Position numbers and translations under genes: made by a program
The notes under the pieces: generated by a model
What the model was told of the DNA's origin: nothing
Seen by the model: only the letters and a program-made list of their open reading frames with translations
Database searches by the model: none
NCBI GenBank assembly: GCA_948567375.1
Contig: OX419761.1
Span: forward strand, 30,108,243-30,172,242
DNA length: 64,000 bases
Direction: 5' to 3'
Origin: Lunularia cruciata
Taxonomy: Eukaryota; Streptophyta; Marchantiopsida; Lunulariales; Lunulariaceae
In this document: positions 1 through 64,000 of the stretch, piece by piece
Numbering within the stretch: the stretch's first letter is position 1
Layout: every line of letters starts with the position of its first letter

Positions 1-916
1 TTCTTAGGCACTGTAAACAAGTGACAAGAATAAGGCACAAATGATGGCTCTATAGATCTTTGCGTCAGTTTTCTCCTTCAAGAGATCCATCAGTTTCAGC
101 ATGTAGGCTCTAGGTACCAGAATGGGTCTCAAGTCACAAGGTGCATGTGGAACCATAAAATTGATCACACTTGGATCTACACACCCAATTTCAGAAAGCT
201 CAAAGGAGAAAGCTTTCCCATGTCAACTCAACATTTCCCAAAACCTTTTCTCCTCCTTTGGTAGAAGAAAATCTGATGAACCAACCGTCAACTCCTTGAG
301 TGTAGCTTTGGTGAAATTGTGACCTATATGATTTGGATCCCTTAAGCTCTTTTTCTTCTGAGCAAGTTTTAAATGTTGATCAGAGTCACGTGGAAGAGGT
401 TCAGCTACAGCCCTGACCTTTTTCTCCACACTCTTGTATGTGGTTTCCACCCTAGCCTCAGAACCAAAAAAATAGTCTATTGTTGAATAGAGCTCCCTTG
501 AATGTATTTCCACCACCTGATCCTCATGCTTGTGCTCAAGCTCCATCCCCTTGAGCTCTCCTAGAGGATCCTCCATCCTTATCTCCATGTACACCCCTGA
601 TATGGTGTCATTTTCATCAATCAACCCCACTCTTTTTAGCTCTTTTTCTTGTTGTTGCACAACTTTCCGCTCCCATTTGTGCAAATCAGCAAGTTATGTG
701 TGCACACTAAACCCACTCCAAGAAAATCTCATCACTCCTGTACATAAGATACTTCTCCTCTGAAGCAAGAGCACCTTCCTTGATGTACCACCATATTCTT
801 GCCCTATAGTGGTACTTGGAGAAAATCCTTGTACACTTACCATAACTTTTGGTAGAGAACCACTCCTCAAGTAATCTTGGTTGTGCTCATGGTTTTCAAG
901 TATAGTGAGGAATTGC
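1..916 (-). pseudogene. Element A pol: protease-RT linker and start of reverse transcriptase
   Basis: Minus-strand reading continues the protease from 8482 (AVQFLTI), runs through a charged linker (best open stretch 223-684, 153 codons), and reaches a decayed RT start near 1-121 (LVPRAYMLKLMDLLKEKT), the segment that precedes the first RT finger motif in this gypsy type. Motifs seen are PLPRDSDQHL, RDPNHIGHNF and FLLPKEEKRFW. The frame is broken by a stop near 690, several stops between 121 and 222, and a frameshift in the RT start. No catalytic RT motif is inside the window. The role in the live element would be the linker and polymerase of a Pol polyprotein; this copy is dead. Confidence 0.7.
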
Positions 917-1334
917 ACTGCTGTGGTACCCACATTTTTTGTTTTTTTCAAAATGGAGAAGAAGAAGTGTATAGAGAAGTTGGATTGCGCCTGTATGGCC
1001 AAAGAAGGCAAAGAAAAGAGTCTTTGGGATGAAACCCGAGGTAACATGGCTTCGGGTCATAAGGCGAAGTACTTGGACTTGCCCTGTCAGCATACAACCC
1101 GAAGTAAGAAGTCTTTGTATCGGGGGGTGCTCAACCCAAGGTAAGGATAGTGTAACAACTTTTCTTTAGGGTGAGAAATTCAAGAAGGGACCATTCAAAA
1201 ACCGGCGGTCATACATGTGAAGTACAATTGACAGTGACAAGCGCATGCAAGAGGTGTGATTTCTTGGTAGAAACTCAAATTGAAGAGAGATGAAGAAGGC
1301 ACAACTCTATAAACGTCGGGCTAACAACAAAGCA

Positions 1335-3903
1335 ATGTTAAGCAATTTTCCTTTGCCGTTGAGGAGTCGTCCTGCAGGAGATCATGGGCAGGGAAGTAGA
1401 GTTGAAGACGCGCTGGTGTGTAGAGGAGAATTCGAGAGAGCTAATCCAAGAGACAATGAGGAAGAAAGAAAGATGGGAGGAGGAAAGAACTCCAAATTTT
1501 TAGTGAGAAATCATGCAATTTGGAGGTTAGATGTGATTGCCAAAATCGAAGTCTTGAGCTGACTTCGGATCACATTCTTGGCGTGGAACTGGAACGTGAG
1601 TTTTCCAAGATTCATGACCAAGATAATCAAGAGTAAAGGTCTCGATGGCCCCAAGGAAGAGGGGAAGAGAGGAAATCCGGCTTGTTGGACGGAGTCGGAT
1701 TGGAGATTAGTACTCAGAAGAGAGGCAGGCACGGAGCAGGGTGCCATGTTCTTGGGGAAGGGAGAGGTAGCCAAAGAAACCCAAGAAGTGAGGGATGCAT
1801 TCTCTTTGAAGCGCAAAGAATGGGTACAAAGTAGAGAGTTACAAGGATCCAGTCAAGAGAGGGATCGTGAGTGCTCTCATGGCAATTCTGAAGCCAGAGA
1901 GAATGACTTATGTGATGAAGCACCAAGCGGTGTTCTTCCATAAGATGTTTGCAGGGAAGGCAATCAACTGGGCAAGGTGCTTCCATGGGCGAACAAGACA
2001 GATGGTGTAGAAATTGCGGGATAAGTCACCTCCACATTACATTGTGCCGTTTGCAGCACATTTCTACCTTGGGCTGAATCTGCTCAATGCGACGGAGCGC
2101 AACAGAATGGTGTCGCATTTTCATCCCAACTTAAGAAAGGAGGTCGACATGGAGGAGCAGCAGTACATTCTTCAGATCCAAAGCAGCAATGAGTACTACG
2201 CACAAACGAAGAAGAGTGTGCAGGTGGATGTAAGTACTCCAAAGTCAAAGAAGCAGAGTCGACAAGGAGAAGGTGAAGACATGAAGAAAATGAGACCTCG
2301 GAAGACCAGAAGAGTAAACCCGAGGAAAGGTATGGTGGTAATCACATCATTGGAAAAAGACTTGGAGGGCAAAGCTGAGTGCAAGTACGAAGACTCGGAA
2401 CGTGAGGAAGAACCTAAGCTCACACTACAGAGTGGAGATACGAGTAGTGACAGTGATGAAGGCGGGGAGATGATGTCGGTTCCCACAGTAGAAGAAGAAG
2501 TTCAAATGGAGCTCAAGGAAGAGAGTAATGTGAAGTTAGAAGACGAAGTGCCAGAGCAGGAGGAGAAGAAGATTACCATTCAAAGAGGAGTTTGGTCCCG
2601 GCAAAAGGTGAAGTGTGAAGCGGGTCCAAGCAAGGCAAGGGAGGAGGAGAATGCCAGTTCGGGGAGTGAAGCGTCCATTCCGATACGATGACTGTAGAGA
2701 AGAAGGCAAGTATCGAGAGAAGAAGAGGTAAAGAAGGAGATCACTCTGCTAGTTGAAGTAGTTGTGAGTGACGGAGTGGAGTACCTGAACAAAGTTGTGT
2801 GTCCTTTGTTGGTGAAATTGGAGGACTAGAAGAAGGAGATGCAGCCAAAGTGTCCGGAGGTGAAGACTGTATTGCAGGTATTACCACAACTAGAAGAAGA
2901 AAACTCAGAGTTGAAGAAGAGTATAATCCAAGGTGAGGAGGAAAGGGAAGTACTAAGAGTAGATGCAATAGTGTAGAGTCAAGTGGTAGAAAACTTGAGG
3001 AGAGAAGCAAGGTATCGAGAGGAACTTGTGAAGCAGAGTGACATAGCAAAGGAAAGACAAATTGCTGAATATGAGATCTTGAAGCAACAATTTGTTGATT
3101 CAAGACTAGAAATTATCCATGCTATGGCAAGAGTAGCAGAGAAGGAACAAGAGCTTGATAGGGTGATGGAGAGTGTAGAAGAGAAGAAGAAACTATGGTA
3201 ATGAGAGTTGACAGTGAGATATAGGGAAGAAGAGAGGTTGCCATAGTTACTTCGTAATCAGAAGGAGAAGATTGTACAGAAGGAGAAGGAGAAGGAAACT
3301 ATGAAGGCCGAGTTCAAAGCTGAATTGGCAATGTACCAAGAGGATTGGCTTGCAGATCGGGAGTGCAAGAGGAAGATGAGGCTGGAGCCCTTGAAAGAAA
3401 TTGTAATTAGGATGAACGCCATGTTGAGTATAGAGGCCAGTGTGCATATCAAGGAGACGAGGCTGCACGAGTTGAAGTTGTTGGTGCAGGAGATGAGGAG
3501 GAGACATGCGAAGGATACAGATTTGAATGCATTGTTGATTACCCTCAGAACTCGTGTAGATAGGAAGATATTGGAGGTAGAAGACAATATCACAATCAGA
3601 TTAGACTTAGTAAAATTGGAGATAGATAAACTTCAGAAAGATGTTAGAGCAAAACCCGAAGTAGATGAAGTAGGAGTGTAGATGTTCTTGGAGTTACCAT
3701 TGGAGACATTAGAGAAGAGTGGGTCGGGAGATAAGGAGTCAAAAAGATTACCTACCAATGAAATTTCAGATCAGGAAAGAGAACTATTAGATTTGGTAGA
3801 AGATGTGGGAGTTATGAAACCCGAGGATAGGACAGTAGGAAGTAAAGTTACTTTGGGATCAGGTTTGAAAGCCAAAGAAGAAGTAGACATCGGATCGGAT
3901 TAG
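1335..3903 (+). pseudogene. LCC-1 acidic coiled-coil protein gene, decayed
   Basis: I do not recognise this protein. By alignment with the LCC-2 and LCC-4 copies the start is the ATG at 1335, about 25 bp after a TATA-like stretch in a conserved leader, and the stop is the TAG at 3901-3903. The order is: basic N-terminus, a globular region of about 280 residues (RGNPACWTESDWRLVL, HYIVPFAAHFYLGLNLL), an acidic Glu/Asp/Ser-rich middle, and a long Glu/Lys/Arg coiled coil to the end. This copy has in-frame stops (1560, 2689, 2827, 2974, 3199, 3679) and a frame change near 1945-2010. The longest intact piece is 2014-2691. Confidence 0.7.
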
Positions 3904-4498
3904 AAACCGATTTGAGATTTGAATAGGCAGATATGAAGAGGTGCATTGTCATTTCGGATCTGCAAGTTTGTAGAGTTGTTAGGAAGAGGTACATTAGGAA
4001 GATAATTGTCGATTGCTTTACTATTTAAGAGTGGCATTCACAGTCTTATGTTGTTCAGTGCTCATTATTTCTAAGAAAAGATAAAGCAAAGTGCTGTGAA
4101 GTAGTGTTCGTTGCTTGAGCTTGATTCCGAGTATCAACTTTGTATTTGCGTTTGTGATTGTTGGGAGAATTTCAAAGTGCAAGTCAGTGTGGTTGTTGGA
4201 TGTTGGATTCCGTAGCCTTGATCTTCATTTTGTGTGTTTGATCCTGAGTGAAGTGCAATTGAAGCAATGCCTTGACAGATCTGAGAGGAATTGTAGTGTT
4301 GGTAGTATTTTGCATTTGTGAGTGCAGTGCAAAGTTGATGTGAAGCAATTTTGATTGAGGAAGTTTGTGCCTTTAGTGGAAGGGTTGAACACAATTCTAA
4401 GGCAAAGTTGTTTTGCAATGAAGTGACATTTTTGAGAGAGCCTGAATCATCACAATCAAGACTATTTAGAAAGAGTTGAAGGTGTTGTGATTAAGAAG

Positions 4499-7400
4499 TG
4501 TGGTACCCACATTTTTTGTTTTTTTTCAAAACAGAGAAGAAGAAGTGTATAGAGAAGTCGGATTGCGCCTATATGGCCAAAGAAGGCAAAGAAAAGAGTC
4601 TTTGGGATGAAACCCGAGGTAAAGTGGCTTCGGGTCATAAGGCAAAGTACTCAGATTTGCCTTGTCAGCATACAACCCGAAGTAAGGAGTCTTCGTATCA
4701 AGGGGAGCTCAACCCAAGGCAAAGACAGTGTAACAATCTTTCTTCGGGGTGAGAAATTCAAGAAGGGACCGTTCAAAAGCGGCAGCCCATACGCATGAAG
4801 TACAATTGACAGTGACAGGCGCATGCAAGAGGTGTGATTTCTTGGTAGAAACTCGAATTGAAGAGAGACAAAGAAGGCGCAACTCTATAAAAATCGGGCT
4901 AACAACAAAGCAATGTCGAGCAATTTTCCTTCACCGTTGAGAAGTTGTCCTACAGGTGATCGTAGGAAGGGAAGTAGAGTTGAAGATGCGCTAGTGTGTA
5001 GAGGAGAATTCAAGAGAGTGAACCCAAGAGACAATGAGGAAGTAGGAAAGATGGGAGGAGGAAAGAAGAACTTTGAATTCCCAATGAGAAATCATGTGAT
5101 CCAGAGGTTAGATATGATTGCAAGAATCGAAGTCTTGAGCCGACTTCGGATCACATTCTTGGTGTGGAATTGGAATGTGAGTTTTCTAGGTTTCATGACC
5201 AAGATAATCGAGAGTAAGTGTCTTGATGGCCCCAAGGAAGTGGGGAAGAAAGGAAATCCGGCTCATTGGACAGAGTCAGATTGGAGATTAGTGCTCTGGG
5301 GAGAGGCAGGCACGGAGCAGGGTGCCACATTCTTGGGGAAGGGAGAAGTAGCAGAAGAAATCCAAGAAGTGAGGGATGCTTTCTCTTCAAAGAGAATGAA
5401 GAATGGGTATAAGGTTGAGAGTTACAAAGATCCAGTGGAGAGAGGGATTGTGAGTGCTCTCATGGTAATCTTGAAGCAGGAGAGAATGACTTATGTGATG
5501 AAACACCAAGCGGTGTTCTTCTATAAGATGTTTACAGCAGAACCTATCAATTGGGCAAGGTGCTTTCATGGGAGGACAAGACAAATGGTGTGGAATTTGC
5601 GGGATAAGTTGCCTCCACACTACATCGTGCCGTTTGCAGCACATTTCTACCTTGGGTTGAATTTGCTCAATTTGGCAGAACGCAACAGAATGGTGTCTCA
5701 TTTCCATCCCGACTTAAGAAGAGAGGTCGATGCGGAGGAGCAGCAATACATTCTTCAAATCCAAAGCACAGATGAGAACTACGCAAAGACGGGCAAGAGC
5801 GTGGAGATAGAGGTAAGTACTCTGAAGTCAAAGAAGCGGAGTCGGCAAGGAGAAGTAGAAGATAAGACAAGACCTCGGAAGACCAGGAGAGGAAACCCGA
5901 GGAGAGGCATGGTGGTGATCGTGTCAGAAGACAAAGACTAAAAAGGTGAAGCCGAGTGCAAGTCCAAAGACTCGGAACACGAGGAAGAACTGGAGCTCAC
6001 ATTGCAAAGTGGAGATACGAGTAGCAATAGTGATGAAGGTGGAGAGATGACGTTGGTGCTTGTTGCAGAAGAAGAAGAAGAAGAAGTTTGGGTGGAGCTC
6101 GAAGAAGAACATAATGCAAAGTTGAAGGACAAGATACCCAAGCCAGAGGAGAAGAAGTTTACGATCTAGAGGGGAGTTTGGTCAAGACGCAAGGTGAAGT
6201 GTGAAGTGGGTCCAAGTAAGGCAAAAGAAGAAGCGAATGCTAGCTCGGGGAGTGAAGCGTCTATTCTGATACAAAGATTGTAGAGAAGAAGGCGAGTATC
6301 GGGAGAAGAAGAGGTAAGAGAGGAGATTTCTACGCAGAGGGAAGTAGTTGCAAGTGATGGAGTGGAGTGCTTGCAAGAAATTGTGTGCCTATTGTTGGTG
6401 AAACTGGAGCACAGGAAGAAGGAGATGCAGTCGACATGTCCGAAGGTGAAGACTGTTGCAAGTTTTGGCGAGATTGGAAGAAGAGAACTCGGAAATGAAG
6501 AAGAGTATAACCCGAGGTGAGGAGGAAAGAGAAGTACTATGAGGGGAGGCAGTAGTACAGAATCAAGTTATTGAGGACTTGAAGAGAGACACGAGGTATC
6601 GGGAAGAACTTGTGAAGAAGAGTGACATAGCAAGGGAAAGACAAGTAGCAAAGTACAAAATCTTGAAGCAGCAAATTGTTGATTCCATACTAGAAATCAT
6701 CCATGCTATGGCGAGGATAGCAGCGAAGGAACAAGACCTCAATAGAGTGATGGAGAGTGTAGAAGAGAAGAAGCAACTGTGGCAGCGGGAGTTGACAGTG
6801 AGATATATGGAAGAAGAGAGATTACAAGAGTTACTTCGTAATCAAGAGGAGAAGATTGTGCAAAAGGAGAAGGAGAAGGAAACTGTGAAAGCCAAGTTCG
6901 AGGTAGAGTTGACAATGTACAGAGAAGATTGGCTTGCAGATCGAGAGCATGAAAGGAAGATAAGATTGGAGCCATTGAAGGAGATCGTAATCAAGATGAA
7001 TGCGATGTTGAGTATAGAGGCCAGTATTTGGATTGAAGAAATGAGGCTGCACAAGTTGAAGTTGTTAGTGTAGGAGACGAGGAGGAGACATGTGAAGGAT
7101 ACCAATTTGAACACACTGTTGATTAGTCTCAAAATTCGTGTAGATAAGAAGATATAGGAAGTCAAAGACAATATTGTGATTAGATTAGATCTAGTGAAAT
7201 TGGAGATAGATAAACTTTGGAAAGACGTTAGAGCCAAACCCGAAGTAGATGAAGTAGGAGTGCAGATGTCTTCGGAGTTACCATTAGAGACATTAGAGAA
7301 GAGTGTGTCGGCAGATAAGGAGTTAGATAGATTACCCACAAGTGAAATTTCAGATCAGGAAAGAGAACTATTAGATCTGGTAGAAGATGTAGGAACCCAA

Positions 7401-8274
7401 GGACAAAGTAGTAGGAAGTATAGTTACTTCGGGATCAGGTTTGAAAGCCGAGGAAGAGGTAGACATCGGATCGGATTAGAAACCGATTTGAGATTTGAAT
7501 AAGCAGATATGAAGAGGTGTATTGTCATTTCGGATCTGCAGGTTTGTAGAGGCATTAGGAAGAGGTGCATTAGGAAGATAACTGTCCTTTGCTTCACTAT
7601 TTAAGCGTGGCATTCATAGTCGGATGTTGTTCAATGCTCATAATTTTGAGAATAGATAAAGCAAAGTGTTGTGAAGGAGTGCTTGTCGCTTAAGCTTGAT
7701 TCCGAGTATCAACTTTGTGTTTGTGTTTGTGAGTGTTTGAAGAAATTCAAAGTGCAAGTCAATGTTCTTGTGGGATGTTGGATTCCGCAACCTTGATCTT
7801 CATTCTATATGTTTGATACTGAGTGAAGTGCAATCAAAGCAATACCTTGACAGATCTGAGGGGAATTGTAGTATTGGTAGTATTCTGCATTTGTGAGTGC
7901 AGTGTGAAGTTGATGTGAAGCAATTTTGATCGAGGAAGTTGTGCCTTCAGTGGAGGGGTGGAACACAATTTTGAGGTGAAGTTGTTTTGCAGTGAAGTGC
8001 TGTTTTTGGGAGAGCCTGAATCATCACAATCAAGATTGTTTGCAAAGAATTGATGGAGTTGTGATTAAGAAGTGTTAATTGGTGACAAGACTGTGAATCA
8101 GTGCTTGTTACTCTCTTCTAGGTGTGGTTTCTACCTGAGAGATTAAAGACGCAACCAAGAAGAACTACATGTTACTATTTGACTTCGTATTTGACCCATT
8201 CTGACTCGTATCTTTGTGGGAACAAACTTTACTTACCCGATTACCGCAAAAGTGATATTTGTCGGGTTGTCACA
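4499..8274 (+). mobile_element. LCC-2: complete LTR-like unit nested in LCC-1
   Basis: A 3776-bp unit, TGTGGTACCCACA to CGGGTTGTCACA, flanked by a perfect 5-bp duplication AGAAG (4494-4498 and 8275-8279). The flanks are the two halves of LCC-1: sequence before 4499 continues after 8279 and matches the same positions inside LCC-2. This dates LCC-2 after LCC-1 and shows the family inserting into itself. TG...CA ends plus a 5-bp duplication are what retroviral-type integrases leave. Confidence 0.92.
4913..7479 (+). pseudogene. LCC-2 acidic coiled-coil protein gene, N-terminal half intact
   Basis: The unrecognised LCC protein in its best N-terminal copy. The ATG at 4913 follows a TATA-like CTCTATAAAAA by about 25 bp. 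Codons 1-342 (4913-5941) are open and hold a basic N-terminus (LPLRSC-like start), IARIEVLSRLRITFLVWNWN, a TESDWRLVLWGEAG motif, a region with YVMKHQAVFFYKMF and INWARCFHGRTRQM, then PPHYIVPFAAHFYLGLNLL and a basic KSKKRSRQ/PRKTRRGNPRRG stretch that could be a nuclear signal (inference). A TAA at 5939 opens the acidic region; a frame change follows before the coiled coil at 6579-7073 and 7176-7479. Reverse transcriptase, integrase and transposase motifs are absent. A gag-like or plant mobile-domain-like role is possible but unproven. Confidence 0.72.
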
Positions 8275-8481
8275 AGAAGTGTTACTTTGTCACAAGACTG
8301 AGAATCAATGCTTCTTACTCTCTTTTGGGTGTGGTTTCTACCTGAGAGACTAAATAAGAACTCAAGAAGAACTATATTGTGACTTTTGACTTTGTATTTG
8401 ACCAATTTTGACTAGTATCTCTACGGGAACAAACTTTACTTACCCGATTACCACAAAAGTGATATTTGCCGGGTTGTCACA

Positions 8482-8819
8482 ACCGCTTTCTTTCCATCTT
8501 GGCTTCTAATCCAAGCATAGGCAGAACCATCATCAAGAACTTTAGTCTCCATCCTCACCGCCGTAATGAACGGTTGTGCAAGGATCACCATGTATGATGT
8601 AGTCTCTTGAACAAAGAAATTTTGTTTGGTGACTACATCTCCAACCTTCACCCTCATATTTGAGCAAGCACCATAAATCTCTCTCTTGGTGTTGTTTGCT
8701 GCCCTGATCACCCAACCATGCTTTGTATCATTTGGCCATTTTCCCCACTTGTAGAGCTCCTTGGAAACAATGTTGATTTCTGATCCGTGATCGATAAGAG
8801 CAACCACAAGATCTATCAT
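8482..8819 (-). pseudogene. Element A aspartic protease
   Basis: Retropepsin of a Ty3/gypsy polyprotein, which cleaves Gag-Pol. The active-site motif reads ALIDHGSEINIV near the N-terminal end of the stretch; the second position is His rather than the usual Ser/Thr. A GWVIRAANN block, then NFFVQETTSYMVILAQPFI and a flap/C-terminal region LDDGSAYAWIRSQDGKKA follow. The frame is open to the LCC-1 insertion at 8481 and continues at 916 in the same sense. The ATG at 8819 is internal to a longer Gag-Pol reading frame and not a true start. Confidence 0.8.
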
Positions 8820-9629
8820 GCTACCAATCTTGACTAGGGTTTCAGTGGTAGCCCTGGCCTAATGTCATCTAGCATAATGACTAGAGATCATACCATCATC
8901 AACCTCCTCATCTATAAATTTGACTTTACGGTTGTTGCAGCATCAAGCAAGCTCCAACTCTTCTTCTTCTGTTATTGTAGTATCAAGAGCGTTTGATAGA
9001 GCAACCTCTCTTGTCAATTGCCGCTTGCATTTGATGGTGTCTATGATGACATCATGAAACTCCTTCTTGGCAATCCCAAAGAGTAAATTCCACCTTAGCA
9101 TTGTGTACTTTCTCTTCTAGTACTCCTTTTAGATCAGTCACTGCTTCAATATCAGATTGAAGCTTATAAGTGGGTGGTTTACCCTTCTCCTTCCCCTTTC
9201 CCTTCACTAATTTTTCAGAATCAGAAGGTTAGGTATCCTCCATAACCTCCTCCCGTGAAGGTACCACTCCTTGCCGTTGGAGAGCACTCTCTTGACGGAG
9301 TCTATCTCCTCTCAACTATCGCTTTTGAGTTGATCTCTTGTCCCCAAGCTCTACATCTTCTCTCCTTTGTTTCTCCTTGAGGAGAGCTTCATGTTGGTTT
9401 CTTGCCATGTAGGTATGAATTGACATGGTATCCATTGGATCACCCATTGAGTGGCATGCCTAATTTCAGTAGCAACCCATAGTAGTTCTCTTCTTGCGGT
9501 ATTCCCTTTTTCCAATGTATGTAAAGCATTGCTCCACATGTTTCCCATCTCTACATGCTTCACAAAAATGTTTCTTCTCCATCCCCTACTACCTCCACTC
9601 CATAGGCAGCGGCTTCAACTAATGTTGTA
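8820..9629 (-). pseudogene. Element A gag remnant
   Basis: About 0.8 kb between the partial LTR and the protease, in the place of gag. The minus strand carries a charged, stop-broken reading; the best piece is 9351-9563 (MGNMWSNALHTLEKGN start), followed by Lys/Glu-rich coding-like sequence toward 8900. No CCHC knuckle is legible. The assignment rests on position and the Gag-like composition, so the function is inferred. The 20 bases next to the LTR do not form a primer-binding site I can recognise. Confidence 0.5.
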
Positions 9630-9708
9630 TGTCATGCGTATACACATTGCTAAACATACATCGTTGTCAACATCATACACCATAGACACATAACTCACAC
9701 AGAAGTCG
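9630..9708 (-). repeat. Element A partial LTR, cut by CHR-1
   Basis: The plus strand begins TGTCATGCGTATACAC, and about 79 bp match the end of the MET 3' LTR (22678 onward: TGTCGTGCGTATATAC...), including AACATACATCGTTGTCAACATC. This is the 3' tip of an LTR read on the minus strand. The remainder was displaced by CHR-1, whose LTR starts at 9709. Elements A and MET therefore share an LTR tip although their pol genes differ. Confidence 0.65.
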
Positions 9709-10135
9709 TGTAACAATATGGAGTTTAGCGACGGAGTTAGTCGGGCTCACAAAGTAGCACATAAGACAAATTAGCCTAGAATATTCCAAAAGTATCTAGG
9801 AAGCTTCTTGGAAAGCTTCTCGGCTAGCTTAGCTTGCACCTCAAGTAAGTAGCTTCTAGAAGAAAGCTTCTAGAAGCTTCCAAATAGCTTAGCTTGCACA
9901 CCAAGTAGGCGGCTTCTAGAAGGAAGCTTCTTGAGAAACTTCCTAGTTAACTTGGCTTGCACTCTAAGAAAGTGGCTTGAGGAAGCTTCTTGAGAAGCTT
10001 CCTCAAGGGCCTTGTATGCTACCTATAAATACCAAAGCCAAAGCTCATGCTAGGCATTTGGAGTTTTCTCTCATTTGAGTGTCCCAATATGAGTTTCAAT
10101 TCTCCTATTTCTCTCCTCGGATTCAGTCTTTTACA
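9709..10135 (+). repeat. CHR-1 5' LTR
   Basis: 427 bp, TGTAACAATATGG to AGTCTTTTACA. The ends match the LTRs at 17815-18235, 39722-40188 and 60213-60635. The U3 half is packed with GAAGCTTC/TTCTAGAA palindromes; TATAAATA is at 10024-10031 and the tRNA primer site follows directly after the LTR. Confidence 0.92.
9868..10031 (+). promoter_or_regulatory. CHR LTR promoter: heat-shock-element-like array and TATA box
   Basis: TTCTAGAAGCTTC at 9868-9880 is three perfectly spaced alternating heat-shock pentamers (nTTCnnGAAnnTTCn). More GAAnnTTC pairs flank it from about 9800 to 10010, including paired arms GGAAGCTTCT/AGAAGCTTCC. TATAAATA lies at 10024-10031, about 145 bp downstream of the perfect site. 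The arrangement recalls heat-induced plant LTRs such as ONSEN, whose U3 binds heat-shock factors; heat response here is inferred from sequence only. Confidence 0.6.
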
Positions 10136-10136
10136 T

Positions 10137-10148
10137 TGGTATTAGAGC
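10137..10148 (+). other. CHR-1 primer-binding site (tRNA-Met type)
   Basis: TGGTATTAGAGC lies one base after the LTR, one mismatch from the plant initiator tRNA-Met complement TGGTATCAGAGC. It fixes the LTR end and the transcription direction of the element. Confidence 0.88.
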
Positions 10149-10157
10149 AGGAATGGG

Positions 10158-11313
10158 ATGGATGGAATTTATGGACCACCAAATCCACTTCCACCAAACC
10201 ATTGGGATTTTTGCATCCAAATACTACCCAAGCATTGTTTCACACAATTCATCACCTCGCACTTTGGACAAGATTTTATGCATATGGTCACCATATCTGA
10301 GGAACCCTTGGTGCTTCTAGTTGTAACTTATGAAGAACAGTGGACTTGCTATTTCTATGTGTTAATAAATTAGATAGATTGAGAGTGGTGTGATAGAGTA
10401 GCAACCATGGCGGCAATACCCGATGTTATCCTTGCTATGTAGCAACAAATCGAGCATCTTACTCGATTGTTGGATGAACGAGATCTTTGACGACAAGAGC
10501 AGGTGGAGAGAGTACCAATTTGAGAAGGAGAAGATTGGATCAGATTCTCTAAACCCAAGGTATTTGAAGGCAAGAATCTTTTGGGTGCAGTGGAGAATTT
10601 TTTGTTTGATTGTGAATATTATTTTGAAGCTACCAATCAACAAGATGAGCAAAAATAGATTCTCTTGGCTTCTAGCCAATTAGATGGAGTAGCAAAGCTA
10701 TGGTGGAGATTCCAAGTGGAGCCAGCGGAATGACAAATTGTTGCACCAATCTTGACATGGGTAGAATTTAAGAGTGCAATAATTATTCTATTTGAAGCTA
10801 TAAATCCCACACGAGCTGCACGGGATAAGTTGGCAGAATTGAAACAGATTGGTTTTGTAAGAAGTTACATCATGCAGTTCCAAAACACCATCATGCAAAT
10901 TCCAGATATATTGGAAGGTGAAGCTTTGGATTGATTTGTGAGGAGCTTGAAGGCGAGAACCAAATTAGAGGTAACCATACGAGAGCCACAACACTTGGAG
11001 GAAGCCATGCGGTTGGCCAAATGTTTTGATTCCTTGGTGGCAACAACTTGGTATTGACCATGACCTCCATAGAGCCTACCAATACACTACACACAAGTGG
11101 AAGAGCCAACACCTATGGAGATTGATGCCATTCAACGAAGACCACTTGGCATAGCAAATAGAGAGAAACTGCGGCAAACTGGTGGTTGTTTTTATTGTCG
11201 CCAATTGGTGCATTGCAGTGGTGAATATCCATTCAAGAATGGACGACCTCAACAAGTTGCCCAAGTGGAGGTTGTAGAGTGGAATGATCAGGGAAACAAG
11301 GAATCCCAGTAGG
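10158..11313 (+). pseudogene. CHR-1 gag
   Basis: Capsid-like gag of the chromovirus. Legible parts are an N-terminal MDGIYGPPNPLPPNHWDF stretch, the retrotransposon gag core (GAVENFLFDCEYYFEATN, LASSQLDGVAKLWWRF, WVEFKSAIIILFEAI, LKQIGFVRSYIMQFQN) and a nucleocapsid knuckle GCFYCRQLVHCSGEYP in which the expected GH and third Cys region is partly mutated. Several stops (for example near 10440, 10685, 10734, 10932) and frame changes break it. Open pieces are 10423-10683, 10752-10934 and 11097-11312. Gag would assemble the particle and bind RNA; this copy cannot. Confidence 0.8.
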
Positions 11314-11339
11314 AGATTTTGAGCCGCCTACTAGGAGCT

Positions 11340-12010
11340 TGATTAGTTCCAATGGGATTGAAGGCTCGACCTATGCAAGTTTGCTTCACTTGCAAGGTAT
11401 GATATCTAATCGGGGTTGTAGGATTTTGGTTGATTTTGGAAGTTTAGAGAATTGCATGTTTATGCAAGTAGCAAAGGAATTAGGTATTCCCAGCCAATGA
11501 TTGGAAGTAGTTTGATGATGGTGGATGGTAGAAAGGGTTTTGCGTTCCGCACCTCACATCCTATTACCTTCAAGATTGGGAAGGAGTATTTGGAGTGTAT
11601 GAGGTTTGTAATGGCACCTCTACACTATGATATTATTTTGGGTCTACCTTGGCTTGAATGTCATAAGGTTCAATTCGATTGGACCCGATGCCAAATTCAA
11701 GTACAACACCAAGGTAGGAATTTCTGATTAGGTTGTCTAGCACCTTTGAGTAAGACACCTTTGACAGTCCCAAGATGGGAAGTTTGTCGAGAAAGTAGCC
11801 ACAAAGCAAACCTTGAAGGAAGTGGAGTCCCAAGATGGGAAGTTTGCCAAGAAGGCAACCAGGGAGCAAGCTTGGAAGAGAGATGAGTCCCTAGAAGGGA
11901 AGTTTGTTAGTAAAGAAGCCATAGAGTAAGCTTTGGAGGAAGATAAGTCTGTATTTGTAGTGTGGATCAAGCCAATTGCACAAGAACAATATGTGGAGGA
12001 CCAAGAGCCT
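11340..12010 (+). pseudogene. CHR-1 aspartic protease and repeat linker
   Basis: Follows gag. LVDFGSLENCM carries the retropepsin site with Phe in place of Ser/Thr at position 2; the downstream block [20 protein letters not shown] is the typical second protease motif. An imperfect repeat linker at 11768-11947 leads toward RT, but the element ends near 12010 at the LCC-3 junction. Stops occur (for example at 11725). The longest open piece is 11452-11727. Confidence 0.8.
11768..11947 (+). repeat. Three 60-bp repeats in the CHR protease-RT linker
   Basis: Three imperfect 60-bp units starting at 11768, 11828 and 11888, each coding a 20-residue motif of the type SQDGKFxxKAxxEQxWKxDE. The same triplet occurs in CHR-2 (about 15998-16177, minus) and CHR-4 (63616-63795, minus), so it is a family trait and not a local duplication. 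Confidence 0.85.
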
Positions 12011-15000
12011 TTGTTTTTCTTTGTTTATTAGTGTTTAAGGGAAGAAGTAAGCACAGAAAGCCGAATTGCGAAAGAAGGATGGACGGAAGTGACTTCAGAG
12101 GACATCCAAAGAAGGCAACATCGGATCCGATGATGGAGGTACTCAAAAGAAGAGTACGACAGAAAAAATTCTAAAGAGCACCGTCTTTGGGTAAGAAGGC
12201 GCAGGTGATACGAAGACCGTCTAACAACCTTGGTACGTGGCAAGAAAGTACACTTCAAGAAACGGCAGAGGCAGAAGAAGCATGTCTTGACAGTGACCGG
12301 ACATCAACACGCAGAAGGGGGATGTCGAATTTGAAATTGATTGAAGAATGACTGCAATTCGGAGTAATATAAGATTGCGATTGCGCATGGACAAGTTGAA
12401 TATGCCAAGTAAATTTCCAATTCCTTTGAGTAGTTGTCCTGTAGTAATGCGTGGCTGAAAGCCGATTGAGAGTGAAATTTTCCACAATCCAGAAAGGGTT
12501 AGAGTGTCTCATCCAAGAGAGGGAATTGTCTTTCAATGTTGTAGAACACGAGAGCAAATGGTGATCAATTGGCAAATAAGTTCTCCTCCTCATTATTTTG
12601 CACCATTTGCAGCACATTTCTACATCGGGTTGAACTGGCTGACAGTAGAGGACCTCATATCTTCCATTTCCATCTTGACTTAAGATGGGAAGTGGACGAA
12701 GAAGAGCAACAATATATGATACACTTGTGAGCCAACGACGATCATTTCTTGAAGACCGGACAATGGAAGATAGAAGAAGTCACAAGTCCAAAGACAAAGA
12801 AGCGCAGTAAACCCGAAGAAGCAAAGTCGCCTCTTGCTCAAAGGAAGACTCAAAGACTGGTTGTGCAGAATAAGAAGATGGTGAGAGAAGCATCATTTGA
12901 ATCAGAGTCTGAAGAAGAAACCGAGTTGCAAGAGGAGGAATTTGAAGAAGATGAACTCACCTTAAAAAGTGAGGAGTTTGGAAGTGATAGTGAAGGGGAA
13001 CCTGAGGTTCAGAAACCGGTGGCGGTTAGTGAAGCTTGTCATACAATGATTGACAGAGTACCCGGAACAACAAGTCATTGCGTAGCCATAGTGGTGAATA
13101 AGCAAAGACCAAAGGATAAGGAGGAGTATCCTGCGGGGCCGAGTTCAATCGGTAAAGAGGAAGAAAGTTCAGATGCAGTGTCTCTAAAGATATGAAGATC
13201 ATGACTTCCGATGAAGGAACCAAAGATTGAAGACGAAGACAATGACAAAGATAAAGATCACTTTGGTGGGATACTATATCTGACAAAAGTGGTCACCCGT
13301 TGCTGGAGCTATTAAGGGAGCATCGGAATGTAATTCCCCAAGATTGTAGGAAGGAGATGAATGAGTTGCAGGTGGTGAAGCATCTGTTGAGTGAAGTGAA
13401 GGGGTTGCAGGAGCAACAAGTCCGAAGAAATGAAGAAATTGAAGAACTTCGAAGGGATGAAGTCTTGAAGAAGAAGACTTTCAAGATGTTACAAGAAAGC
13501 TGCGAGTCAAAAGAGAAAGAACTACAGAGGCAAGCCAGAGAATTGAAGGAGCAGGCAATGTGGCTGAGCAAAATGAAGGAGGAAGTGAGTGATGTGCGCA
13601 TCGAGAATACTCATTTGAAGGCGACGGTAGCAATAATGGAGCAAGAGTTGGACAGCTTGAAGAAGAGTGCAGCGGGGAAGGATCAAGCATGACAGAGAGA
13701 GTTAGCAGCCAGGCATGAAGAAGAAGGACGATTACGAGAGCTGGTCCAAAGTGCTGAGTTACAGAGTACACAATATGCGGAGGAGAAGAAGATGCTTGCT
13801 GCGGAGTACAAAGACGAGCTGAAGATGTATCATGAAGAGTTGAAGGTAGTGCGCTCTCGAGGATATGAGTCAGAATCAATAGGAGAAGTTGTAGGGAAGT
13901 TGAGAGCAATCTTAAGCACAGAGGCTGAAAAGAGATTGGAAGAAGCCCGTCTACATGAGTTGAAGCTGCTTGTGCAAGAAACTCGGAAGAGAAAAGCCAA
14001 AGATGTGGACATGAACATGTTGCTGATCCGATTGAGGGAGCGTGTAGACCGGAAGATGTTAAAGGTAGAAGACAATGTTAGTCTTAGATTAGATTTAGTC
14101 AAATCAGAGTTAGAGAAAATAAGGAATAGTGTGACAGCGGAGAGGAAGTCTGATGTCGCAGAAGTAGGAATTTAGGTGTCATCGGACTTGTTATTTGACA
14201 CATTAGAGAAGAGTAAGTTAGGAGATAAAGAGTTAGATAAGTCACTCCTTAGTGCAATTGTAGTTCCTAGTGTAGAAGTAGTAGAAGTAGTGAAGGAATT
14301 AGTAGTTGTAGATACACCCAAAGAAGGAGAATTAATAGGAAGATCATCGGGTTTGGAAGCAGATGATGAGGTAGACATTGGATCAAGATAAGTATCAATT
14401 TTGAGATAGGAAGAGGCAGATATGAAGAGATGGATTGTCAGTTTGGATCTGCAGGTCGGAAGAGATGTTAGGAAGCAGTACATAGGAAGGAAGAACTACC
14501 ATTTGCTTCGGTATTTAAGGGGAGCATTTGCAGTACTATGTTGTTCAGTATTCAAATTTCTAAAGATAGATAAAGCAAAGTGTTGTTTTCAATGCTCGTC
14601 GCTTGAGCTTAATTCCGATTGTCAATTCTGTGTGTGTGTTTGTGAGTGTGTGGAGAATTCCAAAGTGCAAGTCAATGTGTCTGTAGATGTTGGATTCTGC
14701 AGCCTTGATCTTCATTTTGTGTGTGTGATCCTGAGTGAAGTGCATCGGAGCAATGCCTTGATAGATCTGTAGTGTTGGTAGTATTCTGCATTTGTGAGTG
14801 CAGCACGAAGTTGATGTGAAGCAATTTTGATTGAGGAAGTTGTGCCTTCAGTGGAGGGATGGAACACAATTCTGAGGCAAAATCATTCTTCAAGGTGAAG
14901 TGCCATCTTCGGGAGAATCTAAATCATCACAATCAAGAGTTGTTTGGACAGAATTTGTTATGTTGTGATTATGTGTGTGTGTGTGTGTGTTCGTGACAAG

Positions 15001-15187
15001 TTATCAAGATTGTGAGCTTGTTACTCTCTTTTGGGTGTAGTTTCTACCTGAGAGATTAAAGAAGCAATCAAGAAGAACTACAAGTTATTGTTTGACTTTA
15101 TATTTGACCAATTCTAAATCATATCTCTGCGTGAACTAACTTTACTTACCCAATTACCGCAAAAGTGATATTTGTCGGGTTGTTATA
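12011..15187 (+). mobile_element. LCC-3: divergent, 5'-clipped LTR-like unit
   Basis: An LCC unit with a worn or clipped 5' end (CHR-1 sequence runs to about 12010) and a mutated 3' end, GTCGGGTTGTTATA at 15187 where other copies have TTGTCACA. TATTTAAG is at 14512-14519. It is about 3.18 kb, shorter than its relatives because the region for the globular domain is largely deleted. Flanks differ (CHR-1 left, G2 LTR right), so I cannot define a target duplication. A (GT)n run lies at about 14971-14990. Confidence 0.75.
12402..14391 (+). pseudogene. LCC-3 acidic coiled-coil protein gene, divergent
   Basis: Start at 12402 by alignment (MPSKFPIPLSSCP resembles the MSSNFPLPLRSC start of the other copies); end at the TAG before 14392. 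The globular region keeps only a short piece (SSPPHYFAPFAAHFYIGLNWL). The acidic region is at 12749-13195 and the coiled coil at 13300-13692 and 13792-14175, followed by a C-terminal tail (SSDLLFDTLEKSKLGDKELD). The coiled coil is well kept while its sequence differs strongly from LCC-1/2/4, so it may be an older or separate subfamily. Stops occur at 13690 and 14173 and frame shifts between blocks. Confidence 0.65.
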
Positions 15188-15365
15188 GCTCATCTTTTCC
15201 ACCTCCTCTAAAGTAAGGTCCTCTCTATCTTAGCTATGACTAACTCTAGCTAATCATGACTAATGTAGAACCATCCTTTATCTCTATATAAATAATATCT
15301 CTTAAGTGCTTGTAATACCAAGCTAAATATCACAATACCACACACATGCACAAATGGGTGTTACA
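15188..15365 (-). repeat. G2 LTR fragment (first 178 bp of the LTR)
   Basis: Matches the outer end of the G2 LTR as found up to 20157 and 35993, ending GGGTGTTACA. It joins CHR-2 pol sequence directly at 15366, and its left end is cut by LCC-3 at 15187. Probably what remains of a G2 LTR that inserted in CHR-2. Confidence 0.8.
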
Positions 15366-17490
15366 GGACCGATCCAATAGTCCATCCAACACCTGATGCA
15401 TCTGATCCATGAAGACTATTGGAGCATTAGTGAGTCCAAAAGGTAGAACTCTCCACTCAAAATGCCCATACCTTGTGCGAAAGGTAGTCTTTTGCACATC
15501 TTCTCTATCAATAGGAATTTGCTAATAGCTACTATGAGGATTCAACTTGGAAAAGTAGCGTGCTCTACTTAGTTGATCAAGCAAGTCATTGATCATAGGC
15601 AAGGGATATGCATTCTTCACGGTTTGCTTATTGAGCCATGATAATCAATACAAAAGTGAAGTCCTCCATCCTTCTTTGGAACAAATAGTATTGGTGCTCC
15701 CCAAGGAGAGGTACTATGTTGTATGAAGTCCTTCTCCAACAACTCTGTAAGTGCTATTTGCAACTCCTCCAACTCTTTTGGTGAGAGCCAATAGATTGAT
15801 CTACTCACTGGAGTACTCTTTGGCAATAACTTGATCTCGAATGGCATATCTCAATCGGAGGGTAATCCCTTTGGCAGATCATCCGGAAACACATCCGTAA
15901 ACTCCTTAACTATCCAATCAACCATTACTTGATGAGGCTCTTGGCCCTCTGCAGGTTGTTCTTGTGCAATCGATTTGATCCACATCGTGAATATAGACTT
16001 ATCTTCCTCCAAAGCTTGCTCTATGGTTGCTTTACTAACAAACTTCCCTTCTAGGGACTCATCTCTCTTCCAAGCTTGCTCCCTGGTTGCCTTCTTGGCA
16101 AACTTCCCATCTTGCGGCTCATCTCTCTTCCAGGTTTGCTCTATGGCTACCTTCTTGACAAACTTCCCACCTTGGGACTAACTATTCTTAGGTGTCTTAC
16201 TCAGAGGTGCTAGACAACCTAATCGGAAATTTCTACCTTGGTGTTGTACTTGAATTTGGCTTCGGATCCAATCAAATTGAACTTTATGATGTTCAAGCCA
16301 AGGTAGACCCAGAAGGATATCATAGTATAGAGGTGCTACCACAAACCTCATACACTCCAAATACTCCTTCCCAATCTTGAAGGTAACAGGATGCGAGGTG
16401 CGGAATGCAGAACCCTTTCTACCATCCGCTATCATCAAACTACTTCCAATCACTGGCTTGATAGGAATACCCAATCCCTTTACTACTTTCATAGACATGC
16501 AATTCTCTAAACTTCCAAAATCAACCAAAATCCTACAACCTCGATTAGATATTATACCTTGCAAGTGAAGCAAACTTGCATAGGTCGAGCCTTCAATCCC
16601 ATTAAAACTAATCAAGCTCCCAATAGGCGGCTCAAAATCTCCTACTGGGATTCCTCATTTCCTTGATCATTCCACTCTACAACCTCCACTTGGGCAACTT
16701 GTTGAGGTTGTCCATTCTTGAGTGGACATTCAGCAATGCGATGCCCCAATTGGTGACAATAAAAACAACCACCATTTTGTCACAATTTCTCTTTATTTTC
16801 CGTGCCAAGTGGTCTTTGTTGAATGGCATTAATCTCCATTGGTGTTAGCTCCTCCACTTGTGTGTAATGTATTGGTAGGCTCTGTGGTGGTTGAGGTTGA
16901 GACCAAATTGTTACCACCAAGGAATCAAAACGTTTGGCCAACCGCATGGCTTCCTCCAAGTGTTGTAGCTCTCGCATGGTTACCTCTAATTTGGTTCTCG
17001 CCTTCAAGCTCCTCACAAATCGATCCAAAGCTTCACCTTCCAATATATCTGGAATTTGCATGATGGTGTTTTGGAACTGCGTGATGTAACTTCTTACAAA
17101 ACCAATCTGTTTCAACTCTGCCAACTTATCCCGTGCAGCTCATGTGGCATTTATAGCTTCAAACAGACTAATTATTGCACTCTTAAATTCTACCCATGTC
17201 AAGATTGGTGCAACAATTTGTCATTCCGATTGCTCTACTTGGAATCTCCACCATAGCTTTGCTACTTCATCCAATTGGCTAGAAGCCAAGAGAATCTGTT
17301 TTTGCTCATCTTGTAGATTGGTGGCTTCAAAATAACATTCACAATCAAACAAAAAATTCTCCACTGCACCCAAAAGATTCTTGCCTTCAAATACCTTGGG
17401 TTTAGAGAATCTGATCCAATCTTCTCCTTCTCAAATTGGTACTCTCTCCACTTTCTCTTGTCGTGGAAGATCTCATCCAACAATCACGTA
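15366..17490 (-). pseudogene. CHR-2 gag, protease and start of RT
   Basis: On the minus strand: gag core (17262-17483 and 16780-17124, with LKQIGFVRSYITQFQN and PDILEGEALDRFVRSL), a worn CCHC knuckle near 16740-16790, protease 16178-16615 (ILVDFGSLENCMSM; HYDILLGLPWLEHHKVQFDW), repeat linker 15998-16177, and RT fingers 15617-15847 ([22 protein letters not shown]) decaying toward 15366. The protease again shows DFG. Frames are broken at several stops, for example near 16180 and 15849. The catalytic RT aspartates are missing because the copy is truncated. Confidence 0.82.
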
Positions 17491-17814
17491 AGGTGCTCAA
17501 TTTGTTGTTGCATAGCAAGGATAACATTGGGTATTGCTACCATGGTTGCTACTCTGTCACACCACTCCCAATCTATCTAATTTATTAACACATAGAAACA
17601 ACACGTCCATCATTCTCCATAAGTTACACCCGGAAGCACCAAGGGTTCCTCAAATATGGTGATCATATGTAGAAAATCTTGTCCAAAGTGCAAGGCGATG
17701 AATTATGTGAAACAATGCTTGGGTAGTATTTGGATACAAAAATCCCAATAGTTTGGTGGAAGTGGATCTAGTGGTCCATAAATTCCATCCATCCCATTCT
17801 TGCTCTTATACCAA

Positions 17815-18235
17815 TGTAAAAGACCAAATCCAAGGAGAGAAATAGGAGAATGGAAACTCACATTGGGACACTTGAATGAGTGAAAACTTTGAATGCCTAG
17901 CAAGAGCTTTGGCTTTTTTATAAGTAGCATATAAGGCCCTTGAGGAGCTTCTTAGGAAGCTTCCTTGAGTCACTTTCTTGGAGTGCCAGCCAAGTTAATT
18001 AGAAAGCTTCTCAAGAAGCTTCATTCTAGAAGTTGCCTACTTGGAGTGCAAGCTAAGCTAGTTAGAAGCTTCTAGAAGCTACCTTCTAGAAGCTACCTGC
18101 TTGGAGTGCAAGTTAACTAGTCAAGAAGCTTCCCAAGAAGCTTCCTAGATGCTTTTGGAATATTCTAGGCTAATTTGGCTTATTCCCTACTTTGTTAGCC
18201 TTACTAGCTATGTCGCTAAACTCCATATTGTTACA
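17815..18235 (-). repeat. CHR-2 5' LTR with primer site
   Basis: 421 bp. On the minus strand it runs TGTAACAATATGG to TCTTTTACA, followed by TGGTATAAGAGC (17802-17813), a two-mismatch tRNA-Met site. GAAGCTTCTAGAA at 18065-18077 and TTCTAGAA at 18084-18091 are heat-shock-element-like units, as in the other CHR LTRs. Confidence 0.9.
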
Positions 18236-19125
18236 CTCTCAATAGAACCCCAAGGAACAATTGGTACATTGTGGTAGTTACTGATAACCTTACCAAGTGG
18301 ATTGAGGCTAGACCATTGAAGGACAAGAATGAAAATGAAGTGGGTAGATTTCTTTATGAACTCATTATAACTAGGTTTGGATGCCCTTTGGAGTTGGTTT
18401 CTGATAGAGGAGGAAAGTTTATATGAAGCATCACTACAGCCATGCTATGACATTTCTCTATCACACATAGAGTAACAACATCCTATATGCCAAATTCCAA
18501 TGGCTTGGTAGAGAGAATCAATCAGACCTTGTGCATGATGTTGGCCAAAGATGCAGAAATAGAGGGGGCTACATATCATTGGGACAAGAGGATTCATGCA
18601 GTTTTGTAGGAGATATGACAACCATGAAGACTTCCACCGGATATTCTCCATTTCAATTGGTATATGGTATTGATTCTACCTTACCTATTCACTTTGATCT
18701 TCCTACCTTCCAAAGCATTCATAGGAGATTGAAGAAAGCACAAGGAGGTGATGTAGAGAAGTCAAGGAAGGATCAACTCATGGACTTGGAAGAGGTAAGA
18801 GCAGTTGCTATGGTTTGAGTGAAGCAAGCCCAAAGGAAAAAAAGGGGAGCTATGACAAGAGGTAAGGCAAGAAAAAGGTGGAGCCTTTCAGAGAAGGTGA
18901 TTGGGTAATGTTATTTGATTCCATTTGATTCAAGAGAGTGCAAAAGAAGTTTTTGCACTTTGGACCTTTCATAGTAGAGAAGGTGTGGAGCAATTACACT
19001 TATGATCTCAAGGAGTTGGGAGGGAGACACTTTGATAGGATTAACCATGATAAGTTGAAGACGTATCATAGAAGGTAGAGAGACCTTCACTTTGAGGACA
19101 AAGTGAAAAATTAGTAGGGGGTAAA
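18236..19125 (+). pseudogene. G2-P integrase, C-terminal part and 3' tail
   Basis: Integrase core of a plus-strand G2 element: RNNWYIVVVTDNLTKWIEARPL carries the first part, then FGCPLELVSDRGGKFI with the second catalytic Asp, then NSNGLVERINQTL with the Glu. A C-terminal tail with basic residues follows, then a purine tract TTAGTAGGGGGTAAA directly before the LTR at 19126. Stops are frequent (for example near 18424, 18607). The 5' part is absent because CHR-2 is joined at 18235. It is homologous to the minus-strand G2-M copy at 20158-21060. Confidence 0.8.
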
Positions 19126-19466
19126 TGTAACACCCATTTGTGCATGTGTGTGGTATTGTGATATCTAGCTTGGTATTACAAATATTTGAGAGATATAATT
19201 TATATAGAGATAAAGAATGGTTCTACATTAGTCATGATTATCTAAATTTAGTCATAGCTAAGAGAGTGGAAACCTTACTTGAGAAGAAGTGGAAAAGATG
19301 AGCACCAATATTTTGGATTCTAGTGTATTGACTTGGTAGTATTCTTAGGTGTTTGGCTTTATGGAAAGAGTTGAGAACTCTTGGGCCTGTAAGCTTTTTT
19401 ATTTTGGAATCTTCTATAGTCCAAGGATAGCCCAAGTGCAGGCATCCTTGACTTAGTGGTTGGTTT
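19126..19466 (+). repeat. G2-P 3' LTR, first part
   Basis: Begins TGTAACACCCATTTGTGC after a purine tract and breaks at 19466, where G2-M is inserted. The missing part resumes at 35998, giving 691 bp in all, the same as the two G2-M LTRs. Confidence 0.88.
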
Positions 19467-20157
19467 TGTGAACCGGCATGTCTCTCACTCAAGATGAACC
19501 TCTGATGGCTATTATGGAAGCGCACCATGGACTAAGAAGGCAAAGAACCCCAACTCCATCTTACTCCTCCAAGGCCAACACTCCAATACTTAAGACATTG
19601 CTCACTAAAGAACTCAATGAGAGAGAGATAGTTGCAGATGAAAGGATGATGAGTACTTCCTCACCCCTTGTTTATATACTTGTGAAATAATTATGCACCA
19701 AAGTTACTAATAATTGGAATACCTAAAGTTACTAGGCTAAAAGTCAAGTAAAGTCAAAAAGTATAAAGGAATATCTATTCACATGGGCATATTCCACTAA
19801 GCATGTGATTTTATCTTGACCCAACCACTAGTCAAGGATTCCTTCACATGGGCTATCCTTGGACTATAAAAGAATCCAAAACAAAAAGGCTTGCGGGCCC
19901 AAGAGTTCTCAACTCTTTCCTCAGAGCCAAACACCTAGGAATAATACCAAGTCAGCACACTAGAATCCAAAATAGTGGTGCTCATCTTTTCCACTTCCTC
20001 TAAAGTAAGGTCCTCTCTATCTTAGCTATGACTAACTCTAGCTAATCATGACTAATGTAGAACCATCCTTTATCTCTATATAAATAATATCTCTCAAGTA
20101 CTTGTATTACCAAGCTAAATATCACAATATCACACACATGCACAAATGGGTGTTACA
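19467..20157 (-). repeat. G2-M 3' LTR
   Basis: 691 bp, minus-strand ends TGTAACACCC and GGTTCACA. It is preceded on the minus strand by the purine-rich TTAGTTTGGGAGTAAA (plus 20158-20173), the polypurine tract that primes plus-strand synthesis. Confidence 0.9.
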
Positions 20158-21576
20158 TTTACTCCCAAACTAAGTTTTCACTTTGTTCTCAAAGTGAAGG
20201 TCTCTCTACCTTCTATGATACATCTTCAACTTATCATGGTTAATCCTATCAAAGTGTCTTCCTCCCAATTCCTTGAGATCATAGGTGTAATTACCCCACA
20301 CCTTCTCCACTATGAAAGGTCCAAAGTACTTAGGTGAAAACTTCTTTTGCACTCTCTTGAATCAAATGGAATCAAATAACATTACCCAATCAACTTCTTT
20401 GAAAGGCTCCACCTTCTTCTTGCCTTGCCTCTTGTTATAGCTCTCCTTTTGTTTCCTTAGGGCTTGCTCCACTCAAACCACAGCAACTACTCGTACCTCT
20501 TCCAACTCCATGAGTTGATCCTTCCTTGACTTCTCCACATCACTTCCTTGTGCTTTCTTCAATCTCTTATGAATGCTTTGGAAGGTAGGAAGATCAAAGT
20601 GAATAGTTAGGGTAGACTCAATACCATATACCAATTGAAATGGAGAATATCCAATGGAAGTCTTCATGGTTGTCCTATACTCTCACAAAACCGCATGAAA
20701 TCTCTTGTCCCAATGATGTTTAGTCCCCTCCATTTCTGCATCCTTGGCCAACATCATGCATAAGGTCTGATTGATTCTCTCTACCAAGCCATTGGAATTT
20801 GGCTTATAGGATGTAATTACTCTATGTGTCATAGAGAAACATCATAGCATGGTTGTAGTGATGTTTCTTATAAACTCTCCTCCTCTATCAAAAACCAACC
20901 CCAAGGGGCATCCAAACCTAGTGATAATGAATTCATAAAGAAATCTACCAACTTCATCTTCATTCTTGTCACTCAATGGTCTAGCCTCAACCCACTTGGT
21001 AAGGTAATGAGTAATTACCATAATGTACCAATTGTTCCTTTGGGTTCTATTGAGAGGACCTACAAAATCAATTCCCCACTTCTCAAAAGGTCCTAGCAAT
21101 GGAATTGATCTAAGTGGTGGAGTGGATGTAGAATTTCTAGCAAAAGCTTGACAAACATGACAAGTTTTGCAATAATCAAGACAATCCTTGAAAATCCCTC
21201 TCCAATGGTAACCTGCATCTAGAATCTTGAAAGTAGTCACCTTTCTTGCAAAGTGTCCTCCACATACTAAACCTTCATGAAACTCCTTTATGAGTAGGAT
21301 AGACTCTTCCTTACCCACTACTCTTCGAAGTATACCATCTGCTCTTTGGTGAAAAATAATATCCTTCACCATTGTGTAAGGTCTAGATCTTGCTGCAAGG
21401 GCCTTCCTCTCCCTAGCATGCATCCCTTTTGGATAGTTGCCTCTTGTCACAAAATCCATAATCTCCTTGTACTTCATTGGAACCTCTTGAGTGATTGAGA
21501 TTTTCATAGGCTCCTCATCCGGGAAGGAATCATCCACTGGCTCATCTCCATCATGATCATAGGCCATAGATAACAA
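20158..21576 (-). pseudogene. G2-M integrase and 3' tail
   Basis: Integrase, which joins cDNA to the chromosome. The best open stretch, 20842-21576 (244 codons), holds a spacer, the zinc-binding HHCC domain (FHEGLVCGGHFARK, CKTCHVC) and the core with the first Asp in KWGIDFVGPLN and the second in FGCPLGLVFDRGGEFI. The Glu helix is read after a frame break around 20790 (NGLVERINQTL); 20473-20667 carries the C-terminal part of the core. The tail to 20158 is basic and stop-broken. No chromodomain or PHD finger is seen. Confidence 0.83.
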
Positions 21577-21599
21577 ATTTGCATTTGCATGTTTCTTCC

Positions 21600-22677
21600 C
21601 TAGCTATCATCAATGTCATAGTCATACTCAGACAAGAGTATCATCCACCTTGCTAGTCTCCCTTCCACATTAGGCTTGTTGAAGATGTATTTCAAAGCCT
21701 TGTGATCTATGACAATTGTGGTTTTCCCTTCAATCAAATATTGTCTATAGTTCTTGAGACCACAGATCACTGCCAACCCTTCTCTCTTTGTGATAGAGTA
21801 GTTTTTCTCTATTGAAACCATCTACCTACTAGCATAAGCTATTGGATGATCATACCCATCTTGGTCTAATTGACTAAGAGTGCATCTTATAACTACATTA
21901 GAAGCATCAGTGTAGAGGATGAAAGGCTTACTCCAATCAGGTTTAGCAAGAATTGGAGCTACAACAAGGGATTGCTTGAGCTCCTCAAAAGCTTTGAGAG
22001 CCTCCTTGTCTTCTAAAATCACCATGTAATCTACACCCTTCTTCATGTAGATGTTCAATGCATAAGCCTTGTTGGAAAATGAGAAGATGAACCTCCTATA
22101 GTACCCAACAATCCCCAAGAATTGGCGTATATTTGTCAAGCTTGAAGAGAATGAAGGTTTGAGATTTTCCTCACCTTCTTAGGATCAACTCCTATTCCAT
22201 CCTTGGAGATGATGTGCCCCAAAAGTAGACCTTCTTCACATCCAAAAATGCACTTCTCTAGGTTGAGTGATGCATTTGCCTCATCCAAGCATTGCAAGAC
22301 CTTAATTAGTTGTTCAAAGTGCTCCTCCTTGCTCCCATAGACACAAAAGTCATCAATGAAGTCTCTCACAAATTTCCTAATGAAAGGTTCAAATACCTTG
22401 TTCATGAACCGTTAGAATGTGGCTAGATCATTGCAAAGCCCAAAAAGCATGACCTTGAAAGCATAAGTTTCCCAAGGTGTGGTGAATGTGGTGAGTTGTT
22501 GATGCTCTGGTGCAATCTTGATTTGGTTTTATCCACTATAACCATCCAAAACTATACCTCTCACAACCTACAACCTCCTCTAAGATCTCAGTAATGGGTA
22601 GTAGTCCTTCTTGGTAACAGCATTGAGCTTCTTGTAATCCACACGTACCCAAAGCTTGCTATTATTTTCCTTCACAA
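21600..22677 (-). pseudogene. G2-M reverse transcriptase (C-terminal part) and RNase H
   Basis: RT palm and thumb followed by RNase H. RT continues from 31362 across MET: joining at the 4-bp duplication gives SPIVIVKENNSKLWVRVDYK in frame. Then KLNAVTKKDY near 22610, the catalytic RDFIDDFCVYG (FIDD) near 22350, and LLGHIISKDGI. RNase H reads FILYTDASN near 21915, KALKYIFNK and RLARWMILLSEYDYDI at 21600-21821. Stops and frame breaks separate 22136-22405, 21822-22139 and 21600-21821. Confidence 0.83.
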
Positions 22678-23340
22678 TGTCGTGCGTATATACATCATTA
22701 CACAACATACATCGTTGTCAACATCATACACTATAGAAGCACAAATCACACATAAGTCATACATAGACTCTAAAGTGCCACAATAATAAGATTGCTTAAC
22801 ACTCTCAACTCAACTCAACTCAGATCAGTACTTGATCTGTCACTCTATAAACTGCCAACAACTAGGCACTGATTATAGTCAAGCCACACCCACTCAAGCA
22901 TAGAGAATCTAGGTGACGCTTGCCGGCCTTTGTCCACCATAGCTAGGAACTCGAAGGCTCAACATCAGAGAAGTGAGCTCTCTGGAGCTCACTTTGAAAC
23001 TATACCCCCTGGACTCAAGCTAGCATTGAAACCCTAACAATCCCACTGACGGCACACTCGATGGTGCAAACGGTGCAAAGTGACAGTGGGCCCCACCGTG
23101 AAGTCAGTACCCCGAACACAAAATCTAACCGTCGGAAAGTAGTCTCTGAGAAACTGCTAGAATAACTCTAGCTACTATCACTGGAACTCTAGTGTCCGAG
23201 CATCTAGATGCGGAACTACAAATGGCGTGATAATTGTTGTGCGTATATACATCGCTACACAACATACATCGCTGTAAACATCATACACTATAGAAGCACA
23301 ACTCACACATAAGTCATACATAGACTCTAAAGTGCCACAA
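22678..23340 (-). repeat. MET 3' LTR with a flanking direct repeat
   Basis: LTR 22678-23232 (555 bp; minus strand TATCACGCC, mutated from TGTCATGCC, to GCACGACA). The terminal segment 22678-22784 is repeated next to the LTR at 23238-23340, and a purine run AGGGGAGCG (plus 23342-23350) precedes that repeat on the minus strand. Only about 305 bp of this LTR (22928-23232) aligns with the 5' end of the element, so the LTR pair has been rearranged. Confidence 0.65.
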
Positions 23341-23508
23341 TCGCTCCCCTAGCTGGCGGTTAGGTCCCTCTAACTCCAGATAGCCATCTACTCTAAGTAT
23401 ATGGTATACCCTCTAATGGGCAAAGATCAAGAGGCCGAGTGCTATGGAGCCCCATCGTTAGTCGCTTGTCTGCAATCTATACCATATAAAGAATGAACTA
23501 GCTATAGG
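23341..23508 (-). other. MET 3' non-coding stretch
   Basis: Between the PHD stop and the terminal repeat. It holds a purine-rich run (minus AGGGGAGCGA at 23341-23350) suited to a polypurine tract, and otherwise nothing recognisable. Confidence 0.4.
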
Positions 23509-24909
23509 TCAAGTACATCTAGGACATAACCACTGTCCCTGAGGAACCAACGTGAGGGGAGGAGTCATACATGCCATATGCCATCCTCTTGAACAACTAT
23601 CACACACTAACATAGTAGCAGCTCCACCAGAAGAGCCACATAACATACACCTCAAGTCTGCACGTACAAGTGCCAAGCTTGGGTCCATAGTACCATCAAT
23701 GTTTGGAAGGTGGCATGGCACACAATTGTGTACATGATCCTTCGAAACAACACCATTACGTCCTTCTAACACAAGGACTTCAGATGGCAAAACCTCGCGC
23801 ACTCTCAAGATAGTGCGGCTTGTAGAAACATCAAGTGTTGTTGGTGCTGTCTGTTGTAGATATACATAGTCACCTGGATGAAATCAACGGATCGAGGGTC
23901 TATAACCTCCTCCTGGAATGGTATCATAACGTAAAGTATCTCTATGCTGAGCAATTGCCAAGTTCTCAAAGGCCATCGGCATCACTCTCTGAAAGATCTC
24001 TACCCGCTGAGAACATGCGCTCATCCATACATCGGGGTCATCCAAGTCCAAAACTATAGTAGCATCTTGATGAATGGCTACAGGTAAATCTGGATCTCAT
24101 CCATAGAGTAGATAGTATGGAGAGAAGGATGCTAAGGAGGCTTGCCGGCTGAATCGATAGCCCATGGTCAACCACGGTAATTGGAGATCCCAATCTCCTA
24201 AGTGACCTCTCTGCAAACCATACTTTTGCAATCCTCTCTTCATTGTCTGAACCACTCTCTCTGCTAAGCCATCTGCCTCAGGGTGATCTCGGGATGTAGT
24301 ACAATGATCAATCAAAGCCTTGTCACACAAGACCTGAAACTCCCCCAAGAACTCTATACCCTGATCAATCAAAACCTCAGCTAGTGCACCAAAATGACTA
24401 AGAACTTGATCTAGGAATGAGTAAGTTGTCCCTTCACTAGACTTGTCAGGAAGTTCCACCAACTCAATCCACTTGGAGAAGTGCTCCACCATCACCAAAA
24501 CATACCAATGATGTCTCACAGTCAGCGGTAAAGGTCCGGCAAAGTCCAAACTCCAACGGTAATCCAATCCCATGATAGGTAATGGGTGTAACTATGGCGT
24601 AGGAGCATTGAATGATGCTCTAACTCGGTCACAAAGCATACATCTGGCAACAAACTATTATACCTTGGTCTGCATACCGCGCCACCAATAATGACTTTGG
24701 AGTAAGCTATATGTACGCTTTACTCCAAAATGTCCTAGCTCCTCATGAGCATGACGGACCAACTGTGGTCTCTGTGCTGGAAGTGGTACTACTCGCACTC
24801 TACCACTCCTCCCATACATGCAAAAGGTGTCTACCCTCCAATCTGAACCGTCTGGCTTGCTGAAGAACATGGTCTCTCTCCTTGGCCCCAACCATGCCAC
24901 CCACAACAC
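23509..24909 (-). pseudogene. MET integrase with C-terminal PHD finger
   Basis: Integrase: zinc domain HAHEELGHFGVKRTYSLL at 24658-24780, with the Cys pair in the decayed stretch after it; core 24097-24573 with Asp in SLDFAGPLP, Asp in VLIDQGIEFLG and Glu in EADGLAERVVQTMKRG; then an SH3-like C-terminal part (FHPGDYVYLQQ, ILRVREVLPSEVLVLEGRNG). The polyprotein ends with a C4HC3 PHD finger at about 23511-23652: CMLC, CDSC, WHMAC and CPRC with spacing of the family, stop immediately after. PHD fingers read histone H3 tails (H3K4 state); here it could steer integration as chromodomains do in chromoviruses (inference). Breaks: stops near 24096 and 24655 and around 23878. Confidence 0.85.
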
Positions 24910-26515
24910 CAGTGCAAAGATAGTCCATCACTAAGATATCATCATGAATGTCTCGCTGAACTATACCAATATCTTCACTCTCTGGATTTGTGACCTCAAT
25001 AACTCCTCTTGTATGCGATGAGAGAGATACCACCAAAGCCTCTGCAAATATACACAAAAAGGCCGATGCATGCCAACCTGGCACCATCTCCTCATCTGTC
25101 TCACCATGCCAACATGCTCCGGTCTGATCCTGCTGGCTGGGACATGGGTTTCTACTTAACTCATCTGCATCACGGTTCACCACTCCAGGTCTGTGAACAA
25201 CCGTAAAATCATACTCTTGTAAAATCAGAGCCCATTGTGCAAGCTTCCCTGAAAGCTTGTCAGACTCCATCAACCACTTCAACGGCTGATGATCAATGAT
25301 GAGAGTGAAGGGGTTACCAAATAGGTAACATCAGAAATGTGCTACTGCCCAAAATATTGCCAAGCACTCTCCCTCATATGAACTATATTTTGCCTCTGCT
25401 GAATTGTTGGAGCGACTAGCATAGGCCACCACAAACTCCTTCTCCTCATCATCATGTTGGGTGAGCACCGCTCCAAGCCCCAACATACTCCAATCAGTAT
25501 GAACCTGAAATGGTCGTCCCCTGATCGGTCTCCTCAAAATAGGAGCAGATGTCAACCTCTTCTTGAGCTCTACAAAAGCTCTATCCTGCTCATCTCCCCA
25601 ACACCACTCTTGTGTAAGCTTGGTCAGCTTCGTCAAGGCCTTGGTAATGGCACTAAATCCTCTAACATAGCGGCGATAGAAGTTCACCAACCCAAGGAAT
25701 GCTCACACTCTGGTCACATCCATAGGCCGAGGAATACGTGCAATAGCCTACACCTTGGTCTGCTGAACACCAAGTCCTCCGGGGTAGATAGTGTGACCCA
25801 AATACTCAACTTGCTTGTGGAAGAACCTACACTTCCCAGGATGTAGTTTGAGGCCATGAGATCTCAACCTCTCAAACACCTCCAGCAACTGTCTCTCATG
25901 CTCCTCCACAGTAGTGTTATAAACCAAAATGTCATCAATATAGCACCAAGCAAAATCCAATCCAGCTAGGATCCTATCCATGATCCTCTGGAACTCAGCA
26001 GGAGTGTTCTTTAACCCAAATGGTAAGAACCTCCACTAATATAACACATCCTTGCCGTGAGGATCAATAGCCCAAAATGTTGTCTTGGACTTATCCTCCT
26101 CCCTGATTGGCAACTGATGATATTCCGCTTGAAGATCCAAAGTACTGAAGATCTTTGCATGCCCAATCGCATCAAAAATCTCCTCCGGTGGTGGCATGGC
26201 ATACCAATCAGCCTTGGTCTATCGGTTGATAGGACGGTAATCTCCACACATCTGCCTATTCGTATAGTTGCCATGCGTAGCCTTCATGGCTGGCATCACT
26301 GTCGCTGATGCATACTCTCTATGTGAAATCTCCACCAAACCAGCCTCAAAAAGGTCACTACTCCGGCTCTGAATCAATGTCCTCTCCATCTCACTATATC
26401 GATAAGGACGCCGGAAAACTGGTGTGTCGCTAGTCAGCTCAATCCGTATACCAGGTCCCTTCAAAGCACCCAAATCCTTCATACTGAAGGCAAAACAACT
26501 CGTGTGACTCCTCAA
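24910..26515 (-). pseudogene. MET reverse transcriptase and RNase H
   Basis: RT starts at about 26515 (MKDLGALKGPGIRIELT, then PVFRRPYRYSEMER and YASATVMPAMK), followed by a stop-broken segment and the palm FAWCYIDDILVYNTT (catalytic YIDD) at 25748-25981. The thumb/connection reads MVNFYRRYVRGFSAITKAL (25331-25690), and RNase H follows with FQVHTDWSMLGLGAVL (the usual DAS reads DWS) and YSSYEGECLAI; WALILQEYDFTVVHRPG and NRDADELSRNPCP (about 25150-25260) close RNase H. All blocks are in the same frame as the methyltransferase upstream. Stops and the Asp-Ala-to-Asp-Trp change show this copy is inactive. Confidence 0.85.
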
Positions 26516-26889
26516 GAACCTCCAAACCCTCTGTCTTTCCTCTCCAGTAAGCTTGGGTCCAAGATCTGGCTCCCAAGTATCCTTTGTAACAGTAGTAGGA
26601 GTGGAAGATGTACTAATTGACTGCTACATTGGGCCCTTGGGAGCAATAGTGACATGCTCCCGACCACTAGAGGTCCCAACCTCTGTGTGAAAAACTCCCT
26701 CCACTCTGGTTGCAAGCTCCACACATCCTTTGGCTGCATCCCATGTGGACCAAGGGTGTAATCCAAGTAGTCCACGCTCACTTGGATGGACTCCAAGTAG
26801 ACCACTCTCCCTAGTAGCTACTGGATGTGTCCCAAGAATACCATGTGCACTCGGTCCATCGCCCCCAGCATATGCCTAAATTGTCTCGA
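26516..26889 (-). pseudogene. MET linker between methyltransferase and RT
   Basis: Stop-broken coding-like sequence linking the two enzymes. It reads HGILGTHPVATREGG with repeated LGVHP/LGLHP motifs near 26760-26850, then WSTWDAAKGCVELATRVEGV. The same stretch is present at 40189-40262 and 44045-44220 in MET-2, which shows the linker belongs to the family. No known domain seen. Confidence 0.55.
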
Positions 26890-27919
26890 TAAGCACAGGG
26901 CTCACAAGTGTCCGAGTGGTGATGCCTATCAAGCGCATCCTACGCTGCTCTGCCAAGCCAACGCTCACAATCCAGGTCAAACAATTCATGTCCATAGCCT
27001 ATCCTAACACCTGACGCCTGGATGCCTCTGACACTACTGGAACAGAGGTAATACTGGTGCAAAAACCCATCACCCGCTCTCTCTCATCAGCATTGGACTC
27101 CACCAACTGCTGTAACTGTGAGTCCCAAACAAGTCCAAGTCCTCCCTCTCAAAAAGCATGAGAGCTTGGGAAACTCATGAGTGTGGGAAATGCGGCTCTA
27201 GGCTATCCAACTAGGTTCACCACAGCCATAGGTAACCTATCAGCCACTACCACTATCTGAGGCTGACGCCCAACATCCAAGATATCATCAACAAGAATGT
27301 GGTCCAATCGCTGAATCACATCATAAGCATGCTATAGAACCTCTCTGGGTAAGAGGTTCATCCACCAAAGACGAAGACGATGAGCCCATGATCCCACTCT
27401 GGCTGCATCTAACAATACCGCATGTCCCATCCAAGAATGGACCTGATGTGTACTCACCACCACTCTGGTGCGAAAATCACCCAACAAAGGAACATTCTCC
27501 AGAAGGTAAGTTGGAGAAACAGACTGATGAACCTGGAGATGTCGTAGTATCCGTAACATCTCCCAAAACACACCAAAATGAGGATCCTGAAGACCCAAAC
27601 CACAGCCTGCACGTGTATGTCCCTGACATGGCCATCCAGAAATCACCAAGTGAATAGGCCCATGTCTCTCTAGGTCATGTGCCCCCAGTAAGGAAATGTC
27701 TCCTGGTAGGGCCTTCTGGTAACCTCTGACTGCTGACATTGATAATAACTCCGGATACCGATAGGCCAAGTGTGCCACATGATGTAGAGAGACTTGCCTA
27801 GCAGTCTCATCTCTCTCTACATATAAGTACCTCTGTACTCGTATACCCGCCTGTAACACCGCAACTAGTCCGGTGCTGATCCCACCAAACAACTCCAATA
27901 GGCATATCCCCTCTACTGG
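26890..27919 (-). pseudogene. Cytosine-5 DNA methyltransferase domain in the MET pol
   Basis: Transfers methyl from S-adenosylmethionine to cytosine C5. Motif I LLELFGGISTGL near 27865-27905 (AdoMet site); motif IV SGWPCQGHTRAG near 27610-27645 with catalytic Cys; motif VI LLENVP at 27490-27507 with the catalytic Glu; motif VIII HRLRLWWMN near 27358-27385; target-recognition-like region about 27130-27330; motifs IX/X ERERVMGF and RRQVLG-AMDMNCL at 26984-27080. The ATG at 27898 is internal: the frame runs in from the protease (same frame, TAG at about 27920) and out into RT. About 340 residues, normal for the domain. Stops at 27331 and 27001 are TAG; others follow. Subfamily (DRM/DNMT3, MET1/CMT or bacterial-like) is undecided. 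Confidence 0.88.
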
Positions 27920-27922
27920 ATA

Positions 27923-29128
27923 CTACCAAGCAATGAGTGTGGTATCTAGAGATGTCAAAGCAATCGCCTCTAGAGGCTCATCCTCACACTCATCTCCTGA
28001 TGGTACGAAGGCTCCACTCCAAGCCTGCTGCACCAACTGATCTGCATGTTGCTGCAATGCCTCCTCTGAACTCCACAATGGAACATCCAAGGTGGATGGA
28101 ACAATCCGACTCGTACTCCAAAGCCGAGTGATCTCCTCTGGTACTGGAGTATCCTCTGCATGGGCGTTCCCCTCCAACAAGTCACCAGGCCAAGTAACTG
28201 CACCGCTGAAAGCTAAAATTGATGCTGCCATGGTCCTGGACTGTAGTGAGCCAAGATTGCCACTACTAAAGCGTACTGGTAGGCGACATACCCGTCCCTC
28301 ACCAGACTGCCAACCAAGTCTATAAGAGGTTGTCTCCTCCCAATAGTCAATGCTGAAACCCATGGGGTATAACACTGCTCCCCCAACTAGTACATCATAT
28401 GACTCAGCTATCGTCACAATAGCCTGAGCTCTCACCACCAAGCTATCAGTCGGATGACTAGGCTAAACCTGGACAAAAAGCTCTTCACGTGTGATGTACT
28501 GTGTCGAACCACCACCAAGAGATGTCTGGATCTGAAATGGACACTTCTCCACATCGGTCTTCCGTAACTCCAAACCAACAAGTGCAGCCTTCCCCAACAT
28601 AAGGGGTTGTGCACCAAAGTCTAACAAGACTCTCTCTGGTGTATAGACCTTCCCTGAAGGTCCCACCAAACAAAAAATCCCCCTCTGGTTATCCAATAGG
28701 ACAACACTAGGTGTAAACCGCGCTCTCTCAAAGGCCGGTCTAGCTGGCAACTCCTCCAATCTAGCCGCTACTGCCTGCCATAAACCACTGGTCGCTGAAC
28801 GGATCCCATGCTCCTCAACCAAGTCAGCTCCACTACCAACCACCTCTGCTCTAGTAGTAGGAACTGCACCATCCCTACTCTCACACAATGTGGCAGCCAA
28901 CTGGAATATTGGGGCTAGGTCAACTCCCAATGTAAACATGTCACTGGCTGAAAACAAAGGATGCCACATAATCAGCTGAGGCGCCCCCAACATCATGCTA
29001 GACTCAGTCTGTGTAGTAGTAGGTGGCTGACTAGCAGGTAGTCCAGCATGTACTCCATCACCACCTACCACACTTGCACTGGGACGTCTAGGAACCATGG
29101 ATGTCGTCTGCAATGCCTCAAATAGCAT
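27923..29128 (-). pseudogene. MET aspartic protease region
   Basis: 28463-29128 has a Ser/Ala/Gly-rich spacer and then the retropepsin core: VLLDFGAQPLMLGKAALVGL (active site DFG, where DTG or DSG is usual), PFQIQTSLGGG. 27923-28441 continues in the same frame with VGGAVLYPMGFSIDYWEETT, a protease-end motif, and a long spacer toward the methyltransferase. One stop (near 28462) separates the two. The protease would release Gag, methyltransferase, RT and integrase from the precursor; whether it cuts the methyltransferase free or leaves it fused cannot be told. Confidence 0.75.
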
Positions 29129-29134
29129 GAAAGA

Positions 29135-30903
29135 CTAGGGAAGTCTGACCTGTCTCCCAACCTCTCCTCTCTGTGGGTCCAACTCCACTGATGCTCCTCT
29201 AGGCTCTGGAGCACGTACTGCACTCCTAGTCACTGCTGCAGATGCATCCACCTGTGCTGCTCCGCACATGAAGTCCAAAGCATCTCTATCACCAGCATAT
29301 GAGGTGGAAGCCTCAGCACCCGAATCTGATCTCCTTTGAGCAATAGCCATACTAGCCAATCTCTGCTCCAACTGCTCAATCCGAGTAGCCATAGCTGTGT
29401 CAAAAGTAAGGGCAGGTACTGCACCTCTACTAGATGTAGATCCTCTACCACTACCTCTACCACCTCGTCCTCCATGAACTAGAGCTCCTCTACTACCTGC
29501 CATAGCAGCCCTACCACTCCGTAACTCCGGGTGTATGTCAAAACACTGGTCACTAGTGTGACCAAATCTGTGGCAATGCTCACACTGCCTCTGTGTTGGT
29601 TGTGATGCACCAGAGGTATCAGGTCCGTTGCCCTGAGTACACTCTCTCCTATGGTGAGGTCCGCCACAAGTCCAATAAGCAACACCACCACTCATTGGCT
29701 ACTGCTAACTCAAAAATGATGGTAAGGGTCTAACTCCACTAGGCCCTCCACTCGCTCCATAGGATCTGGGCTGTCCACCCTGTCCTCAAAAACCAACTAG
29801 GCGTGGTGCACTCTGCTGCACTCTAGAAGAAGTCATAGCCGTGGATGAGGTCTCCCTACCAAATCCAGATGTCACCACTCTCTCCTCCACCATATTGAGC
29901 TCAATACGCTCAGCCAAACCAAAGACTACTGCCAAAGTGGGTGAAGTAGCTTGCAACAACGTAGCATCACAAACTCTACGTCGTAACTCCCTGTCTAGTA
30001 CCCCATACCAAAATGGACTGCCTGGGCCTCAGTAACTCCTTGAGTGAAATTGATCAGCCGCCTCATGCGAGTGTATGCCTCGCGTAGGCTCTCCCCAGCC
30101 TTCCGCTAGAACTCTTGCAAGCTCCTCAGCTTGTCAGTCCGCACTCCCTAGTAGTTCTACCTCAAACATAGGAAGAACTCCACCATGGGGTTAAACCCCG
30201 ATACCACACCACCTCTTGCAGTGATACCTCCACTCGTAGTAGCACTATCTCCAGCTAGTGCACCTCCACTAGCTCCACCAACACTACTCGAGCTAGAACT
30301 TGTAGGTACAGCCGATCTACTCCTGGCCACCGAGCCTGAAGTGATGGAGACATAGTGTGGAGACCAATACTGTCTCCATAACTCAATCTCCTCCAAATGA
30401 GCTCTCCTGAACTCATGGTAGTCATCCATCGGCGGACCCTCCAGATACTGAAACAACCCCTTCCATGCCATGAAGGGTGTGAACAAAGTCGGGTTCCGCA
30501 TCTGCTGCAGATCACACCAACTGTCAAACTCTTGGATGAAGTCATCCAACTCAATGGTACCCACTGTACCAGAGTAACGCCTAGGGCCTTTGGAGGCCCC
30601 ATAAATCTTGTCCATGTCCCACAACAACGGTGCAGACACACCAAGTGCACTCTCAACTGAATCAGCTCTTGTGTCGAACTCCAACTCAGAGTCAATCTCC
30701 TCCCTCACTGGGACCTGAGATACAGGCTGATACCGAGCACCACTCCAAGTAAACCCACTATGTATTGCAGGGCTAACTCCTTTGGAATCTCCAAAGAACT
30801 CCGTCATGACAAAGTAACCACAATAGCAAACCCGAACCACCAATTGCAACCGCAAGTCGCAACCGCAAGTACCCCACCAAGTGCCAACACCACCAAGCAC
30901 CAC
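29135..30903 (-). pseudogene. MET gag with two zinc knuckles
   Basis: 30157-30903 is the capsid-like part: GTIELDDFIQEFDSWCDLQQ, FTPFMAWKGLFQYLEGPP and DDYHEFRRAHLEEIELW, followed by a Ser/Gly linker. After a frame change, 29135-29695 has CWTCGGPHHRREC and CEHCHRFGHTSDQC, the second a clear CX2CX4HX4C knuckle, then Gly/Arg-rich sequence (RGGRGSGRGS) and a short coiled stretch (IEQLEQRLASMA). Start unknown; 30903 is the first ATG of the open frame, but the true start could be the MTEFFGDS Met near 30805. Stops near 30155 and 29133. Confidence 0.8.
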
Positions 30904-31361
30904 CCACTAATGTAACTCTAACCGAGATAACTACACTAGGGGAAAGGGCAACCTGTAACCTGCCATCATAACACATACTCTCACGGTCTGCAGGTCATCA
31001 CTTCCTACCTCACCGAAGAGAAACAAAGGTAGTCTGACTGGTCATCACTCTAACTGCCTCTGTCCCCCATAGCCAGGAACTCAAAGGCTCAACATCAGAG
31101 AAGTGAGCTCTCTGGAGCTCACTTTGAAACTATACCTCCTGGACTCAAGCTAGCACTGAAACCCTAACGGTCCCACTGATGGCACACTTGACGGTGCGAA
31201 TAGTGCAAAGTGATGGTGGGCCCCACCGTGAATTTAGTACCCCAAACATGAAATCTAACCGTCGGAAAGTAGTCTCTGAGAAACTGCTAGAATAACGCTA
31301 ACTACTATCATGGAACTCCAGTGTCCGAGCATCTAGATGTGGAACTACAAATGGCATGACA
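30904..31361 (-). repeat. MET 5' LTR (about 305 bp recognisable) and leader
   Basis: 31057-31361 starts TGTCATGCCATTTG on the minus strand and aligns with 22928-23232, including a GTGGGCCCCACCGTG core and GTCGGAAAGTAGTCTC. Beyond 31057 the two LTRs no longer align. 30904-31056 is leader-like sequence related to 45900-46110; I could not find a primer-binding site in it. Confidence 0.65.
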
Positions 31362-32283
31362 ACAATCACAATTGGAGACACCCATTCTAAATTCTCTACC
31401 TCAAAGATAAATCCAACCTCCTTGAGCTTATCAATCTCCTCCTTCACAACTAAAGATATTGGTGGGCTAATGCGACATTGCTTTTGGCGGATTGGTCTTG
31501 CATGTGACTCCACCTCTATCTTGTGCTCCTCCAAGGTGACTTCCTTCAAATCCTTATAATTGAAAGAAAACACATGGATGAATTTGCAAAAAATCTCCTC
31601 AAATCTCACTTTCTTCTCCTTGGTAACATTTGGGCCATACTTGAGGGTAGCTAACCTTCTCTCTACCTCCTCAAGTGTCAATGGTGATTTATTTGGGTCC
31701 TTCAAAACCCCTGGCTTAGGTGAAAAATCTATAGCACACGAGGGATATACATCTGAATCCAATTCAAATTCATCCTCCTCTGTGGAAGTCTCCTCCTCCA
31801 TGCTTGTGTCCACACCTGAAGCTCCTTCTTCAAAATCTGATTTCCAATAATCAGAAGATGGTGTATCTGAATGTGAAGTGTTGGTGGTGTTAGTTATAGG
31901 AACTAGGACTCTATGGTTTGATGGCCCAATCCTCAAGTACCCTTTGTGCCATCGATCAGTTGTGTGTGCTTCTCTCAACCATGGCCTCCCGAGAAGTAAG
32001 TCATAGCTTGAATCCTTCAAGACTTGGAAAGTCATGAGATTTTGAACTCCCATAACTGAAACTACCACTTTATCCATCACCCCTACTAGTCGAACTTGTT
32101 GCTTGTTTGCTATGCTCATCAAAAATGTTGAAGGCCTTGAGTGTATCATACCCAACTTCTTCATCAACCTTGATGATAGCATTCATTGATAATCCTCCAT
32201 CCCGAACTTGGGGATGGAGGATTATCCTTGATGTTGTGACCATTTACTCTCACATCAATCTTGGAGGCATACTCACAAGTCTC
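31362..32283 (-). pseudogene. G2-M protease and start of RT
   Basis: Open stretch 31298-32182 (its last 21 codons are MET sequence). It reads MLSSRLMKKLGMIHSRP, NLMTFQVLKDSSYDLLLGRPWLREAH (protease second motif), an acidic spacer with a Ser/Glu run, the pol linker LATLKYGPNVTKEKKV, RT entry VEVESHARPIRQKQCRISP and EIDKLKEVGFIFEVENLEWVSPIVIV. RT then continues past MET at 22677. The segment that should encode the DTG active site (32188-32226) is occupied by a 16-bp perfect inverted repeat, which destroys it. Confidence 0.8.
32188..32226. repeat. 16-bp perfect inverted repeat in the G2-M protease
   Basis: GATAATCCTCCATCCC (32188-32203), seven-base loop, GGGATGGAGGATTATC (32211-32226). Lies where the active-site codons of the protease are expected. 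Confidence 0.85.
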
Positions 32284-33760
32284 TCATGGTGCTGGTTTGG
32301 CATCCACCACCCCCATTGATGTTGGAACTTTTGCCTTCTTCTTCCTCTTGCTCCTTGTAGAACTCAAATCCCCCCTAAACTCCTTTCTCAAAGTAGGATT
32401 CAAAGCAATCAATTGGCCCACTGTGATGTTAGCCTTGTGACTACCAACATCCTCCAAGACATTGTAGTTCCATTGTTGCTTTGAGATCAAGAAGTTCTCC
32501 ATCCCCAAGTTCTTCCTTGGAGTCTTTGTTGTTGATGGTGTTGAAGTGCTTGTGCAAGTACTCCTAGTAGGCATAGGAGTATCTTGGCTAGGAGTAAATC
32601 CTTGAGAAGAGTGCACATCCTATGCAAAACAAGCTCTCTTCTTCTCTTGTGCCAAAAGCTCCAAATTAAGACTTTGGCGTTTGAGCACTCTCCCTTCTCA
32701 TACTTGATCTCAACCACATCTATAGATGTTATCCCCTTACCTTTTTTTGGATAAGGAGCCACTTGGGTTTCACTACCTCCCTCTTTCTCTCTATTGGCTC
32801 TCTCATAAGTCCTTCCTCCATGGTAAGTGGAATTTGGGCAATTCCTTTGGATATGGACTCTTCCTCCACAACCAAAACAATTTCTCTCATTGAAATTGTT
32901 GGTTGGTTGGCCTTCTCTATATGGATAACTTCCATAACTCCTAGGCCCTCTCCTCACATTCTGATCCACCTTTCTCTTCTCCCATAGTTGCACTACATTG
33001 ATCTTGAGATCTGCAAGTTATTTTGTGATGGTTTGAAGTGGATCCGTTGGTGGAGGTGCAAGAACAGGAGCAACTACTATTTGTGGTGCAACCCTTGCCA
33101 CCAAATTATCAAAAGTTCCACCATACTTGTAACTTTGAGGAGGATGCACAACCTCCTTCACCACCAAATCAGTCTCATCCCCTTCCAAACTCTCCTCCAT
33201 ACAAATTGCAATCTTGATAGCTTCAAACTTGGAAGAAGGTTTCTCATATCTCACATTGCTTCTAATTTGTGGTCTCAACCCTCTCCAAAAAAATTTGGTG
33301 AGCATGGCCCCCTATGCCAATCATAGAAGTCTCAACATCATCCCCACCCTTCCTCAACACTATGTGAAATCTGGAATCTAACTTTTCCACTCTTCCACAC
33401 AGACTCTCACTTTCTCTCCATCTCCTTGTTTGAGAAAAGTAACCTCACTCATCAATCTCTCATAACTCTCATCTGGAAGAAAGTTCTCAATGAGTGTTGA
33501 AGTTAAACTCTCCCAAGACTCTTCTTCCCCATCTCTCCTCTCTCTCTCACTTTTGGTATTCTAACTCATACCATGTAAGTGCTACATCCTCAAAGAAATC
33601 AAGTAATAATGAGACCCACTCATTCTTCCTCCTCTCATTGTTTCCTATGCAAGCTTTCTTGAAGTCTCTCACAAAGGCCTCCACATCTTCTCCATCCTTG
33701 CCAAAGAAAATTGGAAGCTTCCCTATCTTAATCCCTCACTATCTTTCTTTTCTCTCAATT
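32284..33760 (-). pseudogene. G2-M gag and CCHC knuckle
   Basis: Gag core at about 33340-33760 in decayed frames (LPIFFGKDGEDVEAFVRDFK, WVSLLLDFFEDVALTWYELE, ENFLPDESYERLMSEVTF) then 33018-33305 (FFWRGLRPQIRSNVRYEKPS). 32487-32993 holds the knuckle NCFGCGGRVHIQRNC (first Cys pair kept, third position H in VH) and a Lys/Glu-rich stretch. 32284-32616 is a low-complexity Thr/Ser linker that leads to the protease. Stops and frame shifts are common. Role: capsid and RNA packaging. Confidence 0.75.
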
Positions 33761-33959
33761 TTTTTTCTCTTTTCTTTTCTCTCACTCTATAACTAATAGA
33801 GTATATACATGACTAACACCATCTGAGAATAATCCACTCTAGGGAACACAAAAGGTTCAAGTTGCTCCAAGATTTCTATAGCAACATCAAATCCTAGAGT
33901 GCATATTAATCAAACTCTCATGAATAGTTTATCCATAAATTGAAAGATTATCTCCATCA

Positions 33960-34440
33960 CTAATCTTGAGAACTAGCTGATGAAGGTGGTAGTATTTCTG
34001 TAGTTGTACCAAGACTCTCTCCAAGATCCTTCACCAAAGTCTCCAAAAGTGCTTTTATTCCACTACACTCATATCTTTTTGGAAGTCCTTCCACTCCACA
34101 AACCACACGCAACTCATTGGTCTTAGATCTTCTCCCTCCTAATCTTGGTGAAGAAGGTCCAACATGCAAACCCAAGTCAAGTAAGCCTCTCCTTTCCCTC
34201 AATCTCTTGCTCTCAAAAGTCAATGGACATGAATTTTCCTTATGCCCTTCTCTCCACATAGAAAGCACTTAGACTCACTCTTTCCTCCAAGTGGTGTAGG
34301 TTTTTGGATCCTCTCAACACTCTCTTCAAATTCTATTCTAAACTCTTTTCTCCTCAAATTCACCCCTACAATCATCTCAAACCCTTGGGGAACCTTTCAT
34401 AGCATCAATTTCCACTCTTGGTGACCCTCCATATTGCCAA
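33960..34440 (-). pseudogene. G2-M N-terminal ORF with a zinc-knuckle-like motif
   Basis: Upstream of the gag core. The minus strand reads FRIEFEESVERIQKPTPLGG, then CFLCGEKG followed after a frame break by HKENSCP: together a CX2CX4HX4C pattern at about 34215-34265. 33960-34268 continues with KRYECSGIKALLETLVKDLG. A second knuckle ahead of the capsid domain is unusual for gypsy gag, which normally has the knuckle after capsid. It could be a separate ORF, a gag N-terminal domain, or a rearranged piece. Function unknown. Confidence 0.45.
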
Positions 34441-35282
34441 TATGAGTTTAAACACTCAAACATACTTTTTGTTGCTCTCACACTCCTCATACATGAAATC
34501 TAAACTCTATAGAATTGACCCTTCCTCACAATGTCAGTCAAATCTCACAATTGGTATCTTATAGTCCTTTAAAATTTTTCACAGTTTATCACAACTTTAG
34601 GGTGTTCTTCCTTGCAAAATTTCAGATCTTTTCATCAAGTTATTTGGCCTATGGACCTTTCTATTTAGCACACATATTTCAGATTTGGTCTGAAAACCAC
34701 CCCCTCACTTTAAAAACTTATAACACTTTGCTCAACATTTATCTCTGTCTACATTTTGTGTCAACAAGTAGAATTAAATGTAGAATAAAATGTACTGAAT
34801 TTTCTTGGAAATTTTCATTACAATATACTGAAAATTGAAGAAATGGCAGACTTTGTACAATTTCCCAAAGAGCATGCAATTGAGGGAACAATTTGCCCTA
34901 TCAACTTTCAAAAATTCTAGCCCGGTGTGCATAGCAACTCTCACAATAATTTCAAATGTACTAACTGAAGGATAACCCAAGCTATCATGTGTAGAAATTT
35001 TAAGTCCAAATCCCAAACTTGAGATTTTGCCCAAAATCACCTTAATCCCCAAAATCTGCAATCCACCTCACACAATCTCTCCAAATCCTCTCAAGTGTAC
35101 AAGATGTACAAAATCACCTGAAAGACATCATAATGAACTACAGTGTAAACAAATGGGTCCAAATTCTCTTACATAAGTTCAGCCCTCTCATCCCCTAAAG
35201 TTCTCTCCAAGTGAGCTCTCATAGCCTCCTTCTATCTAATATAGAATTGTACGCGGAACATTATCTTGCCTTCTAGAGAGGT
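34441..35282 (-). other. G2-M 5' leader, no gene
   Basis: About 0.84 kb of AT-rich sequence between the primer site and the first gag-like ORF. Only short stop-bounded frames occur. I see no promoter, repeat or RNA gene in it. Confidence 0.5.
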
Positions 35283-35299
35283 CCCGGCAACAAAACCAA
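35283..35299 (-). other. G2-M primer-binding site
   Basis: Minus strand TTTGGTTTTGTTGCCGGG, three bases after the LTR end. It resembles the GGCGCCGTTGCCGGGG-type sites of plant Tat/Athila gypsy elements and differs from the tRNA-Met site used by CHR and COP. Confidence 0.65.
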
Positions 35300-35302
35300 A
35301 AA

Positions 35303-35993
35303 TGTGAGTCGGCCTATCTCTCACTAAAGATGAACCTCAAACGGCTATTATAGTAGTGCACCATGGACTAAGAAGGCAAAGAACTCCAACTCCATCATAC
35401 TCCTCCAAGGCTAACACTCCAATACTCAAGACATTGATCACTAGAGAACTCAATGAGAGAGAGATAGTTGCAAATGAAAGGATGATGAGCACTTCCTCAC
35501 CCCTTGTTTATATACTTGTGAAATATTTATGCATCAAAGTTACTAATTACTGGAGTAACTCAAGTTATTAGGCTAAAAGTCAAGTAAAGTCAAAAAGTAT
35601 AAAGGAATATCTATCCACATGGGCATATTCCACTGAGCATGTGATCTTATCTTGACCCAACCACTAAGTCAAGGATTCCTTCACATGGGCTATCCTTGGA
35701 CTATAGAAAAATCCAAAACAAAAAGGCTTGCAGGCCCAAGAGTTCTCAACTCTTTCCTCAAAGCCGAACACCTAGGAATAATACCAAGTCAACACCCTAG
35801 AATCCAAAATAGTGGTGTTCATCTTTTCCACTTCCTCTAAAGTAAGGTCCCCTCTATCTTAGCTATGACTAACTTTAGTAATCATGACTAATGTAGAACC
35901 ACCCTTTATCTCTATATAAATAATATCTCTCAAGTACTTGTAAAACCAAGCTAAATATCACAATACCACACACATGCACAAATGGGTGTTATA
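35303..35993 (-). repeat. G2-M 5' LTR
   Basis: 691 bp, plus-strand ends TGTGAGTCGG and GGTGTTATA (the last from GTGTTACA by one transition). Near identical to 19467-20157. A TATA-like TATATAAA is readable on its transcribed strand about 320 bp before the LTR end (minus strand near 35505). Confidence 0.9.
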
Positions 35994-35997
35994 GTTC

Positions 35998-36347
35998 AAG
36001 ATAAGATCATATGCTTAGTGGAATATGCCCATGTGGATAGATATTCCTTTAATATTTTTGATTTTACTTGACTTTTAGCCTAGTAACTTGAGTTACTCTA
36101 GTAATTAGTAACTTTTGTGCATAATTATTTCACAAGTATATAAACTAAGGATGAGGAGGTACTCATTATCTTTTCATTTGTAACTTTCTCTCTCTCATTG
36201 AGTTCTCTAATGAGCAATGTCTTGAGTCTTGGAGTGTTAGCCTTGGAGGAGTATGATGGAGTTGAGGTTCCTTGCCTTCTTAGTCCATGGTACGCTACCA
36301 TAATAGCCATCAGAGGTTCATCTTGAGTGAGAGACAGGCCGACTCAA
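35998..36347 (+). repeat. G2-P 3' LTR, second part
   Basis: Continues the LTR broken at 19466: AAGATAAGATCATATGC onward to GGCCGACTCAAA. TATATAAA at 36137-36144 is the likely TATA box. With 19126-19466 it totals 691 bp. Confidence 0.88.
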
Positions 36348-36470
36348 AGGAGCTTCTTTGGAGGAGTTCCTCTTTGTATATATAATAAAGAGAAGGTGCT
36401 CTTGTGGAGCATCGGATGCTTGAGTGTGAAATATGTGTTTTCTCTTTGCTCTTATTCTCAGAGTATTACA
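36348..36470 (+). other. Short unassigned fragment ending TATTACA
   Basis: About 120 bp between the G2-P LTR and CHR-3. It contains TATATATAATAAAGAG (TATA-like and AATAAA) and ends in TTACA directly before CHR protease sequence. It looks like the last part of another LTR, perhaps of the element that carried G2-P into CHR-3. Confidence 0.4.
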
Positions 36471-39400
36471 GAAGTAGGATTTGGAGTGTATGAGGTTTAT
36501 AATGGCATTTCTACACTATAATGTCATTCTAGGTCTACCTTGGCTTTAACATCATAAGGTTATATTTGTTTGTAATCAATGACAAATTCAAGTACAACAC
36601 CAAGGTAAAAAAATTTTGTGAGGTTTATGGCACCTTTGAGTAAGACACCTAAGAATAGTCAGTCCCAAAATGGGAATTTTTTCAAGAAAGTAGCCATAGA
36701 GCAAGTTTGAAGGAAAATAAATTCCATAATGGGAAGTTTGTTAATAAAGCAGCCATATAGCAGGCTTTGGAGGAGAATAAGTTTGTTTTTGCAATGTGGA
36801 TCAAACCAATTGTGCATGGAGGATCTAAGGAGGACCAAAAGGCTCATCAAGCAATGGTTGATCATACTCCAAGAGTTTTTAGATGTATTTCCAAATAATC
36901 TGCCAAAGGGATTACCCTCTAATTGTGGTATGCCTTTCAAGATTGAATTATTGCCAAGAAGTACTCCAATGAGTGGACCAATCTATCGTCTCTCACCAAA
37001 GGAGTTCGATGCACTTCAAACAACACTAATGGAGTTGTTGGAGAAGAATTTCATACAATATAGTACATTTTCTTGGGGAGTATTGATACTATTTGTTATA
37101 AGAAGGATGGAGGACTTTTCTTTTTTATTGATTATTGTGGTCTCAATAAACATGCAATAAAGAATATATATCCTTTGTCTTGAATTGATGACTTGCTCAA
37201 TCAATTGAGTGGAGCACAATACTTCTCCAAGTTGGATCTCCAAAGTGATCATTGGCAAAACCTATTGATAAAGAAGATGTGCAAAAGATTGCTTTTTCCA
37301 CAAGGTAAAGGTATTTTGAGTGGAGAGTTTTGTCTTTTGGACTCACTAAAGCTCTAGTAGTCTTCATGGATCAGATGTATTGAGTGTTGGATGGATTATT
37401 GGATCAGTACATGGGGGAGTTCTTGGATGATTTTTTAAAATATAGCAAAGGTAGAATATGCAAATCATGTGCAAGAAGTCCTAAGATTACTACGTCAGTG
37501 GAAGTTTTATTACAAGAAGTCAAAGTGTGTCTTTTGGCATAAGGAAGTTACCTTCTTGGGTCACAAGATCTCATTGGGGGGATCAAGATAGAAGAGGAGA
37601 AAATCAAGGCCACTACTTATTAGCCTACTCCAAAGGATGCTACAAAATTGTAGGCATTGAATGGATTGGCAAGTTTTTCCAATGGTTCATTTACTACTAT
37701 GCTCATGTGGCCGCACCATTGATAAACCTCTCGGAGAAGAACTCAAGCTTTCAGTGGACCACCAAGCACAAAGAAGCATTCCAAAAGCTGAAACATATGG
37801 TGCCTTCAAGACCCATTCTTCAACCATATGACCCTCAACTACCTTGTGTGGTTGATTTTGATGCTTCTAACTTTGCAATTAGAGTCTTGTTATAGCAAGA
37901 ATTCCTAGATAGGTTATATACCATTGCATTTGTGTCTCACCAACTAAATACTATAGAAAGGTTTACTCTATTTGAGATCAAGAATAACTAGCAATGGTAT
38001 ATGCCACCAAGGTATGGAGTCATTATCTCTTGGAGAAACAAGTGATGATGCAAACCAATCACAAACTCTTGTTGTAGACATTACATTTGAAGCACATGAA
38101 GAATCAACATCATTGATGGGAGGAACAATTATAATTATTTAATATCAAACTTGAGTACAAACTTGGTTGCCTTATCACAATGACTTGATTTGAATTCTCT
38201 TCCTCTCATCATGGTAGCAATTATAGTGATGTCAGTTTACTCCAAAGTCCAGGTCAAGTTTGGGACAGCTTTGCAACAAGATTCCTTCTTTCAGATGGTA
38301 TAAGGTTATTTTACAACATGCTACAAGGAATAGAACACCTTCTCCTTCAAGGAGTGCCTTCTATTCTATGAGAACTAGATCTATGATCCAGCCAAGGATG
38401 ATCTCTCACTTGTGCACCTTCAAGAAGCCCATGACTTACCAATCATTGGTCACATGGGTGTGGACAAGATCTTGGGTACCTTCAAACACCAATGGTGGTG
38501 GCTCAACATGGCACAAGATGTTCAAGATTTTGTCCAATCTTGTGAGAGCTTCCAATGCAACAAGGCTAGCAAAACCTAAACCCGAGTGGACTCTTTCAAC
38601 CACTTCCCATTCCATCTGCTCAATGGTAACACATGAGCTTAGAGCTCATTACATCCTTGCCAATACAAAGCAAAGTCACAAAGTAATTGGGGTGTTTGTG
38701 GATAAGCTTAGTAAGTAAATCTATTTGGCACTAACCTTTAATACCATAAATGCTCCAAAATTGGCATAGATCTACTTCAACAATGTCTTCAAGCATCATG
38801 GCATACCTCGTGTATTCATCTCCGACCATGACCCTTGATTCATTGGAAAATTTTGGCAAGCATTCTTCCAGATACTTGGCACCAAGCTTGCTTTGTCCAT
38901 GGCCTATAATCCTTAAACTAATAAACAAACCAAACATGCAAATTGCACCTTGGAGGATATACTTTATGTCTTTGTCAATGTTCACCATACCAATTAGGAT
39001 GAATGTCTTGTAGTTATTGAGTTTTCATATAGTAATTCCAAACAAGCAAGCACCGGATTTTTTCCTTTCTTCCTTAATTTTGGCCAAGACTCACTTGTTC
39101 TAGATTCCCTTCTTGCTCCTCCTCCATCTGATGTCCATCATACTTCTACCTTCTTGATCACCATATCCCAATCCCTCCAACAAGCCAAATCTCATCTCCT
39201 TATTGCTTAGAAAGCTATATGCGGACCACTATCATCATGATCTCACCTTTCAACTCAATGATAAGGTCATGCTCTCCTCTGGTAACTTACACCTTGACTA
39301 CACCTAGTAACTTGATACCCAAGTCCATAAACTTGCTCCTAATTGGATATCATCCAAATCATTTCTCTTGTTGTTTATCAACTTGCCTTGCCTTGTCATA

Positions 39401-39700
39401 TGCACATCCATCCCCTATCTTTCATGTTTCCAAGTTGAAACCCTTTGTTCCTAATCTATATCCTTTTTCCTTTTGTGTCCAACCTCCTCCTCCCATCCTT
39501 ATCAATGATCATGAGGAGTATCAAGTTGATTGTATCCTTGAGCATCACCACATTCAACAAGACCGCCAACAACATACAAAGCACCAAGTCCTTTAGAAAT
39601 AATATCCCTTTCATGATGCCACTTAGGAGCATCTTCTCATCTCCAAAATACACAAACTGCCATCTAAGAGTTTGAAGCTTCAATGGTGGCAAGGACATCA
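36471..39700 (+). pseudogene. CHR-3 pol: protease end to chromodomain
   Basis: Domains in order: protease end near 36480-36600; two repeat-linker units near 36660-36775; RT entry [19 protein letters not shown] (36729-37160); an RT palm too decayed to show its catalytic FLDD cleanly; RNase H region [18 protein letters not shown] and [14 protein letters not shown] (37527-37895); integrase zinc and core remnants (38260-38718, KVIGVFVDKLSK; 38750-39013); and a chromodomain tail 39219-39675 (DHEEYQVDCILEHHHIQQ, partly readable). Many stops and frame shifts. The live family would replicate through RNA and target heterochromatin via the chromodomain. Confidence 0.8.
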
Positions 39701-39721
39701 CCAACTAGCAGTGGAGGAATA

Positions 39722-40188
39722 TATAATAATATGGAGTTTATCAGTAAGTTAGTCAAGGCTAACAAAGTTGCAAATTAGTCTAAAATATTCTAAAAGTATC
39801 TAAGAAGCTACTTGGTACCTTCCAAGTATTGGGTAACATGCATGCAAAGTGATGACTTCTAGGAGAAATTTTCTTGGGAATCTTTCCAGCTAGCTTAGCT
39901 TGCACCCCAAGTAAATAGCTTCTACAAGGAAGCCTCTTGGGAAGCTTCTAACTAGCTTAGTTTCATGCCAAGTAGATGACTACTAGAAGGAAGCTTCTTG
40001 AGGAGCTTCTTGGTTAACTTGGCTTGCATTCCAAGAAGGCGGCCTTAGGAAGCTTCTCAAGAGCCTTATATGTTCCCTATAAAAACCAAAGCCCAAGCTC
40101 ATGCTTGGTATTCAAAATTTCCCTCATTCAAGTGTCCCAATGTGATCTTTTGTTCTCCTATTTCTCTCCTTAGTCTTGGTCTTTTACA
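39722..40188 (+). repeat. CHR-3 3' LTR
   Basis: 467 bp, start TATAATAATATGG (from TGTAACAATATGG by transitions) to GTCTTTTACA. The heat-shock-like palindromes are worn but visible (GGAAGCTTCTTGAGGAGCTTC). Followed by CTTAG and MET-2. Confidence 0.85.
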
Positions 40189-40650
40189 CTTAGTCTATTT
40201 AGGATGCAACTAGAGGACATATAGAGCTTGCATTTAGAGTAAAAGGAGTTTTCTACTCTAAGTGTGGTGCCCACATTTTTTGTTTTTTTTTTAGAATAAA
40301 GGAAAAGAAGTGTATAGAGAAGTTGGATTGCGCCTGTATGGCCGAAGAAGGCGAAGAAAAGAGTCTTTGGGTTGAAACCCGAAGTAAAGTGACTTTGGGT
40401 CATAAGGCAAAGTACTTGGAAATGCCCTGTCAGCATACAATACAAAGTAAATTGTCTTTGGATCGGGGGGAGCTCAACCCGAGGCGAAGACAGTCTAACA
40501 ACCTTTCGTCAGGGCGAGAAATTCAAGAAGGGGCCATTTCAAAATTGGCGGCTCATACGCGCAAAGGTTGATTGATAGTGACAGGTGCATACCGGAGGTG
40601 TGATTTCTTGGTAGAAACTCAAAGTGACGGAAGACGAAGAAGCATAACTC

Positions 40651-40680
40651 TATAAAAATTGAAACTACAACGACGAAATG
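40651..40680 (+). promoter_or_regulatory. TATA-like box directly upstream of the LCC gene
   Basis: TATAAAAA at 40651-40658, 20 bp before the ATG at 40678. The same box sits at the same place in LCC-1 and LCC-2. The spacing is short for a TATA-driven leader, so the true start of transcription may differ or the match may be fortuitous. Confidence 0.35.
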
Positions 40681-43251
40681 TCGAGCAATTTTCCTTTGCC
40701 ATTGAGGAGTTGTCTTGCAGGTGATCGGGATAAGGGAAATAGAGTTGGACTTGTGGTAGTGCGTAAGGAAGAAGTCGCGAGAGTGAAATCGAGAGAAAGT
40801 GAGAAAGCAGAAGAGATGGGAAGAGGGAAGAAGAACTCCAAATTTGTAGTGAGAAATCATGCGATTTGGAGATTAGATGTGATAGCAAGGATCAAAGTCT
40901 TGAGCCGACTTCGGATCACCTTTCTGGCATGGAACTAGAATGTAAGTTTTCCAGGATTCATGACAGAAATCATCGAGAGTAAGTGTCTCGATGGACCCAA
41001 GGAAGAAGGGAAGAGAGGAAATCCGGCTTGCTGGACAGAGTCGGACTGGAGACTTGTACTCAGGAAGGAGGCGGGCTCGGAGCAGGGAGCCACGTTCTTG
41101 GGGAAAGGAGAGATAGCCCAAGAAACTCAGGAGGTGAGAGATGCCTTCTCGTCAAAGAGAACAAAGAATGGGTACAAGGTTGAGAGTTACAAGGATCCAG
41201 TGAAGAGAGGGATTGTGAGTGCTCTCATGGCAATTTTGAAGCCGGAGAGAACAACTTATGTGATGAAACACCAAGCGGTGTTCTTCCATAAGTTGTTTGC
41301 AGGAGAGCCTATAAATTGGGCGAGGTGTTTTCACGGGAGAACGAGGCAGATAGTGTGGAATTCACGGGATAAGTCACCTCCACATTACATTGTGCCGTTT
41401 GCAGCACACTTCTACCTCGGGCTCAATTTGCTGAACTCGGCGGAGCAGAATTGGATGGTGTCGCACTTCCATCCTGATGTGCGGAAGGAGGTCAATGTTG
41501 AGGAGCAGCAATATATTCTCCAAATCCGGAGCACGGACGACTACTACGCAAAGACAAGGAAAAACATGGAGGTCATAGTGAGTACCCCGACAAAGAAGAG
41601 GACTCGGCAAGCATAAGCCGAAGAAAACAAGAAACCTCGGAAGATGCAGAGAAGTAACCCAAGGCAAGGAATGGTGGTAATTGAGTCAGAAGATGAAGAC
41701 TCAGAAGGCGAGGCCAAGCTCAAAACGGAGGACTCGGAGCATGAGGAGGAACCTGAGCTGACACTGCAAAGCGGAGATATGAGTAGTGATAGTGAGGATG
41801 GTGGAGAGATGACCTCGGCGCCAGCGGCTGAAGAATATGAAGAAGAAGTGCAAGCCGAGGTAGAAGCCGAAGACAATACAGCGCTGGAAGACGAAGTACC
41901 GGTGCCAGAGGACAAGAAGATCGCAGTGCAACAAGGAGTTTGCTCGCGACAAAAGGCAAAGTGTGAGGCGGGGCCAAGTCGAGTGAAGGCAAAGGTAGAA
42001 GAAAGCTCGGGCAGTGAGGCATCAATCCCGATACAAAGACTCCAGAGAAGAAGGCGAGTATCAGGAGAACATGAGGAGAAAAGAGAGACCACTCCGCGGG
42101 AGGAGGAAGTTGCCAGTGATGGAGTGGAGTACCTGCGAGAGGTAGTGTGCCTGTTGTTGGTAAAGTTGGACCAGAAGAAGAAGGAGATGCAGTCGACTTG
42201 TCCTGAGGTAAAGACTGTATTGCAGGTGGTAGCAAGATTAGAAGAAGAGAACTTGGAGTTGAAGAGGAGTGTAACCCGAGGTGAGGAGGAGAAAGAAGTA
42301 CTACGAGCAAAGGCAGTAGAGAGAAGTCAGGTAATCAAAGACCTGAAGAGAGAAGTGATCTATTGAGAGGATCTTGCGAGGAAGAGTGACATCGCACGAG
42401 AGAGACAGGTAGCTGAATATGAAATCTTGAAGCAGCAGTTTGTTGATTCAAGAGTAGAGCTTATTCATGCTATGGCGAGGGTAGCAGCAAAGGATCAAGA
42501 GCTCAATAGAGTGATGGAGCGTATGGAGGAGAAGAAGCAACTCTGGCAACAAGAGTTGGCTGCGCGGTGTAGAGAAGAAGAGATATTACGAGAGTTACTT
42601 CGTAATCAGGAGGAGAAGGTTGTCCAGAAAGAGAAGGAGAAGGAGTCAATGAAAGCCAAATTCGAGGAAGAATTGGCAATGTACAGAGAGGAATGGCTTG
42701 CAGATCGGGAACAAGAAAGGAAGACAAGATTGGAGCCATTGCAGGAGATAGTCCTTAGGGTAAACGCGATGTTAAGTACAGAGGCCAACGTTTGAATTGA
42801 AGAAGCGCGTCTGCACAAGTTGAAGTTGTTGGTGCAGGAGACAAGGCAAAGACAAGCAAAGGACACGGAGATGAATGCCTTGTTAATAAAATTAAGAAAT
42901 CGTGTAGATAGAAAGGTTTTGGAGGTAGAGGATAACATTTCAATTAGATTAGACTTAGTGAAAGTAGAGCTAGAAAAACTTTGGAAAGATGTTAAAGCAA
43001 AACCCGAAGTAGATAATGTAGGAGTCCAAATGTCTTTGGAGTTACCATTAGAGACATTAGAGAAGAGTGGGTCGGGAGATAAGGAGATAAATAGATTACC
43101 CACTAGTGAAATTTCAGATCAGGAAAGAGAATTGCTGGATTTGGTAGAGGAAGTAGGAGATCTGAAACCCAAGGAAAAAATGATAGGAAGTAAGATTACT
43201 TCGGGTTTGGGTGTGAAATCCGAGGAAGAAGTAGACATCGGATTGGAGTAG
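40678..43251 (+). pseudogene. LCC-4 acidic coiled-coil protein gene: one frame with four stops
   Basis: 858 codons in a single frame from ATG 40678 to TAG 43249-43251, interrupted only by stops at about 40936 (TAG), 41614 (TAA), 42364 (TGA) and 42793 (TGA). Three of these match Trp or Arg codons in sister copies. Layout by codon: 1-90 basic N-terminus; about 95-300 globular (CWTESDWRLVLRKEAG, YVMKHQAVFFHKLFAG, INWARCFHGRTRQ, HYIVPFAAHFYLGLNLL); 300-330 basic; 330-470 Glu/Asp/Ser-rich acid region with SDSED runs; 470-760 heptad-rich coiled coil; 760-858 tail (LETLEKSGSGDKEINRL). No retroviral enzyme motif. Related to no family I can name; the mid region faintly recalls plant mobile-domain proteins (speculative). 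Confidence 0.75.
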
Positions 43252-43366
43252 TAACCGATTTGAGATTTGAAGGGGCAGATATGAAGAAGTGCATTGTCAT
43301 TTTGGATCGCAGGTTAGAACAGTTTTTGAAGAACGGTATAGTTGTTAGAACTGTCGATTGCTTCAC

Positions 43367-43460
43367 TATTTAAGAGTGGCATTTGCAGTCAGATGTTGTT
43401 TAGTGCTCATTATTTCTGAGAATAGATAAAGCAAAGTGTTGTGAAGCAGTGCTTGTCGCT
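43367..43460 (+). promoter_or_regulatory. LTR-type promoter and R region of LCC-4
   Basis: TATTTAAG at 43367-43374 follows the gene stop by about 115 bp and is conserved in all six units (for example 4022, 7599, 14512, 49339; minus strand 54848-54855). A conserved stretch with AATAGATAAAGCAAAG about 55 bp downstream resembles a polyadenylation region, as in an LTR R segment. So transcription of a genomic RNA would begin after the gene, placing the gene in U3. Confidence 0.6.
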
Positions 43461-44044
43461 TGAGCTTGATTCTGAGTATCAGCTTTGTGATTGTATTTGT
43501 GAGGGTGTGGAGAAATTTGAAGTGCAAGTCAGTGTACATGTTGGATGTTGGATTCCACAGCCTTGATCTTCATTCTGTGTGTTTGATCCTAAGTGAAGTG
43601 CAATCGAAGCAATGCCTTGACAGATCTGAGAGGAATTGTAGTGTTGGTAGTATTCTGCATTTGTGAGTGCAGTGCAAAGTTGATGTGAAGCAATTTTTGA
43701 TCAAGGAAGTTGTGCCTTCAGTGGAGGGATGGAACACAATTCTGAGGCAAAGTCATTTTGTAGTGAAGTGCCGTTTTTGGGAGAGCCTGAATCATCACAA
43801 TCAAGATTGTTTGGAAAGAATTGAAGGATTTGTGATTAAGGAGTGTGAATTTGTGAAAAGACTGCGAGTCAGTGCTTGTTACTCTCTTCTGGGTGTGGTT
43901 TCTACCTGAGAGATTAAAGACGCAACCAAGAAGAACTGAAATTGTTACTTTGCTTCGTATTTGACCAATTTTGACTCATATCTCTACGGGAACAAACTTT
44001 ACTTACCCGATTACCGCAAAAGTGATATTTGCCGGGTTGTCACA

Positions 44045-45851
44045 CTAAGGTTGAAGACTATAGTGGTTGGAGGCATGAGATTACTACTTCCAATGGCCTA
44101 ATGTAGCAATAAGTCAATGTATCTTTCACTCCTACATCATTTATAAGGGATAATTGGGAGCCAAACATTAGACCTAAGCTTACAAGAGGGGAAAGACAAA
44201 GATTATTGAGGTTCTTGAGGAGCTACACAAGTTGTTTTGACTTTAGTATGAAGGATTTGGGTGCTCTAAAAGGACTTGGTATTTGGATTAAGAATACTAG
44301 TGATACACCAATTCTTTTATGTCCCTATAGATATAGTAACAAAGAGGGATCATTGATTTAGAGCCAAAGTTAAGACCTTTTTGAGGTTGGTTTGGTGGAG
44401 ATTTCACCTGGAGAGTATACTTCAGCTACAATGATGCCAACCAAGAAGGATATACATGGAAACTACATAAATAAGAGGATATGTAGAGATTATTGTCCTA
44501 TCAACCAACAAACTAGGGTTGATTGGTATGTCATGTCTACATTGGAGGAGATCTTTGATGCAATTGGGCATGCAAAGGTCTTCAATACTTTGGATCTTTG
44601 AGTAGGATGTTGTTAGTTGCCAATCAAGGAGGAGGACGAGTCCAAGATAGCATTTTGAGCTATTAATCCTCATGGTAAGGATCTATTATATTAGTGGAGG
44701 TTCTTACCAATTGGGTGAAAGAACACTCATGCCAAGTTGTAGAGAGTCATGGACAAGATCCTATTAGGATTAGATTTTGCTTTATGCTACATTGATGATA
44801 TTTTGGTCTACAACACTACTATGGAGGAGCTAAGAGACATTTGTTGGAGGTGTTTGAGAGGTTGAGATCTCATGGACTCCAATTACATGTTAGGCAGTGT
44901 AGATTCTCCATGAGCAAGTTGAGTATTTGAGTCATACTATCTACCCGAGAGGACTTGGCATTTAGCAAACCAAGTTGGAAGCTATTGTACATATTCCTTG
45001 GCATACAAATGTGAGCAAAGTGTGATCATTCCTTGTGTTGACAAAATTCTATTACCCATATGTTAGAGGATTTAGTGCCATTGCCAAGGCCTTGACAAAG
45101 CTGACCAAGCTTACACATGAGTGATGTTGGGGAGATGAGTAGGAGAGAGCTTTTAAAGGGATCAAGGAGAGGTTGATGTATGCCCTATTCTTAGGAGACC
45201 AATCAAAGGATGACCATTCTAGGTTTGTATTGATTGAGTACGTTGGGGCTTGGAGCAATGCTCACCTAGTAGAATGATGAGGGGAAGAAGTTTGTGGTGG
45301 GCTATGATAATTGCTCCAACAATTTGGTAGAGGCAAAGTATAGTTCATATGAGAGAGAGTGTTTGGTAGCAATATGAGCAAAAGCACATTTTTATGGTAC
45401 CTATTTGGTAACCCTTCCACTCTCATCACTAATCATCAACCATTGAAGTGGTTTGATGGATATCTAACAAGCTTTCATGCAAGCTTGCACAATGGGTTCT
45501 AATTTTAAAGGAGTATGATTTCATAGTTATTCATAGATCTGGAGTGGTGAACCATGATCTATATGGGTTGAGTAGAAATCCATGTCCTAGCCAGTAGGAT
45601 CAAACTAAAGCACATTGGCATGGTGAGACGGATGAGAAGATGGTGCCAAGATGGCATACATCTACCTTCTATGTATGCTTTCTAAGGCCTTGGTGGTATC
45701 TCTCCTAGCACATACAAGAGGACTTGTTAAGGTCATAGATCCAAAGTGGAGATATTGGTATAGGTCAATGAGACATTCATGATGATGTCTTAATGATGGA
45801 TTATCTTTGCAGTGGTGTTATGGGTGGTACAATTGGTACCAAAGTGAGAGG
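44045..45851 (+). pseudogene. MET-2 RT and RNase H remnant
   Basis: Linker (GTGGTTGGAGGCATGAG), RT entry near 44150-44340, then 44392-44601 (VEISPGEYTSATMMPTKK, RICRDYCPINQQ), the palm CYIDDILVYNTT near 44785-44825, thumb and RNase H to about 45560, and KEYDFIVIHRSGVVN near 45505-45550. Nearly every block has a stop or indel. Colinear with MET 25100-26650 at the base level; no methyltransferase here. Confidence 0.78.
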
Positions 45852-45899
45852 CCATTGTTGTATTATTCTTTTCTCTCTCTCTATGAGCACACTAGGTGC

Positions 45900-48051
45900 C
45901 TAGCTATGGAGACTACAGATCAAAGGCTGTAGGTAAACCCTAAACTACTCTTCTGAACATACGCGTTACCTAACCGTTAGAACCCTTCTCTCTCATAACT
46001 AGTATTTTTGCTATTGGGAAGGGTTGTGATGGGCAACCTAACCTATCATCAAAACATGCACTCTTTGTATGCTGGTCATCACCTTCAGCATTACCAAGGA
46101 GAAATACATAGTACTCCTAAAAGGAAATAACCTAAGCGCAATGCCCACACACCAATCCAAACCCATTGGGCATACAAAAAGGCGTACAAAAAGGCATACA
46201 AGCACAAAGAGGATCCAATCACAAGAATACGGCAACAACTCTCTGTGATTTTTGTCAAAGAAGAGCTTCAGAGCCTTCTTGCTCTATCATCAAGCTCATT
46301 TCAACCTGTACTCCAAGCTTCCTCCAATCTGAACTTCAGATCTTAACAATTTTCTATTCCAAGTGGAGAATTCCTATGTATTCTTGATGGGGAAAACTCT
46401 ATGCAGCTCATATATAGCCATAACTTTTCCTGTGTAGCTTGGATTTGAGAGTTCTAGAATTCAATGGAAATCCTTTGAGATAAGCTTTCCAATGACATAA
46501 AACAAGGCTCAATTGGATCACTACAAATCCCCTGAAAAGCTCTCAAAGTTGGCCAGATGTTTCACAACTTTCACCCAAATTTCAAAATCCCTATTTTAGT
46601 GTTTTGCCTCTGGTTCTTGTCAACTTTCTCCTGATTTATAAATCAGATGTTCACTTGATCCTCAAAAAACACTTTGGAAATCTGAACTCTCAATCATAGT
46701 CACAAAAGTGAGAGAATTGACATTCAATTATGATTGAAGAAAGAAATGCTCCTCCGAGCTTACGATAGTCTTTTCAATAAAACTTGTTGCATCAGATCTC
46801 ACTTTCTATTAATCCAAAGCCAACTAAATTTTCCATAGTAGTTGTTCATGCTCTTTTTTAACACTCTGAAAATTTTGATGGCCTAATCCAATCCCAATCC
46901 CTAGATATTGATTAATTCCTGAGCTAGGCTAACTTGTGAGCTCTACAGACCCAAGTATACTTGATCCAAGACCTTGAATTCTCTATTCAAATAGAGAATT
47001 CAAAGGTGCAAACCCTAACCAACAAAAAAACTGGAAATTTTCAAACCACAACTTGGGGAGTGACCAAAACTCCAAACCTGATCACTAGCTCTTCTCCATC
47101 ACCTTACATCTCAAGAGCTTCAACTCAATCAACTAGATCTGATTTTAGATTGACCCAAAACTGGAATTTCTTGTGCTCAATACTGTACGGACTTTGTCTA
47201 ATCTCCAATCCCATTGACAAATAGTGAAAATGTCTCAAGAAGCTCTCTCAATTGCCTACTTTGTGCTCCATGGTATGAATTCTACCCCCTTAATTAAACC
47301 AATGATATCCCTATTAGAATCAGCTTAAATTGTGTGATTTCTATCTCCAAATTGTAGTGTGTCAACTCCTCTTTCCAACCATGGTCTTCATTCCCCAAAT
47401 AGTCTTCCCAAACTCCTTTGATGGTCAAAAAACTCCATACTTCTCTCTTGGGACCTAATCTCTTGCACATTTGTCCTTTAGTCTTTTTACTTTTTGACAA
47501 ATGGACCCCACAACTCCACTTTAAAGCTTATGAGAAAACATTTAGGCATTCCCCAAAAATAGAAGCATATATATTGTCAAGTCCCAAACATGCTCATAAG
47601 TAAGCACCAAAAGGACGATAGGATCCGGGTTTCTCATCACTGACTCCACAAATACCACCTTGAAATGTGCCACCAACCAGTCCCGTAAGCCATCATGGTG
47701 CAAAATCTAAAGCCTGATAAGAAAAGGAGTTGGGAGTGGCAGATCAGGAGCATGGGACATCTCATGCTCAAATGCTTCCTTTGATGTTCTACCACTTGTG
47801 CACTCCTACAACTCTCACTCCCAATGTCTTCCTCCCACTCAAGATTCCTTGACTAAAACACCACTCTGTCTCTCCACTCACCTTCATCTATATTCATCAA
47901 AGCCCTCAAACATGATAAGATTGTAACATATGTAGCCAATCACATACATGTATATAGATTGCTCACAAGGCAGCATCTCATCCGTTGGATCTAGCATACA
48001 ACCTACCCCACTAATGTGGAGATAAACTATGATAAGTCACTTTTTTACGGG
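45900..48051. other. Non-coding interior of the 45856-50031 element
   Basis: About 2.1 kb of AT-rich sequence with only short stop-bounded frames. A perfect 14-bp inverted repeat (TTGAATTCTCTATT / AATAGAGAATTCAA, two-base spacer) lies at 46974-47003. No protein family or RNA gene recognised. Confidence 0.45.
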
Positions 48052-48533
48052 CTATGTGTGGTACACACATTTTTCATTTTGGATGAGTTTAGAAGAAGAA
48101 GTGCCTTGCTGAAACCAAATTGAAACCAAATGGAGAAGAAATGAGGAGAAACATGTGTTTTGATCAAGCTTGAGGAAGTCAACTTCATGTTAGAGGAAGA
48201 AGGGCTCAGATTGGATCAGACCTATAGAAGCTTACTTTGCATCAGAGGAGAAAGAAGAAGAAGAAGAAGAAGGTCAGACGCCGGAAGAAGGTACTTCACA
48301 TTGGAATGGAGGTTACATGTCAGGATTCTTGTGGGAGCTGTATCTCAATTAAAAAACAAGTCCAAATGAAACGTGCTATATTTTGTTGTAAGTGTCTCGT
48401 TTAGGGCTTTCCATTGCTACAAAAATTATAGAGTTTGGAGGTTTGTAGAAGAAGTTACAAGCATTTGAAGTTTTGGGAGTAGATGTACACAATAAGTTAG
48501 TGTCTTTGGGTTGATGTCTTTGGGTCTATACAA

Positions 48534-48603
48534 CTTCAGACTTTGGACTTTGGACTTTGGACTTCAGACTTTGAACTTTGGACTTTGGACTTTGGACTTT
48601 GGG
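48534..48603 (+). repeat. 7-bp tandem repeat (GGACTTT)n in LCC-5
   Basis: About ten units of GGACTTT with a few variants (AGACTTT, GAACTTT). Not present in the other LCC units, and it sits near the internal deletion. Confidence 0.85.
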
Positions 48604-48779
48604 TTTACATGACTTTGGTTCTAAAGACTTCGCCTCAAGACAAATATGATTCAACCCGAGGTAGTCAAATATCAGATGTAGGAGTCTTTGGGTCAGATAT
48701 TTGAAGCGTCTAAAATAGTTAGGATAGAAAAGAAGATATTTAGGATACCCATGACTTCAATTTCAATTTTGATTGAAGA

Positions 48780-49222
48780 TAGGATAGAAATAGAAGAGAA
48801 ATAGTAATAGTGAAAGAACCCAAAGTGCAAGATCAGACAATAAGTGTGTCTTCGGGTCCGTTACATGAGAGATAATGGGAAAGTGAGTTACAAATTGAAG
48901 GTGTAGATAGTGTACCCATGCTTTCAATTACAATTCTTTATGAGCATATAGTAGAATTAGCAAAAGAATTGATAGTAGTTAGACCCGATGTTGTCTCAGA
49001 ATTCAAGTGTCTTGAATGTTGACATTTGACACTTTAGAGAAGAGTGGGTTAGGAGATAAAGAGATAGAAAGGTTACTCATGATCTCAATTGTAGTTCCTA
49101 GTGAAGAAGTAGTAGAAATATTGAAGGACTTGGTAGAATTAGATCTACCCGAAGAAGGAGAAGTAATAGGAAGATCACCGGGTTTGGAAGCCAATGAGGA
49201 GATCGACATCGGATCTGAGTAG
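48780..49222 (+). pseudogene. LCC-5 gene remnant (C-terminal tail)
   Basis: Only the tail of the coiled-coil protein is readable: 49016-49222, TFDTLEKSGLGDKEIERL and PEEGEVIGRSPGLEANEEID, stop at 49222, aligned with the ends of LCC-3 and LCC-4. It is closest to LCC-3 in this part. Upstream, 48780-49015 has weak matches (ELAKELIVVRPDVVSEF-like) and stops. The globular and coiled-coil regions are deleted. Confidence 0.65.
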
Positions 49223-50035
49223 AAACAGACTGAGATTTGAAGAGGCAGATATGAAGAGGTGCATTGTTATTTTGGATCCGTAGGTTAGAAGAGTTGTTAT
49301 AGAATGGTATAGTTGTTAGTAACTGTCATTTGCTTCACTATTTAAAGGAGGCATTTGTAGTAAAATGTTGTTCAATGTTCATATTTATGAAGATAGATAA
49401 AGCAAAGTGCTGACTTCAGTGCTTGTCGCTTAAGCTTAATTCCGAGTGTCAACTTCATGTGTGTTTGTGAGTGTGTGGAGAAATTTGAAGTGCAAGTCAG
49501 TGCACTTGTTGGATGTTGGATTCTGCAGCCTTGATCTTTACTCTATGTGTTTGATCTTGAGTGAAGTGTAATCAAAGTAATGCCTTGACATATTTGAGAG
49601 GAATTGTAGTGTTGGTATTATTCTGTATTTGTGAGTGCAGTACAAAGTTGATGTGAAGCAATTTTGATCAAGGAAGTTGTGCCTTCAGTGGAGGGGTGGA
49701 ACACAATTCTGAGGCAAAGTCATTTTATAGAGAAATGTCATCTTCAGGAGAATCTGAATCATCACAATCAAGATTTGTTTGGACAGAATTTGCTATGTTG
49801 TGATTATGGGTGTTTGAATTCATGACAAGTTGTCAAGATTGTGAGTTTGTTACTCTCTTCTGGGTGTAGTTGCTACCTGAGAGATTAAAGACAAAATCAA
49901 GAAGAATTACTGTTTGACGTCATATTTGACCAATTCTGAATAGTATCTCTGCGGGAACAAACTTTACGTACCTAATTACCGCAAAAGTGATATTTTCCGG
50001 GTTGTCACACTATGCAAACCACAACATGACACCAT

Positions 50036-50742
50036 GTCCTTCAAAAAGCCATGCAATTTAGATTGGAGGGTAGAAATCTTCTTTGTGTACGGGAGAATAG
50101 TAAAGTGCAAGTAGTTCCACTTCCATCTCAAAGACCACAATTGGTATGTCATGTTCATGGGGAGCTAGGACATTTTGGAGTAAAGCATACACATAGCTTA
50201 CTCCAAAGTCATCTTTGGTGGCAGGGTATGTAGATTAGTTTTTACATGTACATTAGTTTGTTGCCATGTGTGTGGTTTGTGACCAAGTTAGAGCATCATT
50301 TAATGCTCCTATGCCATAATTACACCCATTATCTATCATGGGATTGGATTACTATTGGAGTTTGGACTTTGGACTTTGCTAGACCTTTATTGTTGATTGT
50401 GAGACATCATCAATATGTTTTGGTTATGGTGGAGCACTTCTCCAAGTGGATTGATTTGGTGACACTTCTTGATAATTCTAATGAAGGAACAACTTACTTG
50501 TTCCTGGATCAGGCTCTTAGTCATTTTGGTACACCAATTTGAGCTTTTTATTGATCAAGGTACAAAGTTCTTGGGGGAGCTTTATGTCTTGTATGAAAAG
50601 GCTATGATTAATCATTGTACTATATCTTGAGGTCACCATGAGGCAAATGGCTTAACAAGAGAGTGGTTCCAACAATGAAGAAAGGATTGCATAATTGTGG
50701 TTTGCAAAGAGGCCACTTGAGAGATTGGGATCTCTAATTACC
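50036..50742 (+). pseudogene. MET-2 integrase remnant
   Basis: Zinc domain at 50051-50233 (QLVCHVHGELGHFGVKHTH, LLQSHLWWQGM) and core at 50246-50560 (WTLDFARPLLLIVRHHQYVL with the first Asp, VEHFSKWIDLVTLLDNSNEG, then LIDQGTKFLG in another frame near 50545-50575). The Glu-containing stretch near 50640-50690 is decayed. Ends at 50742 before the C-terminal domain, so the presence of a PHD finger in this copy cannot be judged. Confidence 0.75.
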
Positions 50743-50744
50743 TT

Positions 50745-51912
50745 TGTGTGTGTGTGAACGAGATTGATGAACTAGCCAAAAATTTATTATATAGATTATA
50801 AAATGAACAATGAATATCTTAGGAGAGGATAGATTCATTAAGATATAAGTTGATCTTACATTGATTGAGGTATAGGTGGATTTACTTGTAAATATTCCAC
50901 AACAAATCTTCAATTAGTTGTTGAATTGACCTTATTTTTTCTCAAAATCTTGTCCCAAACTTCTTTTAATTTGTACTTGAAATATAAAATAAATAATATA
51001 AGATATCAATCATTGTATTTTATCAAAATTTATTTACACTAAACCTAATATGATGTAAGCAAGTAGATAACATATATATGTTATATTTACTACAAAGTTA
51101 ATTAGAGTATGTTGTCTATCTATTGGACTAATTTATTTTCCAAATATATTATAGAAATTATTACTTCATTCTAAAGAGATATCATCTTTCATTCTATTAA
51201 ATTTTTCAAATTTCATATTCTGAAAAATATTCATCATCATGTAATCATGTAGTAAAATGCTTTGGAATTTCTTTATGTTGGCTTTGCCAATAACTTAATT
51301 GTTATGTCAAATTACTTTTTCACAATGAAAACAAAATGAGTGATCAAAGTTATATTGGTACTGGTGGCTCTCAAAATTCTAATTTTGTATGTTTGAACAT
51401 TACATATTTATCATAGTATGATAGTGTTCAGTCCTCATATCAAGAATTAACAATACAAATATTTTTCTACTTTTTGGTTAATAAATAGAGTGTAAGGTGG
51501 AAATTTGCTACTTGTTTTAGATCATTAGAAAGTTTGATATGTAAAATTCAACCATGGAGTAGATTATTCTTAAAAAAATTTAGTATTATATTAAGGATGA
51601 ATTATTTAAAATAATTTATTTTTATTTTTATTCAATGGTCTATGATTAAGATCAGAAATGGTAAAAGTGAAAATTGTTAGGAGTTAACTCAAGTCTGGAG
51701 TAACTCTAGTTAGCTTGATTGTGATAGTAAGTCTACGGCTAGACTACTATATGTGAGAGCTAATAGGAGCTCTTGGTGACACATTACTTTGATGATTAGA
51801 AATGCAGTTTTTGTGTGTTACCGTGGATGTAGCTTCAATGAGGTGAACCATGTATCTTCTTGTGTAGACCATGGTGAATGCTTAAACTATGTATTATCAA
51901 ATTGGATTTGCA
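50745..51912 (+). repeat. COP 5' LTR (start approximate)
   Basis: The right end is set by TTGCA at 51912 followed by the primer site. The left end is put at TGTGTGTGTGAACG (about 50745), where MET-2 homology stops; no second LTR is in view to confirm it. AT-rich, no ORF of note. Confidence 0.6.
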
Positions 51913-51914
51913 AT

Positions 51915-51926
51915 TGGTATCAGAGC
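51915..51926 (+). other. COP primer-binding site
   Basis: TGGTATCAGAGC, the perfect complement of the plant initiator tRNA-Met 3' end, two bases after the LTR. Confidence 0.95.
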
Positions 51927-52654
51927 AAATCTATTGATAATGTGCAATGTTGTAAGATTCTCCACAATTGGTACATCAATCTATCAATTGATCAAGTGAA
52001 GTAAAATCCGTTTCCTTTTCTCATCTCCTTCTCCTCGACTAGTTAGCTCTGTCTATTCTTTGACCGGAATTTTGGCTATGAAGAGGTGTGTGACTTGTGA
52101 AGGTATGGGGATTGAACAGTTGGCCGTGTGGTGAAAGCAGCAGTAGCAAGAGTGAGAAGGAAAAGTAGACAAAGTAGAGATTGGTCAGGATTTTGGAAAG
52201 GTGGATTGCAGTGTGGATGTAGATAGTGGACAGATTTTGATTGCAAAGTGATTTGAGCTGAGTGGAAAGGTATTTTTTGGTGCAACGGTAAAGTATTATA
52301 CAAGAACTATTGGTTTACTATATACCATTTCTGTAACCAAATAGATTCACAACTGTCAGTCCAGTAGGATTGGGAAGGATGTCATTTTCCCTAATATGCA
52401 ATAAAGTGTACAAGAGCTGAGTTGGTTCGTCCATTCCCCAATTACTATATCAAGCCATTTTGGTTCTGCTAGTTTCAATTGAGCTTTGAAAGCACACTGA
52501 CCCCAAGATAAGTTGAGCTTTAATTTCAAAAACTACTCATAGAAGGGAGTCCCTTCTTGAGCAAGTCTCTTCATGGCTACTTTCACAAATTTAGGAAAGA
52601 CCCTATAAGGTATTGAATTGCATCATGTTTGAGAACAAGCTTTGAGGTGCAAGT
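51927..52654 (+). other. COP leader, no gene recognised
   Basis: About 0.73 kb between the primer site and gag. Only short frames on both strands and nothing I can name. Confidence 0.5.
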
Positions 52655-53512
52655 TTGGAGATGGAAATCATGAAGATTGGAGGAGCCAAATTTGACATTG
52701 CCAAGTATGATGGATGCTCTAATTATCTCTTGTTGGAGCGTCAAGTGAAAGGTATGATCAAGGCCAATGGTTTTGGGAAATTGCTAAGACCGAAGACCAA
52801 TTTGGTGTTAGAGGATGATTGGAATGACATGCAAGAGATAGTTGTATACACAATGGTTTTACATCTGCAGCCACATGTCATAAAGCAATTGGGTGAATAC
52901 AAGGACTACATTACTCTTTTTGATGAGCTACAACAAAGTACCATCAGAAAGGGTTGACAAATCATCTCTACACTACCTTGAAGTTGATGAGCTTCAAGAT
53001 GAAGGAAAATACAAGATACAAGATCATATTGATGCCTTTAATGATTGTTTTGTGGACTTGCAGAATCTTGGAGAGGACCTGAGTGATGAGAAAAAGGCCC
53101 CCACTTGTTGAGTTCTCTCCCTACGTCCTACTAGTCCTTATCACGAGTGTTATTACATTGTGATAGGAAAACCATCACTTACAATGAGGTGGTGAGTGCT
53201 CTATTAACAGATGATCTTCAATAGAAGATGATGTTGCCTTCTCAACCCTAGACTCCTTTAGGAATAATGTTGAATGTCAATTGTGGAAGGATTTAGATGC
53301 GGACAAATGGTGGGGTACTAGATCTTGGTCTAGAGAGGAGATCTCAAGACTGTAAGACTGTGCTCTATTGGAAGTGTGGCAAAGATAGCCACCTCAAGAG
53401 GGATTGTCATGGCAAAGCAATTGTGCCTTCTTCAGCAAATGTGGCAAAAGACAATAAGCAAGAAGAAGAGGATGACCTGCTTGATGAAAACTATGTTCTA
53501 TGGTGCCAATAG
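52655..53512 (+). pseudogene. COP gag
   Basis: 52655-52957 reads KFDIAKYDGCSNYLLLERQ, the copia gag entry motif; 52893-53111 continues in another frame with IQDHIDAFNDCFVDLQNLG (the UBN2-type gag core). 53297-53512 has the nucleocapsid knuckle as YWKCGKDSHLKRDC, where the first Cys of CX2CX4HX4C reads Tyr (TGT to TAT is one transition). Broken by frame shifts near 52950 and stops around 53108. Start 52655 is a plausible true ATG because coding similarity begins just after it. Confidence 0.8.
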
Positions 53513-54180
53513 TATGCCCTTTGCACTTCTTTTCAACAAAGACGAGATGAATGGATTCTAGATTGTGCTTGTTCATACAATATGTGTTACAAAAGAGAGT
53601 TCTTTAGTTCTTACTTGATATCAAATGGTTCAATTTTGATGGGGAATGATTACCCTTGTAGAATTGTATGCATTGGATCTCTTAAGATTCAAATGTTTGA
53701 TGGTCTTGTGCACACATTGACTAATGTCAAACATATCCTTGACATGAGGAAGAACTTGATATCTCTCTTGGCATGTTAGACAAAAATGGCCATCAATGGA
53801 AAGTAGTTGATGGTGCACTTTGAGTCATGGCTAAGAGAAAAGTCATCTTGAAGAGTAATAAGCACAAGAATCTTTATGTGCTAGAGGGCAACATTATTTG
53901 TGGAGAAGCTCATGCTACTAAATCTCATGATATGATTGACTACTTGTGGCATTCAAGGCTAGGTCACATCAGTGAGAAGAGCATGTCTATTCTTTGCAAG
54001 AAAGGCATTATTTCTACACTATGGTCTAGTAGATTAGAATTTTGTGAGCATTGTGTACTAAGGAAGTAGCATCAAATTGCTTTTGGCATTGGAACTCATA
54101 GTTCCAAAGAAATTCTTGATTATATACATAGTGATGTGTGGAGCACATCTCCTACTCCCATATATTCTAGAAAGAAATAT
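53513..54180 (+). pseudogene. COP protease, pre-integrase and integrase start
   Basis: Protease site WILDCACSYNMC (usual form LDSGxSxHM) near 53550-53585, then 53582-53779 (MGNDYPCRIVCIGSLKI, LTNVKHILDMRKNLISL). The pre-integrase motif HSRLGHISEKSMSILCKKGI, with FCEHCVLRK, is at 53827-54069. Integrase core begins after a TAG at 54067 (DYIHSDVWSTSPTPIYSRKK with the first Asp) and is cut by LCC-6 at 54180 in ...RKKYY. Confidence 0.82.
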
Positions 54181-57100
54181 TATGGCAACCCAACATGTAT
54201 CATTTTTTTGGTAATCAAGTAATTAAAGTTCATTCCCATAGAGATACAAGTTAGAAATGGTCAAATACAAAGTAAAACATAGCAATTCAATTCTCCTTGA
54301 GTTCTTCTTTAGTCTCTCAGGTAGAAACCACACACAAAAGAGAGTAACAAGCACTAATCACAATCTCATCACAAATTAACACTTCGTAATCACAACTCCA
54401 TTAAATCTTTCCAAACAATCTTGATTGTGATGATTTAGGTTTTCTTGAAGAAGGCTACTTCAGTACAAAATGATCTCACCTCAAAATTGCATTCCACCCC
54501 TCCATTGAAGGCACAACTTCCATGATCTAAATTGCTATACATCAATCCTGCACTACACTCACAATTGCAAAATACTACCAACACTAAAATTCCTCTCAGA
54601 TCTATCAAGGCATCACTTTGATTGCACTTCACTCAAGATCAAACACACAAAATGAAGATCAGCACTATGGAATCCAACATCCAACAAGCTCACTGACTTG
54701 CACTTCAAATTTCACTAAACATTCACAAACACACACACATGATTGATACTTGGAATTAAGCTGAAATGACGAGCACTAAGATACAACACTTTGCTTTATC
54801 AACTTTGAAAATATAATACCAAACAACACAACACTACAAATGCTTCCTTTAAATAGGCTGAGCACTTCAACAATTATCTACTTACTATACCATTTCTTAA
54901 CAATCTCCAGATCTGAAATGGCAACCCACTCTTCATATCTGTCAATTCAAATCTCAAATTGGTTATGAATTCGATCCGATGTCTACTTCTTCTTCCTCTA
55001 CCCAAACCCAATGTAACTTCTTTTGCTTCCTCTACTTTAGATCTAACAACTTCTACACACTCTATTATTTCTCTAACCTCTTTAGTTTGAATTGCAATTG
55101 AACTCATGGACATTATATCTATCTTCTTATCTTTTGACCTATTCCTCTCTAATATCTCGTACAACTCATCCAAAGTAACTTGCACTCCTACATCTCTTAC
55201 TTTGGCTTGGGTTCCTAACTTCACACTACTTCAAATCTGTTCTAACTTAGATTTCACTAATTCTAACTTGAGACAAATGTTATCTCCTACCTCACCAACT
55301 TTCCTATCTAATTTTCCTCTCAGGTGAATCAAAAGATTTTCAGATCTGTTCCTTTGCCTTTCTCTTCTTCCACTAACAACTTTAACTTTAACTTCGTGCA
55401 TATGTACTTCTTCTATTTTTACCTCAACTTCTAATCTTAGTATTGTATCTAGTTTCTCTACTACTCCTCCCACTTGCTCTGATGTATGATCTTGAGCTCT
55501 CTCTACCTGCAACTCTTCACTATACATCTTTATGGCATCTTTGAACTTGGCTATCAATGCTTCCTTCTCCTCCACATATTTGGCAAGTTAGGCTTCCACA
55601 TTGATGAATAATCCTTGCAGTGCTCATCTTCTCTATTTCTTCCTACTATCTCTCTCTGCCATGCTTCATCCTTTTGCATTGCCATTGCTTTCAAGCTCTC
55701 CAACTCTTGCTCACCATAGCAATTGCCTTTGAATGTATAACCTTGATGCGCGCTTCATCCAATTCTCCCTTCAACTTTTCCAAATTTTCCTCTTGCTTCC
55801 TCAATTTCTCATCTTTCACTTCTATTTCAATTCCTCACCTCTTGAAAGACTCCTACAAGTCCAAAAATCTCATCTCTCTCAAGACTTTGTCAAACCAAAG
55901 CTCCTCCACGTACTTCTCCCCTTTAGTTAGCTTCTTCCTTAACTGAACAATCTCTTCCTTCAAATACTTCACCCTATAGTTCATCCTTTACTTTAGGATG
56001 ATCTCTTCTCAGCCCTACCTTTGTCTTCTCCATCATCATCAACAAGGGACAAACTTTTTTAGATAAGTACACAAATTCATTGCCCTCTTCTTCTTCTATA
56101 GTGTCTTTGTATTCTTTCAGCTCTTGCATTGATGCTTCTTCCATTGGCGCTTTACTCAGAATTCTTGATCTTCTCACCTTAAGAGTCATCTCCCTTGAAT
56201 TGGCATCTTCATCTTCCACACTTTGTACTTTACTCGAACCTACAACTTCAATGTGCTCAAACTTCTTTGTTCTTGTTCCTCAAGGAATGACCAACCTCGG
56301 CTCTTCTGCTCCTTGCTCTTTGATCTCCACCGCAAGCAACTCTAGACACAGCATATTGCCTCTTTCCATGCATTCAATTGCTTCATGGAACTCCTGATCC
56401 TCCTCCTCAGCCATTGCTTTCTCCGGCTGTTGCACTTTGGTTTCTCCATCACTTCCACTACTTGATTCACCACTCTTCAGGGTGAGCTCTGCCTCTTCTT
56501 CATTTGCTGAGTCCTCTGACTTTGTCTCATCTTCTCCTTCCAATTCTTTTGCTGATGATAGCTCCCTCACAACAACTTTGTGCCTTAGCGCCAACCTTCT
56601 TTTCTTTCTTGGCTTTGTAGGTGATACCATCTCCTTGGAATGACTTCACTTCTTTGTCCTCAAAATCTTTGGCTGCATTCTCATACACTTGCCCATCTTG
56701 GCAAAGTGTTCATTGTTTTGCTGGAGTTAGAGAAGGTACTATTGCTCTTCTTCATCCACTTTTCTTCTCAGGTCTGGATGGAAGTGTGAGACCATCTTCT
56801 TCCTCTCTTATGCCTTCAGCAAGTTCAGCCCAAGGTAGAAATGCACTGCAAATGGCACTAGATAATGAGGCAGCAATTGATCCCTCCAACTCTAGACCAT
56901 TTGCCTTGTTCTTTGGTGAAAACACTTTGCACAATTCATCAGTGCTCCTACAAACATCTGGTGGAAAAACTCCACTTGGTGCTCCATCACATATGTGGTC
57001 CAATCTGGCTTGAAGAGTGCCATCATCACCTTGACAATACTTTGCCTTACCGGGTCTCAATTGGTATTGACCTTAAACCTATTCTTCACATGCAAAGCAT

Positions 57101-58014
57101 TAAAGGATTTTTGGATTTCCTCAGTCTCTTTTGCAGACTCTCCTTTCTCAAGGAAAGTCACTCCAGTTTCCTCACCAACCTCTGGCCCCAAGACCAACCT
57201 CCAATCTGATTCTTTCCATTGAGCCGGATTGCCTCTCTTTCCTTCTTCCTCTGGTCCCTCCTCACAATCACTCACAGGTACTTCTGCCATGAATCCTAGA
57301 AAACTCAAATTCCAATTCCAGGCCAGAAAAGTAATTTGAAGTCTACTCAAAACTTCAATCCTTGCTATTACGTCTAGCCTCTAAATCATAGGATTTCTCA
57401 CTACAAGTGAGGGACTCTTCTTCTCACCCCTCATTGGCATTGTGTGATTGCTCACTTGTGGTAGCTGAAGATAATTCTACTGTCTCCTAGACACAAGATC
57501 CTAATTCCCTTAGGATTGTTAAACATCAAACTCTTGGATGGCTTTGCAACAGGCACTCCTTTGAGTCAACTACTTAGTGGCTTAGGATACTTATGTGACA
57601 TTTCAAAATCCCCTTGACAAAGTCTTGATTTTATAGTGCTTTGTTGTGCGGTCATTTCTCCATCACTCTTCACTAAAAATCACAAATTTTGCATGAGTTC
57701 CTCCTAGCGTTGTCAATTTTAGTTGCTTGCACCTTATCTATTTTCTTGCTTGTACTTTCTTGGATGATAAACTCAAAGGAAATTTGTTACATTGTCTTTG
57801 CATTGGGTTGATCACCCAAGATAAATTTTCCTTACTTTGGGTTCTTTGTGTCAAGTCCAATCCAAGTTCTTCTTTCCTAACATGAAGTAACTTTACTTTG
57901 GGCTCAACCTGAAGACATGATTCTCCTTCTTTAGTCACCATTTGGGTTCAATACAACTTCAACTATACACTTCTTCTTCAAAATATAACAAAAGCAAAAA
58001 ATGTGGGTACCATA
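54181..58014 (-). mobile_element. LCC-6: complete LTR-like unit in COP integrase
   Basis: 3834 bp on the minus strand, start TATGGTACCCACA (58014, one transition from TGTGG) and end GGGTTGCCATA (54181). Flanks AATAT (54176-54180) and GATAC (58015-58019) fit a 5-bp duplication with two transitions, and the COP reading ...SRKKYY-VSFINDYLRF is restored when the unit is removed. TATTTAAA lies at 54848-54855 (minus). Confidence 0.85.
54965..57470 (-). pseudogene. LCC-6 acidic coiled-coil protein gene, decayed
   Basis: Pieces in order: 57057-57350 (SRLQITFLAWNWNLSFLGF, NPAQWKESDWRLVLGPEVG), 56752-57060 with HICDGAPSGVFPPDV, the acidic region 56280-56630 (PRKKRRLALRHKVV basic patch, then a Glu/Asp/Ser run), coiled-coil parts 55974-56219 and 55231-55575, and the tail 54874-55224 (DVGVQVTLDELYEILERN). 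The same domain order as LCC-2/4 at lower identity, so it adds a third distinct lineage. The start is not clear; 57470 is where similarity fades. Confidence 0.62.
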
Positions 58015-60212
58015 GATACTATGTATCTTTCATCAATGATTATTTGAGGTTTTTATAGATTCATTTCCTACATCAGAAGTCTGAGGTCTTTGTCACTTTC
58101 AAGAAGTGGAAAACCCAAGCTAAGACTCAAACTGGTAAGAAAGTGAGATTTTTGCAATCAAATAACGGTAAGGAATACACTTCTAGAGAATTTGAGGTGT
58201 ATTATCAACAAGAGGGGATGACTCACCATCTCACTACAATATATACTTCACAGCAGAATGGTGTTGCTGAGAGGCTCAATCAAACATTATTAGAGAAGAT
58301 GAGGAGTATGTTGAGCCAATCAGGTTTATCACATGTGTTTAGTAAGCTATCAATATTGCAGCTTACTTAGTAAATCTTTCTCCTTCTAGTGCAATTCATT
58401 ACATGACACCGTTTGAGATGAGGCATAGACGGCCTGTGATTACAGTCATTTAGGAGTCTTTGGATGTAATGCATATCCTCTCATACCCAAGGACAGTAGA
58501 TCCAAGCTAGATCTTACTTCCAAGAATTGTATTTTTCTTGGCTACCAAAGTGGTGTGAAGGGTTACAGGTTGTGGGATCCCCTCACCTGTAAATTGATTG
58601 TTAGTAGAGATGTTTTGTTCAATGAGTCTAGATCATTGACCAAGCGAGATAAAGCTTTGGCTCCTCATATTGACAAGTGAAAATCTCCCCTAAATATTGT
58701 TGCGGGGGAGATTAACTATGATAGTTTTCATAATGAGTCACAAGGAGGTGCTGAGGTGCTCCCATAGAGGAGCAAGTTCCCCGAATTGAGGAATTACAAG
58801 GGCGTGAGGAGATTGGTGAACCTTGACACCTATCAACACAAGAAGATCAAGCAAAGTTATCAACAAGGAGGACGTCTGAATGTTTGATTTGTACTCTTGA
58901 ACAATCTGGCAAATGGGTTGATTCAACACAATTAGGAGATATCTCTCTTGATATCTCTCTTGATGATGATGATGGTATGGCTTGATCTTGGAAGAAGGAG
59001 AACCTTCTTCATACAATGAGGCTCTAGATTTGATGGACAGCTTGGGTGGAATGCTGCAATGTAGAGAGAGATGCAATCATTGATTGACAACAAGACTTGG
59101 GAGTTAGTGAAGCTTTCAAAACATCAACAATTGGTGGACAGTAAGTGAGTTTACAAATAGAAAGATAGCCCCACTAATGGAGAAAACAAGATCTACAAGG
59201 CCAGGTTGGTGGCCAAGGGCTTCATACAAGAAAAAAGGTGTTGATTACAATGAGGTCTACTCTCTTGTTGCTAAGTATGCCACTATTTGCTTATTGTGTG
59301 TACTTTGTGACTTACTTTGGTCTTCTCTTAGATCAAATAGATGTTGTCACTGCTTTCCTCTATGGCAATTTAGATGTGGTGATTTTCATGGGACAGCCTA
59401 TGGGTTTTGTGAAAAAAATCCAAGAGGATATGGTTTGTAGGTTGATGAAATCCTTATATGTATTGAAGCAAGCCCCTAGATAATGGAACAAATTGTTTGA
59501 TGATTTAATGAGGTCACAAGGATTTGATCCCTATGTATACATACATAGGGATCAAAAGAAGTAAAGAGGAGTAATGAAGAAGAGGAGTAATGAAAAAGAG
59601 GAGTAATGAAGTCTTTGGCTTCATTGTTCTGGTACTCTATGTGGATGACATGCTTATTGTAGCTAGGGATAATATGATGTTGATAAGCTCAAAGCCCTCT
59701 TGAGTTCCGAATTTAGAATGAAAGATCTTGGTACAACAAGGAGGATTTTGGGGATGGAGATCCAACAAAACTTGGAGGATGGAAAGTTGTGTTTAACTCA
59801 AGGGAAGTATGCTAGAAAGGTACTTGCAATATTGAACATGGAGAATTGCAAGTTTTTGAGTACTCCTTTAGCTCCTCACTTCAAGCTTTCATCAGCTCTT
59901 TGTCCAATAGATGCCGTGGAGAAAGGTTTGATGTCCAAGATCCCTTATGACAAGGCAGCGTGAAGTCTCATGTTTTTGATGATTTTCACTAGGCCTGACA
60001 TTGCTCTAACTATGGGCAATACTATAGATACATGTCAAATCCAGGGAGGATACATTGGGAAGTTATGAAGTGGATACTCATATATCTCAAGGGTATATTG
60101 GATTTTGGCCCTTTTTTTAACGCTAAATCTTACAATGCCAAATCACTTATTGGCTATGTAGATGCTGACTATGGACAAGATTTGGATGGGAGGAAATCTA
60201 TGACTGAGTATG
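58015..60212 (+). pseudogene. COP integrase end, RT and start of RNase H
   Basis: Integrase core resumes VSFINDYLRF; the second acidic motif reads LQSNNGKEYTSREF where a copia element has LRSDNGGEY (Asp to Asn), and the Glu stretch is QQNGVAERLNQTLLEKM (58143-58370). RT follows at 59177-59483 (VVTAFLYGNLDVVIFMGQP, SLYVLKQAPR), the catalytic VLYVDDMLIVA near 59630-59660, 59700-59963 (FRMKDLGTTRRILGMEIQ), and RNase H YVDADYGQDLDGRKSMTEYV at 60032-60217, cut by CHR-4. An expansion of the unit AGAGGAGTAATGAA (three copies, about 59566-59608) adds residues inside RT. Confidence 0.83.
59566..59608 (+). repeat. Three-copy short tandem repeat in COP RT
   Basis: AGAGGAGTAATGAA repeated three times with small spacers, just before the YVDD region. 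It follows the inverted repeat GATCCCTATGTAT / ATACATAGGGATC at 59527-59554. Confidence 0.8.
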
Positions 60213-60635
60213 TGTAAAAGACCGAAACCAAGGAGAGAAATAGGAGAATGGAAATTCACATTGGGACACTTGAATGAGGGAAAACTCCGAATGCCTAGCA
60301 TGAGCTTTGGCCTTGGTATTTATAGGTAGCATACAAGACCCTTGAAGCTTCTCAAGGAGTTTCCTTGAGCCGCTTTCTTGGAGTGCAAGCCAAGTTAACT
60401 AGGAAGCTTCTCAAGAAGCTTCCTTCTAGAAGCCGCCTACTTGGCGTGCAAGCTAAGCTAGTTAGAAGCTTCTAGAAGCTTCCTTCTAGAAGCTACCTGC
60501 TTAGGGCGCAAGTTAACTAGTTGGGAAGCTTCCTAAGAAGCTTCTTAGATGCTTCTAGAATATTCTAGGCTATTTTGTCTTATTCTCTACTTCGTAAGCC
60601 CGACTAACTTCGTCATTAAACTCCATATTGTTACA
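60213..60635 (-). repeat. CHR-4 3' LTR
   Basis: 423 bp; minus strand TGTAACAATATGG to GGTCTTTTACA. TATA box at plus 60317-60324. A purine tract GCGGCGGGGGAATA (plus 60636-60649) directly precedes it on the minus strand. Confidence 0.93.
60403..60491 (-). promoter_or_regulatory. Heat-shock-element-like array in the CHR-4 LTR
   Basis: GAAGCTTCTAGAAGCTTC at 60465-60482 is four perfectly spaced alternating pentamers (GAAnnTTCnnGAAnnTTC), followed by TTCTAGAA at 60484-60491; GAAGCTTC at 60403-60410 and 60415-60422 and TTCTAGAA at 60424-60431 lie on the other side. It sits about 140 bp upstream of the TATA box on the minus strand. In plants such arrays bind heat-shock factors; function here is inferred. 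Confidence 0.65.
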
Positions 60636-62393
60636 TATTCCCCCGCCGCTAGTTGGTGACGTCCTCGTCGCCAGTGAAGCTTCGAATTCCTTGATGGCCA
60701 TCTGTGCATTCTGGAGGTGAGAAAGAGGTTCCCATGTAGCATCATGAAGGGGATACCCTTTCCAAAGGACCTTGTACTCCGTATGTTGGTGACGGCCTCG
60801 TTGAATATGGCGATGCGCAAGGATACGATCAACTTCGTACTCCTCATGATCATTGATAGGGACAGGAAGAGGGGGAGGTTGGACTCGAGAGGAAAAGGAA
60901 GAAGGGTTAGGAACAAAGGGTTTCAACTTGGAAATATGAAAGACAGGATGGATACGCATGTGACAAGGTAAGGCAAGACGATAAGCAACAGGAGAGATAA
61001 TGTGGGTGATATCAAAGGGTCCTATCCAATTAGGAGCAAGTTTACGAACTTGGGTATCAAGTGGGAGAGGGAGGTTACTAGAGGATAGCATGACTTTATC
61101 ACCAACTTCAAAGGTGAGATCACGACGATGATGGTCTGCATATTGTTTTTGGCGATTCTGAGCAACAAGGAGGTGAGATTTGGCTTGTTGGAGAGATTGG
61201 GATATAGTGGTCAAGAATGTAGAAGTATGAGGAACCTGAGAGGGAGGGGGAGCAAGAAGAGAATCTGGAACAAGCGGATCTTGGCCAAAATTGAGAAAGA
61301 AGGGAGAAAATCCAGTGCTTGCCTGTTTGGAATTGTTGTAGGCAAATTCTGCAGCTGCAAGACATTCATCCCAGTTGGTATGGTGGACATTGACAAAGGC
61401 CCGCAACATATCCTCCAATGTACGATTGGCGCGTTCGGTTTGTCCATCAGTTTGAGGATGATAGGCCGTGGACAAAGCAAGCTTGGTGCCGAGTATCTGG
61501 AAGAGTGCTTGCCAAAACTTCCCGGTAAATCGAGGATCACGGTCGGAGATGAGTACACGTGGCATCCCATGATGCTTGAAGACATTGTCGAAGTAGATTT
61601 GCACTAAGGTTGGAGCATCCACGGTATCACAGGTTGGTGCCAAGTGGATTTGCTTACTAAGCTTATCCACAAACACCACAATTGCAGTGTGTCCTTGTTT
61701 TGTCTTTGGCAAGGATGTGATGAGATCCAAGCTCACATGCTCCCAACGAGCGGATGGAATGGCGAGTGGTTGAAGGAGTCCACTCGGCTTCTGGTTGTTG
61801 GCCTTGTTCCGTTGGCAACTCTCACATGATCGGACAAAGTCTCGAACATCTCGTGTCATGTTGGGCCACCACCATTGGCGTTGGAGGGTGCCCAAGGTCT
61901 TGTCCACTCCCATGTGACCAGCTATTGGTAAATCATGGGCTTCTTGAAGGCGCACAAGTCGAAGATCACCTTTGGTTGGAACATAGATCTGGTCTGCATG
62001 GAATAAAAGGCCTTCCTTGAAGGAGAAGGTGTTGTACTCCTTGTCACGTGCCGTTAGACGACCGTGTACCATTTGGAAGAAGGGATCTTGCTATAGGGCT
62101 AACCGAAACTCGTTATGAATCTTGGGATCAATTGACACTGTCGTAATTGCTGCCGCAATGAGAGGAAGAGACTTCAAATCAGGTCGTCGTGATAGAGCAT
62201 CAGGGATGACATGGAACCGACCTGGTTTGTACTCAAGTTTGATGTCGAACAGTTGGAGTTGCTCTTCCCATCGATGATGTCGACTCTTCATGTGCTCTAG
62301 GTATAAGGTCTGCAACAATGGCTTGTGATCAGTTCGCATGATCACTTGTTTCCCCAAGAGATAATGCCTCCATACCTTGGTGGCATATACCAT
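60570..62393 (-). pseudogene. CHR-4 RNase H end, integrase and chromodomain
   Basis: 62091-62393 ends RNase H (TDHKPLLQTLYLEHMK, IPDALSRRPD). A TAG at 62088-62090, where CAG is expected, separates it in the same frame from 60570-62072 (500 codons). This has the zinc domain (HMGVDKTLGTLQRQWWWPNM, CESCQRNK), the core with Asp in SLDLITSLP, Asp in LISDRDPRFTG and Glu in DGQTERANRTLEDML, a GPF-type C-terminal region (APNWIGPFDI), and a chromodomain (YEVDRILAHRHIQRG, YKVLWKGYPLHDATWEP). Chromodomains bind methylated H3 and direct integration into heterochromatin. The frame overruns the purine tract and 65 bp of the LTR, so the stop is inside the LTR. Confidence 0.92.
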
Positions 62394-62409
62394 TGCAAGT
62401 TGTTCGATC

Positions 62410-63978
62410 TCAAGCAGAGTAATTTCTTTCCACTGTATTTAGTCGGCGAGACACAAAGGCAATCGGATGTAGTCCATCTGGAAATTCTTGTTGCAACACA
62501 GCTCCAATTGCAAAGTTAGAAGCATCAAAATCAACCACACAAGGTAGTTGAGGATCATATGGTTGAAGAATAGGTCTTGAAGACACCATATGCTTTAACT
62601 TCTGGAATGCTTCTTCATGCTTGGTGGTCCACTGGAAGCTCGAGTTCTTTCCCAAGAGGTCAGTCAATGGTGCAGCCACGTGAGCATAGTAGTGGATGAA
62701 CCGTCGGTAAAAACTGGCCAGTCCATTGAATGCTCGTACTTCTGTAGCATCCTTCGGGGTAGGCCAATCAGTAATGGCCTTGATCTTCTCTTCTTCCATC
62801 TTGATCCCCTCTGATGAGATCTTATGACCCAAGAAGGTAACCTCCTTCTGCCAAAAAGCACACTTTGACTTCTTGTAGTAAAATTTCCACTGTCGTAGTC
62901 GTCTTAGGACTTCTCGCACATGATTCACATGTTCTGCCTCTGTCCTGCTATAGATTAAGATATCATCTAAGAACACCACCACGGACCGATCCAATAGTCC
63001 CTCCAACACTCGATGCATCTGATCCATGAAGACTGCTGGAGCATTAGTGAGTCCGAAAGGTAGAACTCTCCACTCAAAATGTCCATACCTTGTGCGAAAA
63101 GCAGTCTTTTGCACATCCTCTCCTTCAATAGGAATTTGCCAATAGCCGCTACGAAGATCCGGCTTGGAAAAGTAGCGTGCTCCACTTAGTTGATCAAGCA
63201 GGTCATCGATCCGAGGTAAGGGATATGCATTCTTCACGGTTTGCTTATTGAGCCCACGGTAATCAATACAGAAATGAAGTCCTCCATCCTTCTTTGGAAC
63301 AAATAGTACCGATGCTCCCCATGGAGAGGTACTATGTCGTATGAAATCCTTCTCCAACAACTCTGTAAGTGTTGTTCGCAACTCCTCCAACTCCTTTGGT
63401 GAGAGCCGATAGATTGGTCTACTCACTGGAGTACTCCCTGGCAATAACTCGATCTTGAAGGGCATACCTCGATCGGAGGGTAATCCCTTGGGCAGATCAT
63501 CCGGAAACACATCTGCAAACTCCTGAACTATCTGATCAACCATTGCTTGATGCGGCACTAGGCCCTCCTCAGATTGTTCTTGTGCAATCGGCTTGATCCA
63601 CACCGCGAATACAAATTTATCGTTCTCCAAAGCTTGCTCTATGGTTGCTTCATTCACAAACTTCCCTTCTAGGGACTCATCTCTCTTCCAAGCTTGCTCC
63701 ATGGTTGCCTTCCTGGCAAACTTCCCATCTTGGGACTCATCTCCCTTCCAGATTCGCTCTATGGCTACCTTCTCGACAAACTTCCCATCTTGGGACTGAC
63801 TATTCTTAGGTGTCTTACTCAGAGGTGCCAGACAACCTAATCGGAAATTCCTACCTTGGTGTTGTACTTGAATTTGGTGTCGGGTCCAATCAAATTGAAC
63901 CTTATGACATTCAAGCCAAGGTAGACCTAGAATGATATCATAATGTAGAGGTGCCACTACGAACCTCATACACTCCAA
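62410..63978 (-). pseudogene. CHR-4 protease end, repeat linker, RT and RNase H
   Basis: Open for 522 codons; the frame continues past the window so 63978 is not the start. Protease end [20 protein letters not shown]; three 20-residue repeats (63616-63795); RT with [65 protein letters not shown] and catalytic [11 protein letters not shown]; connection [18 protein letters not shown]; RNase H start [17 protein letters not shown]. One frameshift at about 62400 disconnects it from RNase H downstream. All catalytic RT residues are kept, so loss of function here is recent. Confidence 0.92.
63616..63795 (-). repeat. Three 60-bp coding repeats in the CHR-4 linker
   Basis: Units 63736-63795, 63676-63735 and 63616-63675, each 20 residues (S-Q/L-D/E-GKF ... 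EQ-W/L-K/E). In frame, between protease and RT. Confidence 0.9.
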
Positions 63979-64000
63979 ATACTCCTTCCCAATCTTGAAG

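Follow-up and report, generated by a model that had tools for sequence, protein, structure and literature searches.

The window, a 64,000-nucleotide stretch of the Lunularia cruciata genome (contig OX419761.1, positions 30,108,243 to 30,172,242), contains a decayed Ty3/gypsy-type retrotransposon inserted within the reverse transcriptase (RT) of another Ty3/gypsy element, whose frame flanks it. The copy lies on the minus strand, as do all the element parts given below, and runs from 31361 to 22678, with TGTC/GACA termini located by script; it is bordered by a 4-bp target-site duplication (TSD), TTGT, at 31362–31365 on the 5' side and 22674–22677 on the 3' side. The original prediction had given the element too short an extent, gag lying upstream of it. 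An ORF1 stretch (26627–30906) encodes gag, with two CCHC-like knuckles, a protease-like stretch (approximately 28480–28680; LLDFGA in this copy) and a predicted DNMT3-type cytosine-5 methyltransferase (MTase; 26756–27883, coordinates transferred from copy L009). It is followed in the same frame by UAG-CAR-YYA (TAGCAGTCA; 26618–26626), a probable leaky stop, and by an ORF2 stretch (23512–26617) that encodes RT (25786–26262), RNase H (25210–25599), an integrase H2C2 finger and DDE core (24280–24777; these three transferred from copy L011) and, at the integrase C terminus, a C4HC3 PHD finger (23515–23649). As predicted, the finger ends at the stop codon, TGA at 23511–23509. By contrast, the single open frame expected of this copy is broken: at aligned codons, 14 stops interrupt the ORF1 stretch and 10 the ORF2 stretch, while ORF1 is open over 1428 amino acids in L009. 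In a further departure from the predicted layout, integrase and RT share a frame, and the UAG stands between the MTase ORF and the RT–integrase–PHD ORF.

The terminal repeats are split. The left end carries repeat A1 (31056–31361; shortened here, 449 bp in most other copies) without B, and the right end carries B1 (a 107-bp repeat; 23235–23340), the dinucleotide GC, A2 (22784–23232) and B2 (22678–22783), giving the layout A1...B1-GC-A2-B2; the element thus differs from Ty3/gypsy elements with two complete LTRs, one per end. By sequence, a purine-rich tract directly before B1 (23341–23350) is a possible polypurine tract, and the sequence after A1 resembles, by eye, an initiator-Met primer-binding site in 7 bases only. 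A tRNA scan of the whole window found none, and an Rfam search of 22000–32000 gave no match. TSDs of Ty3/gypsy elements are short (4–6 bp); among 21 copies examined, a 4-bp TSD was present in 15 of the 18 that could be assessed. The split layout points to a two-LTR circle whose cutting, at the palindrome GACAGCTGTC within one LTR, would yield A-body-B-A-B.

The domain assignments were recovered by Pfam. Pieces of the window copy matched PHD (1.6e-11), rve (1.8e-11), RNase H (1.3e-29) and DNA_methylase (7.2e-7), with no convincing match for the broken RT, the protease or two gag pieces. The most complete ORF2 of other copies matched RVT_1 (3.3e-31), RNase H (4.1e-35), H2C2 (2.6e-18), rve (1.2e-12) and PHD (2.2e-10), and the most complete ORF1 matched DNA_methylase (3.4e-7), with no gag or protease match in these ORFs. 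The Pol order RT–RNase H–integrase, with H2C2 finger and DDE core, is that of Ty3/gypsy, and the protease motif LLDSGA, of the D[ST]G form found in that group, is present in 20 of 23 copies. In all 23, a UAG followed by CAR-YYA stands between MTase and RT; since this context is a described leaky-stop signal (PMC2194720, as far as the accessible part goes), the two ORFs are likely joined by readthrough.

The family is thousands of copies strong and both domains are part of it. Thirty-base marks occurred genome-wide 3,869 times for the MTase and 4,993 times for the PHD, counts that are not due to chance since the reversed patterns matched 0 times. Exact MTase and PHD marks were paired at 3.8–4.1 kb in 28 of 46 cases, the commonest spacing being 4,056 bp. 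The first 20 copies were chosen from MTase matches with long open frames and two more came from searching the genome with the MTase protein; as a result, stops are under-represented and the MTase is present in all 22 by choice. (The genome protein searches scored the best 150 of 8,579 and the best 109 of 14,311 candidates.) The 23 copies read carry both domains at constant places, which supports the original prediction, and none of these copies, 22 of them chosen by their MTase, lacked either domain or carried it as a separate insertion. All eight zinc ligands of the PHD are kept in the 23. That MTase and PHD were inserted separately and later, or are assembly artefacts, has next to no probability: nothing was found in its favour, and the constant places, the mark pairs and the same order in other species refute it. 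Most dated copies are young, A1/A2 divergence being 0.2–3.4% in 14 of the 15 measured. Of the 16 copies from which an insertion bias was judged, four to five sit within older members of the family.

Judged from profiles and from a modelled structure, the MTase is DNMT3-type. A PDB profile search gave DNMT3A at 3.8e-23, whereas no other family scored better than 4e-12, and in a Foldseek search with the AlphaFold model the best 50 among the matches listed were DNMT3 chains (TM-score by target up to 0.83). ADD and PWWP domains were not among the Pfam matches of ORF1. The catalytic cysteine is kept in 91 of 95 MTases, the set used for the MTase tree out of 178 MTase-matching proteins. We compared amino-acid changes with expectation for variants present in at least three copies and for singletons, leaving out of each region any copy in which gaps exceeded 30% (21 of 23 copies kept for gag, 23 elsewhere). 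Shared variants stood at 0.37 of expectation and singletons at 0.72 for the MTase (p 0.06, uncorrected), 0.32 and 0.73 for RT (p 0.09), 0.19 and 0.82 for gag (p 8e-5), and 0.24 and 1.05 for the integrase C terminus with PHD (p 0.04); the MTase thus shows signs of selection.

C>T changes at CG and CHG mark the decay of the family's copies; as far as substitutions record it, these footprints show that the copies have been methylated at both. The original prediction had suggested a self-silencing or stealth strategy. Comparing 21 copies of the family with 18 of a neighbouring gypsy family that lacks the MTase (L021 and L028 dropped), we found equal C>T ratios at CG and CHG over ORF1 and ORF2, the neighbouring family offering few events; an excess due to the MTase was not clearly seen, and self-silencing as a special trait is not supported. 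Source copies have a CpG observed/expected ratio of 0.41–0.52, against 0.06–0.13 in the neighbouring family, which argues against strong, long-term methylation of these source copies.

Many PHD fingers read H3K4me3, by means of a cage in which one position is Trp. The solved fingers nearest to that of the element are those of CHD4, KMT2, KDM5, PHF21A, ATXR5 and UHRF1, several of which read H3K4me0. Among 60 proteins with C4HC3 spacing, none has Trp two residues before the ligand His, and 8 carry an aromatic residue close to the first strand. A structure model from the single sequence (pLDDT 31.8) was of no use.

Relatives occur in Marchantia, Calypogeia, Riccia, Sphagnum, Klebsormidium and green algae, the nearest named proteins being from Riccia, Calypogeia, Marchantia and Sphagnum, and homologues in other species have the same domain order. 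In a midpoint-rooted RT–RNase H–integrase tree of 91 of 153 proteins, the element and a Klebsormidium nitens MTase element fall in one clade (support 0.99). The latter, P0044, is of the KnitGypsy-Dnmt3 type and stops before the position of the PHD, a domain that P0054, a second K. nitens relative, does possess. Five clade members (P0053, P0062 and three from Closterium) have neither domain in the listed ORF; the two can thus be missing or encoded at another place. The stretch after the PHD in P0144 matched nothing in Pfam or the PDB.

The charophyte precedent invoked in the original prediction is real: according to the available portions of de Mendoza et al. 2018 (PMC5890265), KnitGypsy-Dnmt3 carries, in a gypsy-type Pol, an MTase of DNMT3 type that precedes RT, and its repeats are DIRS-like in arrangement (Fig. 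4 legend), so that both features were already known; the same source describes SymbioDIRS-Dnmt3, a DNMT3 in dinoflagellate DIRS elements. The window family adds the PHD, which the main text of that paper mentions nowhere, UAG-CAR-YYA, thousands of copies and a bryophyte host; its MTase is not within an uninterrupted Pol ORF, the UAG intervening in all 23 copies read. Split direct repeats recall DIRS/PAT-type retrotransposons, but the family has a DDE integrase and 4-bp TSDs, and its Pfam matches included rve and no tyrosine recombinase. Chromoviruses, Ty3/gypsy elements with an integrase chromodomain, likewise bear a chromatin reader at the integrase C terminus. Here a PHD replaces the chromodomain described in the consulted part of PMC3605345 (Pfam found PHD and no Chromo in the ORFs of the family), and an MTase and split repeats are added. 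In Ginger1-9_HM, too, a PHD (with Ulp1) lies C-terminal to an integrase core of gypsy type, but in the accessible text of PMC2836005 it is a Hydra DNA transposon with neither RT nor MTase. Domains and profiles ruled out chromovirus, DIRS and other MTase-family labels. In the literature, as far as our sources extend, we found no described element with both domains, as had been stated, but databases hold unnamed polyproteins with both. Apparently new are the lasting PHD–DNMT3 pair, its abundance in a bryophyte, the leaky UAG and split repeats served by an integrase.

The interpretation given in the original prediction is therefore partly supported. We tentatively propose, from sequence features, that the family methylates its own new DNA and is steered to H3K4me0 nucleosomes. 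The MTase, because it precedes the UAG, would be produced at the level of Gag and be packaged into the particle, there to methylate double-stranded cDNA; integrase–PHD, a readthrough product, would keep the complex bound to silent, H3K4me0 chromatin, so that new copies would insert with little harm and resemble host heterochromatin, the two-LTR circle being cut within an LTR to leave the split repeats. A wider version is rather doubtful as a whole: in an old green-lineage gypsy clade, Gag-packed DNMT3 would make cDNA that is born methylated, the PHD reader would deliver it to heterochromatin by circle cut within the LTR, and the family would owe its rise to thousands of copies to this camouflage.

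The MTase could instead shield particle cDNA from host nucleases or deaminases, or modify RNA, chromatin state being irrelevant. Such a role, proposed in PMC5890265 (available portions), would suit an enzyme encoded with gag before a leaky stop, as expected of a particle protein. It leaves the retention of the PHD with the MTase over much of the clade unexplained. We also know of no plant cytosine deaminase of the kind that attacks cDNA, which counts against shielding, and we consider it improbable on about the same scale as the wider version. Slightly less probable is an action in trans on host DNA, or silencing of sister copies that limits copy number, with the PHD a mere general aid to integration. 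The strong CG and CHG footprint would fit, and slowed retrotransposition was raised as a possibility in the accessible part of PMC5890265, but the family has reached thousands of copies with low A1/A2 divergence, and the footprint is not clearly above that of the neighbouring family. Targeting of active, H3K4-methylated chromatin by the PHD appears very unlikely: H3K4me3 readers are common among PHD fingers and a few of the 60 carry the aromatic residue, but the cage Trp is missing in all 60, most of the nearest solved fingers belong to the other class and insertions are nested in older family copies. As for activity, the MTase of the K. nitens relative showed none in yeast, an assay its authors call inconclusive (PMC5890265, portions available).

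DNA methylation being a host weapon against transposons, a highly successful transposon that retains a DNMT3 of its own together with an integrase PHD inverts the usual arms-race view. The family also contradicts a 2019 statement, in the part of PMC6338049 available, that methylase-encoding transposons are absent from land plants. Its abundance, the youth of most dated copies and the presence of relatives in the laboratory plant Marchantia make methylation of particle cDNA and PHD targeting directly testable.

The copy in the window (31361-22678, minus strand) is flanked at both ends by the 4-bp duplication TTGT. It interrupts the RT gene of a second Ty3/gypsy element, and the coding sequence of the latter resumes on both sides. 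Pfam matches to PHD, integrase, RNase H and DNA_methylase were obtained in its broken pieces, and its left terminal repeat (A1) and leader are partly missing, as they are in L009, another copy of the family. The window copy is dead, since there are 14 stops in its ORF1 stretch and 10 in ORF2. The interrupted element (20840-22200 and 31400-32600) is nearly CG-free (o/e 0.06-0.13) and CHG-poor, far beyond the inserted one. Note also a large inverted repeat at 18236-21056 (arms of ~1.2 kb, 90-93% complementary, 376 bp between), one arm of which overlaps a gypsy integrase frame at 20842-21603, and a 506-aa minus-strand ORF at 60570-62090 that by eye is integrase-like with a chromodomain-like end (EYEVDRIL...YKVLWKGY).

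The methyltransferase and the PHD finger proved to be parts of one element, as originally predicted. The first 28.44 Mb of contig C1 contain 46 exact 30-base methyltransferase marks, 28 of which are followed by an exact PHD mark 3.8-4.1 kb downstream on the same strand (commonest spacing between exact matches: 4,056 bp), and none has one 3-6 kb upstream; in the remaining 18, the PHD mark may have changed. All eight zinc ligands of the PHD are present in 23/23 copies read, i.e. the window copy and 22 others selected by their methyltransferase. With up to three mismatches, the 30-base PHD and methyltransferase marks occur 4,993 and 3,869 times, respectively, in the 566-Mb genome, and the reversed patterns, used as a control, occur nowhere in it. 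ORF1 is uninterrupted (1,428 aa) in two of 20 copies and ORF2 (1,037 aa) in two others; no copy in this set combines two intact ORFs. The strongest DNA_methylase match of the genome (locus L001, 5.3e-20) is perhaps a host methyltransferase exon.

The element begins with A1 (449 bp, starting TGTCACGCC), followed by a leader of ~0.9-1.2 kb. ORF1 encodes gag with CCHC knuckles, protease (motif LLDSGA in 20/23 copies) and methyltransferase, and ends at a UAG; ORF2, in frame with it, encodes RT, RNase H, integrase and the PHD finger, which reaches the stop codon. The right end consists of B1 (107 bp), GC, A2 (449 bp) and B2 (107 bp, ...CACGACA). Duplications of 4 bp surround 15 of the 18 assessable copies (21 examined); none was found at copies L020 and L025, and copy L022 was scored as a miss, yet an alternative A1 start yields CCCA on both sides. 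A1 and A2 diverge by 0.2-3.4% in 14 of 15 measured copies (10% in L020), so the majority of these copies inserted recently. The stop between the ORFs is TAG followed by CAR-YYA in 23/23 copies, a signal described in PMC2194720, and readthrough is likely because of this context. As the methyltransferase lies on the Gag side of the UAG, more of it would be made than of RT and integrase.

In each of the 19 copies where the B1-A2 junction could be located, 2 bp lie between the two repeats (GC in 13 copies; AC, GT or AT in six), and a purine-rich tract directly precedes B1. With GC, the junction is the palindrome GACAGCTGTC, identical to the product of joining both element ends with 2 bp between. 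We infer that the replicative LTR would be B-GC-A, that a two-LTR circle would form and that integrase would cut this circle at the palindrome within one LTR, giving A-body-B-A-B. Split repeats had been seen before, since the Fig. 4 legend of PMC5890265 gives KnitGypsy-Dnmt3, an element of Klebsormidium nitens, DIRS-like repeats along with Gypsy domains; the available part of that paper leaves the arrangement unexplained.

A profile of ten family methyltransferases matched DNMT3A in the PDB (3.8e-23) and, more weakly, 4onj (4.1e-12), which we take to be a plant DRM, HaeIII (9.9e-11), HhaI (1.7e-9), a DNMT2-type enzyme (3.6e-8) and DRM2 (3.1e-7). In an AlphaFold2 model of the methyltransferase of the homologue P0153, a stand-in for the window copy (34 sequences, pLDDT 88.6), all the best 50 listed PDB matches are DNMT3 chains (TM-score by target at most 0.83). 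Of 95 domains, 91 retain the catalytic Cys, 92 the ENV Glu and 93 the ENV Asn. Variants present in at least three of the 23 copies carry fewer amino-acid changes than singletons, each set measured against what its mutation classes would lead one to expect (p uncorrected throughout). The ratios to expectation were 0.19 vs 0.82 for gag (p 8e-5), 0.42 vs 0.88 for the gag-to-methyltransferase stretch (p 0.04), 0.32 vs 0.73 for RT (p 0.09), 0.44 vs 0.73 for RNase H (p 0.42), 0.50 vs 0.69 for integrase (p 0.32), 0.24 vs 1.05 for the integrase C terminus with the PHD (p 0.04) and 0.09 vs 0.79 for the PHD alone (four shared variants, p 0.08). For the methyltransferase taken alone, selection is suggestive (0.37 vs 0.72, p 0.06); its 37-72% identity across ten family members is a stronger sign than the variant test.

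The best PDB matches of the PHD include the fingers of CHD4, KMT2D, PHF12, KMT2C (MLL3), KDM5, KAT6A, DPF, PHF21A, ATXR5 and UHRF1, several of which recognize H3 that carries no modification on K4. Two residues ahead of the ligand His, at a site occupied by Trp in H3K4me3 readers, stands Gly in 55, Ala in four and Pro in one of the 60 proteins with C4HC3 spacing, and an aromatic residue shortly precedes the first strand in eight of these.

Among 152 proteins (two protein-search sets plus P0001), 58 carry methyltransferase pieces (66 in all), and PHD pieces number 70. The single-ORF orders were methyltransferase-RT-RNase H-integrase-PHD (four proteins), RT-RNase H-methyltransferase-integrase-PHD (10) and RT-RNase H-integrase-PHD (35). 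In a midpoint-rooted Pol tree (91 of 153 proteins; named hosts Calypogeia, Klebsormidium, Closterium and, by database code, Tetraselmis), every protein labelled by the PHD or methyltransferase profile sits in one clade (0.99), whose first branch, P0072, has an upstream methyltransferase and a PHD, and the middle-methyltransferase form is a single sub-clade (1.00). The proposed methyltransferase tree (95 domains, including Marchantia and Sphagnum, rooted on P0072 within the set) agrees weakly, keeping the middle forms together (0.50). The simplest reading of these trees is thus one old acquisition and one relocation. Two observations speak against strict pairing. The listed ORF shows no methyltransferase and no PHD in five members of the clade (P0053, P0062 and three from Closterium), and P0113, a gypsy polyprotein that falls outside the clade and whose gag is SCAN-type, gained a PHD independently, placed between RNase H and integrase. 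Three proteins of the middle sub-clade (P0140, P0144 and P0147) extend 277-324 residues beyond the PHD; the P0144 tail (DPWAGTGT, VVTSPW) resembles by eye a second, amino-type methyltransferase and had no Pfam or PDB match.

Hosts with methyltransferase or PHD members are Marchantia, Riccia, Calypogeia, Sphagnum, Klebsormidium, Chlamydomonas eustigma and, by database code, Chromochloris. These land-plant matches contradict PMC6338049, which, in the part available, describes such transposons as absent from land plants. The Sphagnum fallax gene model P0094 (gag knuckle, methyltransferase, RT piece, integrase) shares 81% identity with the ORF2 query over 13% of that query; the family lives in peat moss too. 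The original prediction knew of no described element with both parts; likewise, no gypsy element with DNMT3 and PHD emerged from searches of the mostly open-access literature on the pair, the repeats or readthrough, and PHD does not occur in the main text of PMC5890265.

Across 21 copies, singleton C>T changes per site amount to 0.0205 at CG, 0.0174 at CHG and 0.0036 at CHH, compared with 0.0008 for T>C; the copies thus carry, or once carried, methylation at CG and CHG. We do not claim that they differ in this from another family: C>T:T>C ratios in ORF1 and ORF2 are 25-27 (CG), 21-23 (CHG) and 4-5 (CHH), vs 27, 23 and 2, from few events (1, 5 and 6), in a neighbouring gypsy family lacking the methyltransferase (18 copies, 756 bases). 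Over the gene piece used for the neighbour, integrase, the element family gives 45, 33 and 6, with only four T>C events in each family. CpG o/e is 0.06-0.13 in the neighbour vs 0.41-0.52 in four element copies (up to 0.65 in other window parts), so the element's source copies lost less CG.

Flanks could be read in 16 copies. Three of these, L014, L022 and L026, are embedded on both sides in older members of their own family and have a target-site duplication; L020 is likewise embedded on both sides but lacks the duplication and may be a recombinant, and L027 has one flank in such a member. At a rough genome share of 8.7% (4,993 x 9.9 kb, full length assumed), at least four of 16 same-family insertions have a chance probability of 0.045, and at least five, 0.01. 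In this small sample, the nested insertions fit a preference of the family for silent, repeat-rich DNA.
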